Part shown: positions 1 through 64,000 of the stretch, one piece after another | Numbering within the stretch: position 1 is the first letter of the stretch | Layout of the letters: each line of letters begins with the position of its first letter | Assembly (NCBI RefSeq): GCF_014203225.1 | Contig: NZ_JACHIO010000029.1 | Span: 1 to 64,000, forward strand | Length of the DNA: 64,000 bases | Source of the DNA: Granulicella mallensis | Lineage (GTDB): Bacteria > Acidobacteriota > Terriglobia > Terriglobales > Acidobacteriaceae | Direction: 5' to 3' | Notes under the pieces: model-generated | The model's database searches: none | The model's input: the letters and a program-made list of their open reading frames with translations, nothing else | What the model was told of the DNA's origin: nothing | Translations under genes and position numbers: made by a program

Positions 1-114
1 CATGAGCACGAATAGAAGTCTGTACGCAATCTGTTCGCAAAATACCCCTGGACAACTACGCCTCTCTTCATAGAAGGATGACGATTCTGTGGGGACGTGA
101 ACAAGAACGCACTA

Positions 115-735
115 CTAAACAGGTTTCTCTGCGGAGGCTGCCGCTGCGGGATGGCGCTTGCGCTCGCGTACAGGGACGGCAGGGTGGCCTCCGTAGACTG
201 TCCAGGGGGCCAGGTCTCGTGTGGCGACGGAGGCGAGCCCCAGGACCGCTCCATCGCCGACGTTGACGCCGGGTCCGACGGAGGCTCGCGCGCAGATCCA
301 TGAATACTGGCCGAACGTCATGCGGTAGGAGATCAAGGGGAAATCGGGGTCGTCGTAGTCGTGCGTTGCTCCGCACAGATAGCAGTCCTGCGAGAGGATG
401 ACGTGCGTCGCAAAGTGCATGGGGGAGGGGTTGTAGATCTCGGCTCCGTTGCCCGCAGCAACGTGATCGGCGCAGATGAGGTTCCACGGTGCCCAGACCT
501 TCGATCCGGGGTAGAAGTGACAGTCAGGCCCCATCGTCGCACCGAAGAGGCGCAGCAGAAGGCTGCGCCAGCCATGGAAGGGGCGTGGCGAAGGGCGATA
601 GAGCAGGAGCCAGCAGATATTCCAGACCAGCCGCCGGGCACGATTGCCCACGGAGAAGGCGGGACGCGTGTAGGCATCGCTGTGTTTTTCAGTGGAGATA
701 TGTTCGGAGGCTCGATAGTCGGCGATACGAGGCAT
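115..735 (-). CDS. WcaF-like exopolysaccharide O-acetyltransferase
   Basis: This 206-residue protein resembles the left-handed beta-helix (hexapeptide) acetyltransferases of colanic acid biosynthesis, which move acetyl groups from acetyl-CoA to sugar hydroxyls in the cytoplasm. The N-terminal half has the family's basic and aromatic stretch (NRARRLVWNICWLLLYRPSP). The C-terminal half has hexapeptide-type turns (VGPGVNVGDGAVLGLASVAT), and the catalytic His region is plausibly CGATHDYDDPDFPL. It is the last gene seen of the minus-strand polysaccharide operon, and its ATG lies 2 bases after the stop of the upstream glycosyltransferase, which suggests translational coupling. The acceptor sugar cannot be told from sequence. 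Confidence 0.85.
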   Translation of the reverse strand: MPRIADYRASEHISTEKHSDAYTRPAFSVGNRARRLVWNICWLLLYRPSPRPFHGWRSLLLRLFGATMGPDCHFYPGSKVWAPWNLICADHVAAGNGAEIYNPSPMHFATHVILSQDCYLCGATHDYDDPDFPLISYRMTFGQYSWICARASVGPGVNVGDGAVLGLASVATRDLAPWTVYGGHPAVPVRERKRHPAAAASAEKPV

Positions 736-737
736 GA

Positions 738-1907
738 TCAGCGATTCTCCCTTCGATCTGTGGGCTGCGGCTGGGGCGATTGCTCGAAGACGCGGAGGAT
801 GATTTCGGCGTTGCGGCGCATGTCGTAGCGCTCGGCAAAGGTACGGCGAGCCTGGGTGTTCATAGCTTCGCGTTCGGGAGGCGAGAGTTCGAACCAGCGG
901 GTCAACAGGTTTTGCGTGCCTTCGAGAGTGTCGGGCTCTACCAGGGCGCAGCCGTCGGCCGCAACGTCAGGCGCGATGTTGATCTGGTTGGAGAGGAGTA
1001 CGGGACGGCCGCAGGCGAGCGCCTCTGCTACAGCAATGCCGAAGTTCTCCTGGTGCGACGGCAGGATGAAGGCTTCACAGCCTTCAAGCGCTCCCCATTT
1101 GGCCTGCCCTGACAGCATTCCAGGCCAATGCACACGGTCGGCGATGCCTCCGCGTGCGGCGGCGGCTTGCAGTTCGAGGCTCCAATCGGAGGCATCGGGG
1201 CCGGCCATGACGAGATGCAGATCAGGATCGCGGTCTCGAAGCGCAGCGAAGGCGTCGATGAGCAGATCGCAGCCTTTTTTGCGGTCAATGCGACCGAGAA
1301 AGAGCAGGAACCGGTGGTCTTTTACTTCGGGGCAGAGCGCGAAAAAGGCAGGCAGGGAAGACCCTGGCGCATACGGCGGCGGCTCTGCGCCGAGGGCTAC
1401 GACCATCGGCTTCCATTGCGAGAGCCAGAAGCTTTGGCGAGCCAGATCGCGCTCTACGGCGGTGGTGAACAGCACCCGAAAGGCGCTGCGCAGCACCCAG
1501 AACTCCACGAACAACCAGTACACCCACTTCTTGAGGTGTTTGGCTGGGAAGGCACGCTTGAAGTAGGGGTCCAGCATGCCATGAGCGAACACGACATACG
1601 GTTTGTGACCGGAGAAGGCGCGCCGGGCGGCGAGACCGTTGTAGCCCCAGAGTCCGTGGACCATTACTCCATCAAAGCGATCGCGATTGGCCTTGAGCCA
1701 GCTCACAAGTTTGGCTGAGTACCATCCGCCCGTACCCAGGGCGTGAACGGGAACGGTAAGCGCGCCAAGATAGGGCGCAGTGGGTTCATCGAGAGTTGCG
1801 ATCTCGTTGGTATAGCCCGGGGGAGTGTAGCGAATCAGCATGCGAACCGCCTCGGTGGTGCCTCCGGCTTCCGGACTGATGCTGCCGATGATATGCAGAA
1901 TGCGCAT
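738..1907 (-). CDS. GT4-family glycosyltransferase
   Basis: This is a 389-residue GT-B fold retaining glycosyltransferase. It opens with MRILHIIGSISPEAGGTTEAV, the usual start of family-4 enzymes with a Gly-Gly loop, and the C-terminal Rossmann half has FLGRIDRKKGCDLLIDAF. The nucleotide-sugar-binding EX7E motif is visible in SHQENFGIAVAEALACGRPV. It probably adds one sugar to the lipid-linked exopolysaccharide repeat unit at the cytoplasmic face of the inner membrane. It sits between another GT4 gene (58 bp upstream) and the acetyltransferase in one operon. Donor and acceptor are unknown. Confidence 0.9.
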   Translation of the reverse strand: MRILHIIGSISPEAGGTTEAVRMLIRYTPPGYTNEIATLDEPTAPYLGALTVPVHALGTGGWYSAKLVSWLKANRDRFDGVMVHGLWGYNGLAARRAFSGHKPYVVFAHGMLDPYFKRAFPAKHLKKWVYWLFVEFWVLRSAFRVLFTTAVERDLARQSFWLSQWKPMVVALGAEPPPYAPGSSLPAFFALCPEVKDHRFLLFLGRIDRKKGCDLLIDAFAALRDRDPDLHLVMAGPDASDWSLELQAAAARGGIADRVHWPGMLSGQAKWGALEGCEAFILPSHQENFGIAVAEALACGRPVLLSNQINIAPDVAADGCALVEPDTLEGTQNLLTRWFELSPPEREAMNTQARRTFAERYDMRRNAEIILRVFEQSPQPQPTDRRENR

Positions 1908-1965
1908 GCTTTGAAGAAACCTGAAGAGCTAAGAGTAGCAGCGGGTTGGAGAGCTAACGGGCGTA

Positions 1966-3198
1966 TCAGGCCCGTAGTTTGCGTGTGGTGTAGGCCAGGG
2001 CATGGCGCAAACCCTGGACATCTTCCTCAAAGCTCCAGCCTGCAATACGCCGTTGTGCGGCTTCTCCCATGGCTGCGGCTGTCTCGGGGCTGGCCAGGAC
2101 GCGGCTCAGTGCCGAGGTGAGGGCCAGGATATCGCCGACAGGATAGCTGTAGCCTTCGACGCCGTTGGTGACGAGGTCAGGACCGGAGCCGACATCGCTC
2201 GAAACGATGACCGGGCAGCCGGCAGCCATAGCCTCGTTTACGATCAGTCCCCAGGGTTCGTGCCGTGAGGGAAGAACGAAGACATCGGCGAGATGGAAGT
2301 AACGAGGAAGCACCGATTGGTTCTGGAATCCGGCAAAACGAACGTTGGTCAGGCCGAGATCGCGGCAGCGGGCTTCGAGGTTGGCGCGCTCCTCTCCGTC
2401 TCCGACGATGACGAGGTAAGGCTTATAGCCGCTGCTATCGTGATCTCGAAGCAGTGCCGCGTAGGCTTCCACGAGATGGTCGCAGTGTTTGCGCTGCTGC
2501 AGCTTGGAGGCGAAGAGAATCACGGGATGGCCGGTTTCAATGCCGAGTTCCAACCGAAGTTGTTCTTCTCCGGCAGCGGCTTCTTGCGCGCGACAGGCGA
2601 AGAAGGCGTTGTCGACGGCGTAGGGCATGAGGAACTGGGGCATCGCGTGGCCGAGATAGTGACGCCAATAGCGAGCGTTGGCCGTGCCGATGGGAAGAGT
2701 CGCCGAGATGAGAGGTCGGAGGTCGCTAAAGAAAAGACTCTTGGCTAGGAGCTTCAACGGGCTGCGGCTGCGGTCCGCAAGCCAGGACTCCGCGCGCAGA
2801 AGAACGGGGATGCCGAGAGCATTGGCCGCAAGGATCGCTTGCAGGGCATTGATGCTGGCATAGCCATGAACCCAGAGCGCGTCGAAGGCTGGGCTGCCAT
2901 CGGCGGTGCGGAGACGTTTGTAGATGCCCCGGCTGATGGGACTGACAGGAGAGACTCCGCCGGTGTCGCGTAGCCTGGGCAGAAACTCGTAGCGGTAGCC
3001 TTCGAGCAGAGGCGTATCCCACTCGACCTCCACGCCGAAGCCCTCATCCTTATAGCCGCGCACGGAGAAGTCAGAGCCGAACAGGACGGTTAGATCGATG
3101 TCCGGCTCCTGCGCGATACGACGCAACAAAGGGGCCTGGTACTGGATCGGGTGGCTCACGACATAGGCGAGGCGGACTTTGCCCGAGGTTGTGAGCAT
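1966..3198 (-). CDS. GT4-family glycosyltransferase
   Basis: This 410-residue glycosyltransferase is a second member of the same operon. The N-terminus (VRLAYVVSHPIQYQAPLLRR) is typical of GT4 enzymes found in capsule clusters. The C-terminal domain holds SRHEPWGLIVNEAMAAGCPV, the EX7E donor-binding motif, followed by VEGYSYPVGD. It lies 17 bp after the Wza-like gene, so co-transcription with the export machinery is likely. It should build part of the repeat unit; specificity cannot be read from sequence. Confidence 0.9.
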   Translation of the reverse strand: MLTTSGKVRLAYVVSHPIQYQAPLLRRIAQEPDIDLTVLFGSDFSVRGYKDEGFGVEVEWDTPLLEGYRYEFLPRLRDTGGVSPVSPISRGIYKRLRTADGSPAFDALWVHGYASINALQAILAANALGIPVLLRAESWLADRSRSPLKLLAKSLFFSDLRPLISATLPIGTANARYWRHYLGHAMPQFLMPYAVDNAFFACRAQEAAAGEEQLRLELGIETGHPVILFASKLQQRKHCDHLVEAYAALLRDHDSSGYKPYLVIVGDGEERANLEARCRDLGLTNVRFAGFQNQSVLPRYFHLADVFVLPSRHEPWGLIVNEAMAAGCPVIVSSDVGSGPDLVTNGVEGYSYPVGDILALTSALSRVLASPETAAAMGEAAQRRIAGWSFEEDVQGLRHALAYTTRKLRA

Positions 3199-3215
3199 GG
3201 ATCGGAACCTCCAGA

Positions 3216-4190
3216 TTACCGGTAAGCGATAGAGATCACGAGGCCAACGACTCCAAGCAGGGTCCCAAGGCTGCCATTTCCGATGGACGACTTGAGGGTG
3301 CTGTTGGGCAGGAAGACAATGTCGTTGGGTTGAAGAATGGGATCCGGAGCCTGTCCATAGAGGACCTTTTTCATGTCCAGCTTGACGACGGTGCGTTCGT
3401 TGCCGACGGTGCGGATAAGGCGCAGATCGTTATATTTGGCCTCAAAAGCAGGGCCTCCGCTCAGCGATGCCGCTTCCAGCAGCGTGAGCGGTGTGTTTTG
3501 CACCAGGGGAATCGAGTTGGGACTCTTGAAGGCTCCGATCATATAAACGACCCCGACCCTGGAGATAACGATGGTATCTCCCGCGAAGACGGGAATATCG
3601 GCCAGGGAACTATGCGCCGGGTCTGTTCCGAGATCGACGACGAGTGGCTCGTACAGGCCGGGACGATTGATCGTAATGACGTGGCTGGCGGTTGGAGGCA
3701 GGCCACCGGCTGCCGAAAGAACATCGAATAACCGACGCGAGCCCTGAACCGGAATGGCTCCGTGAGCTTCTCCGATGAGGGTAACGACAGCATTCGGTCC
3801 TTCCGTGACCTGTATCGTTACCTGCGGATTTTCGAACATGCCGGCGTCTTCAAGTCTCCGGGCAATCAACTCTTCGGCTGTCGTGATGGTCAACCCATCC
3901 AGGGAGACGACACCGATGAGTGGAAGCATCACTTTTCCGTCGGTTCCGATGCGAACAACGGGAGAGTAGTCCGTTTGTCCGAAGATGTGGAGGGTGAGCA
4001 GATCTCCTGTACCCAGTTGCTGATCGTGCGTGGCGGGATAGAGCAGGGCTCTGTCCGTGGTGATCGTCGTGGGCTTGTTGATGTCGGCCCCGCTAACAAT
4101 TCCCGGCCCATTGAATTGGGCAACAGAAGGAAGCGTGAGAGTGCAGAGCAGTAAGGCCAATCCACCGCGGAGAAGAGACGAAATTTTCAT
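3216..4190 (-). CDS. Wza-like polysaccharide export protein (SLBB domain)
   Basis: This 324-residue exported protein belongs to the poly-export family that forms the outer-membrane and periplasmic channel for capsule or exopolysaccharide. A Sec signal peptide covers about residues 1-24 (hydrophobic LALLLCTLTLPSVAQ). No clean lipobox is seen, unlike the lipoprotein Wza of E. coli. The poly-export domain follows (QLGTGDLLTLHIFG, IGTDGKVMLPLIG), then SLBB-type segments (VTLIGEAHGAIPVQGSRRL and VYMIGAFKSPNSIP). The last 24 residues are hydrophobic or amphipathic and could form the outer-membrane helix. The ATG overlaps the stop of the Wzc-like gene by 1 base. Confidence 0.9.
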   Translation of the reverse strand: MKISSLLRGGLALLLCTLTLPSVAQFNGPGIVSGADINKPTTITTDRALLYPATHDQQLGTGDLLTLHIFGQTDYSPVVRIGTDGKVMLPLIGVVSLDGLTITTAEELIARRLEDAGMFENPQVTIQVTEGPNAVVTLIGEAHGAIPVQGSRRLFDVLSAAGGLPPTASHVITINRPGLYEPLVVDLGTDPAHSSLADIPVFAGDTIVISRVGVVYMIGAFKSPNSIPLVQNTPLTLLEAASLSGGPAFEAKYNDLRLIRTVGNERTVVKLDMKKVLYGQAPDPILQPNDIVFLPNSTLKSSIGNGSLGTLLGVVGLVISIAYR

Positions 4191-6433
4191 TATTTTTGTC
4201 CTTTCCCGGTGGACTTGCCGGACTGAGATTCCCAGCCGGCGGCATCCATGCCTGCGGAGCCATATCCGGAATATCCGGAGTAGCCGTAATACCCGTAATA
4301 CTCAGGCGAGTTGAGATCGATGGCATTGAGCGCGATGCCTGTGATGTGCACTCCGGCACGCAGCAGAAGGTCGCGAGCCCGGCGAATGGTGTGCTTGTTG
4401 GACTTGCCATGCCGCACGATCAGAACAACGGCATCCGCATCGCGGCCGAGAATGATGCCATCGGTGACGGAGAGCAGGGGAGGCGAGTCGATCAGGATGT
4501 GGGTGTAGATACCGCGGCACTTCTCAAGCAGCTCCGCCATCGTCTCCGAACTGAGCATTTCAGTCGGGAAGGGGGGAACCGGGCCGCTGACCAGAATGTC
4601 GAGACTCGGCATCTCGGGCACGTTTTGGATAGCTTGTTCGAGGGTATGGCTGCCGGTGAGCACCGAGGTGAGGCCGACTTTGCCGTTGAGGCCGAGACGA
4701 TGATGCACGGTCGGCCGCCGCAGATCGGCGTCGATCAGGAGGACGCGAACGTCACGCTGTGCGAACACGCAGGCAAGGTTGGTCGAAACGGTGGTCTTGC
4801 CTTCCGAAGGGGTCGCGCTGGTGAGAAGGATGACCTTGGGAAGTTTGCCTGCGGTGGAGAGCAGCAGCGAGGTTCGGAGTCCGCGGAACGCTTCGGTGAA
4901 CTGTGATTTCGGACTCGAAAGCGTCGCCAGATTTCGTTGGATGACGCTGAGGTTCGACGTATCGATTCCGGTACGCCGCGCCCTGGGGATCAGGGCCAGC
5001 GAGTGCAGTCCGGAGACGGCTTCGATCTCGGCGACACTGTGCAGGTTGGTATCCAGGCTCTCCAGGATGAAGCCGAGGATAGCTCCCAGCACGATGCCGA
5101 TGATCGTATTGAGCATCATGATCGAGGATTTCGACTTGAGCGAGGGTTGTGCGGGAGGCACGGCCTGGTCGATGATGTCGATCTCGGTGGAGTCCAGACC
5201 TGCCTGGACCCTGGCTGTCTGCAGCTTCTCCAGGAGTCCTTCATACAAGGTGCGGTTGGATTCGAAGTCGCGCTGGAGAAGCGTATATTGCACGAGATCG
5301 TCGCGCAGCTTATAGGCTTCCGACTTTTGATCTTCCAGGGCAGCTCTGGTCTGCTGCTCGTTCGCCTGTGCGGCAATGAAGGTCTGCTTGGCCTGGGCAA
5401 GGACTCTGTCCTGCTCCTGCTTGATCGCCTTGTCGAGCTCCTCGATCTGTGCGTGGGCAGCCTTTACCTGGGGGTGGTTGGGGCCGAGATTTCCAGGTGC
5501 GGTCAACTTGGCATAGTTGGCCATATCGGTTTCACGCTGCGAGCGGAGAGTGGCAAGCTGGGTTGCCGCCACATTGTTCGTGGTGTTGGCTACGGTCTGG
5601 TCCAGGGAGTTGGGATCCATGCCGCTCAGCACGCGATAGCGCGATTCGGCGAGGATGCGTGCGATCTGCGCCGTACCGGCGGCGGTCGTCAACTCTTCCA
5701 GGCTGGAAGAGATTTGATTATGCGTGGGATCGATGGAAAGAACACCGATACGCTTCTGTAGATCGATGACCTGGTTCTGTGAGGTCTCGACCTGGTGCTT
5801 CAGTTCGTCCAGTTGGCTGGTGAGCCAGCCCGAGGCGCGCTGTGTGGAGGAGACGCGCGAAGTGAAGCTGCGCTTGATGTACGCGTCGATCAGCTTGTTG
5901 ATGATGTCGGCTGATAACTTCGCGTTGAAGGTGCTGCAACTGATGCGGATAATGTCGGTTTTGGGAATGTTCGCAACCGAAACAATAGCCTGCATGCGGC
6001 CGATCGTCGCCTGACGAACGTTCGGGTCTTCTATGTTTACGTGGGGCGGCCGTTGGATCATTCCCAGGAAGTCCTGGTTGTTGGCCAGATCGAGATCTTC
6101 CGCAACGGTAAGAAGAAGGGTGTCACTCTTGAGGATTGCGACCTCGGTGGGAAGGCGATTCCCTCCGGAGCCAGTCGATCCTGCGATACGGTACTGGTCG
6201 GAGGAGCCGCTGCGGATCTCTATGTCACCGTAGGATTCAAAGAGATGGGGCTGCGTAGACCCCTTATAAAACCCATAGATCATGCCCAGCAAGGCGGCGG
6301 CCAGAATGACGTACTTGCGCTTCCTGATCGTCATCAGGGCTTCGGACAGAGTCGCGTCCGTAGCAGCCGGCCCCGTAGACGCGGCACGGCTGTCCGGTTC
6401 AGCGGAGAAGTTCTCGGGTCTCGAAGGAATCAT
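4190..6433 (-). CDS. Wzc-like polysaccharide co-polymerase and tyrosine autokinase
   Basis: This 747-residue protein fuses a Wzz-type chain-length domain to a BY-kinase. There are two membrane helices at about 41-57 and 438-457, with a periplasmic coiled-coil region between them and the family PNHPQV motif at 318-323. The cytoplasmic kinase has Walker A (SATPSEGKTT, 539-548), Walker A' (LLIDADLRR, 566-574) and Walker B (ILIDSPP, 646-652). The C-terminus carries a tyrosine cluster at 712-724, the autophosphorylation substrate in this family. It controls polymerisation and export of the polysaccharide. It is the first gene of the minus-strand operon, and its start is divergent from the UDP-glucose dehydrogenase gene. 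Confidence 0.93.
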   Translation of the reverse strand: MIPSRPENFSAEPDSRAASTGPAATDATLSEALMTIRKRKYVILAAALLGMIYGFYKGSTQPHLFESYGDIEIRSGSSDQYRIAGSTGSGGNRLPTEVAILKSDTLLLTVAEDLDLANNQDFLGMIQRPPHVNIEDPNVRQATIGRMQAIVSVANIPKTDIIRISCSTFNAKLSADIINKLIDAYIKRSFTSRVSSTQRASGWLTSQLDELKHQVETSQNQVIDLQKRIGVLSIDPTHNQISSSLEELTTAAGTAQIARILAESRYRVLSGMDPNSLDQTVANTTNNVAATQLATLRSQRETDMANYAKLTAPGNLGPNHPQVKAAHAQIEELDKAIKQEQDRVLAQAKQTFIAAQANEQQTRAALEDQKSEAYKLRDDLVQYTLLQRDFESNRTLYEGLLEKLQTARVQAGLDSTEIDIIDQAVPPAQPSLKSKSSIMMLNTIIGIVLGAILGFILESLDTNLHSVAEIEAVSGLHSLALIPRARRTGIDTSNLSVIQRNLATLSSPKSQFTEAFRGLRTSLLLSTAGKLPKVILLTSATPSEGKTTVSTNLACVFAQRDVRVLLIDADLRRPTVHHRLGLNGKVGLTSVLTGSHTLEQAIQNVPEMPSLDILVSGPVPPFPTEMLSSETMAELLEKCRGIYTHILIDSPPLLSVTDGIILGRDADAVVLIVRHGKSNKHTIRRARDLLLRAGVHITGIALNAIDLNSPEYYGYYGYSGYSGYGSAGMDAAGWESQSGKSTGKGQK

Positions 6434-6594
6434 CGTTTTCAGTCTACGCGAACAGTGGTTTATATCGCCATCATCTGCTATGAGAATAGGTTTGCCACAA
6501 ACGGTTGCCCCTCGGAAGCTCTACAATGACAGAAATACCTGATCGTTTCGATCCCTTTCAGGAAACCATTTTTACGGGCTATCTCACTATCCTT

Positions 6595-8028
6595 ATGAGT
6601 CATTCCATTCAAATAGCAGTTGTCGGTTCCGGTTATGTTGGCCTCGTTGCGGCCATGTGTTTTGCGGAGATGGGCCACCAGGTCATCTGCGTCGATAACG
6701 ACGAGCGCAAGGTTGCCGCGCTGCAGGGTGGCGATACGCTGATCCACGAGCACCACCTGCCTGAATTGCTGGAGCGTTACCGCAATACGCGGGTGCGTTT
6801 CACCACCGATCTGGCGGAGGCTACGAACGAGTGCTCGGCGATCTTTATCGCGGTGGGAACGCCTCAATCCGATAGCGGCGACGCCGACCTGTCGTATGTG
6901 GAGGCTGTTGCCAGCGAGATTGCCCGCCATATCACCAGCTACAAGGTGATCGTGGAAAAGAGCACCGTCCCGGTCTACACGAATGAGTGGATCCGGCGGG
7001 TCATCGAGCGCAATGGGGTCAATCGGGAGATGTTCGATGTCGTCTCGAACCCGGAGTTCCTGCGCGAAGGCACGGCGGTCGCCGACTTCCTGCATCCGGA
7101 CCGGATCGTTGTCGGCGCCGATAGCGAACGTGCTGCGGCCTTGCTGAGCGCGATTTACGCTCCTTTGACCGAAGGCGACTACTACAAGAATGAAGGCGCT
7201 ATCGCAGGCTGCTGCTCTACCTCAGCCCCGCCGCCGCTCCTGCAGACCTCGACGAAGAGCGCCGAGATCATCAAGCATGCGTCCAACGCGTTCCTGGCAC
7301 TGAAGATCTCCTTCATCAATGCGGTATCCAATCTTTGCGAGGCCGCTGATGCGAATGTCGAGCAGGTTGCCCGCGGCATCGGCCTCGACTCGCGCATTGG
7401 ACCGAAGTTCCTGCGTCCGGGCATCGGGTATGGCGGATCGTGCTTCCCGAAGGATGTTGCGGCCTTCCGTTCCGTGGCGGAACAGATGGGCGTCGACTTC
7501 AGCCTGCTGAGTGAGGTCGAGAAGATCAACGTCGGCCAGAAGAAGCGTTTCCTGAGCAAGGTGCGTTCGGCTCTCTGGACGCTGCGTGGCAAAAAGCTTG
7601 CTGTGCTCGGGCTTGCCTTCAAGGGCGATACCGACGATATCCGCGAATCCCCGGCGATCGACCTTGTCGAGATGCTGCTGGCCGAGGGTTGTTCGGTAGT
7701 GGCTTACGATCCCGCAGCCATGAAGAGGGCTGAGGCTGAGCTGCCGGCAAGCGCGCAGATGCGATATGCCTCGAACATCGATGAGGCGGCGGCAGATGCC
7801 GACGCGTTGCTCATCCTGACCGACTGGCCGGAGTTTGCCCAGCTCGATCTACGCAAGCTGAACGCGACGTTGCGGTATCCGATCGTGATTGATGGACGCA
7901 ACCTCTATGACCCGAATGTCATGTTCGATCATGGGTTCACGTATATGAGTGTTGGCCGTCCTACGGTCACGCAAACCCATACCCGGGAGCAGTCCAAGGT
8001 TCCGACCTCAGCCAGTTCACAAAAATAA
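6595..8028 (+). CDS. ugd: UDP-glucose 6-dehydrogenase
   Basis: This enzyme oxidises UDP-glucose to UDP-glucuronate with two NAD+. The chosen ATG gives 477 residues and puts the Rossmann motif GSGYVG at 11-16, as in the family; an in-frame TTG at 6505 would add 30 residues with no family match. Other marks are IAVGTP (85-90), [11 protein letters not shown] (151-161) and the catalytic Cys in [10 protein letters not shown] (Cys283). A short Cys/Ser/Pro-rich insertion around 205-220 ([11 protein letters not shown]) is unusual for the family. Its product feeds the UDP-xylose synthase gene 29 bp downstream and the glycosyltransferases of the divergent operon. Confidence 0.93.
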
Positions 8029-8057
8029 GAGCAGTAGGAAGGAAAAGGGAAGGCCGG

Positions 8058-9008
8058 ATGGCGTCTCAGACGATTCTTGTAACCGGAGCCGCGGGTTTTC
8101 TCGGCTCTCACTTGTGCGATGCTCTCCTGGCTGAAGGCAACGACGTGCTGGGTGTCGATAACCTATGCACCGGCAACCCCGCGAACCTGGAGCACCTTGC
8201 AGGCGAGAGCCGTTTTCGCTTTGAAGAACTGGATATCTGCAAGCCTTTTGACCTGGGGCGAGTTGATTTTGTGTTCAACTTCGCCTCACCGGCCTCTCCC
8301 GTGGACTATATGCGGCTGGGGATCGAGACACTGCTGGTGGGTTCAGCCGGTACGCTGAACACGCTGGAGCTCGCGAAGAAGTATGGCGCAGGCTATCTGC
8401 ATGCGTCGACTTCGGAGTGCTACGGCGACCCCGAAGTTCACCCCCAGGTGGAGAGCTACTGGGGGAATGTAAACCCGATCGGACCCCGTTCGGTCTATGA
8501 CGAGGCCAAGCGCTTCTCCGAGGCTGCGGTGGCGGCGTATCACCGCTACCACGGCGTGAATACGCACCTGGTGCGCATCTTCAATACCTATGGGCCGCGC
8601 CTGCAGGCGAATGATGGGCGTGTCATCTCCAACCTGATGATGCAGGCGCTACGCGGCGAGGCCCTGACGATCTATGGAGACGGTTCGCAGACGCGCAGCT
8701 TCTGCTACTGCTCGGACCTGATCGAAGGCATCGTGAGGCTGGCTAAGTCTGACGAACACCTGCCGACGAACATCGGTAATCCCGTGGAGTGGACGATCCT
8801 GGAGTGCGCGAAGGAGATTCAGGCCTTAGTGGGGTCGCACTGCGAGATCGCGTTTCAGCCCTTGCCGCAGGACGATCCAAAGCAGCGCAAGCCGGATATC
8901 ACCAAGGCGAAGACGCTGCTGGGATGGGAACCCAAGGTGCCGCTTCGCGAGGGGCTGGCGAAGTCGTTGGATTATTTCAAGGCGTGTGTGGAGCGGGAGA
9001 AGAGATAG
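8058..9008 (+). CDS. uxs: UDP-glucuronate decarboxylase (UDP-xylose synthase)
   Basis: This 316-residue short-chain dehydrogenase/reductase-type epimerase converts UDP-glucuronate to UDP-xylose and CO2 in the cytosol. It shows the NAD motif [11 protein letters not shown] near the start, [12 protein letters not shown] (typical of UXS), [14 protein letters not shown] and the catalytic YxxxK as YDEAK. The region [20 protein letters not shown] is almost diagnostic for UXS as opposed to dTDP-glucose dehydratases. It lies 29 bp after ugd, so the pair makes UDP-glucuronate and UDP-xylose for the polysaccharide. Confidence 0.92.
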
Positions 9009-9638
9009 GGGCAGGGGCGCTCTATTGCTTTTCTCTTAGTTCTTTTTTCGCAATCGTTGCTGTCTTCTCTCTAGTGTCGTGAGTCGTTAACTCGTCAAAG
9101 AACCAGCGTTACCTCATAGCGCAAAGTGCAAACCGTGACGCTTCAGCGTCGCGGTGCGGAGGGAGCCGTAGCCTAAAGGCTACGGCTCCCTCCGTCTCCC
9201 TGATGCTGAAGCATCAGGGAATGCGCTTTGCGCTGTGCTGAACAGAACATCATTTGGGGACGCGGAGTCGAAGGATCTGTTTGTTGTTGCTTTTCTTGTT
9301 CGCGTGGGAGAGAACATTCAGTTCGACGTTTTTCGGCACGGTTGAAACCGTGCCCTTCCGGTTCTTGCTATAGCAGAGTATTTGCGCGCCAAGTGCGATG
9401 ATTCCATGATGTGCTCTAGTAAACCGGTTGTCTGAGTGGTCTCAACTTCAGTCAGGCAACAAATTAATAAATAGTTTGAGCTTGCAACTTCTCCAAATGT
9501 GCGCGTATTGTGGTGCCGCTTCGAGCTTCAACCTGTCCATGATTTGAACTTCATGGCAGCACCGAAGCGAGAGCGTTCAGTGTCCTGGGCCCGGGACGCT
9601 GCGCCGCACTGTCTCACCAATCCATTCAGGAGAAGCAC
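9009..9638. other. Intergenic region with palindromic repeats
   Basis: This 630-bp gap lies between uxs and the PL7 lyase gene. It holds the palindromic repeat at 9117-9234 and a short isolated hairpin at about 9334-9353 (GGCACGGTTGAAACCGTGCC). The remaining 280 bases before the lyase probably carry its promoter, but no convincing -35/-10 pair was identified. No protein-like reading frame was seen. Confidence 0.6.
9117..9234. repeat. Palindromic repeat, family A, copy 1
   Basis: The outer arms AGCGCAAAGTGCA and TGCGCTTTGCGCT enclose three hairpins. In order they are a short stem around GACGCTTCAGCGTC, a long stem GGAGGGAGCCGTAGCC-TAAA-GGCTACGGCTCCCTCC, and CCCTGATGCTGAAGCATCAGGG. The related element at 42845-43069 uses the same modules. 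Whether it is a mobile palindrome or a functional RNA is unknown. Confidence 0.8.
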
Positions 9639-10430
9639 ATGCAATCTGTCTTCGGAACTAAGGTCTCTGCACTCGAACCTGCAAAGCGCAGGCGTTCGTA
9701 CACTCGTCTCTTTCTTCTGCTAGGGGCAGCCGCGGCCATGCCCCTGTCTGTCTACGCTCTGAACCCGAGCGTGCCACCGGGAAGCAACTTCAATATGACC
9801 TATTGGGAGCTTCAGCTTCCTATCGGTTCTACTGGAGATCCCACGACCGAATCAAGCTCGGCGCTGCAGAACGGCTACGAGAATTTCTCGTACTTCTTCA
9901 CCGAGAGCGGCGATGGAGCGATGGTCTTCAAGGACCCAGGAGTTAACTGCGTCACGACGCCTAACTCCGCGCATTGCCGCACAGAGCTGCGTGAGGTAAA
10001 TCCCAGTGACGGCAGTCCCGCGAGCTGGAGCCCCAATGCGGCGACCAACCGTCTCAAGGCGACGCTCGCTGTCGAAAACGCTGGCGGCAAGACTGTTATT
10101 GGACAGATCCACATCGACGACAGCATCTCTTCCAAGCCTGTCTGCGAGCTGTACTACGACTCCAGTGGCAATATCAGCATTGGTGTTGAGCAGACCCGTT
10201 CCGGTGGCGATGAAGTGCTCACCTCACTCGGTAATGTCCCGGTCGGTACGCAGTTCAGCTACGAGATCGAGTACTCTGGCAACCTGCTGAAGGTTGCTAT
10301 CAACGGTAACTTCACAACTCTCAGTACCTTCTCGCTCGACGCTCCTAACAGCTATTTCAAAGCAGGCGATTATGGGCAGGATGCGGAAGCGTCCGATGTT
10401 CATTTCTTCGCTTTAACCATCGAGCACTAA
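9639..10430 (+). CDS. Secreted PL7-family polysaccharide lyase (alginate lyase-like)
   Basis: This 263-residue exported protein has an N-terminal basic region and hydrophobic segment (about 20-41, FLLLGAAAAMPLSVYA) read as a signal peptide. The three hallmark motifs of polysaccharide lyase family 7 are present: RTELRE, QIH (IGQIHIDD) and YFKAGDYGQ, which line the active cleft and supply the catalytic Arg, Gln, His and Tyr. The family cuts alginate or related uronic-acid polymers by beta-elimination. Lying beside genes for UDP-glucuronate and exopolysaccharide export, it may trim or release the cell's own uronate-containing polymer rather than feed on algal alginate. That role is an inference. 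Confidence 0.88.
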   Translation: MQSVFGTKVSALEPAKRRRSYTRLFLLLGAAAAMPLSVYALNPSVPPGSNFNMTYWELQLPIGSTGDPTTESSSALQNGYENFSYFFTESGDGAMVFKDPGVNCVTTPNSAHCRTELREVNPSDGSPASWSPNAATNRLKATLAVENAGGKTVIGQIHIDDSISSKPVCELYYDSSGNISIGVEQTRSGGDEVLTSLGNVPVGTQFSYEIEYSGNLLKVAINGNFTTLSTFSLDAPNSYFKAGDYGQDAEASDVHFFALTIEH

Positions 10431-10444
10431 AGTAAAAAGAAATA

Positions 10445-10591
10445 AAAAGACCTCGGGTCTAGAGCATTTTCCCTGTTGCTGGGAATCCGGAAACGGGCGT
10501 GCAGCGGCGTTTTCATTGGGGAAAACACCCATAAAGATCGAGGCCCCGCTCTACACCTACAGGGAAAATGCTCTAAAGGCCGAGGTCTTTT
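10445..10591. repeat. 114-bp structured repeat (family D, copy 1) inside a longer stem
   Basis: The core 10461-10574 is exactly 114 bp and begins and ends with the perfect inverted arms AGAGCATTTTCCCTGT and ACAGGGAAAATGCTCT. Inside is a smaller hairpin (GGCGTTTTC...GAAAACACC). A second pair of arms outside (AAAAGACCTCGG, 10445-10456; CCGAGGTCTTTT, 10580-10591) ends in a T run and could work as a terminator for the lyase gene 15-30 bases upstream. The core aligns without gaps to the reverse complement of 25577-25690. Confidence 0.85.
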
Positions 10592-10683
10592 ATTTGAGAT
10601 GTCTGTAACTGTTGTGTGTGAAATTCCGGCGTTCTCGCCATGGGATGCCGGTAAGAACTACAGATTGGTTGTCACACGGATAG

Positions 10684-10766
10684 GTCGGGCTTTCAGCCCT
10701 CTGTCTTATCTAACCCGGTAACCCAGGGCTTCGCCCTGGGCTGGGATATGTCGCTCCTTCGGGGCT
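10684..10766. repeat. Palindromic repeat, family B (partial)
   Basis: The modules are GTCGGGCTTTCAGCCCTC, then CCCAGGGCTTCGCCCTGGGC, then a shorter CTCCTTCGGGGC hairpin, in the same order as in the copies at 20973-21056 and 33407-33592. It lies at the 3' end of the minus-strand Wzi-like gene. Confidence 0.75.
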
Positions 10767-10787
10767 GTGAAATCCGCAATTTATCGA

Positions 10788-13022
10788 TCAACGCCCTGCG
10801 AGATTCGGCTCGGTGTGCAGCTTGGGGTGCCACGTAAGCTGCACTGCGATGGCCGTATCGTTTTGCGGGCCTGTGAGATATTGCGGTGGTCCGATGACAT
10901 CGAGAGGCACCCCGGGGACGACGAGAGGTACAGGGGCCTTCCAGCGCTCGTACTGCAGCCATGCGTTCAACTCAAGATCGTGCGGAAGCCGTTTTACGAC
11001 ATCGACCTTGAACTGGTTCTGTGTCGTTCCGCCGGGGATGAAGTCTTTCGGCGTCTTCTTGTTCAGATACTCAAGCTGCACCCACTCATTTCCGGAGAGA
11101 TGGTAGGTGAGCCACGCCTGACCGCCTTTGGCCTCGCGCCCAATCCAGTCACCCATGATGAAGCCTTTGTTGGTGTAGCCCTGGGGCTGTTGACCTTCGT
11201 AGTAATTGAACTGGCCGGTCAGACTACGCAGGGTAGAGGTATCGGTACTGACACCCTCGATGCGGAAGTCGAGCCTCGGCATATGGGGGAACTGGGAGAT
11301 GAAGACTCCAGGCCTGTAGGCAGCGCGGCGCGGGGCGCTGGGTGGGGTCACGTCGTCATGCGATTCGGAATCCGTATAAAGCGTGACGTATTTGCGCAGG
11401 TAGGGAAGACGCCAGGAGAAGTTGAAGGCAGAGAAGCGCGCTCCCGGATCGGCCGAGGAGTTTTTTTCCGGGACGGTCGTATCACTGATACTGAAGAAGC
11501 TTCTGAGGAAGGTGTGGATGGTGATAGGTTCGTGGCCCTCGCCACCCCAGATGACGGACCGTTGGAAGCCGATCTCGACATTTTTTGTGGGGCGGAACGA
11601 GAACATCTCCGAGTGGACCCACGGTGAGTTGTGATCGGTATGTCCTTTCAGAGATCCCACAAAGAAGTCGTAGCGTATGGGCCCCAGGAGGTCCGAAACC
11701 AGCGGTATGTGCAACGGTTCGACCCGATTGATGCGGAAGGAATAGATGTTTTCGGCGTTATTGCTCCAGGCCATAGCGCCGCCCATGCCGGGCCCCAGCC
11801 AGGCGTCGGATTTGCCGCCGGAGATCTCATGGCCAAGCACATGGAAGGAGAGGGCGGCTTCCTGTAGCCGGAAGGGATTTTGTGCGGCGATCGGGCCCGT
11901 GGGAATCGTCGCCTGGTTCAGATTGTAGTTGGCGAGGGCAATGCCGTTGTTGTCACAGCCTGAGCCAGGATAGGGAATCTCATCGATGCAGGAGAGTTCG
12001 CCTGTGAGAGCTGTGGAGTATCCGGCGCCGGAAGGAGCGTGCTGATACTCGCCGCGGATATAGAGCGAGAAGCGACCCATCTCGTTCACAGTGGAGAAGC
12101 CCGTGATGTTATTGAAGCCGGGCTCGTAGGGCCGGCCATAGTCGTTCACGATCGTCTGGCCCAGGTGGAAGCTGTCGCGCAGAGACTGCCCGCTGATGCC
12201 CAGGAACCGCGTGTAGGCGGTCTCAAGGCCGTAGACGCGGCCACGGGTAAAGTTTCCTCCTGGAACCTCTGCCGCCAGCTCTGCGTTTAGTTTGGCGAGG
12301 ATCTCGGTGGCCTGGTCGTTGCCGTCGGCCATGATCTCAGGGGTCGATTTCTCGAGCATGTGCAGCAGGCTGCGCCGCGTCCAGGGACGCATGGAGATAA
12401 ACGCTGAATCGAGGTAGCCCATGGAGTAGAGACGTAGCGCCATGGGATAGACCGGGCTGTCGACGGGGATGTAGGTCGAGCCCAGAGCGTCGATCACCTG
12501 TTTCCGTTTGGGAGGGGTGAGGAAGTCGTACGCCTCTATCGACGGCAGGGAGGCGACGGCGGCGGGTGCAGGCAGCGCGATCTCGACAGGGGCCTGAACG
12601 GTAGGGGCTTCAGAGGACGCTGCCGCAGGAACTGCAAACGGTTGATCGGGTGCCGGGACAGTCGAAGTCGGGACAGGGGCCGGGACCGTTGAGGCCGAGA
12701 CTGTTGGAACTGGGGAGGGCGAAGAAGGTACAGGAGCCGGTGTAACAGTTACGGGAGTGCTCGCTGATGCCGCAGGTACTGGAACGAGCGGCGTTGTTGC
12801 GGACGGATTCTGAGGAGCCGGTGTGGAGGGTTGCGGCTGGTCTCCAAGGTTCTTCACCGGGATCGGTGCAGGCATGGAAGGAAGGCTGCTTGCAGGAGCA
12901 GGGACTGGCACGGGCGCAACCGGGACAGACTGCGTTTGGGCGTGCGCGGAGGTGACTGCAATAAAAGCTATCAGCAGCCAGGCGAGCAGGCTCACCCGTT
13001 CCTGGAACCTTGGAAGAGACAT
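10788..13022 (-). CDS. Wzi-like capsule assembly outer-membrane protein
   Basis: The chosen ATG gives a 744-residue protein starting MSLPRFQERVSLLAWLLIAF, a good signal peptide ending near SAHAQ; an in-frame ATG at 13073 would add 17 residues before it. About residues 30-165 are low-complexity Pro/Ala/Val-rich sequence, possibly a periplasmic spacer. The rest resembles the Wzi capsule-assembly beta-barrel family (RPWTRRSLLHMLE, SDAWLGPGMGG, PHMPRLDFRIEGVSTD). Wzi proteins anchor capsule at the outer-membrane surface as lectin-like barrels. The link to the polysaccharide operon at 0-6.4 kb is inferred from proximity. Confidence 0.83.
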   Translation of the reverse strand: MSLPRFQERVSLLAWLLIAFIAVTSAHAQTQSVPVAPVPVPAPASSLPSMPAPIPVKNLGDQPQPSTPAPQNPSATTPLVPVPAASASTPVTVTPAPVPSSPSPVPTVSASTVPAPVPTSTVPAPDQPFAVPAAASSEAPTVQAPVEIALPAPAAVASLPSIEAYDFLTPPKRKQVIDALGSTYIPVDSPVYPMALRLYSMGYLDSAFISMRPWTRRSLLHMLEKSTPEIMADGNDQATEILAKLNAELAAEVPGGNFTRGRVYGLETAYTRFLGISGQSLRDSFHLGQTIVNDYGRPYEPGFNNITGFSTVNEMGRFSLYIRGEYQHAPSGAGYSTALTGELSCIDEIPYPGSGCDNNGIALANYNLNQATIPTGPIAAQNPFRLQEAALSFHVLGHEISGGKSDAWLGPGMGGAMAWSNNAENIYSFRINRVEPLHIPLVSDLLGPIRYDFFVGSLKGHTDHNSPWVHSEMFSFRPTKNVEIGFQRSVIWGGEGHEPITIHTFLRSFFSISDTTVPEKNSSADPGARFSAFNFSWRLPYLRKYVTLYTDSESHDDVTPPSAPRRAAYRPGVFISQFPHMPRLDFRIEGVSTDTSTLRSLTGQFNYYEGQQPQGYTNKGFIMGDWIGREAKGGQAWLTYHLSGNEWVQLEYLNKKTPKDFIPGGTTQNQFKVDVVKRLPHDLELNAWLQYERWKAPVPLVVPGVPLDVIGPPQYLTGPQNDTAIAVQLTWHPKLHTEPNLAGR

Positions 13023-13080
13023 GCTGTCAGTGTACTCGGAACGAACGAGTTTTCGGACTGAAGAAGGCTCCAACGAAGAT

Positions 13081-13827
13081 TCAGGCGCGCGGTTTCTTCG
13101 TCGGCTTTGCCGGGAATAGCCCGCGCGCCGCGAGGTAGCTCTCCATGCGGGCGATCGGCTGCATGGAGCGGCTCTGCTTCACGCCTTTGGGAGTCAGCAC
13201 GCTCCAGATCACGGCCGGGCCGTCGCCAACGCGGGCTCGGATGGCGGATTCCTGCACGACACGATAGACCGCAACCGCGTCTTCGCCATCGACTGACAGC
13301 ACGGGGAAGTGCAGCTTCTTGGCCAGCTTCGATACGGTCTGCCAGTTGAGCGCAGACGCTCCCTTACGGGCGGCGCGGCCTCCCGTGGTGTCTGAGCAGA
13401 CCAGCAGCAGCGGCAGACGGGCGAGATGGGCATACTCCAGGGCTGCGGCCCAGCCGGCTTCGGCGGAGCCCGCCGTGGCAAGCGCCATGACCATGCCATC
13501 CGAGCCTGCCGTCTGCAGGCCCAGCGCCGCGGCGGCACAGAGGGTCAGCCTCGATCCCCTGGGCAGACGGAGATCTCCCTCTGGCTTGCTCATCGACTTT
13601 CCGGTGGCAGTGGCATTCGGCCTGGGAAGAGGAGCAAGAGCTTCGACCGTAGCATCGGTACCTTCGCCGAAGAGCAGGTCTCCGGGCTGCAGATGGATCG
13701 TTGCAGCCGCCAGCAGCGCCTCACGCGCCGGGTTGTCTTTGCGACGGCGATCAAGCTCGTGGCAGCGCAACATCAGCGCGTGCAACTCTTTCAACCTGCG
13801 ATGGGGGAGGAGCGGATTTTCAGACAA
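13081..13827 (-). CDS. Degenerate pyruvate dehydrogenase E1-alpha-like protein
   Basis: About 248 residues from a TTG start (SENPLLPHRRLKELH...), chosen because GAGG lies 8 bases upstream and the homology begins here; an upstream ATG at 13932 would add 35 unmatched residues. The fold signature of thiamine-diphosphate E1-alpha subunits is recognisable (ELHALMLRCHELDRR, then AAALEYAHLARLPLLLVCSD). The cofactor motif is missing: where active enzymes have GDGATSEG followed by an NN pair, this protein has AGSAEAG and a SD pair. It is therefore probably not a working decarboxylase on its own. It lies downstream of aceE and 58 bases before the Wzi-like start on the same strand. Confidence 0.7.
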   Translation of the reverse strand: MSENPLLPHRRLKELHALMLRCHELDRRRKDNPAREALLAAATIHLQPGDLLFGEGTDATVEALAPLPRPNATATGKSMSKPEGDLRLPRGSRLTLCAAAALGLQTAGSDGMVMALATAGSAEAGWAAALEYAHLARLPLLLVCSDTTGGRAARKGASALNWQTVSKLAKKLHFPVLSVDGEDAVAVYRVVQESAIRARVGDGPAVIWSVLTPKGVKQSRSMQPIARMESYLAARGLFPAKPTKKPRA

Positions 13828-13934
13828 ACAGTAAGCCTCGTACGATCTAAAGTTGCTGTGGCTTTCAGAGTAGCAGCGGCCTTCAGGCAGGAAAAGCAGA
13901 CACGATATTTTGAGGGTTTCTGCCTGTGCCAAAC

Positions 13935-14003
13935 AAAAGGCCCAGGGCTAAAGCCCTTTCTTGCCGGGACTTGGTTCCGGGGCCTAAAGGCCCCGGCTAC
14001 GCC
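13935..14003. repeat. Palindromic repeat between aceE and the E1-alpha-like gene
   Basis: The hairpins are GGGCTAAAGCCC and CCGGGGCCTAAAGGCCCCGG. The first half (AAAAGGCCCAGGGCTAAAGCCC) closely matches 42961-42982, where the same module sits inside a family A element. Confidence 0.7.
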
Positions 14004-14051
14004 CAAAAGCAAAGGCAAGAGCAGTTATGAAATAGGTTCCAAGCAATGGCA

Positions 14052-16736
14052 CTAGGCGTGAGCGGCGCCTGAACCTTCCGTGTTCAAGCCGAGTTCCGCG
14101 AAGGCCTTCTCCGCTACCTTGGGTTTGACCACGCCTTCGCGAGCCAGCTTGGACAGCGCAGCGGCGACGATGGATTCGGCGTCGACCTCGAAGTGGCGAC
14201 GCAGGTGTTCGCGGTTGTCCGAGCGGCCGAAGCCGTCGGTGCCCAGCGAAACCAGGCGGGAGCCGAGCCACGGAGAGAGAGAGTCGGGCAGCGACTTCAT
14301 GTAATCGCTGGCGGCAACGATGGGGCCTGCGGCCTTGCCCAAAGCCTGCACGACGTAAGGGGTCTTCTCCTTCTCGGAGGGATGCAGGCGGTTGAAACGC
14401 TCGGTGTCGAGGCAGTCGCGGCGGAGTTCGTTGTAGCTGGTGACGCTCCAGACATCGGCGGCGATGTTGTACTTCTCGGCGAGAATCTGCTGTGCGCGGA
14501 CGGCCTCGTTGAGGATGGGGCCGGAGCCGAAGAGTTGAACCTGAGCGGTCTTCTCCGCAGCCTTGAACTTGTAGATGCCGCGCAGGATGCCCTCGCGAAT
14601 GCCCTCACCCTCGGGCATGGCGGGCATCGCGTAGTCCTCGTTGTACATCGTGATGTAGTAGTAGCAGTCTTCGCCAGCCTCATACATGCGGCGCAGGCCA
14701 TCCTGCAGGACTACGGCCATCTCGAAGGCGTAGGCGGGGTCGTAGGTGAGGCAGGTGGGGATCGTGCCGGAGATTACCGGCGAGTGGCCGTCCTGATGCT
14801 GCAGTCCTTCGCCGAGCATGGTGGTGCGGCCGGCGGTGCCTCCCATCAGGAAGCCTTTTCCGCGTGAGTCCGCGAAGGCCCAGGCCATGTCACCGATGCG
14901 CTGGAATCCGAACATCGAGTAGTACATGTAGAACGGCACCATCGGGATCTTGTAGTTGGTGTAGGCCGTTCCGGCAGCGGTGAAGCTGGCCATGGAGCCG
15001 GCTTCCGTGATGCCTTCTTCGAGGATCTGGCCACTCTTCTCTTCGCGATACTTGAGCAGCATGTCGGAGTCGTGGGGGGTGTACTTCTGGCCCTCGGGAG
15101 CGTAGATGCCGACCTGAGAGATTACGGACTCCATGCCGAAGGTGCGGCCTTCGTCGGGGACGATGGGCACGATCAGCTTGCCGATCGTAGGCTCCTTGAG
15201 CATGGCACGCAGCATGCCGCCGACAAAGGCGGTGGTGGTGGAGACAGCGCGTCCCTTGGAGCCGCCCATCCACTCCTTGAAGAACTCGATCTTGGGTGCG
15301 ACGAACGTGGACTTCGGCACTTCCCGGGCAGGCAGATAGCCGCCGAGTGTCGAGCGCCGTGACTGCATGTACTGGATGGCAGGATCGCTGGGCTCGGGGC
15401 GATAGAAGGTGGCGTCTTTGGCTGCGGCTTCGGGGATTGGAATGTCGAAGCGTTGAACGAAGGCAGCGAGGCCCTCGTCGGTGAGCTTCTTCTCTGAGTG
15501 GGTTGCGTTGCGTGCCTGTGCGGCGGCGATGCCGTATCCCTTGACGGTCTTGGCGAGGATGACGGTGGGACCGCCCTTGTGCTCCAGGGCGCGCTTGTAG
15601 GCGTTGTAGATCTTTGCGGGATCGTGGCCGCCGCGGTGCAGCTTGCCAAGTTCCTCGTCGGTCTTGTCTTCGACGAGCTTCAGCAGCTCCGGATACTTGC
15701 CGAAGAAGTGCTGGCGCAGATACGTACCGCCCTTGGCCTTATAGGCCTGGAAGTCCCCGTCGACGCACTCTTCCATGCGCTTGAGCAGCAGACCCTGGTG
15801 GTCGCGCTCGAAGAGCTCGTCCCAGTCCGAGCCCCAGATGACCTTGATGACGTTCCAACCAGCGCCGCGGAACATGCCTTCGAGCTCGTCGATGATGCGC
15901 TTGTTGCCGCGGACAGGGCCGTCGAGACGCTGCAGGTTGCAGTTGACGACGAAGATCAGGTTGTCGAGGTGCTCGCGGGAGCCGAGTGAGATCGCGCCGA
16001 GGGTGTCGACCTCGTCCGTCTCACCGTCGCCGACGAAGGCCCAGATCTTGCGATCGGTCTTCTCGATGAGATTGCGGTTCTCGAGGTACTTCATGAAGCG
16101 GGCCTGGTAGATGGCGTTCAGCGGGCCGATGCCCATCGACACTGTGGGGAATTGCCAGAAGTCCTGCATGAGCCAGGGATGAGGGTAGCTCGAGAGGCCG
16201 GGTTCGCCGCGCAGTTCGTGGCGGAAGTTCTTGAGGCGGGCATCGTCGAAGCGGCCTTCGAGGTAGGCGCGCGCGTAGACGCCGGGGGAGGCATGGCCCT
16301 GGAAGTAGATGAAGTCGCCGGGCTGTTCGCCGTTGGCGCTGGGGTACTTGGCGTGGAAGAAGTGATTGAACCCGACTTCGAGCAGCGTGGCGAGTGAGGA
16401 GTAGGTGGAGATGTGTCCGCCGATGCCGGCGTCGTATTTGTTCTGCTTGTGCACCATCGCCATGGCGTTCCAGCGGATGAGCGCTTCGACGCGGCGTTCG
16501 AGCGAGCGGTCGCCGGGGTAGGGGACTTCGTCGTGCTTGGGGATGGTGTTGTGGTAAGGCGTCGTGACATCGCCGGTGGCGGAGACTCCCGCCTCGCGGG
16601 CGCGAGTGCGGAGAGCGGAGAGCAACGCGGCGCCTTGTTCCCAGTCCTGGGCGACGACTTCGTCGAATGCTTCAATCCACTCTGCGACCTCTGCGGTCAT
16701 GTCTGTCTTTACGGCCTCATCGACGTTTGTCGGCAT
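14052..16736 (-). CDS. aceE: Pyruvate dehydrogenase E1 component, homodimeric type
   Basis: This 894-residue enzyme is the thiamine-diphosphate-dependent E1 of the pyruvate dehydrogenase complex, which decarboxylates pyruvate and reductively acetylates the lipoyl group of E2. The length matches gamma-proteobacterial AceE (about 887). Visible marks are IGGHISTYSSLATLLEVGFNHFF near residue 105, the ThDP/Mg motif FVGDGETDEVDTLG near 231, KTVKGYG near 408, and the C-terminal GTDGFGRSDNREHLRRHFEVD. No E2 or E3 gene is in the window. The downstream E1-alpha-like gene on the same strand belongs to the heterodimeric E1 family, an odd pairing. Confidence 0.96.
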   Translation of the reverse strand: MPTNVDEAVKTDMTAEVAEWIEAFDEVVAQDWEQGAALLSALRTRAREAGVSATGDVTTPYHNTIPKHDEVPYPGDRSLERRVEALIRWNAMAMVHKQNKYDAGIGGHISTYSSLATLLEVGFNHFFHAKYPSANGEQPGDFIYFQGHASPGVYARAYLEGRFDDARLKNFRHELRGEPGLSSYPHPWLMQDFWQFPTVSMGIGPLNAIYQARFMKYLENRNLIEKTDRKIWAFVGDGETDEVDTLGAISLGSREHLDNLIFVVNCNLQRLDGPVRGNKRIIDELEGMFRGAGWNVIKVIWGSDWDELFERDHQGLLLKRMEECVDGDFQAYKAKGGTYLRQHFFGKYPELLKLVEDKTDEELGKLHRGGHDPAKIYNAYKRALEHKGGPTVILAKTVKGYGIAAAQARNATHSEKKLTDEGLAAFVQRFDIPIPEAAAKDATFYRPEPSDPAIQYMQSRRSTLGGYLPAREVPKSTFVAPKIEFFKEWMGGSKGRAVSTTTAFVGGMLRAMLKEPTIGKLIVPIVPDEGRTFGMESVISQVGIYAPEGQKYTPHDSDMLLKYREEKSGQILEEGITEAGSMASFTAAGTAYTNYKIPMVPFYMYYSMFGFQRIGDMAWAFADSRGKGFLMGGTAGRTTMLGEGLQHQDGHSPVISGTIPTCLTYDPAYAFEMAVVLQDGLRRMYEAGEDCYYYITMYNEDYAMPAMPEGEGIREGILRGIYKFKAAEKTAQVQLFGSGPILNEAVRAQQILAEKYNIAADVWSVTSYNELRRDCLDTERFNRLHPSEKEKTPYVVQALGKAAGPIVAASDYMKSLPDSLSPWLGSRLVSLGTDGFGRSDNREHLRRHFEVDAESIVAAALSKLAREGVVKPKVAEKAFAELGLNTEGSGAAHA

Positions 16737-17193
16737 TTATACAGTCCCCTTGTATGCAAACTTCCACTGTTACGATAAATGTTCCTTATGGGGATGCGCT
16801 AGGGAGTGGGGTCCTGGCTGGGCTGGAAGAGCCGGTATTCGCGCGTTGGCTTTAGTTTTGAAGGGGGGCTTCAGCCCCGCCGTATAAGGCACTTCCACAA
16901 AAAACGGCTTCAGCCGCAGAGGGAACGATGCTGGAGATCGCAATGCATCCCCAGCGACGAGCGCGATGGGCTTGAGAACCTTGCCTGCATCAACGCAATC
17001 TCACTTCTTTGCGTCAGGGGCAGTACCGGTTCTGTGGGGGAGAAGAGTGGGTTTGCACTGACATCGTCCCCTCCGTGGCTAAAGCCACTATCGGTGGGAG
17101 ACCTTTGACGGCGGGGCTGAAGCCCCGCCCCTTCAAAGCAAAACTGGGTTGAAACTCTGCCTTCAAAGATAAAACCCGGGCTATTGGCTGTTT
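16737..17193. other. Intergenic region with palindromic repeats (family C)
   Basis: The 457 bp between the aceE start and the argJ stop contain several short stems with GCTnnAGC-like loops: GGGGCTTCAGCCCC at about 16865-16881, CGGCTTCAGCCG near 16902, GTGGCTAAAGCCAC near 17073, and GGCGGGGCTGAAGCCCCGCC near 17110-17130. The aceE promoter should lie at the left end. No protein-like frame was seen. Confidence 0.65.
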
Positions 17194-18405
17194 CTAGGTT
17201 GAGTAGTCGGCGTTGATGCTGACGTACTCGTGGGTGAGGTCGCAGGTGATGAACTTCGACTTACCCTCGGCCTGACCGAGATCGAGATGGATGGTGTATT
17301 CACGTTCGCTCATGGCGGCGTGGGTAGCGTCCTCGTCGAAGGCTGCGTCCCGTGTGCCATGGGCGAAGACCGGCAGGCCGCCGATGGTGACAGTGACGGT
17401 CGCGGGGTCGAAGGCAACACCGGCCCGGCCAGCGGCGGCGAGCAGACGGCCCCAGTTCGGATCGGCGCTGGACCAGGCTGTCTTGCAGAGCGGCGAGGTG
17501 GCGATGGTGCGCGCGATCTGCTGGGCTTCGGCACTGGAGCGTGCGCCGGTGATCTCCAGCGTGACGACGTGGGTGACGCCTTCGCCGTCGTCGACGATGG
17601 CATGGGCGAGAGAGTCACAGACACTCCTGAGGGCTGCTTCAAAGGCGGGGACGGCTTCGCCTTTGGCTTCCACTTCGCTCTTTCCGCTGGCGAGCAGCAG
17701 CACGGTGTCATTGGTAGACATGTCGCCGTCGATCGAGATCGAGTTGAAGCTGCCTTCAACCGCCGGGGTCAGCATCGCGGCAAGATGTTCTGAGCACACC
17801 GCGAGGTCGGTGAAGAGATAGACCAGCATCGTCGCGTGCGGCACGAGCTGCGGGCCGATCATGCCCGCGCCCTTGGCGCAGCCGAAGAGATTGACCGTGC
17901 GGCCCTCGATCTCGAAGCTTGCATGAGCGACTTTAAGCTTGGTGTCGGTGGTCAGGATCGCGGTGGCGAAGGCCTCGGCGTGCTCGGGTGTGTCGCCGAG
18001 CGCGTCCTTTGCGGCGGGGATGGCGGCGATGAGTTTTTCTACAGGCAGCGGAACGCCAATAATGCCGGTGGAGGAGGGGAAGATCTCGTCGAAGACACAG
18101 CCGAACTGCTCGGCGACGGCGATGCAGCTCTTGCGGCAGGCGTCGATGCCGGGCTCTCCGGTGGCGCAGTTGGCATTGCCCGCGTTGACGAGGACTGCCG
18201 AGACGCGGCCGCCGGTTGCGGCCAGGTGTCTGCGCCCGACGGTCACGGGGGCGGCGACGACCTGATTGCTGGTGAACATGGCAGCTGCGCTGGCTCCGCC
18301 GTCGCAGACCGCGAGTGCGACGTCGGGCTTGCCGCTGGCCTTGATGCCGGCTTTGACGGAGGACCAGCGGAAGCCGAGGGGGAGGGGATGGGAGATCGTG
18401 CTCAT
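17194..18405 (-). CDS. argJ: Bifunctional glutamate N-acetyltransferase / N-acetylglutamate synthase
   Basis: ArgJ transfers acetyl from N-acetylornithine to glutamate in cyclic arginine biosynthesis, and in bifunctional forms also uses acetyl-CoA. The ATG chosen gives 403 residues; another ATG lies 9 bases upstream. The self-cleavage site is visible as PHATMLVYLFTD, where the Thr (residue 192) becomes the N-terminal nucleophile of the beta chain, preceded by KGAGMIGPQL. Other marks are VNAGNANCATG, SSTGIIGVPL, and the C-terminal DLTHEYVSINADYST. No other arginine biosynthesis gene is adjacent. Confidence 0.95.
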   Translation of the reverse strand: MSTISHPLPLGFRWSSVKAGIKASGKPDVALAVCDGGASAAAMFTSNQVVAAPVTVGRRHLAATGGRVSAVLVNAGNANCATGEPGIDACRKSCIAVAEQFGCVFDEIFPSSTGIIGVPLPVEKLIAAIPAAKDALGDTPEHAEAFATAILTTDTKLKVAHASFEIEGRTVNLFGCAKGAGMIGPQLVPHATMLVYLFTDLAVCSEHLAAMLTPAVEGSFNSISIDGDMSTNDTVLLLASGKSEVEAKGEAVPAFEAALRSVCDSLAHAIVDDGEGVTHVVTLEITGARSSAEAQQIARTIATSPLCKTAWSSADPNWGRLLAAAGRAGVAFDPATVTVTIGGLPVFAHGTRDAAFDEDATHAAMSEREYTIHLDLGQAEGKSKFITCDLTHEYVSINADYST

Positions 18406-18596
18406 CGATATCACTGTATCAAGGGCGATGGGTGTAATTGGTAACAGTCATCACGAGCATAGAAGCACGAAGGCATGGCAAGGTTTCTGAGCCAGGAGTC
18501 GTGGAACTGGTTCGGTAAGAGCAACGAACGACGAGGTGGCGAGCGACGAGGAGAACAGGGCTCCGGCGTATACTCATTCGATAACACCGGGAATAG

Positions 18597-20123
<1,527 letters not shown>

Positions 20124-20167
20124 TGAGGCAGAGTGTAGAGATTTAGAGCGTAGAGCGTAGAGAAACC

Positions 20168-20197
20168 AAAGGCCCGCGAGGCATATCGCGGGCCTTT
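20168..20197. terminator. Bidirectional rho-independent terminator
   Basis: The perfect stem AAAGGCCCGCGA-GGCATA-TCGCGGGCCTTT lies between the convergent thiC and TonB-like genes. It is followed by GATTTTG on the plus strand and, read on the minus strand, by a T-rich flank. Confidence 0.85.
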
Positions 20198-20226
20198 GAT
20201 TTTGTGCGGGATCGAAAGGGCACTCC

Positions 20227-20871
20227 TCAGCCGTGCTCGTAGTGGAAGAGCAGCTCCTGCTCGCTGTCTACCGGAACGCCGTTGCGTGTTGCCGGCTGGA
20301 AGGTCCACTGCTGGATTACTGCGAGGACTGTCTCGTCGATGCCGTGTCCGAGACCGCGAGCCAGCGATGACTTCGCGATTCGTCCTGTCTTATCGATGAC
20401 CACGTCCACGACCACATCCCCATGCGTACCCGAGGGGAGCTGTGACAGGTCCGGCTTTGGCGAGGGATGGACAACCACCAGGGCGAGGGTCGTATCGCCC
20501 TCTCCGAGGGCATCGGCTCCCGTAGAGGAGCCCGCGCTCGTCGAGGCGGAGGTTGGGGCCGGTGTAACCGGGGTTGGGGGCGGCATGGGTGTGGGACGCG
20601 GAATTACCGGCTTGTTCGTGGGCAGTTTGGGTGTCTTGAGCGCGGAGGGCGGAGCGCTGATGCCGGGGGAGTAGGTGAGGAGCAATCGGTGGCCGCTGGG
20701 ATCGCCGGGCAGTTGAACGGGTTTGAGGTGCGGTTGACGGCTATAAAACAGCACGCCGAGAACAGACAGGTGAAACGCGATCGACGCTACCGCCCAATAG
20801 CTGTGCCGACGGCCCTGGAGCGGCAGTTCACCCTGTTGCAGCAGTGTCTTGCTGTACGGTTTCGTGTCCAT
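20227..20871 (-). CDS. TonB-family energy transducer
   Basis: This 214-residue protein has the TonB layout. A cytoplasmic N-terminus of about 25 residues is followed by one membrane helix (about 26-44, WAVASIAFHLSVLGVLFY). A Pro/Thr/Ser-rich periplasmic linker spans about 70-120 (IPRPTPMPPPTPVTPAPT). The C-terminal TonB domain contains GDVVVDVVIDKTGRIAKSSLARGLGHGIDE and AVIQQWTFQPATRNGVPV. Such proteins pass proton-motive-force energy from ExbBD to outer-membrane transporters. No ExbB, ExbD or receptor gene is adjacent, so its partner is unknown. Confidence 0.88.
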   Translation of the reverse strand: MDTKPYSKTLLQQGELPLQGRRHSYWAVASIAFHLSVLGVLFYSRQPHLKPVQLPGDPSGHRLLLTYSPGISAPPSALKTPKLPTNKPVIPRPTPMPPPTPVTPAPTSASTSAGSSTGADALGEGDTTLALVVVHPSPKPDLSQLPSGTHGDVVVDVVIDKTGRIAKSSLARGLGHGIDETVLAVIQQWTFQPATRNGVPVDSEQELLFHYEHG

Positions 20872-20972
20872 TCCACCCCTCGAAGGTAGGGTACACCTGA
20901 CGGCAGTGTTTGTAAGACTTCAATAACAGCAGATTGTCAGCAGAAAATCAGGGAAAAACTGGGCAATAACAT

Positions 20973-21056
20973 AGGGCCAACGGCCTGGCTCATCCCAGCC
21001 TGGGGCAAAGCCCCAGGCTGGTGGCGGTGCTGATGAGTCGGGCTTTCAGCCCTCTA
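20973..21056. repeat. Palindromic repeat, family B
   Basis: The modules are AGGGCCAACGGCCTGGCTCAT, CCAGCCTGGGGCAAAGCCCCAGGCTGG, and ATGAGTCGGGCTTTCAGCCCTCT. They are the same three, in the same order, as in the copies at 33407-33592 and, inverted and degraded, at 10684-10766. It lies in the gap upstream of the TonB-like gene. Confidence 0.8.
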
Positions 21057-21088
21057 TAACTAGACACGGTTTCAGCGCTACGTGGCTT

Positions 21089-23245
21089 TCAGAGCCCTGC
21101 GGCTCCTTCGAGAATCGCCGCTGAGCGATTCAGTGCAGCGGCCAAGGCGTCTAGCTGTGCCTGTGTGCGGGCATTGTCGGCCTCGTCGATGCCTTCGTTG
21201 ACGCCGGGGATGACTACGGCTGCGTAGCCGGTGAACTCGCCTGGAGCATAGATGGTGTGCTTGAACCAAGGGCGTTTCGGAAGGCCTGCGTCGTTGAGCA
21301 GGGCGGATTCGGCGTTCCGGAGGGCTGCGTTCAACGGAGCGGCATCGACGCCCTGGGTGGGCGCGGATTGCAGCCGGTAGGCACGCTCGCCGGCTGCGGC
21401 AAAGCGTTTGGCTGCCGTGGCGGCTGCGCTGAAGTCCACCTGCATCTTTGCTTCTGTGGCACGTGTCCTTGCTTCGGTGAGATAGCTTCCGATCTCGCTG
21501 CCATAGAGCTTGTAGTCGTAGGGCAGGACGTCGGCGTCGGCCATGTGGAGCACTTCAAGACCGAAGACACGGGCCTGCTGCTGTTCGTAGACGAAGGTGG
21601 GATCGGCGTTGCGGATGAACCAGTTGTAGTCGTCGAAGGTCGAGTGATAGACGCCGTAAGGGCCTTCCGAACCGATGTCAGTGGAGGGAACGCCGAGATG
21701 CTGGATGAAGGGCGTGTAGTCGGAGCCGGAGCCCAGCGTGCCGATCTGTACGTCGTCAGAGCCTGCTTCATGTCTGTTGTGGGCGGGGGCTTTGCGACGG
21801 ACGGCACCCTCATGCTGGTCTTTCAGCCATTGATCGTAGACGGTGCCGCCCTTGGGACTGGGAACTTCGCGCGTGACCTCGCGAACGAACTCCTTGAGCG
21901 ACGGCACAGCTGAGGCATCGAAGTTTGGGCCGGCGACGCCGACATCGGTGTTGAAGTAGGCGACGGCGTGGGAGAGTTCGGCGGCGTGCATCTCGGCCCA
22001 CTCGGTCGAGCCCATCAGGCCCTCTTCCTCTGCATCCCAGCTTCCGAAGACGATTGTCCGCTTCGGCTTCCAACCCTGCTTGAGCAGTACGCCTAAACCA
22101 TGCACGGTTTCGAGCATCGCCGCTGTGCCGCTGTTGGGGTCGACCGCGCCGTAGACCCAGGCGTCACGATGATTGCCCGCGACGACCCAGGCATTGGGAT
22201 CGTCGCCGGGGATCTTGCCGATGACGTCCCAGATGGTGCGCAGCTTGTAGTCCTGCTCAAGATGCATGTGCACCTTCACCGATGCCGTTCCGCCGAGGTG
22301 ATAGGTGAAGGGAAGCGCTCCCTGCCACTCACGCGGCGAGAGCGGCCCATCGAGATGCTGCAGGATAGGCGCGGCGTCCTGATACGACAGCGGATTGGAG
22401 GGGATCGACGGCTGATTCATCTTGGCCGGATCGGTGATGCGCTGCGAATCGGGCAGGTCGGGGGTCGAGGCGATGCCGGGAGTTTCGGGATCGCCCGGAT
22501 AGAGGGGAAGGAACTGCACGCTGCCACGCTGCACGGCAGAGGACGGACGGAACGGCCCGCGAGGATAGACATCGCCGCGCGTGTAGCCATCGTCTGCCGG
22601 GTCGGAGTAGATCAGCACGCCCTTGGCACCGCGCTGCTGAGCGATATAAACCTTGACGCCGCGGAAGTTCGCTCCGTATCGCACGAGCACGATCTTGTCT
22701 TTGACGCTGATGTTCAGGGTGTCGAGCTTCTTGAAGTCTTCAAGCGTGCCGTAGTTGGCGTAGACGACCTCGGCGGTGACATCGCCAGAGGCCGAGGAGC
22801 CGTTGAAGGCGGGCAGGATGCGGGGATCGTCCTGGAAGGAGTCGCCGCCGTACTCCTTGGAATCGACGTGTTCCGGGGTAGGTCCGGACATGAGCTTTTT
22901 GCCCTGGGCGTCAAAGGCTTCGATCTCGATCTTGACCGGTTTATTCAGCAGCACGCGGAAGGGCACGATCTCGGTCTGCAGGCCTGCGGCTTTGAACTTT
23001 TCGGCGACGTAGAGCGCGGTCTTGTGGTCTTCGGGAGAGCTGGCCCAGTGGGGTTCGGCGGTCAGCGTCTTCAGGTGTTCGCCGGCAAGTTTCGCATCGG
23101 GCACAGGCATGAAAGCGGCGTCCCACTTGGCCTGCTGGGAAAAGTCGGCGTAGCCGAAGACCCTGGGCGTCTGGGCAAGTGCCACGGTGGAGAAGAGTGC
23201 AACGGCGCTGGAGACGAGAACGAGGTTCGACAGGGAGCGATTCAC
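21089..23245 (-). CDS. M28-family zinc peptidase (glutamate carboxypeptidase II-like)
   Basis: This 718-residue exported protein has a signal peptide at about 1-24 (LVLVSSAVALFSTVALAQ). A protease-associated domain follows at about 155-250 (KDKIVLVRYGANFRGVKVY). The M28 catalytic domain has zinc ligands in AGNHRDAWVYGAVDPNSGTA (His, Asp), the general-base pair in SWDAEEEGLMGSTEWAE, a following Asp in FNTDVG, and GSGSDYTPFIQHLGVPS. A transferrin-receptor-like dimerisation domain ends the protein. This architecture is that of PSMA/NAALADase, which release C-terminal glutamate or other acidic residues. In soil acidobacteria such enzymes likely act in the periplasm on peptides; the substrate is not known. 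Confidence 0.92.
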   Translation of the reverse strand: MNRSLSNLVLVSSAVALFSTVALAQTPRVFGYADFSQQAKWDAAFMPVPDAKLAGEHLKTLTAEPHWASSPEDHKTALYVAEKFKAAGLQTEIVPFRVLLNKPVKIEIEAFDAQGKKLMSGPTPEHVDSKEYGGDSFQDDPRILPAFNGSSASGDVTAEVVYANYGTLEDFKKLDTLNISVKDKIVLVRYGANFRGVKVYIAQQRGAKGVLIYSDPADDGYTRGDVYPRGPFRPSSAVQRGSVQFLPLYPGDPETPGIASTPDLPDSQRITDPAKMNQPSIPSNPLSYQDAAPILQHLDGPLSPREWQGALPFTYHLGGTASVKVHMHLEQDYKLRTIWDVIGKIPGDDPNAWVVAGNHRDAWVYGAVDPNSGTAAMLETVHGLGVLLKQGWKPKRTIVFGSWDAEEEGLMGSTEWAEMHAAELSHAVAYFNTDVGVAGPNFDASAVPSLKEFVREVTREVPSPKGGTVYDQWLKDQHEGAVRRKAPAHNRHEAGSDDVQIGTLGSGSDYTPFIQHLGVPSTDIGSEGPYGVYHSTFDDYNWFIRNADPTFVYEQQQARVFGLEVLHMADADVLPYDYKLYGSEIGSYLTEARTRATEAKMQVDFSAAATAAKRFAAAGERAYRLQSAPTQGVDAAPLNAALRNAESALLNDAGLPKRPWFKHTIYAPGEFTGYAAVVIPGVNEGIDEADNARTQAQLDALAAALNRSAAILEGAAGL

Positions 23246-23346
23246 AATGTGTCCTTCTCTGGTGTGAGCTTGCCTTGTTGGCGTGGCTGGGGTCTTACCG
23301 CTGGTCTTGTGGGGCGTGTTTCATTTTAGGCAGCATACACGAAGGT

Positions 23347-23408
23347 CCAGGGCTGAAGCCCTTGCGTTTAGGGGGATTGCAGCGGGCTATAGCCCGCTGC
23401 AATCCCCC
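23347..23408. repeat. Short palindromic repeats, family C type
   Basis: Two stems in tandem, AGGGCTGAAGCCCT and GATTGCAGCGGGCTATAGCCCGCTGCAATC, lie between the mscL stop and the peptidase start on the minus strand. The second is a near-perfect 30-base palindrome and could act as a terminator for mscL. Confidence 0.7.
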
Positions 23409-23436
23409 CTCTGCCTGTCTCCGAGATGCTTCAGAC

Positions 23437-23841
23437 TCAGGCCGTGACCGGCTGTCCGCAGAACTTGCAGCGGGAAGCCGCAAGCGGAATCTCGCTCAGG
23501 CACTGGGGGCAGGTCTTGGTCGAGGGCTCGGCTGCAGGCGGGGGATTGAACTTCTTCATCAGGTATTGCGTGGGCAGCACCATGAAGAAATAGACCACGG
23601 AGGCGATGAGCAGGAAGTTGATGATCGCCGTGAAGAAGGTGCCGTACTTGATCTCGCCGCCATGAGCGTGGGCGACGAGGTAGTCGAAGTTTGGCTTGCC
23701 GATGATCGCGCCCAACAAGGGGTTGATGATGTTGGCGGTCAGAGCGGTGACGATCGAGGTGAAGGCAGCGCCTATGATGACGGCCACCGCCAGGTCCATT
23801 ACATTGCCGCGCAAAATGAAATCGCGAAATCCTTTGAACAT
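23437..23841 (-). CDS. mscL: Large-conductance mechanosensitive channel with zinc-ribbon tail
   Basis: MscL opens under membrane tension to release solutes during hypo-osmotic shock. The 134-residue protein has the conserved N-terminal amphipathic helix and first transmembrane segment (MFKGFRDFILRGNVMDLAVAVIIGAAF). A periplasmic loop and the second segment (FFTAIINFLLIASVVYFFMV) follow. The C-terminal 28 residues carry CPQC...CKFC, a zinc-ribbon-like tail absent from the E. coli protein but seen in some MscL relatives. The gene is single and divergent from moaDE. Confidence 0.95.
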   Translation of the reverse strand: MFKGFRDFILRGNVMDLAVAVIIGAAFTSIVTALTANIINPLLGAIIGKPNFDYLVAHAHGGEIKYGTFFTAIINFLLIASVVYFFMVLPTQYLMKKFNPPPAAEPSTKTCPQCLSEIPLAASRCKFCGQPVTA

Positions 23842-23917
23842 GAGTCCTCCGTGGGTTCGGTTTTAGGGTAAAGATTTCCCGGCGAGTATACCGCAACGAC
23901 TCGGGTATTCTTTGTAG

Positions 23918-24625
23918 ATGCGTCCTGCCACCATGCGCGTACACCTGATTTCGTTCGGTCCCCTGAAGACGATATTCCCTGAGGGGGGAGTGTGGCGAGA
24001 ACTGCGTGTGGGGGAATCGGTCGCGGGTCTGCTGGCTTTGCTGCGCCGCGAGGGTGTGGTGGCGGAGGAGATGCTGCGCTCGGCAGCCGTTGCGGTGAAC
24101 CATGAATATGCGGCGGAAGGGCATAGCCTCTGCGATGGCGACGAGGTGGCGATTCTGCCGCCTGTAAGCGGAGGTTCTGGAGATCTTGTCCAACTGGTGA
24201 GGGAGCCGATGGACGCGGTGGCCATCACGAACAGGATCAAGGCTGGGACAGACGGTGCGGTATGCGTCTTCGACGGCATTGTGCGCGATAACACCAAAGG
24301 CCGCGCGACCCTGCATCTCGACTATGAGGCCTATGAGGAGATGGCGCTGCGCCAGATGCACGAACTGCGCGAGCAGGCGATCGCGAAGTTCGGCGTGCGC
24401 GAGGTGGCAGTGGTGCATCGCCTGGGGCGGTTGGTGGTTGGTGAGACGAGCGTGCTGATCGTTGTGGCTTCGGCCCATCGTGGAGCGGCGTTCGACGCCT
24501 GCCGCTGGCTCATCGACACGCTCAAGAAGACGGTGCCGATCTGGAAGCGGGAGCAGTTTGTCGACGGGGCCGTATGGGCTGACGGCGAGCCGTTTCCTCC
24601 GGACATTGCAGAGGCCAAACAATGA
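23918..24625 (+). CDS. MoaD-MoaE fused molybdopterin synthase
   Basis: This 235-residue protein joins both subunits of molybdopterin synthase, which adds two sulfurs to precursor Z to give the dithiolene. Residues 6-86 are a MoaD ubiquitin-like domain ending in the sulfur-carrier GG (VAILPPVSGG, Gly85-Gly86). Residues 95-235 are MoaE, with VFDGIVRDNTKGR, YEAYEEMA, VVHRLGRLVVGE, VASAHRGAAFDACRWLID and the active-site lysines in LKKTVPIWKREQF. In the fusion the GG is not at a free C-terminus, so cleavage after Gly86 would be needed, as reported for the fused MoaX of Mycobacterium tuberculosis. It overlaps the next gene by 4 bases. Confidence 0.92.
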   Translation: MRPATMRVHLISFGPLKTIFPEGGVWRELRVGESVAGLLALLRREGVVAEEMLRSAAVAVNHEYAAEGHSLCDGDEVAILPPVSGGSGDLVQLVREPMDAVAITNRIKAGTDGAVCVFDGIVRDNTKGRATLHLDYEAYEEMALRQMHELREQAIAKFGVREVAVVHRLGRLVVGETSVLIVVASAHRGAAFDACRWLIDTLKKTVPIWKREQFVDGAVWADGEPFPPDIAEAKQ

Positions 24626-25578
24626 GGTTGGCTGCCGTCGCGCTGGCTGCTGTGTGGTTGCCCGCCCTGGCAATGTCCCAGACGCCTGCCCAGCAGCCTG
24701 CGCCCATTGAGCGTCATGACCCTGAGATTCCAACCATTCATGTGGAGAGCCGGCTGGTCAGTGTGGCCCTCAATGTCGTGGATGAGCAGGGTGCTCCAGT
24801 GCCGGATTTGAGCGCTGCCGACTTTGAGGTGGCGGAAGATGGCAAGCCCCAGCGCATCGCCAACTTTGACCGCGAATCGACCACACCGCTGGAGATCGTG
24901 CTTGCCATCGACGCCAGCGAGAGCGTCTTCAACGATGAGCACCTGGAGCGCGAGGCCGCGAAGAAGTTCATGGCGTCGCTGCTGCGCAAACAGGACCAGA
25001 TCGACCTGATGGACTTTGCTGACGACGTCGATGAACTTGTCTCCTTCACCAGTGACGTGCAGAAGATCGACAGCGGCCTGGGACGGATTCATCACGGCGA
25101 TGCCACGGCGTTGTATGACGCGGTCTATCTTGCGAGCCAGCGATTGGGTGAGACGCCTTCGAATGGGGGGCAGCGCCGCGTTCTTGTGCTTATCACCGAT
25201 GGAGAAAATACGACGCATCACGGGAGCTATGACGCTGCTTTGGAGCAGGCGCAGCGTGCCGGAGCGATGATCTATGCGCTGATTATCGTGCCGGTATCGG
25301 CTGATGCCGGGCGCAATACCGGCGGGGAGCATGCGCTGATCCAGTTGGCCCGCGACACCGGCGGCAAGTACTACTACGTCGAGGACAAGCACGATCTCAC
25401 GCCGGCGTTTCAGCATGTTTCGGACGATCTGCGGACGCAGTACACGGTGGGCTATTACGCGCCCCAGAAGGCTCTCGGCAGGGATAATCTGCGGCATATT
25501 CAGCTGCAATTGAAGGATCCGGCACTGCGTGCCCGCTATACGCTGCGCTACCGAACGTCCTATTATGCGAACCGTTAG
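24622..25578 (+). CDS. Secreted VWFA-related domain protein (acidobacterial type)
   Basis: This 318-residue protein has a signal peptide (about 1-19, LAAVALAAVWLPALAMSQ). The phylum-typical module VESRLVSVALNVVDEQGAPVPDLSAADFEV follows. The von Willebrand A domain has the MIDAS metal site DASES (IVLAIDASESVF), a conserved Thr region in ALYDAVYLAS and VLVLITDGENTT. The end, TQYTVGYYAPQKA, is also typical of this large acidobacterial family. The proteins probably bind ligands in the periplasm or at the surface, but no activity is known. The ATG overlaps the moaDE stop (ATGA), so the two are coupled, though a functional link is not evident. Confidence 0.88.
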   Translation: MRLAAVALAAVWLPALAMSQTPAQQPAPIERHDPEIPTIHVESRLVSVALNVVDEQGAPVPDLSAADFEVAEDGKPQRIANFDRESTTPLEIVLAIDASESVFNDEHLEREAAKKFMASLLRKQDQIDLMDFADDVDELVSFTSDVQKIDSGLGRIHHGDATALYDAVYLASQRLGETPSNGGQRRVLVLITDGENTTHHGSYDAALEQAQRAGAMIYALIIVPVSADAGRNTGGEHALIQLARDTGGKYYYVEDKHDLTPAFQHVSDDLRTQYTVGYYAPQKALGRDNLRHIQLQLKDPALRARYTLRYRTSYYANR

Positions 25579-25690
25579 CGCAAATCTCCTGTAGGTGTAT
25601 CGCGAAACCACGACGCTTATGGCCGTTTTTCTCCAGAAAAAACGGCACTGCACGCCCGATTCAACTTCCCGGCAACAGGAGATTTGCTCT
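25577..25690. repeat. 114-bp structured repeat (family D, copy 2, inverted)
   Basis: This element starts at the stop codon of the VWA gene. Its arms AGCGCAAATCTCCTGT and ACAGGAGATTTGCTCT pair almost perfectly, and the inner hairpin is GCCGTTTTT...AAAAACGGC. Its reverse complement aligns without gaps to 10461-10574. Both stems differ between the two copies, yet pairing is kept in each. Confidence 0.85.
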
Positions 25691-25717
25691 AGAGTGGTTC
25701 GCCGTACAATCAAAGGT

Positions 25718-26008
25718 ATGGCGACGACGAAAAAGCGGCACAAGGGACTACCTGCGGGAGAGACGGGACAGGAGGCGCTTTACCTGAAATCGCTCAGCGA
25801 GCGACAGGTTCCGGTCTCCGTCAAGCTGCGCGACGGCGAGGTCGTCAATGGCTGGATCGAATACTTCGACGACATGATGGTGCGGCTCACGCGCGAAGGC
25901 AAGCCGAATCTCTTCATCTACAAGGCGCAGATCCGCACGATTACCGAGAGTGCCGGTGCAAGCACACGCCGCAGCGGCAATCGCGTAGCCGCAGCGGCAA
26001 TCGCGTAG
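25718..26008 (+). CDS. Hfq-like Sm-fold RNA-binding protein
   Basis: The ATG (MATTKKRHKGLPAG) gives 96 residues; the open frame extends upstream only through the repeat element and is not likely coding. Sm1 is seen as VPVSVKLRDGEVVNGWIEYFDD and Sm2 as LFIYKAQIRTI, where classical Hfq has VYKHAI. The key His of Sm2 is therefore Ala here. Hfq hexamers help small RNAs pair with mRNAs; whether this divergent form does so is not known. The last residues come from a 20-bp tandem duplication (25968-26007) that changed the reading frame and stop. Confidence 0.75.
   Translation: MATTKKRHKGLPAGETGQEALYLKSLSERQVPVSVKLRDGEVVNGWIEYFDDMMVRLTREGKPNLFIYKAQIRTITESAGASTRRSGNRVAAAAIA
25968..26007. repeat. 20-bp tandem duplication at the 3' end of the Hfq-like gene
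   Basis: The unit GCCGCAGCGGCAATCGCGTA occurs twice in a row, followed by a partial third copy. As 20 is not a multiple of 3, the second copy is read in another frame and stops at its internal TAG. With a single unit the protein would end RSGNRVAAAAN. Confidence 0.9.
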
Positions 26009-26061
26009 CCGCAGCGGCGGCGAACTAAACCCCGTTTCAACCAAGGCATCAAGGAGAGTTT

Positions 26062-26934
26062 GTGGCTGAACTGGTCGGCATTGCAGAGTCCATTGCGCGT
26101 GAAGCAGGAGCGCTGCTGCGCGAGTTCTATCATCGCGGCGTTGCCGCAGAGTACAAGGGCGACGTCGACCTTGTTACCGAGGCGGACCGTGCCAGCGAAG
26201 CGCTGATCGTCGCCCGTCTGAGTGCGGCGCTGCCGGACCACGGCATCTATGGCGAAGAGGGCACGCGGCAGGCGCTGGAGAGCGAGTTCCGCTGGTACAT
26301 CGACCCGCTGGATGGCACGACCAACTTTGCGCATGGATTTCCGGCGTTCTGTGTGATTCTGGGATGCGAACGCCGGGTTCCGGGACTGGCCGCTGGGGAA
26401 GATGGCGAGATGGTTGCCGGCGTGATCTACGATCCACTGCGCGATGAGATGTTCTCGACCGAACGCGGTGGCGGAGCCAAGCTCAACGGCAAGCCGATCC
26501 ATGCCTCGCGCACGAAGACGCTGCAGGAGTCGCTGGTAGCGACAGGCTTTCCGAGCCACAAGCGGCATCGCAGCCCGAACGTGCACTTCTACCAGGAGTT
26601 CACGCTGCGCTCGCATGGGGTGCGGCGCGCGGGCTCGGCGGGGCTTGACCTGGCATACGTTGCCTGCGGACGCCTGGAGGGGTTCTGGGAGTTCAAGCTG
26701 AATCCGTGGGACACCTCGGCGGGCTATCTGATGGTGGAAGAGGCTGGCGGCAAGATTACACACTTCGATGGCGGGAAATTTACGCTCGACAGCCGCGAGG
26801 TGCTCGCGACGAATGGATTGATTCACGCGGAGATGCAGCATCTCTTTGAGGACCTGTTTGCAGGGAAGAACATCGAGCCGATTCCTACTCCGGCGGAGTT
26901 TGCGGCTCGCCGCGCAGGGGAAGCGGCTGAATAA
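26062..26934 (+). CDS. Inositol monophosphatase family protein
   Basis: This 290-residue protein has a GTG start preceded by AAGGAGAG at 7 bases. The Mg2+-dependent phosphatase motifs are GEEGTR (first metal Glu), WYIDPLDGTTNFAHGFPAF (the classic DPxDGTTNF) and the C-terminal WDTSAGYLMVEEAGG. SuhB-type enzymes hydrolyse inositol-1-phosphate, and relatives act on other sugar phosphates, NADP or PAP, so substrate is open. It follows the Hfq-like gene on the same strand by 53 bases. Confidence 0.9.
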   Translation: MAELVGIAESIAREAGALLREFYHRGVAAEYKGDVDLVTEADRASEALIVARLSAALPDHGIYGEEGTRQALESEFRWYIDPLDGTTNFAHGFPAFCVILGCERRVPGLAAGEDGEMVAGVIYDPLRDEMFSTERGGGAKLNGKPIHASRTKTLQESLVATGFPSHKRHRSPNVHFYQEFTLRSHGVRRAGSAGLDLAYVACGRLEGFWEFKLNPWDTSAGYLMVEEAGGKITHFDGGKFTLDSREVLATNGLIHAEMQHLFEDLFAGKNIEPIPTPAEFAARRAGEAAE

Positions 26935-26958
26935 GTCTGCGATGGAGGATAGAGCTCC

Positions 26959-27255
26959 ATGTCTATGGAATCAGAAATAGGAACGGATTTGCAGCGTTCA
27001 CGAAAGCGATTTCCTCTTTGGTTGCAGTTGCTTGCTTTGTTCCTCGTTGCAATTGGAGCAGTAACCGTTTTTGTCGCTGTAGGAAACCAAGGAGTTCAAC
27101 GGTGTGCAGTGGATTATCCGCACGATGGCCAATGCGGGTTAGTCGCTGTAATGGACGATATTTACGGTTTTGGCTTGGCGGGCTTGATTCTGTTGGTCGG
27201 AGTCATCGTGATTCTGCGCCGCTGGACGCGTGCAAGGGGCGGGCAAGAGCGCTAG
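26959..27255 (+). CDS. Small two-helix membrane protein, unknown function
   Basis: The protein has 98 residues and two predicted membrane helices: about 20-42 (LWLQLLALFLVAIGAVTVFVAV) and about 69-87 (IYGFGLAGLILLVGVIVIL). Between them is a short loop with two cysteines (QRCAVDYPHDGQCG) that could form a disulfide outside the cytoplasm. The C-terminus is basic (RRWTRARGGQER). No family is recognised. It starts 24 bases after the inositol phosphatase gene. Confidence 0.6.
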   Translation: MSMESEIGTDLQRSRKRFPLWLQLLALFLVAIGAVTVFVAVGNQGVQRCAVDYPHDGQCGLVAVMDDIYGFGLAGLILLVGVIVILRRWTRARGGQER

Positions 27256-27418
27256 CAGCGTATGTTTTGTTGGGGTAGAGCAGGAAAGCATGGGTAAATA
27301 GGCCTGTTCCAGTCCGAGTTGTGAATTTCTTACGGCTTTGGATGAGCTTCGTTTCTTGTTAGAATCGAGTTCTAAATTCAAGATCTGGTCGATACCCTGA
27401 CCAAGGAGAGCAAGAGAC

Positions 27419-27679
27419 ATGGCGTATGTAATCGCGGAACCCTGCATCGGAACCAAAGACACGGCTTGCGTGGATGCGTGCCCGGTTGACTGTATCCACC
27501 CGAAGAAGGACGAGACGGGTCACGGTGAGGCCGAGCAGCTCTTCATCGACCCGGTCGAGTGCATCGACTGCGGTGCGTGCGTTCCGGTTTGCCCGGTTTC
27601 GGCGATCTATGCCGGTGACGACCTGCCGGACAAGTGGGTCAGCTTCCAGGAGAAGAACGCGACGCACTTCGGTCGCTAG
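27419..27679 (+). CDS. Ferredoxin, two-cluster (7Fe/8Fe) type
   Basis: This 86-residue small electron carrier has two cluster-binding motifs. They are C-x7-C-x3-CPVDC in the first half (CIGTKDTACVDACPVDC), where the longer gap is typical of [3Fe-4S]/[4Fe-4S] FdxA-like ferredoxins, and CIDCGACVPVCPVSA in the second half. The start is preceded by AAGGAGAG at about 8 bases. It stands alone with its own terminator. The redox partner is unknown. Confidence 0.93.
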   Translation: MAYVIAEPCIGTKDTACVDACPVDCIHPKKDETGHGEAEQLFIDPVECIDCGACVPVCPVSAIYAGDDLPDKWVSFQEKNATHFGR

Positions 27680-27693
27680 GTTTTTGGTTTTTG

Positions 27694-27724
27694 AACGCGC
27701 GGCCTTCGGGTCGCGCGTTTTGCT
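27694..27724 (+). terminator. Rho-independent terminator after the ferredoxin
   Basis: The stem AACGCGCGGCC-TTC-GGGTCGCGCGTT is followed by TTGCTTTTT, 15 bases after the ferredoxin stop codon. Confidence 0.8.
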
Positions 27725-27752
27725 TTTTGCCTTCTTTGTTTTTGTTCTTGCT

Positions 27753-27939
27753 TTTCTGGTTGTCATTCCGAGCGCAGCGAGCGAACCTGCTGTCTCCCGC
27801 TTTTCGTTAGTGTTGCCACAAATGTTATGCGGCAGCGCGAACGACGTCGTCCAGTGAGTGCCCAGTTGTTTATGGGCGGTGCAATCAAACAACGGGAGAC
27901 AGCAGGTTCGCTCGCTGCGCTCGGAATGACAACCAGAAA
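27753..27939. repeat. Long inverted repeat with 47-bp perfect arms (family E)
   Basis: The left arm 27753-27799 and right arm 27893-27939 are perfect reverse complements (they include GTCATTCCGAGCGCAGCGAG). Outside them the complementarity continues imperfectly through T-rich and A-rich flanks. The 93-base centre has no open frame of note. The form is that of a non-autonomous palindromic mobile element. It lies between the ferredoxin terminator and recO. Confidence 0.9.
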
Positions 27940-28020
27940 GGCAAAAACAAAAGCCGAAAATGAACTATCAGAAACAGCGATAAGCACCCTCAGAAATAAC
28001 AAAAGGTACGATAGACCTGC

Positions 28021-28767
28021 ATGGCAGAAGGCAGGCTCATCCCGCATCACGGCGAAGCGATCGTGCTGCGCACCTGGCCGTTTCATGAGGCTGACCTGCT
28101 GATCAGCTTCTTTACGCGCGATCAGGGCAAGGTCAAGGGCGTGGCGCGGCACGCGATGAAGAGCCGCCGCCGCTTTGGTGGCGCGCTGGAACCGGCGACG
28201 CATGTCCGCGCCCACTACACGGAGCGTCCAAGGCAGGAGCTCGTACGGCTCGACAACTTCGAGATCCTGTGGTCGCCGCTGACCGCGCCGGTGGACTATC
28301 TCCGCACTGCTGGATTGCAGCTTGTCGTGGAAGTGCTTGAAGAGGCGATGCCGGACCTCGCGCCCGAGGACAACATCTTTCGGCTCGCGCTTGCGACGCT
28401 CACGGCTATGCAGGCTGATAGCGTGTGGCTGCCGGTTACGTATTTCTGCCTGTGGATGAACCGCCTGATGGGCTGGATGCCGGAGCTGGGGCACTGTGCG
28501 GTGTGCGGGCTCGACCTGCGTGGGCAAACGGTGTGGTGGTCTCCTGCGGGCGATGGTGTGACGTGCCACGATGACCGCCGCTCGGGAAGCAGGCCACTGA
28601 GTGCGGAGTCGGTGGCGGAGAGCTACAGGATTGCGCGGTCGTCGCTGCCGCAGCTTGCGGAGGAGCCCTGGCCGGAGGAGCGTGCGAGGGACCTGAGGGC
28701 GTTTGCGGTAGGGACGCTGGAGCGGCATCTGGAGCGGCGGCTGCGGAGTGCGACGGCACTAAGCTAA
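28021..28767 (+). CDS. recO: DNA repair protein RecO
   Basis: RecO works with RecF and RecR to load RecA on SSB-coated gaps. The 248-residue protein has the N-terminal OB fold (EAIVLRTWPFHEADLLISFFTRDQGKVKGVARHA as one continuous run at residues 9-42) and the SRRRFGGALEPATHVRAHY segment. A zinc-finger-like site CAVCGLDL...TCHDD lies near 160-185. The length is normal. It lies between two palindromic repeats and shows no operon partner. Confidence 0.93.
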   Translation: MAEGRLIPHHGEAIVLRTWPFHEADLLISFFTRDQGKVKGVARHAMKSRRRFGGALEPATHVRAHYTERPRQELVRLDNFEILWSPLTAPVDYLRTAGLQLVVEVLEEAMPDLAPEDNIFRLALATLTAMQADSVWLPVTYFCLWMNRLMGWMPELGHCAVCGLDLRGQTVWWSPAGDGVTCHDDRRSGSRPLSAESVAESYRIARSSLPQLAEEPWPEERARDLRAFAVGTLERHLERRLRSATALS

Positions 28768-28793
28768 GCAGTTTCGACAGAGGCATGGACGTG

Positions 28794-28987
28794 CCTCAGC
28801 TGGGTGCCCCATCCTCGACGCGCGTCTTTGCGCGGCAGGGTGGGTTATCGTGCGAAGCACGACCGCCTTGAGCTCGTAGAGGCAACTGTGCCCGACATGG
28901 AAGAGAGCGGTCGTTTGCTACCGCAAACGATACCCCACCCTGCCACGCGATAGAGCCGCGTGTCGAGGATGGGGCACCCGACTGAGG
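28794..28987. repeat. Palindromic repeat, family F, copy 1
   Basis: The outer arms CCTCAGCTGGGTGCCCCATC and GATGGGGCACCCGACTGAGG enclose CAGGGTGGGTTATCGTGCG and, on the other side, CGATACCCCACCCTG. Two small hairpins lie inside, CGTGCGAAGCACG and GTTTGCTACCGCAAAC. The same modules recur at 45155-45379. It lies between recO and glyQ. Confidence 0.88.
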
Positions 28988-29027
28988 CTCACTCTACAGT
29001 TATGGCGAACTGCTCTAGAATCGGAAG

Positions 29028-29990
29028 ATGCCTCATGTAGAAAACAAGAAGAAGGCCCTAACATTCCAAGAACTGCTGTTCACGCTACAGCGTTTCTGGG
29101 CCGAGCATGGATGCGTGTTACAACAGCCGTACGACCTCGAGGTCGGCGCCGGCACCATGTCGCCCGATACGTTTCTGCGTGTGCTGGGGCCGAAGCCCAT
29201 CAGCATCGCCTATGCGCAGCCCTCGCGGCGTCCGGCGGATGGACGCTATGGCGAAAACCCAAATCGGCTGTTTCGCCACACGCAGCTCCAGGTAATTCTG
29301 AAGCCGCCACCGGAGCGGGTGCAGGAGCTGTACCTCGAGTCGCTGGTGGCGATCGGGATCGACCTGAAAGAGCACGACATCAAGTTCGAAGAGGACAACT
29401 GGGAGTGGCCGGTGGGCGGCGCGTGGGGCGTCGGCTGGCAGGTGATGCTCGATGGGCAGGAGATCACGCAGTTTACCTACTTCCAGCAGTGCGGCGGCAT
29501 GGATCTCGACCCGATCTCGGGCGAGATTACGTATGGCCTTGAGCGCATCGCGCAGTTCCTGCAGGACCTCGATTCGATCTACGACATCGTGTGGTCGCGC
29601 GATCCCATGACGGGTACGGAGCTTACCTATGGCGACGTTCGCCTGCACGAGGAGCAGCAGTTCTCAGCTTACTCGTTTGACTATGCCGACGTGGACAAGC
29701 TCTGGGAGCATCTGCGGCTGTATGAGGCGGAGTGTCTCCTGCTGCTTGAACGCGCAAAGACGGTGCTGACGGAAGAGAATGACGATGCGCTGGCTGTGAA
29801 GCGCTTCCCTGTGATGGGGGCGTATGAGCTCGCGCTGAAGTGCTCGCACACGTTCAACCTGCTGGATGCGCGGGGTGCGATCTCGGTGACGGAACGCGTG
29901 GGTGTGATGGCGCGGATTCGTACTCTCATCGTCGGCGTTGCAAAGATCTATGCCGAACAGCAGCGATTGACGTCGCTGGTTGCCGCTTAA
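29028..29990 (+). CDS. glyQ: Glycine-tRNA ligase alpha subunit
   Basis: This is the catalytic class-II subunit of the alpha2beta2 glycyl-tRNA synthetase, 320 residues (family about 290-320). It begins with [19 protein letters not shown] and shows the class-II motifs around [30 protein letters not shown] and [19 protein letters not shown]. It is followed 29 bases later by glyS, the usual pair. Confidence 0.97.
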
Positions 29991-30019
29991 ACAAGTTTGA
30001 AGAATTACAGGGTTGGGTG

Positions 30020-32107
30020 ATGGCAGATTTTCTGTTGGAAATTGGATTGGAAGAGGTTCCCGCGCGCATGATCGCTGGAGCGCAGGCCGAACTCCTGCGT
30101 CGTACGCTGGCGCTGTTGGAACGCGAACAGTTGGAGGGCGTGGATGCGGTCTCATACTCGACGCCACGCCGGCTTGCCGTGCTGGTGCGCGGCGTGCGCG
30201 AGCAGCAGGCGGACATTACGGAAGAGGTTACCGGTCCTGCCGTGAAGATCGCCTTCAAAGATGGCGTGGCTACCCCTGCGGCTGAGGCGTTTGCACGGAA
30301 GTCCGGTGTGGCCGTGGCCGACCTGCGGACGATTACGACGCCGAAGGGTGAGTACCTTGCCGCGACCAGCGTGAAGAAGGGCCGCAGTGCTGCCGAGGTG
30401 CTGGCCAGCGAGTTGCCGAAGGAGATCGCAGGGATCTACTGGGCGAAGAATATGTACTGGCGTCCCGGCAAGCCGGAGCGGTTTGTACGCCCGGTTCTGT
30501 GGATCGTGTGCCTGCTGGGAGACGCTGTGGTGCCGCTGACCTTCGCGGGCAAGACAGCGGGACGCGCGAGCTACGGCCATCGCGTGCTGTCGAGCGGCGA
30601 GCCGTTCGAGATCGTCGCGCCGGAGAGCTATCTGGCTCAGCTTGAAGGGGAGTATGTGATCGCCGACGTCGAGGCGCGGCGGCAGAAGATTCGCAAGGCT
30701 CTGGATCATGTCACGCGCGCAGTCGAGGCCGCTCGGTGGCGCGAAGACGAGGAGCTGGTCGACAGTGTGACGCATCTGACCGAGTGGCCGGCGGTGCTGC
30801 TCGGCGGCTTCGAGCCGGCTTACCTCGAGCTGCCGGAAGAGGTGCTGGTGACGGTGATGCGCGATCACCAGAAGTACTTTGCGGTGGAAGATGCGCAGGG
30901 TAAGCTGGCTCCTCATTTTCTGGCGGTGCTGAACATCGCGCTCGACGAGACGAATGAGCCGATCATCAAGCAGGGCAATGAGCGGGTGCTGCGCGCGCGG
31001 TTCAACGATGCACGCTTCTTCTGGGAGTTCGACCAGCGTACGCCGCTGACCGAGCGTGTGAAGCTGCTGGAGAACGTGACCTTTCAGAAAGACCTTGGCA
31101 GCTATGCGACGAAGAGCGAGCGTGTACGCTCGCTGGCTGCGCAGCTTGCAAAGATCGCTTCATCGCGTGGGGCGGCTGTGGATGCGAGTGCGGTTGACGA
31201 GGCCGCGACGCTTGCGAAGACCGATCTTACGACGGAGCTGGTGAAGGAGTTCACGGAGCTGCAGGGCGTCATCGGCGGGCTGTATGCGAAGGCGCAGGGT
31301 GCCAGTGCGACTGTTGCGGATGCCATCTACGATCAGTACCTTCCGGCGTCGGCGAAGGACTCTATTCCGCGTTCAGCCGAGGGAGCTTTGCTGGGACTTG
31401 CCGATCGTATCGACACGATCTCCGGCATGTTTGCGCTGGGGATGGAGCCGACCGGATCGAAAGACCCGTTCGCTTTGCGCCGCGCAGCGAACTCCGTGGT
31501 GCGAATCCTGGCGGAGTCAGGTCTGCCGCTTACGCTGGCTGATGTGCTTGGAGCTGCGCAATCTAAGCCTGAGGTAGCTGCGAAGCTGCAGGCGTTCTTT
31601 GCGGAGCGTATCGAGTTCTATCTGCGCGAAGGGCGCGGACAGGCGTATGACGTCGTGAAAGCTGTTGTAGCAGCAGGGTCTGAAGACCTGCGGGATGCTG
31701 TGGCTCGTGCCGAGGCTGTGACCGCTGTTCGCGGTGGAGAGGATTTCATCGCCGTCAGTGCTGCTTTCAAGCGCATGAAGAACATTCTCGATCAGGCACA
31801 GGCGAAGGGCGAATCGATTCCTGCGAGTGTGAATACGTCGCTGCTCTCCGATGACTCGGAGAAGGCGTTGGAGTCTACCGGCGGGCGTGTTGCAGGTGAC
31901 GTAGAAGCATTGCGGGCAAAGCGCCAGTACCGTGAAGCTCTGACACAGGTGGCGTCGCTTCGGCCTGTTGTTAATGAGTTTTTCGAGAGGGTGATGGTCA
32001 TGGCCCCGGAGGCTGATATTCGGGCGAACCGTCTGGCGTTGCTGGCGCGTACGGTTGCAGACTTTTCACGCATCGCAGATTTCTCGGAGATTGTTGCGCA
32101 GGGGTAG
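30020..32107 (+). CDS. glyS: Glycine-tRNA ligase beta subunit
   Basis: The ATG at MADFLLEIGLEEVPARM is the family start and gives 695 residues; the frame stays open upstream into glyQ but that part is not homologous. Typical segments are EVTGPAVKIAFKDG, YWRPGKPERFVRPVLWIV, and YKFKDLGSYATK-like QKDLGSYATKSERV. The HD-type region (EFTELQGVIGGLYAKA) and the C-terminal anticodon-binding-like domain ending FERVMVMAPEADIRANRLALL complete it. It recognises tRNA-Gly for the alpha subunit. Confidence 0.97.
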   Translation: MADFLLEIGLEEVPARMIAGAQAELLRRTLALLEREQLEGVDAVSYSTPRRLAVLVRGVREQQADITEEVTGPAVKIAFKDGVATPAAEAFARKSGVAVADLRTITTPKGEYLAATSVKKGRSAAEVLASELPKEIAGIYWAKNMYWRPGKPERFVRPVLWIVCLLGDAVVPLTFAGKTAGRASYGHRVLSSGEPFEIVAPESYLAQLEGEYVIADVEARRQKIRKALDHVTRAVEAARWREDEELVDSVTHLTEWPAVLLGGFEPAYLELPEEVLVTVMRDHQKYFAVEDAQGKLAPHFLAVLNIALDETNEPIIKQGNERVLRARFNDARFFWEFDQRTPLTERVKLLENVTFQKDLGSYATKSERVRSLAAQLAKIASSRGAAVDASAVDEAATLAKTDLTTELVKEFTELQGVIGGLYAKAQGASATVADAIYDQYLPASAKDSIPRSAEGALLGLADRIDTISGMFALGMEPTGSKDPFALRRAANSVVRILAESGLPLTLADVLGAAQSKPEVAAKLQAFFAERIEFYLREGRGQAYDVVKAVVAAGSEDLRDAVARAEAVTAVRGGEDFIAVSAAFKRMKNILDQAQAKGESIPASVNTSLLSDDSEKALESTGGRVAGDVEALRAKRQYREALTQVASLRPVVNEFFERVMVMAPEADIRANRLALLARTVADFSRIADFSEIVAQG

Positions 32108-32123
32108 ATTCAGCACGTCTGAA

Positions 32124-32300
32124 TTTGTCTTTGTTTGTTTTTCGTCGTCATCCTGAAGCGTAACTGAATGACCCCCGCATTGGGTGCCACCCAGATGCAA
32201 AGCGAGACCCCTGTGGTGCGCTTTGCGTCTGGGCCCCTGCAAAATGCGGGGGTCATTCGCCGTTGGCTCAGGATGACGACGAGAAACAAACAACGACAAA
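32124..32300. repeat. Nested inverted repeat (family G)
   Basis: The outer arms contain TCGTCGTCATCCTGA and TCAGGATGACGACGA. The middle arms are GAATGACCCCCGCATT and AATGCGGGGGTCATTC. An inner stem is CCCAGATGCAAAGCG with CGCTTTGCGTCTGGG. The whole 177 bp can fold into one long interrupted hairpin, just after glyS. Confidence 0.85.
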
Positions 32301-32405
32301 GGCAGCAGCATTTGTTGTTTGTCCCGAGGCAGTCGCGATTCACAGTACGGCCACCGCCAGCGATTTAGAGTAGAGGTCAGTCCAGCACTTCACAGGAGAA
32401 CGATC

Positions 32406-33368
32406 ATGCCGCTGCCAACCGACGAGAAGCTATTAGCCCTAAGTAACAACCTCATCCAGCAGTTCGATACGATCTTCGGCGAGCATCCCAGTTTTCGTCC
32501 TGCCCATGCCAAGGGCACGATGCTGACGGGTACGTTTACGCCCTCTGCGGAAGCTGCTTCGCTCACCCGTGCACCGCATATCGTGCGCGAGTCGACCCCG
32601 GTGACAGTCCGGTTCTCGAACTCGACAGGGCTGCCCCTTGTGCCGGATACCGACCCCAATGCCAACCCACGCGGCATGGCGATCCGGTTCAATCTGGCGG
32701 AGCACAGCCATACCGACATCGTGAGCCATTCGGTGGACGGCTTTCCCGTCCGCACGGGAGATGAGTTTCTAGAGCTTCTGCGTGCGCTTGCCAGTAGCGA
32801 TCTTGCTGCGCCCACCGATCCGAAGAACCCGAAGCCTATCGAGATCTTTCTGGGTGGACATCCGGCGGCGCTTGCGTTTGTGCAGACTCCGAAGCCTGCG
32901 CCTTCGAGCTTTGGCCGCGAGTCTTACTTCGGCATCACGGCGATGCGTTTCACCAATGCGGACGGCGTTGTGCGCTATGGCCGTTATCGCATTCTGCCGG
33001 AGGCAGGGAACGAGCATCTCGATGACGCTGCCGTTGCGGCCAAGGGGCCGAACTATCTCTTCGATGAACTGAAAGAACGAGTGGCCGCCGGTCCGGTAAG
33101 CTTCCGCATCCTGGTGCAGCTGGCGAATGAAGGCGATGTTGTCGACGATGCGACGATTCACTGGCCCGAAGACCGGAGGGTCGTCGAACTCGGCACGATT
33201 GCTCTGACTGCGCCTGTCGCAGACGATGCGCATGAGCAGCAGCGCATTATCTTTGACCCGATACCGCGCGTCGATGGCATCGAGCCTTCGGACGACCCTC
33301 TGTTGGAGCTTCGTGCGGCAGTCTATTTGATCAGCGGACGCCGTCGCCGGAGTGAGTCAGCGCAGTAA
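32406..33368 (+). CDS. Catalase-related heme peroxidase
   Basis: The ATG (MPLPTDEKLLALSNN) follows CAGGAG by 9 bases and gives 320 residues, the length of small catalase-fold peroxidases and much shorter than true catalases (about 480+). The distal His region is FRPAHAKGTMLTGTFTPS and the distal Asn region is VRFSNSTGLPLVPD with NPRGMAIRF. The proximal heme-ligand motif R-x3-Y is present near the C-terminus as LRAAVYLISGRRRR. No signal peptide is seen, so it is cytoplasmic. It probably removes peroxides; peroxidase rather than catalase activity is expected. Confidence 0.87.
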   Translation: MPLPTDEKLLALSNNLIQQFDTIFGEHPSFRPAHAKGTMLTGTFTPSAEAASLTRAPHIVRESTPVTVRFSNSTGLPLVPDTDPNANPRGMAIRFNLAEHSHTDIVSHSVDGFPVRTGDEFLELLRALASSDLAAPTDPKNPKPIEIFLGGHPAALAFVQTPKPAPSSFGRESYFGITAMRFTNADGVVRYGRYRILPEAGNEHLDDAAVAAKGPNYLFDELKERVAAGPVSFRILVQLANEGDVVDDATIHWPEDRRVVELGTIALTAPVADDAHEQQRIIFDPIPRVDGIEPSDDPLLELRAAVYLISGRRRRSESAQ

Positions 33369-33406
33369 CGGGTTCGTATTGCAATGAGGTTAGACGCATT
33401 GGTTTC

Positions 33407-33592
33407 AGGGCCAACGGCCCGTCTCATACCAGCCCAGGGCAACGCCCTGGGTTATAGGCACCCAACGTGCAGAGGGCTGAAAGCCCGACTCATCGATGTC
33501 GCCACGATGAGTCGGGCTTTCAGCCCTTTATTTTTCTATGGCAGGTACCCAGGGCTTTGCCCTGGGCTGGTATGAGACGGGCCTTCGGCCCT
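33407..33592. repeat. Palindromic repeat, family B, inverted pair
   Basis: Two family B copies stand in opposite orientation, so the outer modules AGGGCCAACGGCCCGTCTCA and TGAGACGGGCCTTCGGCCCT pair over the whole element. Inner stems are CCCAGGGCAACGCCCTGGG and GAGGGCTGAAAGCCCGACTC. It lies between convergent genes and may end both transcripts. Confidence 0.85.
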
Positions 33593-33644
33593 AAAGACAG
33601 GGATTCACGCTGAAATTTTATCTAGGCATATTCCAGTGCCAGCT

Positions 33645-34301
33645 CTAGTTCAGCCGCTGCAACCGCGCGATCAATTTCTCGGCCAGCGGCTCGCCGCTCT
33701 CCGTCCACAATAGGCGGCTGGAGATGCCGCAATGCTTTTCGACCGAGAGCGTGAAGGCCAGCAGCTTCTCGACGTTCTGCTTGATGCGGTCGGCGGCGTC
33801 GGTGTCCAGCTCTTCGTCTTCGAGCACCCAGGGTGTATCGAGTCCGAAGTCGACGCGGATGTGGCCGTTCTGCTCATAGCTGCCGTCATCGAAGTCCGGG
33901 CCGAAGCCTGTAATGCGCACCTTTGCCGGTTCCAGCCGCCAGGCGATGTCGAGGTCGCCTGCTGCATCGGGAAGCCAGAGCATCCAGCGCATCTCGAACT
34001 CGTAGGCCATGTCGTCGTGAAGCTGTTCGGTAGCCTCTGCGACGGCGTTCTCGATGATCGAGCCTTCGGTGTCGGCGGAGGTCTGTGCGCGCTCGTCGTT
34101 GACATAGATGCGCTGGTAAGTGGGAGATTCGGTCCAATTGATCGGATAGGTGCTGGAGGCAGCCACGCGGCCAAACTCGCTGCCGGGTTTGCCGTCCTTC
34201 GCGATAACGGCGAACTGACGCATGACGCCGACGAGCGCATCGGGCAGCGCTTGCAGACGGAAGTTGGGAAACCACAGACTCAGGTAAAGCTGATCGGCCA
34301 T
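33645..34301 (-). CDS. Protein of unknown function
   Basis: This 218-residue soluble protein has no signal peptide or membrane segment. It is acidic, with a centre rich in Trp, Glu and Asp (EFEMRWMLWLPDAAGDLDIAWRLEP as a run at about 101-125). The end, VEKLLAFTLSVEKHCGISSRLLW, looks helical. The sequence resembles conserved hypothetical proteins rather than a shadow frame: codon use is normal and the start is a clear ATG. No family or role is recognised. It is divergent from the lpt operon across a 125-bp gap filled by an inverted repeat. Confidence 0.7.
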   Translation of the reverse strand: MADQLYLSLWFPNFRLQALPDALVGVMRQFAVIAKDGKPGSEFGRVAASSTYPINWTESPTYQRIYVNDERAQTSADTEGSIIENAVAEATEQLHDDMAYEFEMRWMLWLPDAAGDLDIAWRLEPAKVRITGFGPDFDDGSYEQNGHIRVDFGLDTPWVLEDEELDTDAADRIKQNVEKLLAFTLSVEKHCGISSRLLWTESGEPLAEKLIARLQRLN

Positions 34302-34320
34302 AGATCCATTTTAGATGCCA

Positions 34321-34411
34321 AGAGGAGGGCTCAGGGCCCAGGGCTTAGGGTTCAGAATGCCAAAGCTGCTGAAACCCTGGACCCTACACCCTGGGCCCTG
34401 AGCCCTCCTCT
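34321..34411. repeat. Inverted repeat filling the divergent promoter region (family H)
   Basis: The arms AGAGGAGGGCTCAGGGCCCA and TGGGCCCTGAGCCCTCCTCT (with a slightly longer right arm around 34381-34390) surround a short centre. The palindrome takes most of the 125 bp between the divergent 33645-34301 gene and the LptC/A-like gene, so their promoters must lie within or very close to it. Confidence 0.85.
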
Positions 34412-34426
34412 GAGGTGAGAAGATAA

Positions 34427-36928
34427 GTGCAGGCAATGAAAGCGTCTGTGGAGAGACTTCGATGGGTACTGGCAGGGGGAGCGGTCCTGCTGCTCGTTGT
34501 GCTGGCAGTTTTTCTCGGCTACGGACGCTATCGCGCGCTGCGCACCTGGCGGGACATTGTGCGACGGTCCGGCGCTCACATCACGCATGAGACCGACGGC
34601 TATACCTACTCTCAATCGTTGAAGGGGCGAACGATCTTCACGCTGCACGCGGCCAAGGGCATCCCGCATGGCGATGGGAAGTGGTCGCTGCATGATGGCG
34701 TTCTCACGCTGTACGGCAAGACCCCCAATGATTTCGATCGCATCCACGGGGCAGACTTCGAATACGACGAAAAGACAGAGATTTTGCAGGCACTCGGGGA
34801 GGTCTATATCGATGTGCAGGCGCCGGGAGCACTTGCGTCAGGGGGCAAGACCCATACCGACAATAGTCCCAAGACTCCGATGGCACAGCCCGACGCCAAG
34901 CCCGGCGAAAACGACCACATCATCCATGTCCGCACCACCGGTCTCAGCTACAACCGAAAAGAGGGAATTGCTACGACCTCTGAGGAGGTGGAGTTCCGTT
35001 ATGCGGGGCTGCAATGCCTGGCAAAGGGGGCGATCTTCAACTCAGACGAGAGCATGCTGCATCTGCTGGCCGACGTGCGCCTGACCGGGGATGTCCACGG
35101 CGAGCCGATGACGGTCCACGCGGTCAAGGCGGACCTCAATCGCGAAAGCAATACCGTGGCGCTGGTACAGCCCGTTGCGCACACACAGGGGCGTACGGCG
35201 CATGCGGCCAGTGCGTTGCTGCATCTGCGCAAAGATGGCTCGATCTCACAGGCTGAGGCGGATGGCAACGTAGCGTTCGATGAAGGGACGCGCCATCTGA
35301 CGGCCCCGCATCTCGATGCGACTTTCAACACCGCCAGCCTGCCGCAGACGACGAAGCTGACCGGTGGTGTCGTGCTCTGGGATGATAATGTGCAGCAGCC
35401 GATGCACGGCAAGGCTAACGAGGTGGATACGAGTTTCAACGCGCTGGGCGCGCCGACCAACATCGTCGCAACAGGTGCGGCACAGGTAGCGCTCAGCGAC
35501 CACAAGGGCAGCGGGCCGGCGCTCTCCCGCGAGATGCGCGGAGACCGCATCGTGGCGACGCTGGTGCCCATCGGACACAAGACGGTGTCGAGGCTCACCC
35601 AGGTTGTGGCTACCGGCTCGGCGATGGCCCGAGGCGACTCACCGGTTGCGTCGAGTGCAGGCCACCCTCAGACGCAGGAGATCAAGTCCACCATGATTAC
35701 GGCGGACAAACTGCGTGCTGACCTCGAACCGGGTGCGTCTCAGAAGGCCGAGCTGCGAAAGGTCTTCGGCACGGGACATGCGCGGTTGCAGCAGGACGCT
35801 CCCCAGGGAGAGCAGCAGACCAGCTCCTCGGATACGGTGGACATCGCGTTTGCCTCCCAGCCCACGAAGAGCGGGGGCATGGCGACCGGGATCACCTCTG
35901 CGGTACAGAATGGGCATGTGGTGATCCACAGCGTCCCGGCGTTGCGTGTGGGAGCCGCCAAGCCTGAGCCGCCGTCTGATGCGAGCGCCAACAACGCCGT
36001 CTATGACGGAGCGACCTCGAAGTTGACCCTTACGGGTTCGGCCCGTTACACACAGGGCGACACCCAGTTGACGGCGGCCACGATTGTCGCCAATCAGACG
36101 ACTGGTGATGCGGATGCCCAGGGGAATGTTCTTGCCACGTTGCTGGGTGCGGAGACCTCCGCGACGGCTCAGGCGACGCATGTCACCGCCGACCACGCGC
36201 ATCTGGTGCAGGCTTCGCAGGTGGCCGATTTTTACGGCAATGAAGCGCATCCGGCGCGGCTCTGGCAGGGGGCTTCGCAGGTTGAGGCCGCGACCCTGCG
36301 CTTCGATCAGAAGCAAAAGACACTGGCCGCTCGTCCGGCCTCTACGGGGGGACTGGTCCACGCTGTGTTCGCCAATGCCAATGCCAATGCCAACTCCAAC
36401 CCATCGCAGGCGCAGGCGAAGGGCAAGACTGCCTCGTCGGGGGAAGGGCAGGTGGTCAGAGTCGCGAGCCCGGCGATGGACTACTCCGATATCGCTCGCG
36501 AAGCGACGTTCTCGGGTGGGGTTCGTATCGATGGCGCAACGGGGCAGGCGCGCTCGCAGAAGGCGGTTGTTTTCCTGAACCCTGCAGCGCCCTCGAAGGC
36601 CGCGCCAGGAGCGGCGAAGCCGGCGGGGCCGACGAATCTTCTGGGTGGTTCGGTCGAGAAGGTCGTGCTCTCCGAATCAGTTCGGATCGATCAGCCGGGG
36701 CGTGCCGGTACGGGCGAACAGCTGGTCTACACGACGGCAGATTCGAGCTACATTTTGACCGGAACACCGGCGAAGCCGCCGCATATCGTGGACGTGAAGC
36801 AGGGTAACGTCACCGGGGCGACGCTGCTGTTCCGTTCGGACGATAGTACGATCATCGTTACAGGTGCCCCTCCGGGGCCGGCACAGAAGCATGGGCGTGT
36901 CCGCACCGAGACGGAAGTGAGGCAGTAG
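34427..36928 (+). CDS. LptC/LptA (OstA)-like lipopolysaccharide transport protein
   Basis: This 833-residue protein starts with GTG (an ATG lies 9 bases on) and has one N-terminal membrane anchor (about 16-32, VLAGGAVLLLVVLAVFLGY). An LptC-like region follows (YTYSQSLKGRTIFTLHAAKG, YGADFEYDEKTEILQALGEVYI-like), then a long run of OstA-type beta-jellyroll repeats (GNVAFDEGTRHLTAPHLDA, GSARYTQGDTQLTAATIVA, GGVRIDGATGQARSQKAVV). It appears to combine the roles of LptC (anchor) and LptA (periplasmic bridge) that are separate genes in E. coli. It lies 3 bases before lptB. A short (Ala-Asn) stretch near residue 650 comes from a GCCAAT repeat. Confidence 0.82.
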   Translation: MQAMKASVERLRWVLAGGAVLLLVVLAVFLGYGRYRALRTWRDIVRRSGAHITHETDGYTYSQSLKGRTIFTLHAAKGIPHGDGKWSLHDGVLTLYGKTPNDFDRIHGADFEYDEKTEILQALGEVYIDVQAPGALASGGKTHTDNSPKTPMAQPDAKPGENDHIIHVRTTGLSYNRKEGIATTSEEVEFRYAGLQCLAKGAIFNSDESMLHLLADVRLTGDVHGEPMTVHAVKADLNRESNTVALVQPVAHTQGRTAHAASALLHLRKDGSISQAEADGNVAFDEGTRHLTAPHLDATFNTASLPQTTKLTGGVVLWDDNVQQPMHGKANEVDTSFNALGAPTNIVATGAAQVALSDHKGSGPALSREMRGDRIVATLVPIGHKTVSRLTQVVATGSAMARGDSPVASSAGHPQTQEIKSTMITADKLRADLEPGASQKAELRKVFGTGHARLQQDAPQGEQQTSSSDTVDIAFASQPTKSGGMATGITSAVQNGHVVIHSVPALRVGAAKPEPPSDASANNAVYDGATSKLTLTGSARYTQGDTQLTAATIVANQTTGDADAQGNVLATLLGAETSATAQATHVTADHAHLVQASQVADFYGNEAHPARLWQGASQVEAATLRFDQKQKTLAARPASTGGLVHAVFANANANANSNPSQAQAKGKTASSGEGQVVRVASPAMDYSDIAREATFSGGVRIDGATGQARSQKAVVFLNPAAPSKAAPGAAKPAGPTNLLGGSVEKVVLSESVRIDQPGRAGTGEQLVYTTADSSYILTGTPAKPPHIVDVKQGNVTGATLLFRSDDSTIIVTGAPPGPAQKHGRVRTETEVRQ

Positions 36929-36931
36929 AGC

Positions 36932-37669
36932 GTGATTAGGACTCTGGCAACCGAGGAGATCGGCAAGGCATACGGCGGACGGCAGGTAGTTCGAGGCGTC
37001 AGCCTGGAGATACGGCAGGGCGAGGTCGTCGGTCTGCTGGGCCCCAATGGCGCTGGCAAGACGACGAGCTTTTACATGATCGTCGGCCTGGTACGGCCGG
37101 ACAGTGGCCGCATCTTTACGGACGGCGCTGACATTACGCGCACGCCGATGTATCTGCGGGCGCGCGAGCATCGCATCAGCTATCTGCCGCAGGAGCCCTC
37201 GATCTTTCGCAAGCTGACGGTGGAGGAGAACATCCTCGCGGTGCTGGAGACGCAGCACAACACCTGGGAGGCGCGGCGCAAGGCCTCCGAGAACCTCATC
37301 CTGCAGCTCAACCTTGGCCATGTGCGCAAGACGCGCGGCTACGCGCTCTCGGGTGGCGAACGACGCCGCGTGGAGATCGCCCGTTGCCTGGCTATCAATC
37401 CGGCGTTTATCCTGCTGGACGAGCCGTTTTCCGGTATCGACCCGATTGCGGTGCTGGAGCTTCAGCAGATCATCTTCGACCTGAAGGCCAGCGGGATCGG
37501 CGTGCTTATCACGGACCACAACGTCCGCGAGACGCTGAGCGTTACCGACCGCGCATACATCATCAATGAGGGGCGCATCTTCCGCACGGGGACGCCGGGG
37601 GAACTGGGGCGCGATCCTGAGGTGAAGCGGGTGTACCTGGGTGAGGGCTTTTCGATGGGTGGGGTTTGA
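36932..37669 (+). CDS. lptB: LPS export ABC transporter ATP-binding protein LptB
   Basis: This 245-residue ATPase drives LPS extraction from the inner membrane with LptFG. It has a GTG start and shows Walker [11 protein letters not shown]-loop [18 protein letters not shown] (typical of LptB), signature [16 protein letters not shown], Walker [17 protein letters not shown] and the switch His in [10 protein letters not shown]. Its position between the LptC/A-like gene and rpoN matches the E. coli order lptA-lptB-rpoN-hpf. Confidence 0.96.
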
Positions 37670-37804
37670 GGACGAAAACCCAGTAATAATAAAAGCAAAA
37701 GCTCTCCGACGCTGTAGAATGGCCCTAGAATTGCTTGCCGGATGGTGGGTTCCGAAGCAAAGTGTCTTCCGCGCGGATGCGTGGAGGGTTCGCGAGGTCG
37801 ATCT

Positions 37805-39328
37805 TTGTTGTTACAGCCCAGACTGAATGTTCGAGTCTCGCAACGCCAGGTGCTCACTCCGGGCCTGATGCAGATGGTCAGTGTGCTTGCGCTCAACAAG
37901 CTTGAGCTCAAGGACATGATCAATGGCGAACTGGTCGAAAATCCGGTGCTGGAGGAGATCGAAGAGTCCTCCGAGACGTTCGATGAACGTACAGCCCGTG
38001 AGGGAGATCGTGAGCGCAGTGCGGAAGACCTTGTGGTAGAGGGGGAGCGCACTGAAAAAGATCCCTTCGATGAGATCGACTTTGGGAGTTACTTCCAGGA
38101 TTATCTTGATCCCGGCTTTCGTACCGCCTCCAACTTCGAAGACTATGACAGCGAGAAGCCGTCGTTCGAACACTTTCTTGCCCAGCCCAGCACGCTGAGC
38201 GATTACCTCACCTGGCAGCTGGGTTCGATGCCGCTGCGCCAGGAGCTTCGTACAGCCGTTGAGCTGGTGATCGGTAACCTGAACGAAGACGGATATCTCA
38301 CCGCGAGCGATCAGGAACTCGCCGAAGCACTGGCTGGCAGTGAAGCGGGGCAGGCTGAGCTTATTCTGGTCGTCGAGGCGCGGGGTGTCGTCGCTCATCT
38401 GGATCCCATCGGCGTGGGGGCACGCGATCTGCGCGAGTGCCTGTTGCTGCAGATCGAAGCGTTGCGGTGCGAGGCGCTCCTTGTGGGGAAGCGCAATGGG
38501 GCTCCCGTTCCTGAGGATGCGGTGGCAGCCTTCGACGCGGCTGCCCTGATTGCTGACCGGCATCTGTCGCTGCTGCAGAAAAAAGATATGCGGGAGTTGA
38601 CGCGGGTCTCGCATCGCACGCCGGAGCAGGTTGCTGCTGCTGTGGATCTGATTCGCAGCCTGGACCCGCGGCCTGGTCAGCGCTACAGCAGCTCGGACAC
38701 ACGCCTCATCGAGCCGGATGTCGCCTTCGTCAAGCGTGGCGATGAGTACGTGGTCGTCATGAATGAAGAAGACCTGCCCGCGCTGCGTCTCAACCAGGGC
38801 TATCGCAAGATGCTGCGGGAGAAGAGCACGGAACGCGAGGTGCGGGAGTATGTGAAGGAGCGCTACAAATCCGCGATCCAGCTCCTGCGCAACATCGAGC
38901 AGCGCAAGAATACGATCGTTCGTACCTGCGAGGCTATCGTGCGGCGGCAGCAGGAGTTTCTCGAGCGCGGTGTCGAGGCCCTGAAACCGATGATGATCAA
39001 GGAGGTCGCCGAGGAGATCGGGGTCCATGCTTCGACGGTCAGCCGGGCTGTCGCAAATAAATATGTGCACACGACCCAGGGGGTGTACGAGCTACGCTTT
39101 TTCTTCACTGAGAGCGTGAACGGGCCGGAGGGGGGCGACGTGCCGTTGTTGTTGCTTAAACGCCGTGTTAAGAAGCTGATCGAGGACGAAGACCCACGCA
39201 AGCCGTGGACGGATGAATACCTCGCCGCGGAGTTGCAGCGCCAGGGAATTCGGGTCACCCGCAGGACGGTTGCGAAGTATCGCGAAGATATGCAGATTCC
39301 CAGCACCCACCAACGCCGTGTACGATAA
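37805..39328 (+). CDS. rpoN: RNA polymerase sigma-54 factor
   Basis: The sigma-54 factor directs transcription from -24/-12 promoters with AAA+ activators. The TTG start chosen (LLLQPRLNVRVSQRQVLTPGLMQMV) follows GCGAGG by about 8 bases and matches the family start; an ATG at 37742 would add 21 residues unlike any RpoN. The glutamine-rich activator-binding region I, the core-binding domain (FLAQPSTLSDYLTWQL) and the helix-turn-helix (VAEEIGVHASTVSRAVANKY) follow. The C-terminal RpoN box is TRRTVAKYRE. The protein is 508 residues, slightly longer than E. coli RpoN (477). Confidence 0.95.
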   Translation: MLLQPRLNVRVSQRQVLTPGLMQMVSVLALNKLELKDMINGELVENPVLEEIEESSETFDERTAREGDRERSAEDLVVEGERTEKDPFDEIDFGSYFQDYLDPGFRTASNFEDYDSEKPSFEHFLAQPSTLSDYLTWQLGSMPLRQELRTAVELVIGNLNEDGYLTASDQELAEALAGSEAGQAELILVVEARGVVAHLDPIGVGARDLRECLLLQIEALRCEALLVGKRNGAPVPEDAVAAFDAAALIADRHLSLLQKKDMRELTRVSHRTPEQVAAAVDLIRSLDPRPGQRYSSSDTRLIEPDVAFVKRGDEYVVVMNEEDLPALRLNQGYRKMLREKSTEREVREYVKERYKSAIQLLRNIEQRKNTIVRTCEAIVRRQQEFLERGVEALKPMMIKEVAEEIGVHASTVSRAVANKYVHTTQGVYELRFFFTESVNGPEGGDVPLLLLKRRVKKLIEDEDPRKPWTDEYLAAELQRQGIRVTRRTVAKYREDMQIPSTHQRRVR

Positions 39329-39384
39329 TCCGCATCTTACGGAGACGGTAGCTTCTCAAGCTGCCGGGACGAAGGGAGTTGTCC

Positions 39385-39714
39385 ATGATCGTTGAGTACA
39401 CCGGTCGCCAGACCGTAGTCACAGCAAAACTCAAAACGCAGGCGGAAGCGGGCTTGGCACGAGTGGCCAAGGTTGCCAATCGCTGTACAAGCACCCATAT
39501 CATCCTCACGGAAGACAAATACCGTAAGATCGCTGAAATTACGGTGCAATGCCGCGGCGACCAACTGGTCGCAACCTGTGAGGCCGTCGAAATGGAGGTT
39601 GCATTGCATGACGCGCTGCAGAAGGTCGAACAGCAGGCCATCAAGCACAAGAAACGATTCGATACCGTTCGCGATCATCCCCGGCCCATTCCGCTTCCGC
39701 TGGAAGCGGTTTAG
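39385..39714 (+). CDS. hpf: Ribosome hibernation promoting factor (short form)
   Basis: This 109-residue protein binds the 30S decoding centre of idle ribosomes. The ATG follows AAGGGAG at 7 bases (a TTG two codons earlier is less likely). The family region is MIVEYTGRQTVVTAKLKTQAE, with HIILTEDKYRKIAEITVQC and YDALQKVEQQ-like ALHDALQKVEQQAIKHKKR. It lacks the long C-terminal dimerisation domain. Placement just after rpoN is conserved across many bacteria. Confidence 0.92.
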   Translation: MIVEYTGRQTVVTAKLKTQAEAGLARVAKVANRCTSTHIILTEDKYRKIAEITVQCRGDQLVATCEAVEMEVALHDALQKVEQQAIKHKKRFDTVRDHPRPIPLPLEAV

Positions 39715-39729
39715 AACTTTCGAAGTAAG

Positions 39730-39759
39730 CCACGCGCCTCCTGTCCAGGAGGCGCGTGG
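39730..39759 (+). terminator. Rho-independent terminator after hpf
   Basis: The perfect stem CCACGCGCCTCCTG-TC-CAGGAGGCGCGTGG starts 15 bases after the hpf stop and is followed by TGTTTGCGGG, so the T tail is weak. It separates lpt-rpoN-hpf from rapZ. Confidence 0.75.
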
Positions 39760-39907
39760 TGTTTGCGGGTAATTAAATAGAACAGGCAACAACTTTGACG
39801 CACAGGGCGCAAAGGTAGAACGCAGAGGACGCTATGGCCTCTGTGGTGAAATTTGGAATGTTACGTTGCCGCGAACTTTTTTAGGGTGTCGGTGCTAGGA
39901 TGCACGC

Positions 39908-40843
39908 ATGGCATCCAAGCGCGCCGCCAAAGCTTCGTCCAAACCGGCAAAAGAATCCAAATCGGCTAAAAAGCAAGAGACTCTTACTCGTGAACTTGTC
40001 ATCCTGACGGGAATGTCCGGCTCCGGCAAGGCGTCGGCGTTGAAGGCGTTTGAAGACCTTGGCTACTACTCGGTCGATAATCTCCCGCTGGAACTGATTC
40101 CGCGCTTTGCAGACCTGGTATTGAAGTCCGCCGAGATCACACGCGCGGCCATGGTCGTGGATGTGCGCGAGGGCATTCGGCTTGACCGCTTCCCAGCGAT
40201 TCTCAAGCAGGTGCGCAAGGTGCTGCCGGCTCGCGTCGTGTTTCTCGAAGCCAGCGAAGAGGCTATCGTGCGGCGATTCTCCGAGACTCGCAGGCCGCAT
40301 CCGCTGGGGCGCGGAGAGACCGTGCTGGCCTCCATCAGCGCGGAACGCAAACGGCTTGATCCGGTGCGTAACGTCGCCGATATTCTGCTGGACACCACCC
40401 GCTTCAACGTCCATGACCTGCGCGCGCACATCAATGCACAATTTGAGCGCGGCGGAGGGACGAGCGACCGCAACCTGACGATCTCGGTGACCAGCTTTGG
40501 CTTCAAGAACGGCGTGCCGACGGATGCGGATCTCGTCTTCGATGTGCGCTTTCTGCCCAATCCGCACTTCGTTCCCGAGTTTCGCAAGCTGACAGGCAAG
40601 CATCCCAAGGTCGCCAAGTACATCCGGCAGTTTCCGCAGACCAAGGAGTTCCTCGACAAGGCTACGGACATGCTTACCTTCCTGTTGCCGCACTACATCA
40701 AGGAGGGGAAGAGCTATCTCACGGTCGGAATTGGCTGTACCGGCGGGCAGCATCGTTCCGTGATGATCACCGAAGAGCTGAAGAAACGGCTGGGGGACGC
40801 AGGTTACCGGGTGAAGACGTCGCATCGCGACATGCCGCGTTAG
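39908..40843 (+). CDS. rapZ: RNase adapter / nucleotide-binding protein RapZ
   Basis: RapZ directs RNase E to the small RNA GlmZ in enterics, controlling GlmS and so cell-wall precursor supply; elsewhere its role is less clear. The 311-residue protein has a basic N-terminal tail (KRAAKASSKPAKESKSAKK), Walker A LTGMSGSGKAS, YSVDNLPLELIPRF, and the C-terminal SFGFKNGVPTDADLVFDVRFLPNP and VGIGCTGGQHRSV. In E. coli hpf is followed by ptsN and then rapZ; here ptsN is absent. It is separated from hpf by a terminator. Confidence 0.94.
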   Translation: MASKRAAKASSKPAKESKSAKKQETLTRELVILTGMSGSGKASALKAFEDLGYYSVDNLPLELIPRFADLVLKSAEITRAAMVVDVREGIRLDRFPAILKQVRKVLPARVVFLEASEEAIVRRFSETRRPHPLGRGETVLASISAERKRLDPVRNVADILLDTTRFNVHDLRAHINAQFERGGGTSDRNLTISVTSFGFKNGVPTDADLVFDVRFLPNPHFVPEFRKLTGKHPKVAKYIRQFPQTKEFLDKATDMLTFLLPHYIKEGKSYLTVGIGCTGGQHRSVMITEELKKRLGDAGYRVKTSHRDMPR

Positions 40844-40909
40844 ACATGCGACGAAGGTACACTTTCTTTTGATGATGATCTTTGGCATTGCGGTCTGTAG
40901 GAGTTGCGC

Positions 40910-42781
40910 ATGAGGCGCATCTGGCGGCTCCTTCGTTATCTACAGAAATATGCGCTGTACTCGGTGACGTCGGTTCTGCTGATGGCTGTGGTTGGTGCGC
41001 TTGCTGCGTTCCGCATTTTGCTCATCAAGCCCATCTTCGATAACGTCCTGCGCCCGGATGCGCCACCGTCGTTGGTGTTGCTCTTCCATATTCCTCACAC
41101 CAGCATCACCGTTAACCTGCAGCACTTCGTCCCCAGCCACTTTCGTAACGCCTGGACGGTAGTGGCAGTAGCGTTGGTGGGCTCGGCCATCATCAAATCG
41201 ATCTGCGATTATCTGGGTACGGTGCTGGCGAACAAGGCCGGCTTCGGCATGATTACCGATATTCGCAACGACCTGTACGACTCGGTGCTGCGGCGCTCCA
41301 CGGCCTTCTTTCAACGGCATTCCACAGGTGCTCTCATCTCCACGCTCATCAGTGACGTTGAACGTGTGCAGGCTGCCATGGCTACGGTGATGAGCGACTT
41401 TCTGCAACAGATCTTCACTCTGGTGTTCATGATCGGCGCAGTGATCCTTACAGGCGGACGTATGGCCTGGGTGCTTCTGCTGTTTGTGCCTGTTATCGTA
41501 TCCTCGGCGCGACGGATCGGCCGCAGTGTTCGCAAAACGACGCGCCGAGGCCAGGACAAGCTGGCCGAGATCCAGAACATCGTCCATGAGACCATCACAG
41601 GCAATGGCATTGTGAAGGCGTTTGGCATGGAGTTGTGGGAGATGAACCGCTTCCGCAAAGCAGCGGACAGGCTGCTCTCAGCCAACATGCGGTCAGTTGC
41701 GATACAGTCTATCTCCTCGCCGCTGATGGATGCACTGGGGGCGGTCGCAATCGCGTTGTTGCTGCTCTTTGGACGGGATCGCATCATGCATCACGGCATG
41801 AGCGCCGGATCCTTCGTTGCCTTCCTGATCGCGACCTTCACGCTCTACGATCCGGTGCGAAAGATGCCGGTCTACTACAACAACTTCCAGCAGGCGGTCG
41901 GCGCCAGCCAGGAGATCTTCAAGTTTATCGACGAGCAAGATGAAGTTCTAGAGCGCAAGAAAGCTATTACGCTCAAGAGCTTTGGCGGGCTGATCGAATT
42001 TCGTGACGTGCGTTTCGGCTACGAGCGCGCCGGGGTGGCGAAGGAGGTGCTGCATGGCATCTCGCTAACCGTTCGCCGTGGTGAGGTGGTTGCTCTTGTG
42101 GGCCCGAGCGGGGCGGGGAAGTCGACGCTGGTAAATCTGCTGCCACGTTTTTTCGATGTGACAGGCGGTACGATTTTGCTTGATGAGCACGATGTTCGCG
42201 ATCTTACGATTGCCTCGTTACGCGCGCAGATCGGCAAGGTCACGCAGGAGACGGTGCTCTTCAACGACACGGTGCGAAACAACATCGCCTATGGACGCCC
42301 CGATGTTTCCATGGAGAAGATCGAGGCTGCGGCAAAGGCTGCACTGGCTCACGACTTCATCCTGCGTATGTCGGATGGCTACGACACGATGATTGGCGAA
42401 CGCGGTGCGCGGCTCTCTGGTGGGGAGCGGCAGAGGATCGCCATTGCGCGAGCCATCCTCAAGGATGCGCCGATCCTCATTCTCGACGAGGCGACCTCGG
42501 CGCTCGATACGGAGAGCGAAGTCGCGGTGCAGGCTGCGCTCGCGAACCTGATGCAGGGCCGGACGGTGCTGGTGATCGCACATCGGCTCTCGACCGTACG
42601 TCGGGCTGATCGCATTGCGGTGATCGAGCGAGGAAGTGTGACCGAACTGGGATCGCACGATGAGTTGCTGGAGCTTGGCGGCATGTACAGCCGGCTCTAT
42701 AAATTGCAGTTTGGACAGGATGATCTTCTGGAGGCCGACCTGGGCGAGGTTGCTGCGGCTGAGGGCGAGGGTGTGGTCTGA
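40910..42781 (+). CDS. MsbA-like ABC exporter (lipid A or lipid flippase type)
   Basis: This 623-residue half-transporter has six N-terminal membrane helices (about 15-320, starting YALYSVTSVLLMAVVGALAAF) followed by an ATPase domain. Walker A is VGPSGAGKSTL, the signature is LSGGERQRIAIARAIL, Walker B is ILILDEATSALD and the switch is VIAHRLSTV. The layout matches MsbA, which flips lipid A-core across the inner membrane. The position 66 bases after rapZ and close to lptB supports an envelope role, but lipid or drug export cannot be excluded from sequence. An ATG 6 bases after GGAG was chosen as start. Confidence 0.88.
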   Translation: MRRIWRLLRYLQKYALYSVTSVLLMAVVGALAAFRILLIKPIFDNVLRPDAPPSLVLLFHIPHTSITVNLQHFVPSHFRNAWTVVAVALVGSAIIKSICDYLGTVLANKAGFGMITDIRNDLYDSVLRRSTAFFQRHSTGALISTLISDVERVQAAMATVMSDFLQQIFTLVFMIGAVILTGGRMAWVLLLFVPVIVSSARRIGRSVRKTTRRGQDKLAEIQNIVHETITGNGIVKAFGMELWEMNRFRKAADRLLSANMRSVAIQSISSPLMDALGAVAIALLLLFGRDRIMHHGMSAGSFVAFLIATFTLYDPVRKMPVYYNNFQQAVGASQEIFKFIDEQDEVLERKKAITLKSFGGLIEFRDVRFGYERAGVAKEVLHGISLTVRRGEVVALVGPSGAGKSTLVNLLPRFFDVTGGTILLDEHDVRDLTIASLRAQIGKVTQETVLFNDTVRNNIAYGRPDVSMEKIEAAAKAALAHDFILRMSDGYDTMIGERGARLSGGERQRIAIARAILKDAPILILDEATSALDTESEVAVQAALANLMQGRTVLVIAHRLSTVRRADRIAVIERGSVTELGSHDELLELGGMYSRLYKLQFGQDDLLEADLGEVAAAEGEGVV

Positions 42782-42844
42782 AGGCCGCAGCTCATTTGCT
42801 ATGGCGTGTTTGTAGTTCCAAATGAAACCGTTGCTGTTGAGGTG

Positions 42845-43069
42845 GCGCGAAGCGCGTTCCCTGATGCTTTAGCGTCAGGGAGCCGTAGCCTTTAGGCTAC
42901 GGAAATAGAGGCTTAGCTAAGATGTGGCCTTTAGGCCCGGGCCTTCTTTCGGCTGCGGGCAAAAGGCCCGGGGCTAAAGCCCAATTCTCTCCTGCCCTTG
43001 ATTCCGTAGCCTAAAGGCTACGGCTCCTCCGAACCGCAACGCTAAAGCGTCACGGAACGCGCTTCGCGC
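42845..43069. repeat. Composite palindromic repeat, family A, copy 2, with nested element
   Basis: The outer arms GCGCGAAGCGCGTTCC and GGAACGCGCTTCGCGC are perfect. Inside are CCCTGATGCTTTAGCGTCAGGG and two copies of CCGTAGCCTTTAGGCTACGG-type stems (42891-42902 and 43003-43024). Between those lies another module (42925-42985) matching the repeat at 13935-14003. The order suggests one palindrome inserted into another. It fills the 361-bp gap between the ABC exporter and gmk. Confidence 0.83.
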
Positions 43070-43142
43070 TGTATAACTTTGTTCGGCGATGCGCTAACGT
43101 CGGAACGCTCGAACCGGTACACTGTCAAGAGAACTTAGACCC

Positions 43143-43844
43143 ATGGCTGGCAGGCTTGTTATCAATATGGCTGGAATTCTTTTTATCATTTCGGCGCCCA
43201 GCGGCTCGGGCAAGTCCACCCTCGTATCCGAGGTTCGGCGGCTTGTCGAAGGTCTTGAGTTCTCCATCTCCTACACCACACGCCAGCCGCGCGGGTCCGA
43301 AGAAAATGGCAAGGAATACTGGTTCACGAATCATGCCGAGTTTGAACGCATGATCGACGAGGGCGAGTTTCTCGAGTGGGCCAAGGTCTTCGGCAGCAAC
43401 TACTACGGCACGGCGGTCTCTGCCTTGGAGCACGCCCGTACCCATGGACACGATCTGCTGCTCGATATCGATGTGCAGGGCGCGCTCCAGGTGATGAAGA
43501 AGGTGCCGGAGGCGGTCTCGATTTTTATTCTTCCTCCCAGCCCCCAGGTCCTGGAGATGCGTCTGCGCAATCGCAGCCAGGCGGAAGGTGTTACCGATGA
43601 AGCTGTCATTGAAGAGCGCCTTTCGCAGGCCCGCAATGAGCTTCGACATCTGTCGGACTACAAGTACGCGCTGATTAACGATCAACTGGACCAGGCGGCA
43701 TCCGAGATGCGAGCCATCGTGCTCCACCAGCGTGGCGAAGAGGGCGAGGTGGCGGAGACGGCGGCACGATGTCTGACCTCTGCGCACTCGGCGAGGCTGG
43801 ACGCTGCACTGACGAGCTTTCAGGTTTCGACGACGATTGTGTAA
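43143..43844 (+). CDS. gmk: Guanylate kinase
   Basis: GMP kinase phosphorylates GMP to GDP. The protein is 233 residues from the first ATG; a second ATG at 43167 would give 225 residues starting MAGILFIISAPSGSGKS, closer to the usual N-terminus. The P-loop is SAPSGSGKST, and GMP-binding segments are SISYTTRQPRGSEENGKEYW and EFLEWAKVFGSNYYGT. Placement before rpoZ is the common bacterial gmk-rpoZ order. Confidence 0.95.
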   Translation: MAGRLVINMAGILFIISAPSGSGKSTLVSEVRRLVEGLEFSISYTTRQPRGSEENGKEYWFTNHAEFERMIDEGEFLEWAKVFGSNYYGTAVSALEHARTHGHDLLLDIDVQGALQVMKKVPEAVSIFILPPSPQVLEMRLRNRSQAEGVTDEAVIEERLSQARNELRHLSDYKYALINDQLDQAASEMRAIVLHQRGEEGEVAETAARCLTSAHSARLDAALTSFQVSTTIV

Positions 43845-43903
43845 GGGCTTGCGCAACCGCGTGCGGAGCGTAAGATAACTGCATCCCCCCGGAGGTCCTT
43901 GTT

Positions 43904-44110
43904 ATGGCTGCAAATGATGATCTGTTTCAGAACAAGTACAGCCTTGTGAAGGGCGCGGCTCGTCGCGCTCGTCAACTGCAATCCGGTGCGCCGCCGCTCG
44001 GCGTTTCAACCTCGATGAAGGCCTGCCGCGTGGCGCAGGACGAGGTCCGAGCAGGCAAGGTCACCTACAGCGTCATGGCGAAGAAACCCACTCCTCCGAC
44101 GGTACTATAG
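43904..44110 (+). CDS. rpoZ: RNA polymerase omega subunit
   Basis: This 68-residue small subunit helps assemble the beta' subunit of RNA polymerase. It has the omega-like region NKYSLVKGAARRARQLQSG and KACRVAQDEVRAGKVTYSVM. A strong GGAGG precedes the ATG by 9 bases. It lies 59 bases after gmk and 6 bases before the uracil-DNA glycosylase, probably in one transcript. Confidence 0.88.
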   Translation: MAANDDLFQNKYSLVKGAARRARQLQSGAPPLGVSTSMKACRVAQDEVRAGKVTYSVMAKKPTPPTVL

Positions 44111-44116
44111 AGAGGA

Positions 44117-45115
44117 ATGAGTCTTACTCCGCAGCAGCATCTCCGCGCCTATGTCGACTACCTGCGCGACCTCGGCATCTACGATCTTTATCGCCGCGAA
44201 AACCCTGCGACGCTCCTGCCCGAATCGGTGCGTGAAGCCTTTGCCGCCGAGGCAAAGCGTGTAGCCGCACCTGCACAAGCGCCGGTCAGGCCTGCGACGC
44301 CTGTACAGCGCAGCGTTCCTGCGGCGGCACCACCGCGCGCTCCGGTGGCACCTCCCGTGCCACCTCCTGTACCAAGACCGCCGGTTCCAGCCAGGGCCAC
44401 CGAACAGCCTCCCGTGGCGTCTTATTTTGACTCAGAGCCTTCGCCGCTCAATCTTCCGCCGGAGCTCGCAGTTCCCATGCCGAAACCCGTTTCATTCGAT
44501 CAACTGGCGCCGCTGCCTACGCAGATTCTTCCTGCCGCCGAGCGGCCTGCGGCACTCGAAGCCATACGTGCCGATATCGGCGACTGCACACGCTGTCCAC
44601 TGGCCTATGCTGGCCGCCATACCATCGTCTTTGCGGATGGCGACCCGAATGCGAAGCTGATGTTTGTCGGGGAAGGTCCTGGAGCCGATGAGGATGCCAG
44701 CGGCCTGCCGTTCGTGGGCAAGGCCGGGCAGTTGCTCAACAACATGATCAAGGCGATGGGACTGCAGCGCGAAGAGGTCTATATCGCGAACATCGTGAAG
44801 TGCCGCCCGCCGGGGAACCGGACGCCCGAACCGATCGAAGCCAATACCTGCTCGCAGTTTCTGCTGCGACAGATCGACATCGTGCAGCCGCAGGTGATTG
44901 TGGCGCTGGGCGGAACGGCTGCGACCTATCTGCTGGGGGTGAAGCAATCGCTCAGCTCGCTGCGTGGGCGCTGGCACAGTACTCGCGGCTCAAAGCTGGT
45001 GGTTACGTATCATCCGGCCTTTTTGCTGCGCGATCCGAGCCAGAAGGGCGAGGCCTGGAAAGATCTACAGATGGTGATGGCGGAGATGGGCCTGAAGCCT
45101 GCGGCAAAGGCGTAG
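44117..45115 (+). CDS. Type-4 (Fe-S) uracil-DNA glycosylase
   Basis: This 332-residue base-excision enzyme removes uracil from DNA. Residues about 1-145 hold a short N-terminal motif (LRAYVDYLRDLGIYDLYRRE) and a Pro/Ala-rich linker (APVAPPVPPPVPRPPVPA). The catalytic domain begins GDCTRCPLAYAGRHTIVFADG, where the two Cys are Fe-S ligands. It has motif A GEGPGADEDASGLPFVGKAG, a further Cys in NIVKCRPPGNRTPEP, and motif B VTYHPAFLLRDP. The N-terminal extension is longer than in archaeal family members and probably flexible. Confidence 0.92.
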   Translation: MSLTPQQHLRAYVDYLRDLGIYDLYRRENPATLLPESVREAFAAEAKRVAAPAQAPVRPATPVQRSVPAAAPPRAPVAPPVPPPVPRPPVPARATEQPPVASYFDSEPSPLNLPPELAVPMPKPVSFDQLAPLPTQILPAAERPAALEAIRADIGDCTRCPLAYAGRHTIVFADGDPNAKLMFVGEGPGADEDASGLPFVGKAGQLLNNMIKAMGLQREEVYIANIVKCRPPGNRTPEPIEANTCSQFLLRQIDIVQPQVIVALGGTAATYLLGVKQSLSSLRGRWHSTRGSKLVVTYHPAFLLRDPSQKGEAWKDLQMVMAEMGLKPAAKA

Positions 45116-45154
45116 TTAGACCGTATTACTTTAAGGATCGATTGCCCCTCAGAG

Positions 45155-45379
45155 CGGGTGCTCCATCCTCGACGCGGCTTTATCGCGGCAGGGTGGGGTA
45201 TGGACGCTAAACGGGCCACAAATATTGGAATCGCGCTCTGCGTCGGGGGTATCGTGCGAAGCACGACCGTTTCTGCATGGGAGTGGAGATTTTGCCTCGA
45301 CGGAACAGAGCGGTCGTTTGCTACCGCAAACGATACCCCACCCTGCCGCGATAAAATCGCTTCGAGGATGGGGCACCCG
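45155..45379. repeat. Palindromic repeat, family F, copy 2
   Basis: The arms CGGGTGCTCCATCCTCGACG and CGAGGATGGGGCACCCG are the same as those of 28794-28987, as are the inner CAGGGTGGGGTA, ATCGTGCGAAGCACGACCG and GCGGTCGTTTGCTACCGCAA modules. This copy has about 45 extra bases (around 45200-45247) absent from copy 1. It lies between convergent genes. Confidence 0.88.
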
Positions 45380-45403
45380 GTTGTAGCCGGTTCTTAGTTC
45401 GCG

Positions 45404-46351
45404 TTAGTACCCGCTATCGTCGCTCGAACTGCTGTCGTCGGTCGAATCGTAGTCGTCGTTGCTGGAATCATCGTCTCCGCTGTCGTCAAAATCATCCTTA
45501 TCGTCTTTGGAATCGTCATCCTTGTCCGTGTCGGCAAATTTAGAGACGCCGGAGTCCCGGTCCTTGCTGTCATCGCGGCTGGCATCGTGGTCCGGGTTGT
45601 AGAAGCTGCTGTCATCATGGCTGGAGGAAGCTTCGTGATGGTGCTCTCCCCCTTCGCCTTCTCCGTAGTAGTTGTTGACGACCTCCGTGGGACGCCCCTC
45701 GCTGAAGCCATGCCCCTCGTGGCCTTCGCCGAAGCCGTGGAAGAGCGACTCTATGCCCTGGAACGCGACCTCTCCCGCAGCGACGCCGGCGGCTGTCTGC
45801 ATGGCACTGCGAAGGAAGCCGCCACCACCGCCCATCGGAGGTGCTCCCATCGGCGCGCCATAACCCATGGGTTGGCCATAGGCAGGCGGTTGCGGGTAGC
45901 CCTGTTGCGGGTAGCCTTGCGGTGGGTAGCCCTGTGGAGGATACGGCGGATAGGCTGGCTCTGCATAAGGGGGATAGCCTGGGTTGTTCACCGGCTGATA
46001 GGAGCCGGATGACGCTGGATAGCCGGGTGCCTGGCTGGGCTGCTGCTGTGGCTGCTCGTGCGAGCCGCCGCCGAACAGATTGCCAAGAAAGCTTCCGCCG
46101 GACTTCGCAGGAGGAGGTGGCGGCGGCTGACGTAGTTCATCGAGCTCGGCCTGCATGTCCTGTAGCTGCTGCTGGGCCTGCTCCAGTCCATACTTCTGGA
46201 CGAGCACCGTCTGCGCGAGCACGTAAAGCGCATCGGGATATCCTGCTAGCCCCTGCTGGAGCCGCTTCTCTGCATCGGTGTCTTTCTCGGCGAGTTGCGT
46301 GCTGCGAATTCTCTGGACCAACTCGTCGATCATCTGCTGTTCTTGCACTGT
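45404..46351 (-). CDS. DUF2076-like protein with acidic Asp/Ser tail
   Basis: A GTG start (VTVQEQQMIDELVQRI) with GGAG 7 bases upstream gives 315 residues; the frame stays open for 26 more codons, which do not fit the family. The N-terminal helical part (about 1-70) resembles DUF2076. A Pro/Gly/Tyr/Gln-rich stretch (about 75-155, PPYPPQGYPPQGYPQQGYP) and a Gly-rich helix (FLRSAMQTAAGVAAGEVAF) follow. The last 70 residues are almost only Asp, Ser and Lys. Many family members end in an acidic low-complexity region. Its function is unknown. Confidence 0.75.
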   Translation of the reverse strand, partial: TVQEQQMIDELVQRIRSTQLAEKDTDAEKRLQQGLAGYPDALYVLAQTVLVQKYGLEQAQQQLQDMQAELDELRQPPPPPPAKSGGSFLGNLFGGGSHEQPQQQPSQAPGYPASSGSYQPVNNPGYPPYAEPAYPPYPPQGYPPQGYPQQGYPQPPAYGQPMGYGAPMGAPPMGGGGGFLRSAMQTAAGVAAGEVAFQGIESLFHGFGEGHEGHGFSEGRPTEVVNNYYGEGEGGEHHHEASSSHDDSSFYNPDHDASRDDSKDRDSGVSKFADTDKDDDSKDDKDDFDDSGDDDSSNDDYDSTDDSSSSDDSGY

Positions 46352-46540
46352 CACGGGGCGACTCCTTGGTGCTTCTAGGATTACGATGCGTTCTAGAGCC
46401 AATACGCACATTTCGTGCTGGCGGTTCATTGGTTCGACGTGCCGGGCAGAAAAGCGTTTGGAGCGTGCCGGTCTCTCCTGCTAAACTACACAACGAAGCA
46501 GTTTGGAGGCCACCACCTGGTGTGCGCCGTTCTGTGATGT

Positions 46541-46616
46541 GGGGCTGTAGCTCAGTTGGGAGAGCGCCTCGTTCGCAACGAGGAGGTCAGCGGTTCGATC
46601 CCGCTCAGCTCCACCA
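46541..46616 (+). tRNA. tRNA-Ala (anticodon CGC)
   Basis: A 76-base cloverleaf: acceptor GGGGCTG pairs with CAGCTCC, and the G3-U70 wobble pair that specifies alanine is present. The D arm is GCTCAGTTGGGAGAGC. The anticodon stem CTCGT/ACGAG holds the loop TTCGCAA, giving anticodon CGC for GCG codons. The T arm GCGGGTTCGATCCCGC-like sequence and an encoded CCA end complete it. Confidence 0.96.
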
Positions 46617-46961
46617 TTAAAATCAAGTAGTAAGCCCGAAAATCTGGGCACAAGAAGAAGCCCAAAGATGATTTGGGCACAATAAGCCCTCACTGCGCTG
46701 CTTTACCTCCCTCCAGCACAAGCAGTGCGATTTTCTCACCAGCATCTCTCTTCTCGTTGCCCACAGCCTGCGCGTAGGTGCTCAGTGTCATCTCGGGTGT
46801 GGAGTGACGCATCAGTTCCATGCTTACGCGAAGGCGAGTGCCTTGCGGACGGCCATCCATCCACCCATAGAAAAGTGAGAGATTAGAGATAGCCCAGACC
46901 CACTGTTGTCATCTGGGCCGTTCGTTTGCGTGTTTTTGTTAGGTAAGGATTGAGGATTTCG
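46617..46961. other. Gap after tRNA-Ala with integrase remnant
   Basis: The 345 bp between the tRNA and the GH18 gene hold the recombinase fragment (46690-46860, minus strand) and a short repeated motif just after the tRNA (AGCCCGAAAATCTGGGCAC then AGCCCAAAGATGATTTGGGC). The right part should contain the promoter of the GH18 gene. No tRNA 3'-end duplicate (att direct repeat) was found within the window. Confidence 0.6.
46690..46860 (-). pseudogene. C-terminal remnant of a tyrosine recombinase (integrase)
   Basis: Read on the minus strand, 56 codons end TRLRVSMELMRHSTPEMTLS-TYAQAVGNEKRDAGEKI-ALLVLEGGKAAQ and stop. This is the last part of phage-type integrases, with the catalytic His in LMRHS and the nucleophile Tyr in STYAQ. 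The rest of a roughly 380-residue protein is missing, and no start or catalytic Arg is present. It lies 74 bases downstream of tRNA-Ala, the usual site for such integrases, so it probably marks the scar of a lost or decayed integrative element. Confidence 0.75.
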
Positions 46962-47993
46962 ATGAAGAAGATTTTGCTGTTGATGCTGTTGGCGACTACG
47001 CATGGGTTCGCGCAGAAGACGCTGTTTTACATGACTGACCATCCGGATTCGGTGCGCGACTTTATAGAGCACCAGACGAAGATCGATATTATCGTGCCAA
47101 CCTGGTATAGCGTCGACGAGAATGGCCTGGTCTCCGGCGAGCCGGACCCTTCGGTGATGCGTGTGGTGAAGCAGCGGCACATCGAGTTGTTTCCAATCGT
47201 GGCGATGTTCAACAAGTCAGGGTCGCATGTGCTGTTGACCAGCGAGAAGGCACAGGACGCAATGATTCGTACGCTGGTCGCAGCGTGCAAGGAGAATGGA
47301 TACGACGGGTTCCAGCTTGACCTCGAAAATATCGCCTGGACAGACCGGGATGCGCTCTCTGCTACGGTAAAGCGGATTGCAGATGGGATGCACAAAGAGC
47401 ATCTGCAATTACAGATCGCAGTCGTACCGAATGCACCCGGCTATCCTGGGCACAGCGACTTCAGCAAGTGGATCTTTTCTGACTGGCGTGGTGTGTTCGA
47501 CCTTAAGGCGATCAGTGACTCGGTGGATCTTCTCTGCCTTATGACGTATGACCAGCACACCCGATGGACGACGCCAGGACCTGTGGGCGGGTGGATTTGG
47601 ACAAATGAGAATCTCGAGTATGCCCTGAAGATGGTACCGCGGGAGAAACTCTCCCTTGGGATTGCGCTGTATGGATACCACTGGTACGCGGGTAATCCGG
47701 AGGCAGGCGGCAAGGAGCCGAAGCCGAACGTCACCGCCGATTATATTGGCGGGAAGGATGTGAAGACTTTACAGGAAACCTATGGCGCACAGGTGCAGTG
47801 GGATGCCCAGGACCACTCAACCTACTTCTACTTCTATCGCGACCAGATGCGTGAATGGATCTTCTACACAGAAGAGCGTGGGTTCCGCGACCGGTATGAT
47901 CTGGCGAAGGCGCAGCATTTACAGGGAATCTGTGCCTGGGTGCTGGGACAGGAAGATCCTTCGATCTGGAATGTGCTGCCAGAGCGAAAATAG
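46962..47993 (+). CDS. Secreted GH18-family glycoside hydrolase
   Basis: This 343-residue protein has a signal peptide (MKKILLLMLLATTHGFAQ), with GAGG 6 bases upstream of the ATG. The TIM-barrel of glycoside hydrolase family 18 is indicated by YDGFQLDLENI, where the catalytic Glu ends the DxxDxE-like motif, and by LLCLMTYDQH and LSLGIALYGYHWY. It resembles spore-cortex or peptidoglycan-active YaaH/chitinase-like members more than large chitinases. The likely substrate is chitin or peptidoglycan N-acetylglucosamine links. It stands alone beside the tRNA/integrase scar. Confidence 0.87.
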   Translation: MKKILLLMLLATTHGFAQKTLFYMTDHPDSVRDFIEHQTKIDIIVPTWYSVDENGLVSGEPDPSVMRVVKQRHIELFPIVAMFNKSGSHVLLTSEKAQDAMIRTLVAACKENGYDGFQLDLENIAWTDRDALSATVKRIADGMHKEHLQLQIAVVPNAPGYPGHSDFSKWIFSDWRGVFDLKAISDSVDLLCLMTYDQHTRWTTPGPVGGWIWTNENLEYALKMVPREKLSLGIALYGYHWYAGNPEAGGKEPKPNVTADYIGGKDVKTLQETYGAQVQWDAQDHSTYFYFYRDQMREWIFYTEERGFRDRYDLAKAQHLQGICAWVLGQEDPSIWNVLPERK

Positions 47994-48021
47994 CAGTGCG
48001 TTCACTGGATGAGTCCTGTGG

Positions 48022-48095
48022 CCCAGGTGGCATGCTCCGCGCAGGCACCTGGGCCTCCGGCCTTCCATCCTCAGGGGCAACAATAAGTCCTGAGG
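48022..48095. terminator. Two hairpins between convergent genes
   Basis: CCCAGGTG...CACCTGGG (48022-48053) and CCTCAGG...CCTGAGG (48069-48095) follow the GH18 stop and precede (in reverse) the DUF5996 stop. Neither has a strong T run, so their terminator role is likely but not certain. Confidence 0.55.
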
Positions 48096-48108
48096 AGAAG
48101 GCTTCTTC

Positions 48109-49077
48109 CTACACAGTTGGACTGTCTGGAGCCGCAGGGGAGGAGTAGGCCGCCTCCAGCCCTTGGCGATCCCATTGCGCGGTCGTTGCGGCGGCTTCGT
48201 ACGTGCTCTGCAGGAACTGGAGCAGGACTTCGTCCGGGGACTCAGACTGCCGCATGTCTTCGTAGGGCAGGATGAATTCCCCAAGGTTCGGGTCGAAGCG
48301 AGCCGCCGCCGGTTGGACGGAACTCTCTGCATATCCCGGTGGTTGCGGGTAGGCATAGCTGTAGAACAGCGGCTCCATGCCGGGCGCTCCGGGCCAGAAG
48401 CCGCAACTGCTGACTTCATGGGAGTACGCATCGCGGGTTACACGATCCGGCAGGCCGGGCATGCTGGAATGCTCCGGTGCGGTCCGCCCGGAAAAGCGCG
48501 TGCAGGCAAGATCCAGCGCACCCCAAAATAGATGGATCGGGCTCGCCTTGCCAATGAAGCGGGCGCGAAAGATGTTGAATACCCTGGTGGTCTGCAGCAA
48601 AATTCGCCAGAACCGCTCAACGTACTCCGGATCGTATGCCTGGTGCGTGATGTCCTGGTCAAACGGAATAGGCTGTGCCATCTCGACCGGCATGGGCCAG
48701 ATGGGCACCGGCGTCCCCAGAGCTTCGAGGCTGGCCATTACCTCTCGATAGAAGGTAGCCACGGTCATCGGCTTGAGAGCGATGACCCTGCGATCACCTT
48801 CGCTTGTCTGGAGGACAAGGATGTGGTCGATGAAGTCGAAGTCGATCTGCAGGGTGCGCGTTCCTTGCCACATGGGGGATGTGGTGAGGCCCCGAACGGT
48901 AGGGAACAGCGTTACGTTCCAGGTGTGGTTGAGAGGCGGTGTCAGGGCAAGCCGAATCTTGCCGACAATTTGAGTCCAGAGCTGCAGCGTTACGCAGGTT
49001 TCTCCCCATGCACTCTGAGGAAGCTCGGGCCAGACTTCGCTTTGTAGTCGTGTCGCATGGCGTTCAGGCGAGAGCAT
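48109..49077 (-). CDS. DUF5996-family protein
   Basis: The ATG (MLSPERHATRLQSEVWPELP) with GGAG 8 bases upstream gives 322 residues; the open frame runs 15 codons further upstream. Typical family segments are WPELPLQ-like WPELPQSAWGETCVTLQLWTQ, VGKIRLALTPPLNHTWNV, and FWGALDLACTRFSGRTAP. The middle has FYSYAYPQPPGYAE. The family is widespread in bacteria with no established activity. No signal or membrane segment is seen. It follows the aminotransferase gene on the same strand. Confidence 0.8.
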   Translation of the reverse strand: MLSPERHATRLQSEVWPELPQSAWGETCVTLQLWTQIVGKIRLALTPPLNHTWNVTLFPTVRGLTTSPMWQGTRTLQIDFDFIDHILVLQTSEGDRRVIALKPMTVATFYREVMASLEALGTPVPIWPMPVEMAQPIPFDQDITHQAYDPEYVERFWRILLQTTRVFNIFRARFIGKASPIHLFWGALDLACTRFSGRTAPEHSSMPGLPDRVTRDAYSHEVSSCGFWPGAPGMEPLFYSYAYPQPPGYAESSVQPAAARFDPNLGEFILPYEDMRQSESPDEVLLQFLQSTYEAAATTAQWDRQGLEAAYSSPAAPDSPTV

Positions 49078-49137
49078 GAGGGTTTCTCCGAAATAAAAAG
49101 GCCGCGCAATTCCGTGACGCATCCCGATACTCGAATC

Positions 49138-49320
49138 TTACGCCGGGCCTGTTACACCGGGGCACGTGACGCATCCGGTTGGTTCGGTGCCATTCGCCTG
49201 GTGGAAGTCGTAGGTTGTTGTTCCACTGGTAGCGGCGAGCGGATACCCTTCGTCACCTTCTGTGAAGGTGACGAAGTTTGCTTTGTCTCGCGTACCGTTT
49301 AGCACTGTTCCGCGATGCAC
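49138..49320 (-). CDS. Possible small protein between the aminotransferase and DUF5996
   Basis: The ATG overlaps the last 22 bases of the aminotransferase gene and the frame runs for 60 codons, ending CVTCPGVTGPA. It is rich in Thr and Gly and has a CxxC. No homology is recognised, and no membrane or signal segment is present. It may be a chance frame; the coupling-like overlap is the only argument for it. Confidence 0.25.
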   Translation of the reverse strand: MHRGTVLNGTRDKANFVTFTEGDEGYPLAATSGTTTYDFHQANGTEPTGCVTCPGVTGPA

Positions 49321-50690
49321 TGCTCCAGAACATCCATTGCGATAGCCGCCTCTTCGCGGGAGATTGTCAGGGGAGGAGACAGTCGAATACTGGTTTCACC
49401 GCAACCCAAAAATAGCAGCCCATGCTCGAACGCGCGATCGACGATCGCATCGCGTACCGCACTGTGCGGTTGTTTCGACTTCTTGTCTTTGACGATCTCG
49501 ATGCCGATCATAAGGCCGCGGCCACGTATGTCGCCAACGATTTCGTATTTTGACAGCCATGTTTCCGCGCGGGCCTTTATCTCTGCACCCACAGCAGCCG
49601 CATTCGATATCGCCTCTTCCTCAAGAACATCCATCGTCGCTAAAGCCGCGGCGATGGCGACTGGGTTGCCGCCGAAGGTGGAGGCGTGGCTTCCCGGTTT
49701 CCAGTCCATGATTTCGGCCCTGGTCATGCACACACTCAAAGGCATTCCACTGGCAATGCCCTTGGCCATGCATACCATGTCCGGCTCAACCCCTGTGTGC
49801 TGGACGGCCCACCACTTGCCAGTGCGACCGGCACCGGACTGGACTTCGTCCACGACCAACAGAATTCCATGGCGATCGCAGATGTTGCGCAGTTCCTGCA
49901 GGAAGACGGTAGGCGCTACGACGTACCCCCCTTCCCCCTGAATCGGTTCGACGAAGATGGCGGCCACCTCTTCGGGCGGGAGCATTGTCTTGAAGAGTCT
50001 GTCTTCGATGTAGCGCGCACAGGCGAGTGCGTATTCTTCTTCAGACTGTCCTGTGCTCGCGCCGCGATACGCATAGGGATAGGGAACATGCGTTACGCCT
50101 GGCACGAGAGGCGCGAATCTTCGCTTCTGCTGTGGCTTGGAAGCTGTTAATGAGAGTGCACCCATGGTCCTGCCGTGAAATGAACCGAGGAAGCTGATGA
50201 TGTTTTGCCGGCCGGTGTGATAGCGGGCAAGCTTCAGCGCGCACTCTACGGCCTCCGCGCCAGAGTTTCCGTAGTAGAACTTGTGAGGCCCTTTCATCGG
50301 AGCTACAGCGCTCAGTCGCTGCGCCAGAGCGGGCATTCCTTCGTAGTAAAAATCAGTGCCGCTCATATGGATCAATTCGGCGGCCTGTTCCTGGATGGCT
50401 TTTACCACCTTCGGATGACAATGCCCGGTAGAAGTTACGGCAATGCCGGCTGAGAAGTCCAGGAACTCGTTGCCGTCGACGTCTTCCATGCGGGTCCCAC
50501 GGCCACGCTTCGCGACCAGGGGATAGCCACGCGTATAGCTTGGGCTCATGAAGCGCTCATCTGCTTCGATAACGGCTTTGGCTTTGGGGCCGGGTAGCAC
50601 GGTCTTCAGCTTTGGCCCAAAGCGCGCCATTTCTTCGTCACTCACTGTCTGAAACTGATTTGTCAAACGATCTTCCAATAGGGTGCTCAT
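49299..50690 (-). CDS. Class-III aminotransferase, probable lysine 6- or 4-aminobutyrate aminotransferase
   Basis: The ATG (MSTLLEDRLTNQ) with GAGG 6 bases upstream gives 463 residues. This PLP enzyme of the omega-aminotransferase group has GNSGAEAVECALKLAR (141-156), the aromatic-stack FHGRT (171-175), VDEVQSGAGRTGK with the PLP-contact Asp, and the Schiff-base Lys310 in MAKGIASGMP. It is followed at distance by DUF5996 and preceded by an ALDH7-type gene, an oxidase and HglS. In that setting a lysine epsilon-transaminase making 2-aminoadipate semialdehyde fits best. A GABA or acetylornithine role cannot be ruled out by motif alone. Confidence 0.85.
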   Translation of the reverse strand: MSTLLEDRLTNQFQTVSDEEMARFGPKLKTVLPGPKAKAVIEADERFMSPSYTRGYPLVAKRGRGTRMEDVDGNEFLDFSAGIAVTSTGHCHPKVVKAIQEQAAELIHMSGTDFYYEGMPALAQRLSAVAPMKGPHKFYYGNSGAEAVECALKLARYHTGRQNIISFLGSFHGRTMGALSLTASKPQQKRRFAPLVPGVTHVPYPYAYRGASTGQSEEEYALACARYIEDRLFKTMLPPEEVAAIFVEPIQGEGGYVVAPTVFLQELRNICDRHGILLVVDEVQSGAGRTGKWWAVQHTGVEPDMVCMAKGIASGMPLSVCMTRAEIMDWKPGSHASTFGGNPVAIAAALATMDVLEEEAISNAAAVGAEIKARAETWLSKYEIVGDIRGRGLMIGIEIVKDKKSKQPHSAVRDAIVDRAFEHGLLFLGCGETSIRLSPPLTISREEAAIAMDVLEQCIAEQC

Positions 50691-51036
50691 TCTGTCCTCA
50701 CGATGCTGCTTACGTTGCGTTTGGGCACGCTCCAACCGTTGTCTCCCTGGAATAAAGAGGCAACACTGCCTCTCGCTGGGAGACAGCAAGCTGAGACTCG
50801 AAGTACAAATTGGATTTGGGAGGGGGTACGAGCTAGTCGCCGAAGAGATTGGGGCGACTCATCGTGGGGAGAAGGCAGAAGAGAATGCTCTCATTGAAGC
50901 GTGTCTCGATGTGGCGGCAGCTTATCATCCGAGATGTCTTCCTTTGTGCTCTCTTTATGCATTTCGTGCTAGTGCTGGCAGGGCCTGCAAAAGTGAACGA
51001 ATTATACCTCCCGTCCGGGTGAGGTAGCCACACTTT
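50691..51036. other. Intra-cluster gap with stem-loop
   Basis: This 346-bp gap lies between ALDH and the aminotransferase on the minus strand. It contains the nested hairpin at 50740-50785 and no convincing gene: the longest frame on either strand has no protein-like features. A separate promoter for the aminotransferase is possible. Confidence 0.55.
50740..50785 (-). promoter_or_regulatory. Nested stem-loop in the leader of the aminotransferase gene
   Basis: The outer stem TGTCTCCC/GGGAGACA (50740-50747 with 50778-50785) encloses the inner stem AGAGGCA/TGCCTCT (50756-50762 with 50767-50773) and a 4-base loop ACAC. It lies about 50 bases upstream of the start codon in the transcript. It could be an attenuator, an RNA-processing site or the terminator of the upstream ALDH transcript; no T run follows. 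Confidence 0.5.
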
Positions 51037-52569
51037 TCAATCGATATCGAAGCTGACACCCTGCGCCAGAGGAAGTTCGGTTCCGTAGTTGATGGTGTTG
51101 GTGGCGCGACGCATGTACTGCTTCCACGCGTCAGAGCCGGATTCGCGGCCACCACCTGTTTCCTTCTCTCCACCAAATGCGCCGCCGATCTCCGCGCCTG
51201 AAGTGCCGATGTTTACATTTGCGATGCCGCAATCGGAACCGGTTGCAGAGAGGAAGCGCTCCGCCTCGCGCACGTTCAGGGTAAAGATCGATGAAGACAA
51301 TCCTTGCGGAACGCTGTTGTGCAACGCGATGGCGTCCTCCAGTTCCCGGTACTTGAGCACGTAGAGGATGGGAGCGAAGGTCTCGTGCCGCACGATGTCT
51401 GTCTGCGTGGCGATCTCAACCAATGCCGGCCGTACAAAGAAAGCCTGGGGAGTTTCGGAGAAGGAGATGCGCTCACCGCCGGTGATCTCTGCTCCATCGT
51501 GTCGCGCCTGCTCCAGCGCCTTCTGCATGGCGTTGAAAGCCCGCTCATCGATCAGCGGGCCGACGAGAGTGCCAGCGTCGCGAGGATCGCCCACGACGAC
51601 CGAGGCATAGATCTTTTTAAGTTGCGGTACGAGCGTATCGTAGACCGATTCATGCACAAGGAGGCGGCGCAGGGACGTGCAGCGTTGCCCAGCCGTTCCC
51701 ATGGCGGAGAACGCGATGGCTCGAACGGTCAGGTGCAGGTCAGCCGTCGGCGTGACGATGGCAGCATTGTTGCCACCGAGTTCAAGGATCGCGCGCGCAA
51801 ATCGCGCCGCTAAACGTGGAGCAACGGCTCGTCCCATGGCGGTTGATCCGGTGGCCGAGACAAGAGGGACGAGCGGGGAAGTGACGAGCTGCTCGCCGAG
51901 GCTGACATCACCAAGAAGAAGTGTGGCGAGTCCCTCGGGAACACCGCCGAATTTTGCCGCGGCGCGTTGAAAAATTGCGTGCGTTGCGAGTGCGGTGAGC
52001 GGGGTTTTCTCCGAAGGCTTCCAGATCACGGCGTTGCCGCAGACCAGCGCCAGCGCGGCGTTCCAGGACCATACGGCGACAGGGAAGTTGAAGGCGGAGA
52101 TAACACCGATGGCTCCGAGGGGATGCCATGTCTCCATCATGCGATGTGAGGGACGCTCTGAGGGCAGCGTGTGGCCGCCAACTTGTCGTGAGAGGCCTGC
52201 CGCGAAACCACAAATGTCGATCATCTCCTGCACTTCGCCTAAGCCTTCGGAGAGAATCTTTCCTGCTTCGATCGTCACCAGTCGCCCCAACTGGGGGAGG
52301 GCGGCGCGCAACTCATCCCCGAGGAGGCGAATCAGTTCGCCGCGCTTCGGCGCGGGCACGGTTCTCCATTCGAGATAGGCCTTATGTGCTTGAGCGATCG
52401 CTTCTGCTGTGGCCGAAGCCGTCGTTCTCGGCACCTGTGCAATCTCCTCGCCCGTGATGGGCGTGCGCACGATCAAATCGCCGTCTGAATAGGCCTGGAG
52501 CGGTACACCGAGTTGGGTCAGCAGTGCGCGGACTTCGTCTTTGATGGGCGTGGTTGCACTTGTGGTCAT
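51037..52569 (-). CDS. ALDH7-type semialdehyde dehydrogenase (piperideine-6-carboxylate/2-aminoadipate semialdehyde)
   Basis: This 510-residue NAD(P)+ aldehyde dehydrogenase has the active-site Cys297 in GTAGQRCTS, general base Glu263 in LELGGNNA, and Asn161 in SAFNFPVAV. The segment GGAFGGEKETGGGRESGSDAWKQYMRR is characteristic of the ALDH7 (antiquitin) family, which oxidises alpha-aminoadipic semialdehyde to 2-aminoadipate in lysine breakdown. It overlaps the upstream oxidase gene by 4 bases (ATGA), so the two are translated together. Confidence 0.88.
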   Translation of the reverse strand: MTTSATTPIKDEVRALLTQLGVPLQAYSDGDLIVRTPITGEEIAQVPRTTASATAEAIAQAHKAYLEWRTVPAPKRGELIRLLGDELRAALPQLGRLVTIEAGKILSEGLGEVQEMIDICGFAAGLSRQVGGHTLPSERPSHRMMETWHPLGAIGVISAFNFPVAVWSWNAALALVCGNAVIWKPSEKTPLTALATHAIFQRAAAKFGGVPEGLATLLLGDVSLGEQLVTSPLVPLVSATGSTAMGRAVAPRLAARFARAILELGGNNAAIVTPTADLHLTVRAIAFSAMGTAGQRCTSLRRLLVHESVYDTLVPQLKKIYASVVVGDPRDAGTLVGPLIDERAFNAMQKALEQARHDGAEITGGERISFSETPQAFFVRPALVEIATQTDIVRHETFAPILYVLKYRELEDAIALHNSVPQGLSSSIFTLNVREAERFLSATGSDCGIANVNIGTSGAEIGGAFGGEKETGGGRESGSDAWKQYMRRATNTINYGTELPLAQGVSFDID

Positions 52570-55508
52570 GGGAGATTGCCACTTTCTACGTGATCGTTTC
52601 CAGAGGTGTTGGAAGTCTGTGCGAGAACTTCGGCAAGGTGCAGGGGCCTGGCACCCGTATTCTGCATCACCTGTTCGCAGCAGCTAAAGCCATCGCTCAC
52701 GATTCTAGTTTCTTGAGATGCGTTTCGAACAGCGGGCAGCAGGACACGCTCTGCCAGCTTTTGCGAGATGTCGAACTTGTCTTTCTCAAAGCCGAAGGGA
52801 CCAGCCATACCGCAACAGCCGGAGTCCAGGAGTGTTACCTGCGAGCCGGTGGCGCGGAGAAGGGTCATTTCATCGTTCATTCCCATGGTGGCACGGTGAT
52901 GGCAGTGCCCATGCACAACAATCTTGCCAGTCAAAGAAGGCGGACGATACTCCGGAGCATATTTGACCAGGAATTCGCTCAGTAGAAACGTTTGCTCGCG
53001 GAGTTTGAGAGCGCGACCGTCATGCGGCAGCAAATTGGTGAGCTCGTCGCGGAAGACCGTCGCGCAACTTGGTTCGAGAACGACGATGGGAGTACCCTTT
53101 GCCAGTTGCGGTGACAGCGCATCGAGAACCTTGAGCAGATATTTCTTCGCCGTATCCAGCATCCCGAAGTCGTAAAGAGGCCGGCCGCAACAGAGATGTT
53201 GCGATGGAAGAAGGACTTTGAAGCCGGCTTCCGTCAGTACTTGGTGTGCCGCTCGCATGGTGGGTGGATGGAAGTAATTATTAAAGGTATCGGCCCAGAG
53301 AAATACCTCGGTGCCAGCGCCGCTCTTTGACTGCTGCTCACGGGTGAATGGTTTGGCGAAGCGCGGAAAGCTTCGCTTGTGGTGGATGTGGAGCAGGGAC
53401 TGCATGGTTCTACCGATGACCGGAGCGTTGTTGATCGCGTTCACTATGCCGGGAGCGAAGCTGGCGAGGCGCGCCCAGACATCGATCCTTCCGAAGGCAT
53501 AGTGCGAAAGAGGCCGCAGGCGTCCTTCATAATGATGCGAAAGGAACTCGGACTTATACGTTGCCATATCGACGCTGACCGGGCACTCGCTCTTGCAGGC
53601 CTTGCAGGACAGGCAAAGATCCAGCGACTCTTTGACCTGCTTGTTCTTCCATCCCCCTTCGAGAACTTCGCCCTGCATCAGTTCCCACAGAAGATGTGCG
53701 CGGCCTCGCGTTGAGTGCATTTCCTCGCCCGTGGCCATAAAGCTGGGACACATCGATCCAGCGTCTGTCTTTCGGCAAGCGCCGACACCGACGCAGCGAA
53801 GATTGGCTGAGGCGAAGGAGCCGTTATCTTCAAGCAGGGCGAAGTGCGTTTTGGGCTTCAGGGGTTTGTAGTCCGCGCCCAGACGGAGATCCTCATGAGG
53901 CTCGTGTGCGTCAATGAGCTTGCCCGGATTCATCTTGTTGGTGGGGTCCCAGACGCGTTTGAAGGCCCGGAACGCTTCCATCAATTCAGGACCGAACATC
54001 TTGGGCAGAAGAGCACCGCGTGCCTGTCCGTCACCATGCTCACCAGAGAGCGACCCTCCATGGGCGAGCGTGATTTCCGTTGCGCGATCCAGAAAACGGC
54101 GGAAAGACAGAATGCCGGCTTCGCTTTCGAGATCGAAGTCGTGGCGCATGTGCACACAACCTTCGCCGAAATGACCGTACATCGGGCTGGTATAGCGGAA
54201 CTCCTGCATCAGCGCATAAATGGAGCGCAGGTAGGAGCCAAGCTGCTTCGGGTCTACAGCAGAGTCGTCCCAACCCTCCCATCCTGTTCCTTTGCCCGGA
54301 ACGAATACGGTGGCAGCGAGACCAGACTCGCGAATGTGCCAGATGCGCGAAGCCTCGACCGAGGTATAGATGCGAACAGAAGGAGGCTGCGGGAGTACCG
54401 CGACAGCGGCGGCGAGTTCCTGAGCTTTCCGATTCGCTTCGGCCTGGGTTGCGCCTCCGAATTCAACGATCAGAAAACCGTCACCGGAAGGAAGAAGCCC
54501 CAGGTCGTCCGCCGATTTCTGCTTACGGCGCATGGCATCGAGTAAGAGTCCATCCATGCCCTCGAGTCCAATGGGATGGTGTTCCAGAAGTGTGGGTACA
54601 TTGTCGGCGGCAATGAAGATATCTTCGAAACCGATGCCCATCAGGGTGCGGAACTGCGGGCTATGTACCAGCTGCAGCGTCGCACCGAGGATGATGGCGC
54701 ATGTTCCTTCGCTGCCCACAAGCGCGCGAGCGACATTGAAGCTGCCCTCCGGTAGCAGCTCGTCGAGGTTATAGCCAGAGACGCGGCGAGCGATCTTAGG
54801 GAAGCGAGCGCGAACCTGACCGGCGTAACTGGTAGCGAGTTGTTTTAGCGTTGTGTAAATCTCGCCCGTGCGCCCGCCCGCAGCGATCTGCTGCTCGAGC
54901 TCTGCTGCACTGGTCGGGCCCACAGTCATACGTGTGCCGTCATAAAGCAAGAGATCGAGCGACAGAATGTTATCGACCGTTTTGCCGCCCATCAGTGCGT
55001 GTACGCCGCAGGAGTTGTTGCCGATCATGCCGCCGATCGTGCATCGGCTGTGGGTAGCGGGGTCAGGCGCGAAGGTCAGGTGGAACTCTTCGGCTGCCTC
55101 GCGAACGCGGTCCAGGATGGCGCCCGGCTGAACATGGACGGTGCGTGCCACCGGGTCCACGGCAGACATGCGGTTCATGTACTTTGAGAAATCAAGCACG
55201 ACGGCGAAGTTGCAGCCCTGACCTGCAAGACTTGTCCCAGCCCCGCGGGACAGTATCGGCGCATCGAAAGCTCGACATACAGCGACAGCCGCGACGACGT
55301 CTTCTTCATCAAGCGGAAGGACCAGGCCGATGGGAACCTGGCGATAGTTCGACGCATCCGTCGCGTACAAAGCCTTCGCCGCGGGGTCAAAACGTACTTC
55401 GCCGCGTACTTTTTTCCTGAGCTCCTTTTCAAGCTCGTCCGCGCCCGGAAACTGATCGCGGGCGCGGGCATGAGAGCTTGGCAAGAGAACGAGGGACGAG
55501 TTGGACAT
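52566..55508 (-). CDS. FAD/Fe-S oxidoreductase, D-2-hydroxyglutarate dehydrogenase (YdiJ)-like
   Basis: This 980-residue fusion has a GlcD-type FAD domain at about 40-500 (SRGAGTSLAGQGCNFAVV, RVRFTIGGMIGNNSCG-like RCTIGGMIGNNSCGVHAL, FGEGCVHMRHDF) and a GlcF-type Fe-S domain at about 560-980. The Fe-S cluster is CLSCKACKSECP, and two CCG motifs follow (LCCGRPLYDFG and SGCCGMAGPFGFE). YdiJ-type enzymes oxidise D-2-hydroxyglutarate to 2-oxoglutarate. Glycolate or D-lactate oxidation is possible in related proteins, but the neighbour HglS makes D-2-hydroxyglutarate, which favours this assignment. Confidence 0.85.
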   Translation of the reverse strand: MSNSSLVLLPSSHARARDQFPGADELEKELRKKVRGEVRFDPAAKALYATDASNYRQVPIGLVLPLDEEDVVAAVAVCRAFDAPILSRGAGTSLAGQGCNFAVVLDFSKYMNRMSAVDPVARTVHVQPGAILDRVREAAEEFHLTFAPDPATHSRCTIGGMIGNNSCGVHALMGGKTVDNILSLDLLLYDGTRMTVGPTSAAELEQQIAAGGRTGEIYTTLKQLATSYAGQVRARFPKIARRVSGYNLDELLPEGSFNVARALVGSEGTCAIILGATLQLVHSPQFRTLMGIGFEDIFIAADNVPTLLEHHPIGLEGMDGLLLDAMRRKQKSADDLGLLPSGDGFLIVEFGGATQAEANRKAQELAAAVAVLPQPPSVRIYTSVEASRIWHIRESGLAATVFVPGKGTGWEGWDDSAVDPKQLGSYLRSIYALMQEFRYTSPMYGHFGEGCVHMRHDFDLESEAGILSFRRFLDRATEITLAHGGSLSGEHGDGQARGALLPKMFGPELMEAFRAFKRVWDPTNKMNPGKLIDAHEPHEDLRLGADYKPLKPKTHFALLEDNGSFASANLRCVGVGACRKTDAGSMCPSFMATGEEMHSTRGRAHLLWELMQGEVLEGGWKNKQVKESLDLCLSCKACKSECPVSVDMATYKSEFLSHHYEGRLRPLSHYAFGRIDVWARLASFAPGIVNAINNAPVIGRTMQSLLHIHHKRSFPRFAKPFTREQQSKSGAGTEVFLWADTFNNYFHPPTMRAAHQVLTEAGFKVLLPSQHLCCGRPLYDFGMLDTAKKYLLKVLDALSPQLAKGTPIVVLEPSCATVFRDELTNLLPHDGRALKLREQTFLLSEFLVKYAPEYRPPSLTGKIVVHGHCHHRATMGMNDEMTLLRATGSQVTLLDSGCCGMAGPFGFEKDKFDISQKLAERVLLPAVRNASQETRIVSDGFSCCEQVMQNTGARPLHLAEVLAQTSNTSGNDHVESGNLP

Positions 55509-55546
55509 TACAAAACGTTCTCCGGGTTACAGATGAAAGATGCGGC

Positions 55547-56584
55547 CTAGATCTTGGTATTAGCGGTCATCTTGAAGATGGCTTGCGCATTGGAGCTGTC
55601 AAAGCCAAGATCCAGGACTTTCTTGCCGTCGATCTCATCGGGTAAGGATAACCGGGTAATGAACTCCAGGAATGACCCTGGGACTTCTTTCTCGACAACG
55701 CTTCCATCTTCCGCAAGGAACGGTCTCGAGACCTGAGCGGCGTGGAACGCGGTCTGGCGCACTCTGCCCGATTGCGACTTCTCGACGGTAGCCTTCATGG
55801 GCTGTCCGAGCGCCTTCTGCTCGTCGGCAAGCGCATCTACATCCTCCACGCGATCCGTAACGTGGTTGAAGACATTGCCTTCTGTCGATATCCATGCGGC
55901 TTCAGCGGACTCGTTCAAAAGAACGGCGTAGTCCGCAAGAGAAATGTTGCCATGCTGCCGGCCGAAGCAGGAAACCAGTACGGGAAGAAGCGCGGCGGCC
56001 TGGTCTACGCTGAGCGAATGCGACGACTCCAGCTCATCAAGCAGCGCCTTGGCTTTGTGAGTCAACGGATCGACCGAGCTCGAGACGATTCGGCCGAGCG
56101 CTTCCTGAAACTCGGATGAGAATCGCTCCGGGTGAAGTTCACTGATGAAGAACTGAGCGATTGCTTCCGGATACTCCACCTGTGCATAGGAGCGGCCTGT
56201 CATCTTAAGACGCTCAAGCGGATAAAGCCCCTTGAGAGAGTAGCCCAAAGGCTGGAGGATTCGCGTAATGGAGGCTTGTCCTGCGGGAAGTGCTCCCATG
56301 CCTTCCATCGCGATCGTGCGCACCGCTCCGTGATCATGCATCACGGTCCGGTTGTGAGCGAGGCAGTGCTGCACATATTTCCTGGCCGCAGGAACCCTCT
56401 CAATGAGATCTGCAAACAGCAGCATATTCAGAGCTTGCGCAATCACGGCACGGGAGACCTTCGCGCCTGACTCTATGCCCAGTTCTTCGTCGACGACGAG
56501 AACATTGGAAAGCTGCTTTGCTTTTTCGGGCCCGATAAGTACATCGAGCAATTCTTGCAGGGTGCTGTCAGTTTTGAGTTGCAT
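55547..56584 (-). CDS. hglS: 2-oxoadipate dioxygenase/decarboxylase (HglS, DUF1338)
   Basis: The ATG (MQLKTDSTLQELL) with GGAG 8 bases upstream gives 345 residues. DUF1338 enzymes use Fe(II) to convert 2-oxoadipate to D-2-hydroxyglutarate in lysine degradation. The metal ligands can be placed: His85 and Arg89 in MHDHGAVRTIA, His241 in GNVFNHVTDRVEDVD, and Glu307 in VPGSFLEFITR. These match the spacing of His70, Arg74, His226 and Glu294 as I recall them from the Pseudomonas putida enzyme. It is the first gene of the minus-strand set and is divergent from the LysR regulator. Confidence 0.87.
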   Translation of the reverse strand: MQLKTDSTLQELLDVLIGPEKAKQLSNVLVVDEELGIESGAKVSRAVIAQALNMLLFADLIERVPAARKYVQHCLAHNRTVMHDHGAVRTIAMEGMGALPAGQASITRILQPLGYSLKGLYPLERLKMTGRSYAQVEYPEAIAQFFISELHPERFSSEFQEALGRIVSSSVDPLTHKAKALLDELESSHSLSVDQAAALLPVLVSCFGRQHGNISLADYAVLLNESAEAAWISTEGNVFNHVTDRVEDVDALADEQKALGQPMKATVEKSQSGRVRQTAFHAAQVSRPFLAEDGSVVEKEVPGSFLEFITRLSLPDEIDGKKVLDLGFDSSNAQAIFKMTANTKI

Positions 56585-56749
56585 GAGTGTTCTCCCTCTC
56601 AGGAAATGCATCGGCAAGGATGTTTCATCCGGCGGTGACAAGGATACGCATTGCCGTGCTTAATAGTCATCCCCCGCCCGGGGGAAAGTAAAATGTTATA
56701 GTTTCAGTACATTATGAAATTTAGGAATCAATAGCGAGGAGCTGCTGGG
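56585..56749. promoter_or_regulatory. Divergent promoter region of hglS and lysR
   Basis: The 165 bp contain a perfect short palindrome CCCCCGCCCGGGGG (56671-56684) and an AT-rich part (ATGTTATAGTTTCAGTACATTATGAAAT, about 56692-56720) that could carry the LysR site and the promoters. A T-N11-A LysR box can be drawn but not singled out. Confidence 0.5.
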
Positions 56750-57682
56750 GTGACCCTGCTTCCATCACTCACCTGTCTTGAATCATTCGAGTGTGTCGCA
56801 AGGCATGGGAGCATCTCTCGCGCCGCCGCCGAACTGAATGTGACGCAGAGCGCGGTAAGCCGTCAAATTCTTCAACTGGAAGAGTTGCTGGATGTCGCCC
56901 TCTTTGAGCGAGTGCGGCAGCGTGTCGTGATCACGGACGCGGGGAAGATCTACCTCAAAGACGTCAATCGGATCATGATTGACCTCAAGGATTCAACCAG
57001 CAAGATCATGGCATGCGGTGGGAGTCCGAGCATTCTCAACCTCGCGGTGCTGCCAACCTTTGCCACGCAATGGCTGGTGCCGAGACTCTCTATCTTCCTA
57101 CGGAAAAATCCCGATGTCACCGTGAATTTCGCGACGCGCACGACACAGTTCGACTTCGAAACCGAGCCGTTCGATGCCGCAATTCACTATGGAATCGCGA
57201 GTTGGCCGGGTGCTGTGACGCACCACCTTATGGATGAAGACACGGTTGCTGTCTGCAGTCCGAAGTTCCAGGCGGCGAGCCGAATCAAGAAGCCGGCAGA
57301 CCTGGTTGGAACAACGTTGCTGCATCAATCCACACGCGCTTCCGCCTGGGCCGAGTGGTTTTCCGTGTTGGGAGTCGACAACTCTCATCCCTTACGGGGT
57401 CCTCGTTTCGAGCAGTTTTCCATGATTGCGCAGGCCGCCGCCTGTGGATTGGGCGTGGCGCTTTTACCGAAGCTCCTCATCGAAGACGAACTCGCCTCCG
57501 GGAAGCTGTCCCTGTTGTTCTCTCATTCGGTGAGGAGTGCCAATGCTTATTATGTGGCAGTGCCGGAGAGCAAAATCTCATCACCCCTCGTAACCGCATT
57601 CACGCACTGGATCGTGCAGGAGTCAAAAAGCGCGGCACCTTCGGTAATTCGCAAATCTCATAACTCATCCAAAAAATATTGA
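56750..57682 (+). CDS. LysR-type transcriptional regulator
   Basis: This 310-residue regulator has a GTG start. The N-terminal winged helix-turn-helix reads SFECVARHGSISRAAAELNVTQSAVSRQILQLEE, shown here in parts: SISRAAAELNVTQSAVSRQI at about 24-43. It has a typical co-inducer domain (NLAVLPTFATQWLVPRL, HQSTRASAWAEWF, GLGVALLPKLLIEDEL) like that of GcvA. It is divergent from hglS and probably controls the lysine-degradation genes; the inducer is likely a pathway intermediate such as 2-oxoadipate. That is inference from position. Confidence 0.9.
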   Translation: MTLLPSLTCLESFECVARHGSISRAAAELNVTQSAVSRQILQLEELLDVALFERVRQRVVITDAGKIYLKDVNRIMIDLKDSTSKIMACGGSPSILNLAVLPTFATQWLVPRLSIFLRKNPDVTVNFATRTTQFDFETEPFDAAIHYGIASWPGAVTHHLMDEDTVAVCSPKFQAASRIKKPADLVGTTLLHQSTRASAWAEWFSVLGVDNSHPLRGPRFEQFSMIAQAAACGLGVALLPKLLIEDELASGKLSLLFSHSVRSANAYYVAVPESKISSPLVTAFTHWIVQESKSAAPSVIRKSHNSSKKY

Positions 57683-57755
57683 TACTGAACTTTGTCGCTT
57701 CTGCGTCCTATGTCCTGGTCCACGCCTATCGCATAGGACGGATGTCTGGCTCACT

Positions 57756-58247
57756 TCAGTTGATGTAAGACTCCAGCCTCGTCTGCAGTTCCGCTGCGCG
57801 TTCCCCATCCAGACAGACGATCAGTACTGTATCGTCTCCAGCAACCGTTCCCACCACGATCTCCCACTCTTCCCGGTCTACACTCGCAGCCACCGGTTGC
57901 GCACCGCCTGTTCTCGTCAGCACGATCAACAGGTTCCCAGCTCGTCTTACGCGAACAGCGAAGTTCTGAATTACGCCTTCGATTTTTGGATGAGTGTCGT
58001 CTTCTTCCTGACCGTTGGCCTTTGGAAGTTCATATCCACTTGCGCCCTTCAGCAGCTTCAATTCGCGAATATCGCGGGATAATGTTGCCTGTGCCACATG
58101 AATCCCGCGCCCGGCTAACTTCCGGCGGAGCATGTCCTGATTCATCACGCCCCGTTCGTTCAACACCTCACGAATCGCGTTTTGGCGCATGGCTTTTAAC
58201 TTGCCACTATAGATCGGATTGGTCGATATGATGCTCACACCGTGCAT
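57756..58247 (-). CDS. argR: Arginine repressor ArgR
   Basis: This 163-residue protein has an N-terminal winged helix domain (IREVLNERGVMNQDMLRRKL, then QATLSRDIRELKLLKG) and a C-terminal hexamerisation and arginine-binding domain with GTVAGDDTVLIVC (the Asp pair binds arginine). A second start at 58190 would give a shorter, more usual N-terminus. Its start overlaps the end of the arginine dihydrolase/ornithine aminotransferase fusion by 13 bases, so repressor and enzyme are coupled. It should sense arginine for this catabolic gene and perhaps for arginine synthesis. Confidence 0.93.
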   Translation of the reverse strand: MHGVSIISTNPIYSGKLKAMRQNAIREVLNERGVMNQDMLRRKLAGRGIHVAQATLSRDIRELKLLKGASGYELPKANGQEEDDTHPKIEGVIQNFAVRVRRAGNLLIVLTRTGGAQPVAASVDREEWEIVVGTVAGDDTVLIVCLDGERAAELQTRLESYIN

Positions 58248-60319
58248 AATACCTGTTCGAGCTGGTCGAGTCCCCAGTCAAGGTCTTCTGCAGCGATCAT
58301 CAGGGGAGGCGCGATGCGCATGACGGTATCGTGCGTTTCCTTCGCCAGTACCCCTCGATCGCGCAGTCTTTCGCAGAAAGCCCGAGCCGGCGAATTGAGC
58401 TCAATCGCAAGCCACAAGCCCTTTCCGCGAACAGCCACGACATGCTTGCTGGACATCGACCTCACCCGCGCCAATGCATGACGGCCCAACTCGGCAGATC
58501 GTTCCGGGAGCCGCTCGTCAACGATCACCTTAAGCGCCGCCCTCGCTACCGCACAGGCCAGTGGATTTCCGCCAAATGTGCTGCCATGGTCGCCGGGGCC
58601 GAACACGCCCAGCACGGACGGAGAAGAGAGCACTGCGGAAACAGGATAGAACCCACCAGACAGGGCCTTGCCTGCTATTACGACGTCGGGATGGATCCCC
58701 TCATGCATATAAGCGAAGAGCTTGCCCGTCCTGCCCAGGCCTGACTGAATTTCATCGACGATCAACAGCACATTGTTTTCCCTGCAGATGCGTTCCACAT
58801 CGCGCAGATATCCATCGGGCGGCACGATCACTCCCGCCTCTCCCTGGATCGGTTCGACAAGAAAGGCGCAGGTGTTCGGTGTGATACTTGCGCGCAACGC
58901 TTCTGCATCGCCGAACGGAACATGCCGAAATCCGGCGGGGAAAGGTCCAAAACCGTACCGATACTGTGCTTCCGTAGAGAAGCCCACAATCGAAATGGAC
59001 CGGCCGTGAAAGTTATTGGTGCACACCACGATCTCGCTCTGACCCGTGGGAACGCCTTTGACGGTCTCTCCCCACTTGCGTGCGGCTTTCAGGGCCGTCT
59101 CTACGGCCTCTGTTCCGGAGTTCATCAATAAGGCCATGCCGTATCCGGTCAATTCGTGCAGATCGCGCAATAGCAACGGAAGCTGATCGTTGCGAAAGGC
59201 GCGCGATGTCAGTGTCACCTTCTGAGCCTGCTCTACCAGGGCGCGGAAGATCGCTGGATGGCAATGTCCCTGATTTACGGCCGAATAGGCTGACAGAAAG
59301 TCGAGGTAACGTTTGCCCTCCACATCTGTGACCCATGCTCCTTCTGCCCGTTCGATGACAACATCCAGCGGATGATAGTTGTGCGCTCCGAACTCATCCT
59401 CCAGCGCAATCAATTCCTGCGCACGGTTATTCTCTTCAGGAAGAGGATGCAGCTCCGGCGTCAATTTCATCACAAGACACTTGGCCGCTCCACCGGCTTT
59501 CAGAAATTCACTCAGATCTGTTTGAATCACGTCGAAGCCTCTTGCGCGAAGCTCTGCCTCCAAGTTGTCGCTTACGTGGTGTAAGACGATCGTGCGTCCA
59601 ATGTTCACTGCATTGCAGGCAAATTGCAGAGCGTCCATTTCATCGACCGCAATGCACTGGCCGGGTGAATAGAACTCGTGGATCTTCCGCAAGGATGCAG
59701 CGTCGAACGCTGCCGGGTAGTAGAGCAGGGAGCCATCTTCAAGTGGAGCAAAGCAGGTATCCAAGTGGTAAAAGCGGTCATCGACGAGATGCAGTCCCTC
59801 CACTTCGATATCCCATAGATCAGCTAGAACTGAATGGCTTGCTTGCGCGGTACGTCTTCCAAAACCCACCCATAGACGGGTTCCATCACTGGAAAAAAGA
59901 GCATCGCCTTCCCCTTCGAACGGCCTGTCACGTGGCAAATCGACGATACGGTACCCAGCGGCGCTAAAGAACTCACGAAAGTATTGCTCTTCGCCCTGCC
60001 GCTCCACATGAGAGAAGCTGCTGAGTGCGACTGTTCCTTCATGCGCCAGGCCGGCATTTGCGGTAAACACCATGTCCGGCCAACCTGGTACTGGATCAAT
60101 CAGTACGAGAGGGGCAAGCTGCGAAAGAATATCTCGCAACCGGTTCCATTGTTCTGTCGCGCGGACCCGGGAAGAACTCCCCAGGTTTCCACTCATCCAG
60201 GGATTGATGACGTAATTCACCTCATATTGCAGCGGTCGGCACATGAGGAGTGTCGGGGTTGTAACACGTTCACGTGTATAGATCTCTTCAGCAGGAAGCA
60301 GTTCAACGCTCATGACCAT
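58235..60319 (-). CDS. Fusion of arginine-dihydrolase-like amidinotransferase domain and ornithine aminotransferase
   Basis: The chosen ATG has GGAG 4 bases upstream and gives 694 residues; ATGs at 60361 and 60313 are alternatives. Residues about 1-285 are a guanidine-modifying (beta/alpha propeller) domain with VFTAN (84-88), FEGEGD (134-139), HLDTCF (His185) and a nucleophile Cys281 in GGAAKCLVMKL. Residues 300-694 are a class-III aminotransferase nearest to ornithine aminotransferase, with NSGTEAVETALKAAR, NNFHGRSISIVGFS, VDEIQSGLGRTGK and Schiff-base Lys551 in VVIAGKALSGGF. The first domain resembles the arginine dihydrolases of cyanobacteria (arginine to ornithine, 2 ammonia and CO2). 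Together they would take arginine to glutamate semialdehyde. Confidence 0.85.
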   Translation of the reverse strand: MVMSVELLPAEEIYTRERVTTPTLLMCRPLQYEVNYVINPWMSGNLGSSSRVRATEQWNRLRDILSQLAPLVLIDPVPGWPDMVFTANAGLAHEGTVALSSFSHVERQGEEQYFREFFSAAGYRIVDLPRDRPFEGEGDALFSSDGTRLWVGFGRRTAQASHSVLADLWDIEVEGLHLVDDRFYHLDTCFAPLEDGSLLYYPAAFDAASLRKIHEFYSPGQCIAVDEMDALQFACNAVNIGRTIVLHHVSDNLEAELRARGFDVIQTDLSEFLKAGGAAKCLVMKLTPELHPLPEENNRAQELIALEDEFGAHNYHPLDVVIERAEGAWVTDVEGKRYLDFLSAYSAVNQGHCHPAIFRALVEQAQKVTLTSRAFRNDQLPLLLRDLHELTGYGMALLMNSGTEAVETALKAARKWGETVKGVPTGQSEIVVCTNNFHGRSISIVGFSTEAQYRYGFGPFPAGFRHVPFGDAEALRASITPNTCAFLVEPIQGEAGVIVPPDGYLRDVERICRENNVLLIVDEIQSGLGRTGKLFAYMHEGIHPDVVIAGKALSGGFYPVSAVLSSPSVLGVFGPGDHGSTFGGNPLACAVARAALKVIVDERLPERSAELGRHALARVRSMSSKHVVAVRGKGLWLAIELNSPARAFCERLRDRGVLAKETHDTVMRIAPPLMIAAEDLDWGLDQLEQVLCTV

Positions 60320-60406
60320 CACTCTCCAAGGCTGATGGAGAATGGCATGTGACCCTTTCAAAGGTCAATGAGAATGATTATCCGCTGTAACGTGAATAGA
60401 TATTCA

Positions 60407-61072
60407 CTAACGAAGGGCAGAACCGGTCACGCGGAAATGAAACTGCTGCCGGATGGCCTCGCTCTGCTGTGCCGGTGCCTCTTCGAGTTGCACTCTTTGC
60501 GAATGAAGCTGCTCTCGCAGAGCAGAATCGGAAAGATGGACCAGGTTGATATCGACATTGAGCAAAACGCTGCTTATCGATGCGCGCAACAACAACGCAC
60601 CCGCGACGACATCGCTTAACACACGGTCGTCCGACAACTTCGTGGCGGTATCGGCGACTGCCACGCAGGTGCACATCTCACGGGCTGCTTCCAGCGGAAT
60701 GCGTATGGCGTCGAGCAGGGCGGTGTTCATAGCCAGGGCTCGGGCTTGCGTCTCGTCTTCTGTGATGTGAGGCATCGCGCGGGCTCTCAGGTATGTTTGG
60801 AACGTATTCGCGTCCGCGTCCGCAAAGGCTCCCAGGCGTTTCATCGATATCCCAAGGCTGTTCTTCGCTTCCAACAGAGTTTGATGACGAGGCGACTCTG
60901 CATCCTCATGCCGTATGGAAATCGCAATGCCTTTTGAGATCAGTGCCAACCCGAAGACAGCGGACACAACCGAGACAGAGCCGCCACCCGGGGTCGGTTT
61001 CACTGACGCTACAAGATCTCGCATCTCTGCCAGGTTCAGATCCCAGAACGATGCTCCGTCGCTATTTGTCAT
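60407..61072 (-). CDS. Cyclodeaminase/cyclohydrolase family protein (FTCD-like)
   Basis: This 221-residue protein from the ATG at MTNSDGASFW (a GTG at 61132 would add 20 residues) resembles the cyclodeaminase half of formiminotransferase-cyclodeaminase. That enzyme turns formimino-tetrahydrofolate into methenyl-tetrahydrofolate and ammonia in histidine breakdown. The family start LAEMRDLVASVKPTPGGGSVSVVSAVFG appears at about 13-40, with the Gly-rich PTPGGGS loop, followed by all-helical sequence. The formiminotransferase half is absent here. Lying beside hutH/hutU, it probably serves the one-carbon branch of histidine use. Confidence 0.85.
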   Translation of the reverse strand: MTNSDGASFWDLNLAEMRDLVASVKPTPGGGSVSVVSAVFGLALISKGIAISIRHEDAESPRHQTLLEAKNSLGISMKRLGAFADADANTFQTYLRARAMPHITEDETQARALAMNTALLDAIRIPLEAAREMCTCVAVADTATKLSDDRVLSDVVAGALLLRASISSVLLNVDINLVHLSDSALREQLHSQRVQLEEAPAQQSEAIRQQFHFRVTGSALR

Positions 61073-61124
61073 ATCTGCTTTACCAGCCACAATCGAAAGT
61101 TGAGATACTGCAGGCCGTGAAAGA

Positions 61125-61637
61125 TCATGCACCTGTCTTTCCCGTCCTCGGCAGTGTCGAACGGCGTGAGCCGGTCGACAATCGGCTCAACAGATGAGCA
61201 TCTTCCTCTCGCGCGATTGGAGTTGAAAGCACGAGGCTTGTTGTTGGCATTCCGTAGGGTAAGAGTTTTTCAATCAACGTCTCTAATTCAGAAGTCGATG
61301 CCAGGATGACTTTGAGCAGAAACGCATCCGATCCGGTCAGGTGATGACACTCCTGGACCGAATCCAGGCTGTTTAAGAACTTCAAGAACGGCCTGTACCG
61401 CTGACCATCGCAGGTCAATCGGATAAACGCCGTGATGGTCAGGCCCAAAGCCTGCAGATTGATCTTGGCCCGATACCCCTGGATAAACCCAAGGCTCTCG
61501 AGCTGTTTGACCCTCTCGTTCGCGGCCGATGGCGACAGGCCCACCATCCGGCCTAGCTCCGCGAAGGGAAGCCGGGCGTCTTTTGCCAATTCAAAAAGGA
61601 TGCTCTTGTCGATCGAATCCAGGCCGTCGATTTTCAT
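61125..61637 (-). CDS. Lrp/AsnC-family transcriptional regulator
   Basis: About 170 residues from the ATG at MKIDGLDSIDKS (a TTG 7 codons earlier also fits). The helix-turn-helix is LPFAELGRMVGLSPSAANERV, followed by LESLGFIQGYRAKINLQALGL. The RAM ligand-binding domain is VQECHHLTGSDAFLLKVI. It lies between the cyclodeaminase gene (overlapping or adjacent) and the divergent hutH, across direct repeats at 61678-61722. It probably controls hutHU and its own operon in response to an amino acid such as histidine or urocanate; the ligand is inferred only. Confidence 0.9.
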   Translation of the reverse strand: MKIDGLDSIDKSILFELAKDARLPFAELGRMVGLSPSAANERVKQLESLGFIQGYRAKINLQALGLTITAFIRLTCDGQRYRPFLKFLNSLDSVQECHHLTGSDAFLLKVILASTSELETLIEKLLPYGMPTTSLVLSTPIAREEDAHLLSRLSTGSRRSTLPRTGKTGA

Positions 61638-61677
61638 CAGGTCACTTTCTGCGATCAAGTGTATATCTTCGGCTATG

Positions 61678-61722
61678 AAAGTGGATTCAACTGAAATTTT
61701 CTATTTCTAAAGTGGATTCAAC
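61678..61722. promoter_or_regulatory. Direct-repeat operator between Lrp-type regulator and hutH
   Basis: AAAGTGGATTCAAC occurs at 61678-61691 and again at 61709-61722, a 31-bp period (about three helical turns), each followed by a similar GAAA tail. The pair lies about 40 bases from the regulator start and 67 bases before hutH, as expected for an Lrp-family site that wraps DNA. Confidence 0.75.
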
Positions 61723-61789
61723 GAAAATGTCGCCCCTTTTCCGATCTCTGCTTATTTGAGGACCGCCGAAGATTGCTTAGTATTCGTTC

Positions 61790-63331
61790 ATGATTCAGTT
61801 GGACGGTCGGAGTTTGACAGTTGAAGACGTTGTCGCCGTGGCTTGCGGCCAGGGACGGGTTGAGATTTCACCCGCCGCCATGGCTGCCATGATCGCTTCA
61901 CGCAGGTCGGTGGAGGCGGCGATGTCCGGGAACCAGCCTGTCTATGCGCTTAATACCGGGGTGGGTCTGCTGGCCAACATTCGCCTCGACGAAGACGAGT
62001 TGGAGCAGATGCAGATCAATCTCGTCCGGTCTCACTGCTGCGGGGTCGGTGAGCCACTGTTCAGAGATGTCGTTCGCGGGATGATGCTGATTCGGGCGAA
62101 CGTTCTTGCTAAAGGCTTGTCGGGCATTCGTCCCGTCGTCGCCGAACGGATCTGCGATCTGCTCAACCATGACATTACTCCGGTCGTTCCATCGCGTGGA
62201 AGCGTCGGCGCGAGTGGCGATCTTGCTCCTCTTGCGCATATGGCGCTCGTGCTGATCGGCGAGGGATCAGCTGAATATCGCGGCGAGGTTCTTCCTGCGG
62301 TGGAGTGTCTGGAGCGGGCCGGATTGGATCCGATCAAACTCCTTGCGAAAGAAGGGATATCGCTCCTCAATGGAACCCAGGCCATGTTGTCGATTGGCTG
62401 TCTCGAACTGGTTCGTTTGGAAGCTCTCTTCTACTCTGCGCAAACAGCAGCCGCATTCAGCATGGAAGCGTTGGGCGGCACTCCCGTCGCGCTGGATGCG
62501 CGGCTGCACGACGCCCGGCCGCACGCAGGCCAGAGGCTAAGCGCGCAGCATCTACTGGCTCTCCTGGAGGACAGCCCGATACGAAGGACCCAGGGAACCC
62601 GCGGAGCGCGGATACAGGATGCGTACTGTCTGCGGTGCATCCCGCAAGTGCATGGAGCCGCATGGGACACGTTCGCAGAGGCGCGCCGGGTGTTTACGAT
62701 TGAGTTGAATGCCGCTACCGACAACCCCCTGGTCTTCGTGAACGAGAGGGACCCGGAACTGCCGAGCCAGATCGTATCGGGAGGGAACTTTCATGGAGCT
62801 CCGCTAGCTTTGGCACTCGACTATCTCGCCATTGCGATCTATCAACTGGCGGGGATCTCGGAACGGCGTACGGAGCGATTGCTCAATCCAACGTTGAATG
62901 AGGAACTGCCTGCGTTCCTCGCGGATCGTCCGGGGGTCGAGTCGGGCCTGATGATGGCCCAGGTGACCGCCGCAGCCTTGGTGGCAGAGATGCGAGTGCT
63001 GGCCGGACCGGCCTCTGTCGGGTCGATCCCGACCAGCGGCAATCAGGAGGACTTCGTGAGTATGGGAATGACCTCAGCCCTCAAGTTGCAGCAGAGCGCG
63101 CGTCTGGCGGAGATGGTGGTTGCGATCGAGGTCCTCGCCGCGACGCGGGCATTGGACTTTCGACGGCAGAGGACGACGCCGGTCCTCGAAGCCGCGAAGG
63201 CCGCGTTTCGAGAGAGTGTTCCAGCGTGGAAGGAAGATCAGGTTTTGTCAGGGCCCATGCAGGGTGCCGCCGACTTCCTTGCAGCAGATGGGTTTCGTAC
63301 CCGCAGCCGTTCACTCGTGGAGGTTCACTAA
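61790..63331 (+). CDS. hutH: Histidine ammonia-lyase
   Basis: This 513-residue enzyme deaminates histidine to urocanate. The MIO prosthetic group forms from Ala-Ser-Gly at 141-143 ([16 protein letters not shown]). Other family marks are [14 protein letters not shown], the N-terminal catalytic Tyr region, [12 protein letters not shown] [19 protein letters not shown], and [19 protein letters not shown]. The stop overlaps the hutU ATG by 1 base, so the two are coupled. Regulation by the divergent Lrp-type protein is likely. Confidence 0.96.
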
Positions 63332-64000
63332 TGGCTGGCGACCTGGTTCCGGGCTACGTTCCGATTAAGGCGCCGCGCGGCAACACGCGCACGGCCAAGG
63401 GCTGGATTCAGGAAGCCGCCAAGCGGATGCTGATGAACAATCTCGACTCAGAGGTTGCCGAGAAGCCCGAAGAACTGATCGTCTATGGCGGCCGCGGCAA
63501 GGCCGCTCGTAATTGGGAGTGTTATCACAAGATCATCGAGACGCTCGACCGGCTGGAGAATAACCAGACGTTGCTGATTCAGTCGGGCAAGCCTGTTGGG
63601 GTTGTGGAGACCCATCGGCTCGCTCCGCGCGTCTTGATTGCAAACTCCAACCTTGTACCCCGATGGGCGAACTGGGAAGAGTTCGACCGGCTCGATCGAG
63701 CCGGATTGATGATGTACGGGCAGATGACTGCGGGGTCGTGGATCTATATCGGGACACAGGGCATTCTGCAGGGTACCTACGAGACCTTCAAGAGCGCGGC
63801 CAGGCAGCACTTCAACAACACCCTCGCTGGCACTATCACGGTCACAGCCGGCCTCGGCGGCATGGGCGGAGCCCAGCCGCTGGCGGTGAAGCTGGCGGGT
63901 GGTGTGAGCCTCTGTATTGAAGTGGACGCCAGCCGCATTGAGCGGCGTTTGAAGACCCGCTATCTGGACCGTGCCACGACGTCTCTCACCGAGGCCATCG
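63331..64000 (+). CDS. hutU: Urocanate hydratase, 5' part (cut by window end)
   Basis: The first 223 codons of a protein that runs beyond the window. It converts urocanate to imidazolonepropionate with NAD+. Family sequence is clear: [68 protein letters not shown] and [17 protein letters not shown] (NAD-binding). The full enzyme is about 550 residues. Its start overlaps the hutH stop by 1 base (TAATG). Confidence 0.96.

Follow-up and report, generated by a model that had tools for sequence, protein, structure and literature searches.

Does a short, self-complementary repeat lying next to stop codons owe its structure to selection on an RNA, or is it mobile DNA whose two ends must stay alike? 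The question is raised by a stretch of 64,000 nt of Granulicella mallensis (contig NZ_JACHIO010000029.1; hereafter the window), in which a sequence-only reading had described a structured repeat of 114 bp and proposed either an RNA (terminator, attenuator or small RNA) or a mobile palindrome with ends kept complementary. The second half of that proposal is the one that holds, and the RNA option is not needed to explain the data. With a probability that we put at about 0.93, the element is a miniature inverted-repeat transposable element (MITE) of the IS630 type, that is, a non-autonomous mobile DNA and not a structured RNA.

The element and its dispersal

Both sequences are present in the window, and the shared blocks and paired differences in the outer stem are as first described. 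The limits of the unit, on the other hand, have to be redrawn, since the element proper spans 112 bp and the length of 114 takes in one base of each flanking TA (Table 1). The gapless match of 114 to 114 positions is a coincidence, because two offsetting 1-bp indels separate the copies in an alignment of 27 copies. As deduced from the alignment, the terminal inverted repeats are some 15 bp long (GAGCAWWTYYCCTGT); their pairing is perfect in copy 1 and has one mismatch in copy 2. On the strand originally read, both copies fold better than all of 200 dinucleotide shuffles (z -5.2 and -4.0). The two copies had also been placed directly after a stop codon or within 31 bases of one, a description that is accurate for copy 1, about 30 nt past the TAA of a gene ending at 10430, and that for copy 2 becomes a location inside a TAG stop. 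Copy 1 sits within a terminator loop following an alginate-lyase gene, and an uninterrupted terminator-like hairpin follows the orthologous gene in genome G002. Copy 2 directly precedes an Hfq-like gene (25718-26008, encoding a 96-aa protein), the called start of which lies about 26 nt past the element.

Table 1. Coordinates of the two copies and of associated features in the window
Feature	Positions	Strand	Basis or remark
Copy 1, element 10462-10573 with flanking TAs (10460-10461 / 10574-10575)	10460..10575	+	Alignment, genome search
Copy 2, element 25578-25689 with flanking TAs (25576-25577 / 25690-25691)	25576..25691	-	Alignment; empty site in G002
Copy 1, left terminal inverted repeat	10462..10476	+	Paired with 10559-10573
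Copy 1, right terminal inverted repeat	10559..10573	+	Agrees with each of the two best IS630 ends at 21/29 positions
Copy 1, inner hairpin	10506..10529	+	GGCGTTTTC / ATTGGG loop / GAAAACACC; arms across 175 distinct copies
Host intrinsic terminator, outside the element	10445..10591	+	AAAAGACCTCGG ... CCGAGGTCTTTT; copy 1 in loop
TAG stop of VWA-domain gene (24622-25578)	25576..25578	+	TA is the target; G is now the end base of the element

The repeat had been reported as present twice, but the wider search of its own genome and of related ones, which had been proposed as a check, reveals a dispersed family. A BLAST search of copy 1 against the 6.47-Mb genome to which the window belongs (G000) returns 56 rows, of which some 40 represent copies or part-copies and most others 16-base echoes of the palindrome, while a covariance model (R1) built from the 27 aligned copies yields 82 rows that reduce to 52 distinct places, as counted from the listing, plus reverse-strand echoes. 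Copy 1 and four further genomic copies show no difference over 114 bp, and the flanks of the copies look unrelated (31 flanks listed). A pattern describing the ends matches this genome 48 times on the forward and 48 times on the reverse strand, as against 0 and 1 for a reversed control pattern, which excludes chance. Under strict filters, R1 finds matches in 24 of 61 genomes (own genome included): 22 of the 28 in the genus, one of nine in other genera of the family, one of 14 in the rest of the order, with a marginal E value of 9e-4, and none of ten elsewhere in the class. Several genomes contribute dozens of rows, reverse-strand echoes included; with a maximum of 61 candidates scored per genome, the copy numbers are capped, and the stricter filters of the multi-genome search may lose weak copies.

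Scanning genome contigs for the inner-hairpin pattern recovers 77 stretches from Granulicella, Terriglobus albidus, Bryocella elongata, Edaphobacter lichenicola and unnamed Acidobacteria, Acidobacteriales and Acidobacteriaceae, together with a single stretch labelled as Pseudomonadota. We take the latter for a binning error, since its contig name includes FK5, the tag of a sample that also yielded a rich carrier. Carriage by plasmids or phages was considered and rejected, blastn with copy 1 finding nothing in either; so was carriage by viruses, as viral contigs contain 0 matches to the pattern. Altogether 192 copies were collected, a second collecting search having aligned 150 of its 163 matches.

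A few copies depart from the standard arrangement. One in the window's own genome (L206; G000:C12:99989-100110) is rearranged, an inverted piece of the element standing in place of its first half; in Terriglobus albidus (L153:1810-2040) two copies stand head to tail with one common TA; and in the FK5.bin108 MAG (L141:2875-3988) a TumE-like toxin gene and a gene of the HVO_A0114 family lie between two inverted copies spaced by about 0.9 kb, as in a composite element with a toxin-antitoxin pair as its cargo. The window holds other repeats as well. At gathering scores, Rfam reports no family at either copy of the element, and one tRNA and two matches to Acido-Lenti-1 (RF01687; 10722-10766 and 33548-33592) elsewhere in the window. 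The stretch around 10722-10766 has many further occurrences in G002, G010, G027 and other genomes, which makes the Acido-Lenti-1 'RNA' another sequence with the behaviour of a dispersed repeat, and the stretch at 9317-9389 recurs in at least 19 places of related genomes, mostly over 30-60 nt.

Target sites, ends and a possible transposase

An exact TA stands at both outer ends of 134 of the 192 collected copies, and 176 of them measure 114-116 nt with the TAs counted; in the remaining 58 one end or both depart from an exact TA, which we attribute to decay. The clearest empty site is that of copy 2, which is absent from G002: here the flanks are 92-94% identical and meet in ...GCGAACCGTTAGAGCAGTTCGCC... 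with a single TA, which implies that the TA is duplicated on insertion. A more diverged empty site is found in G010 for another copy (L003), with flanks 71-81% identical. At a further locus (L005) the stop codon of the host gene consists of TA plus the G of the element, and the orthologues in G010 and G001 end in the same residue followed by TGA and TAA, respectively; the far flank of this locus is not conserved in either genome. For copy 1, the six genomes searched hold no clean empty site, and its flanks are separated by other DNA in G002.

Across copies, the bases that precede the left and the right TA vary independently of each other (Fisher p 0.56), and so do those that follow them (Fisher p 1.0). 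The duplication is therefore of TA only, and the independence of the neighbouring bases rules out a duplication of 4 bp of the form YTAR. YTAR is nonetheless the prevailing target: in 133 copies the TA is mostly preceded by C (74) or T (52) and followed by G (93) or A (17). The placement is thus not random, since it follows YTAR targets and, as discussed below, the 3' ends of genes. Only eight sites are common to the window's genome (52 copies) and G002 (35 copies), and none of the five identical copies is among them, which suggests recent movement of the element.

The right end of copy 1, read inward together with the bases beyond the terminal repeat (TAGAGCATTTTCCCTGTAGGTGTAG), resembles the ends of IS630-family elements of the genus. 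The agreement reaches 21 of 29 positions for an end in G011 (L225) and for a remnant in the window's own genome (L231), and ranges from 11 to 19 of 29 for seven other IS630 ends, the poorest being one from G013 (L228, 11/29). The motif TGTAG occupies positions 21-25 in four of the nine IS ends and likewise in the element. In a null set of 50,607 TA-anchored 29-mers, which still included uncollected ends of the element, 11 reach 21 matches; inspection identifies them as the two IS ends themselves and such uncollected element ends.

A span of 112 bp is too short to encode a transposase. In the window's genome we find one fragment of an IS630-type (DDE_3) transposase, shortly behind which lies an end reading TAGAGCATTTTC inward; searches with PF13358 detect no intact IS630 transposase in this genome or in G002, and no DDE_3 match at all in G002 (a single contig), G010, G023 or G027. 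G002 has dozens of copies nonetheless, and the transposase end fragment of G011 is matched in only eight of 28 genomes of the genus. G013 carries a TA-flanked IS630 unit of about 1,030 bp (L234:703-1732) with ends TAGATCATTTTC / TAGATAATTTTC and two overlapping frames, the second of which contains the DDE_3 domain. An autonomous copy with the same ends was sought in the window's genome in 16 stretches around unpaired or odd end matches and discarded as a candidate, none of these stretches having, at the distance expected for an IS, an opposite partner end with three mismatches or fewer. We infer from the likeness of the ends that IS630 transposases of the genus would move the element in trans, by cut and paste. 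Under such a mechanism, a transposase made elsewhere would bind both matching ends, cut the element out and paste it into a TA, preferably within YTAR, the target TA being duplicated in the process; the need for both ends to suit a single transposase would keep the arms paired, and insertions into stop codons would be tolerated where the TA and a first base G restore TAG.

Fold, stop codons and the readings weighed

The compensatory changes noted in the outer stem are real, and over 175 distinct copies (effective number 65.9, in a ranking that ignores kinship) they are concentrated in the terminal repeats: these supply the four strongest covarying column pairs, the fifth belonging to the inner hairpin (pair 46-66). 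Among the top 22 pairs, eight are terminal-repeat pairs and 13 fall in no helix, which indicates a high background of correlation. At positions 2-16, 2225 of 2625 cells are Watson-Crick, as compared to a mean of 1713 with partners shuffled. Such covariation of the ends is to be expected if one transposase must recognise both. Selection on an RNA strand predicts, in addition, more mismatches of the G-U type on the selected strand than on the other. The counts for the strand originally read and its complement are 63 and 79 at positions 3-15, 119 and 87 once the outermost positions 2 and 16 are included (binomial p 0.03, with rows that are not independent), and 42 and 43 in the inner hairpin; neither strand is consistently the richer in mismatches of the wobble type. 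The inner hairpin, which had been said to differ between copies while staying paired, does so across the 175 distinct copies, its arms changing together. Its good preservation makes a structural role in DNA or RNA possible.

The association with stop codons was analysed with insertion sites modelled as empty and with genes called by a codon-usage script trained on the window; to be included, a copy had to measure at least 100 nt and have at least 600 nt of flank, and common sites were counted once, which reduces the 192 copies to 183. The 76 insertions of the window's genome and G002 comprise 41 in a stop codon, 32 intergenic and three coding, and 611 control YTAR sites at the same loci divide into 48, 312 and 251. 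Among non-coding sites, the element is thus exactly in a stop codon in 41 of 73 cases, against 48 of 360 controls, with an odds ratio of 8.3 for stop versus intergenic sites (p 5e-14) and of 3.5 for stop sites versus those 1-60 nt downstream (p 0.001). When a score for the target sequence is entered as a covariate and the controls comprise every non-coding TA site of these loci, the logit is 2.54 for stop codons (bootstrap interval 1.92-3.43) and 1.13 for sites 1-60 nt downstream. In other genomes, 88 copies, scored with the window-trained model and hence excluded from the main test, divide into 29 stop, 48 intergenic and 11 coding. The element is antisense to the gene at 50 of 74 stop sites and sense at 24, in a count that takes common sites twice (antisense in 16 of 27 in the window's genome, 13 of 18 in G002 and 21 of 29 in other genomes).

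Part of the excess at stops follows from the target itself, because the YTAR sites CTAG and TTAG contain TAG, and since the element usually starts with G, TA plus G rebuilds TAG and leaves the protein unchanged. It is likely that the excess results from the YTAR target, the rebuilt stop and the purging of insertions elsewhere. The antisense excess at stops is not accounted for by the MITE model. Both copies in the window lie within small host inverted repeats, and targeting of hairpin loops was considered in this regard and rejected: a flanking stem of at least six pairs accompanies 15% of the 73 insertions and 13% of the 360 controls. For stop sites alone the figures are 15% of 41 and 4% of 48, with an equal mean stem length (3.98 and 3.98, p 0.39).

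These observations bear on several other explanations. A structured RNA (terminator, attenuator or sRNA) with a selected fold and spread by ordinary duplication would account for the low folding energy, the covarying pairs and the many copies at gene 3' ends, and could claim the antisense majority at stops, which is a strand-dependent feature, as well as the G-U excess obtained when positions 2 and 16 are counted. We nevertheless deem it very improbable. No G-U excess is seen in the hairpin, nor in the arms without those two positions, a third of the stop-site copies (24 of 74) lie in the sense orientation, Rfam assigns no family at gathering score, and the element has inserted precisely, flanked by TA, into empty sites. 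As a terminator, the long outer stem lacks a following T-run; the single match of a terminator scan at copy 1 lies outside the element body (mean of 0.5 in shuffles), and of two near copy 2 (mean of 0.4) one is inside, but none of these matches is the outer stem. Even less credence can be given to a REP/REPIN-type palindrome moved by a Y1 (RAYT) transposase: the short palindrome, the many copies and their mostly non-coding location would fit, but the length of 112 bp, the terminal repeats and the duplicated TA do not, and the ends match those of IS630, a DDE-type element.

Two further proposals accept mobility and concern what became of the copies at stops. The hairpin placed at a stop codon might serve as the 3' end of the mRNA (stability, RNase block or termination), in which case the MITE would be partly domesticated. 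The odds ratio of 8.3 over YTAR controls, its persistence after correction for target sequence, the excess over sites just downstream and the orientation bias of 50 to 24 argue for such a role. On the other side, two close genomes have only eight sites in common, a third of the stop-codon copies are oppositely oriented, and target preference with purging of harmful insertions can yield much of the pattern; on balance, we regard domestication as unlikely. It is similarly doubtful, if slightly less so, that the family has specialised on stops as a safe landing site, with ends that rebuild the stop (TA + GAGC = TAG) and add an immediate 3' hairpin, preferably antisense. Were this true, transposition would rewire mRNA 3' ends across a bacterial genus while leaving the proteins unchanged. 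Stop-codon targeting by an IS630-type MITE does not appear among the literature matches listed.

The identification as an IS630-type MITE explains a recurrent 'structured repeat' of Acidobacteriaceae genomes that might be mistaken for a regulatory RNA, and it provides a clear case in which covariation can arise from transposon ends without selection on RNA. The enrichment at stop codons is measurable and can be tested, as a question of site preference by the transposase versus selection.

Relation to known systems

The element combines the hallmarks of a MITE, being a short dispersed unit of less than 200 bp with terminal inverted repeats, TA duplication and IS630-like ends. It adds a new family, from the Acidobacteriaceae, to a known kind of element, the IS630-type MITE, and none of the literature matches listed describes a MITE of this kind in that family. 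Excerpts on REP elements define them as palindromes of 20-40 bp tagged by GTAG/CGTC, from which an element of 112 bp with TA duplication differs. Correia/NEMIS and ERIC have ends that probably differ from those of the element. They are nonetheless small bacterial repeats with TA ends and terminal inverted repeats, like the element, and give rise to stable stem-loop transcripts, according to passages of PMC2229807. IS630 and ISY100, of the Tc1-mariner family, likewise duplicate a TA target on insertion, as stated in excerpts of PMC2170065. Both encode a transposase, in contrast to an element of only 112 bp. A paper of 1991 reportedly described a preference for TA within CTAG.

With regard to stop codons, a partial parallel is offered by the BOX repeats of pneumococcus, which, in passages of PMC3049150, supply the stop codon of 36 annotated genes, truncation not being strongly evidenced there; BOX is a modular repeat, unlike the element. 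A close counterpart is RUP, the repeat unit of pneumococcus, which excerpts of PMC2229807 and PMC3049150 describe as having about 107 bp, TA ends and terminal repeats hybridised in the fold, as in the element, and as resembling in its terminal repeats a resident IS630 element proposed to move it in trans. The host of RUP belongs to another phylum, and the likeness described here is one of features. Taken together, the duplication of TA, the YTAR targets and the IS630-like ends point to an IS630-type MITE comparable to RUP.
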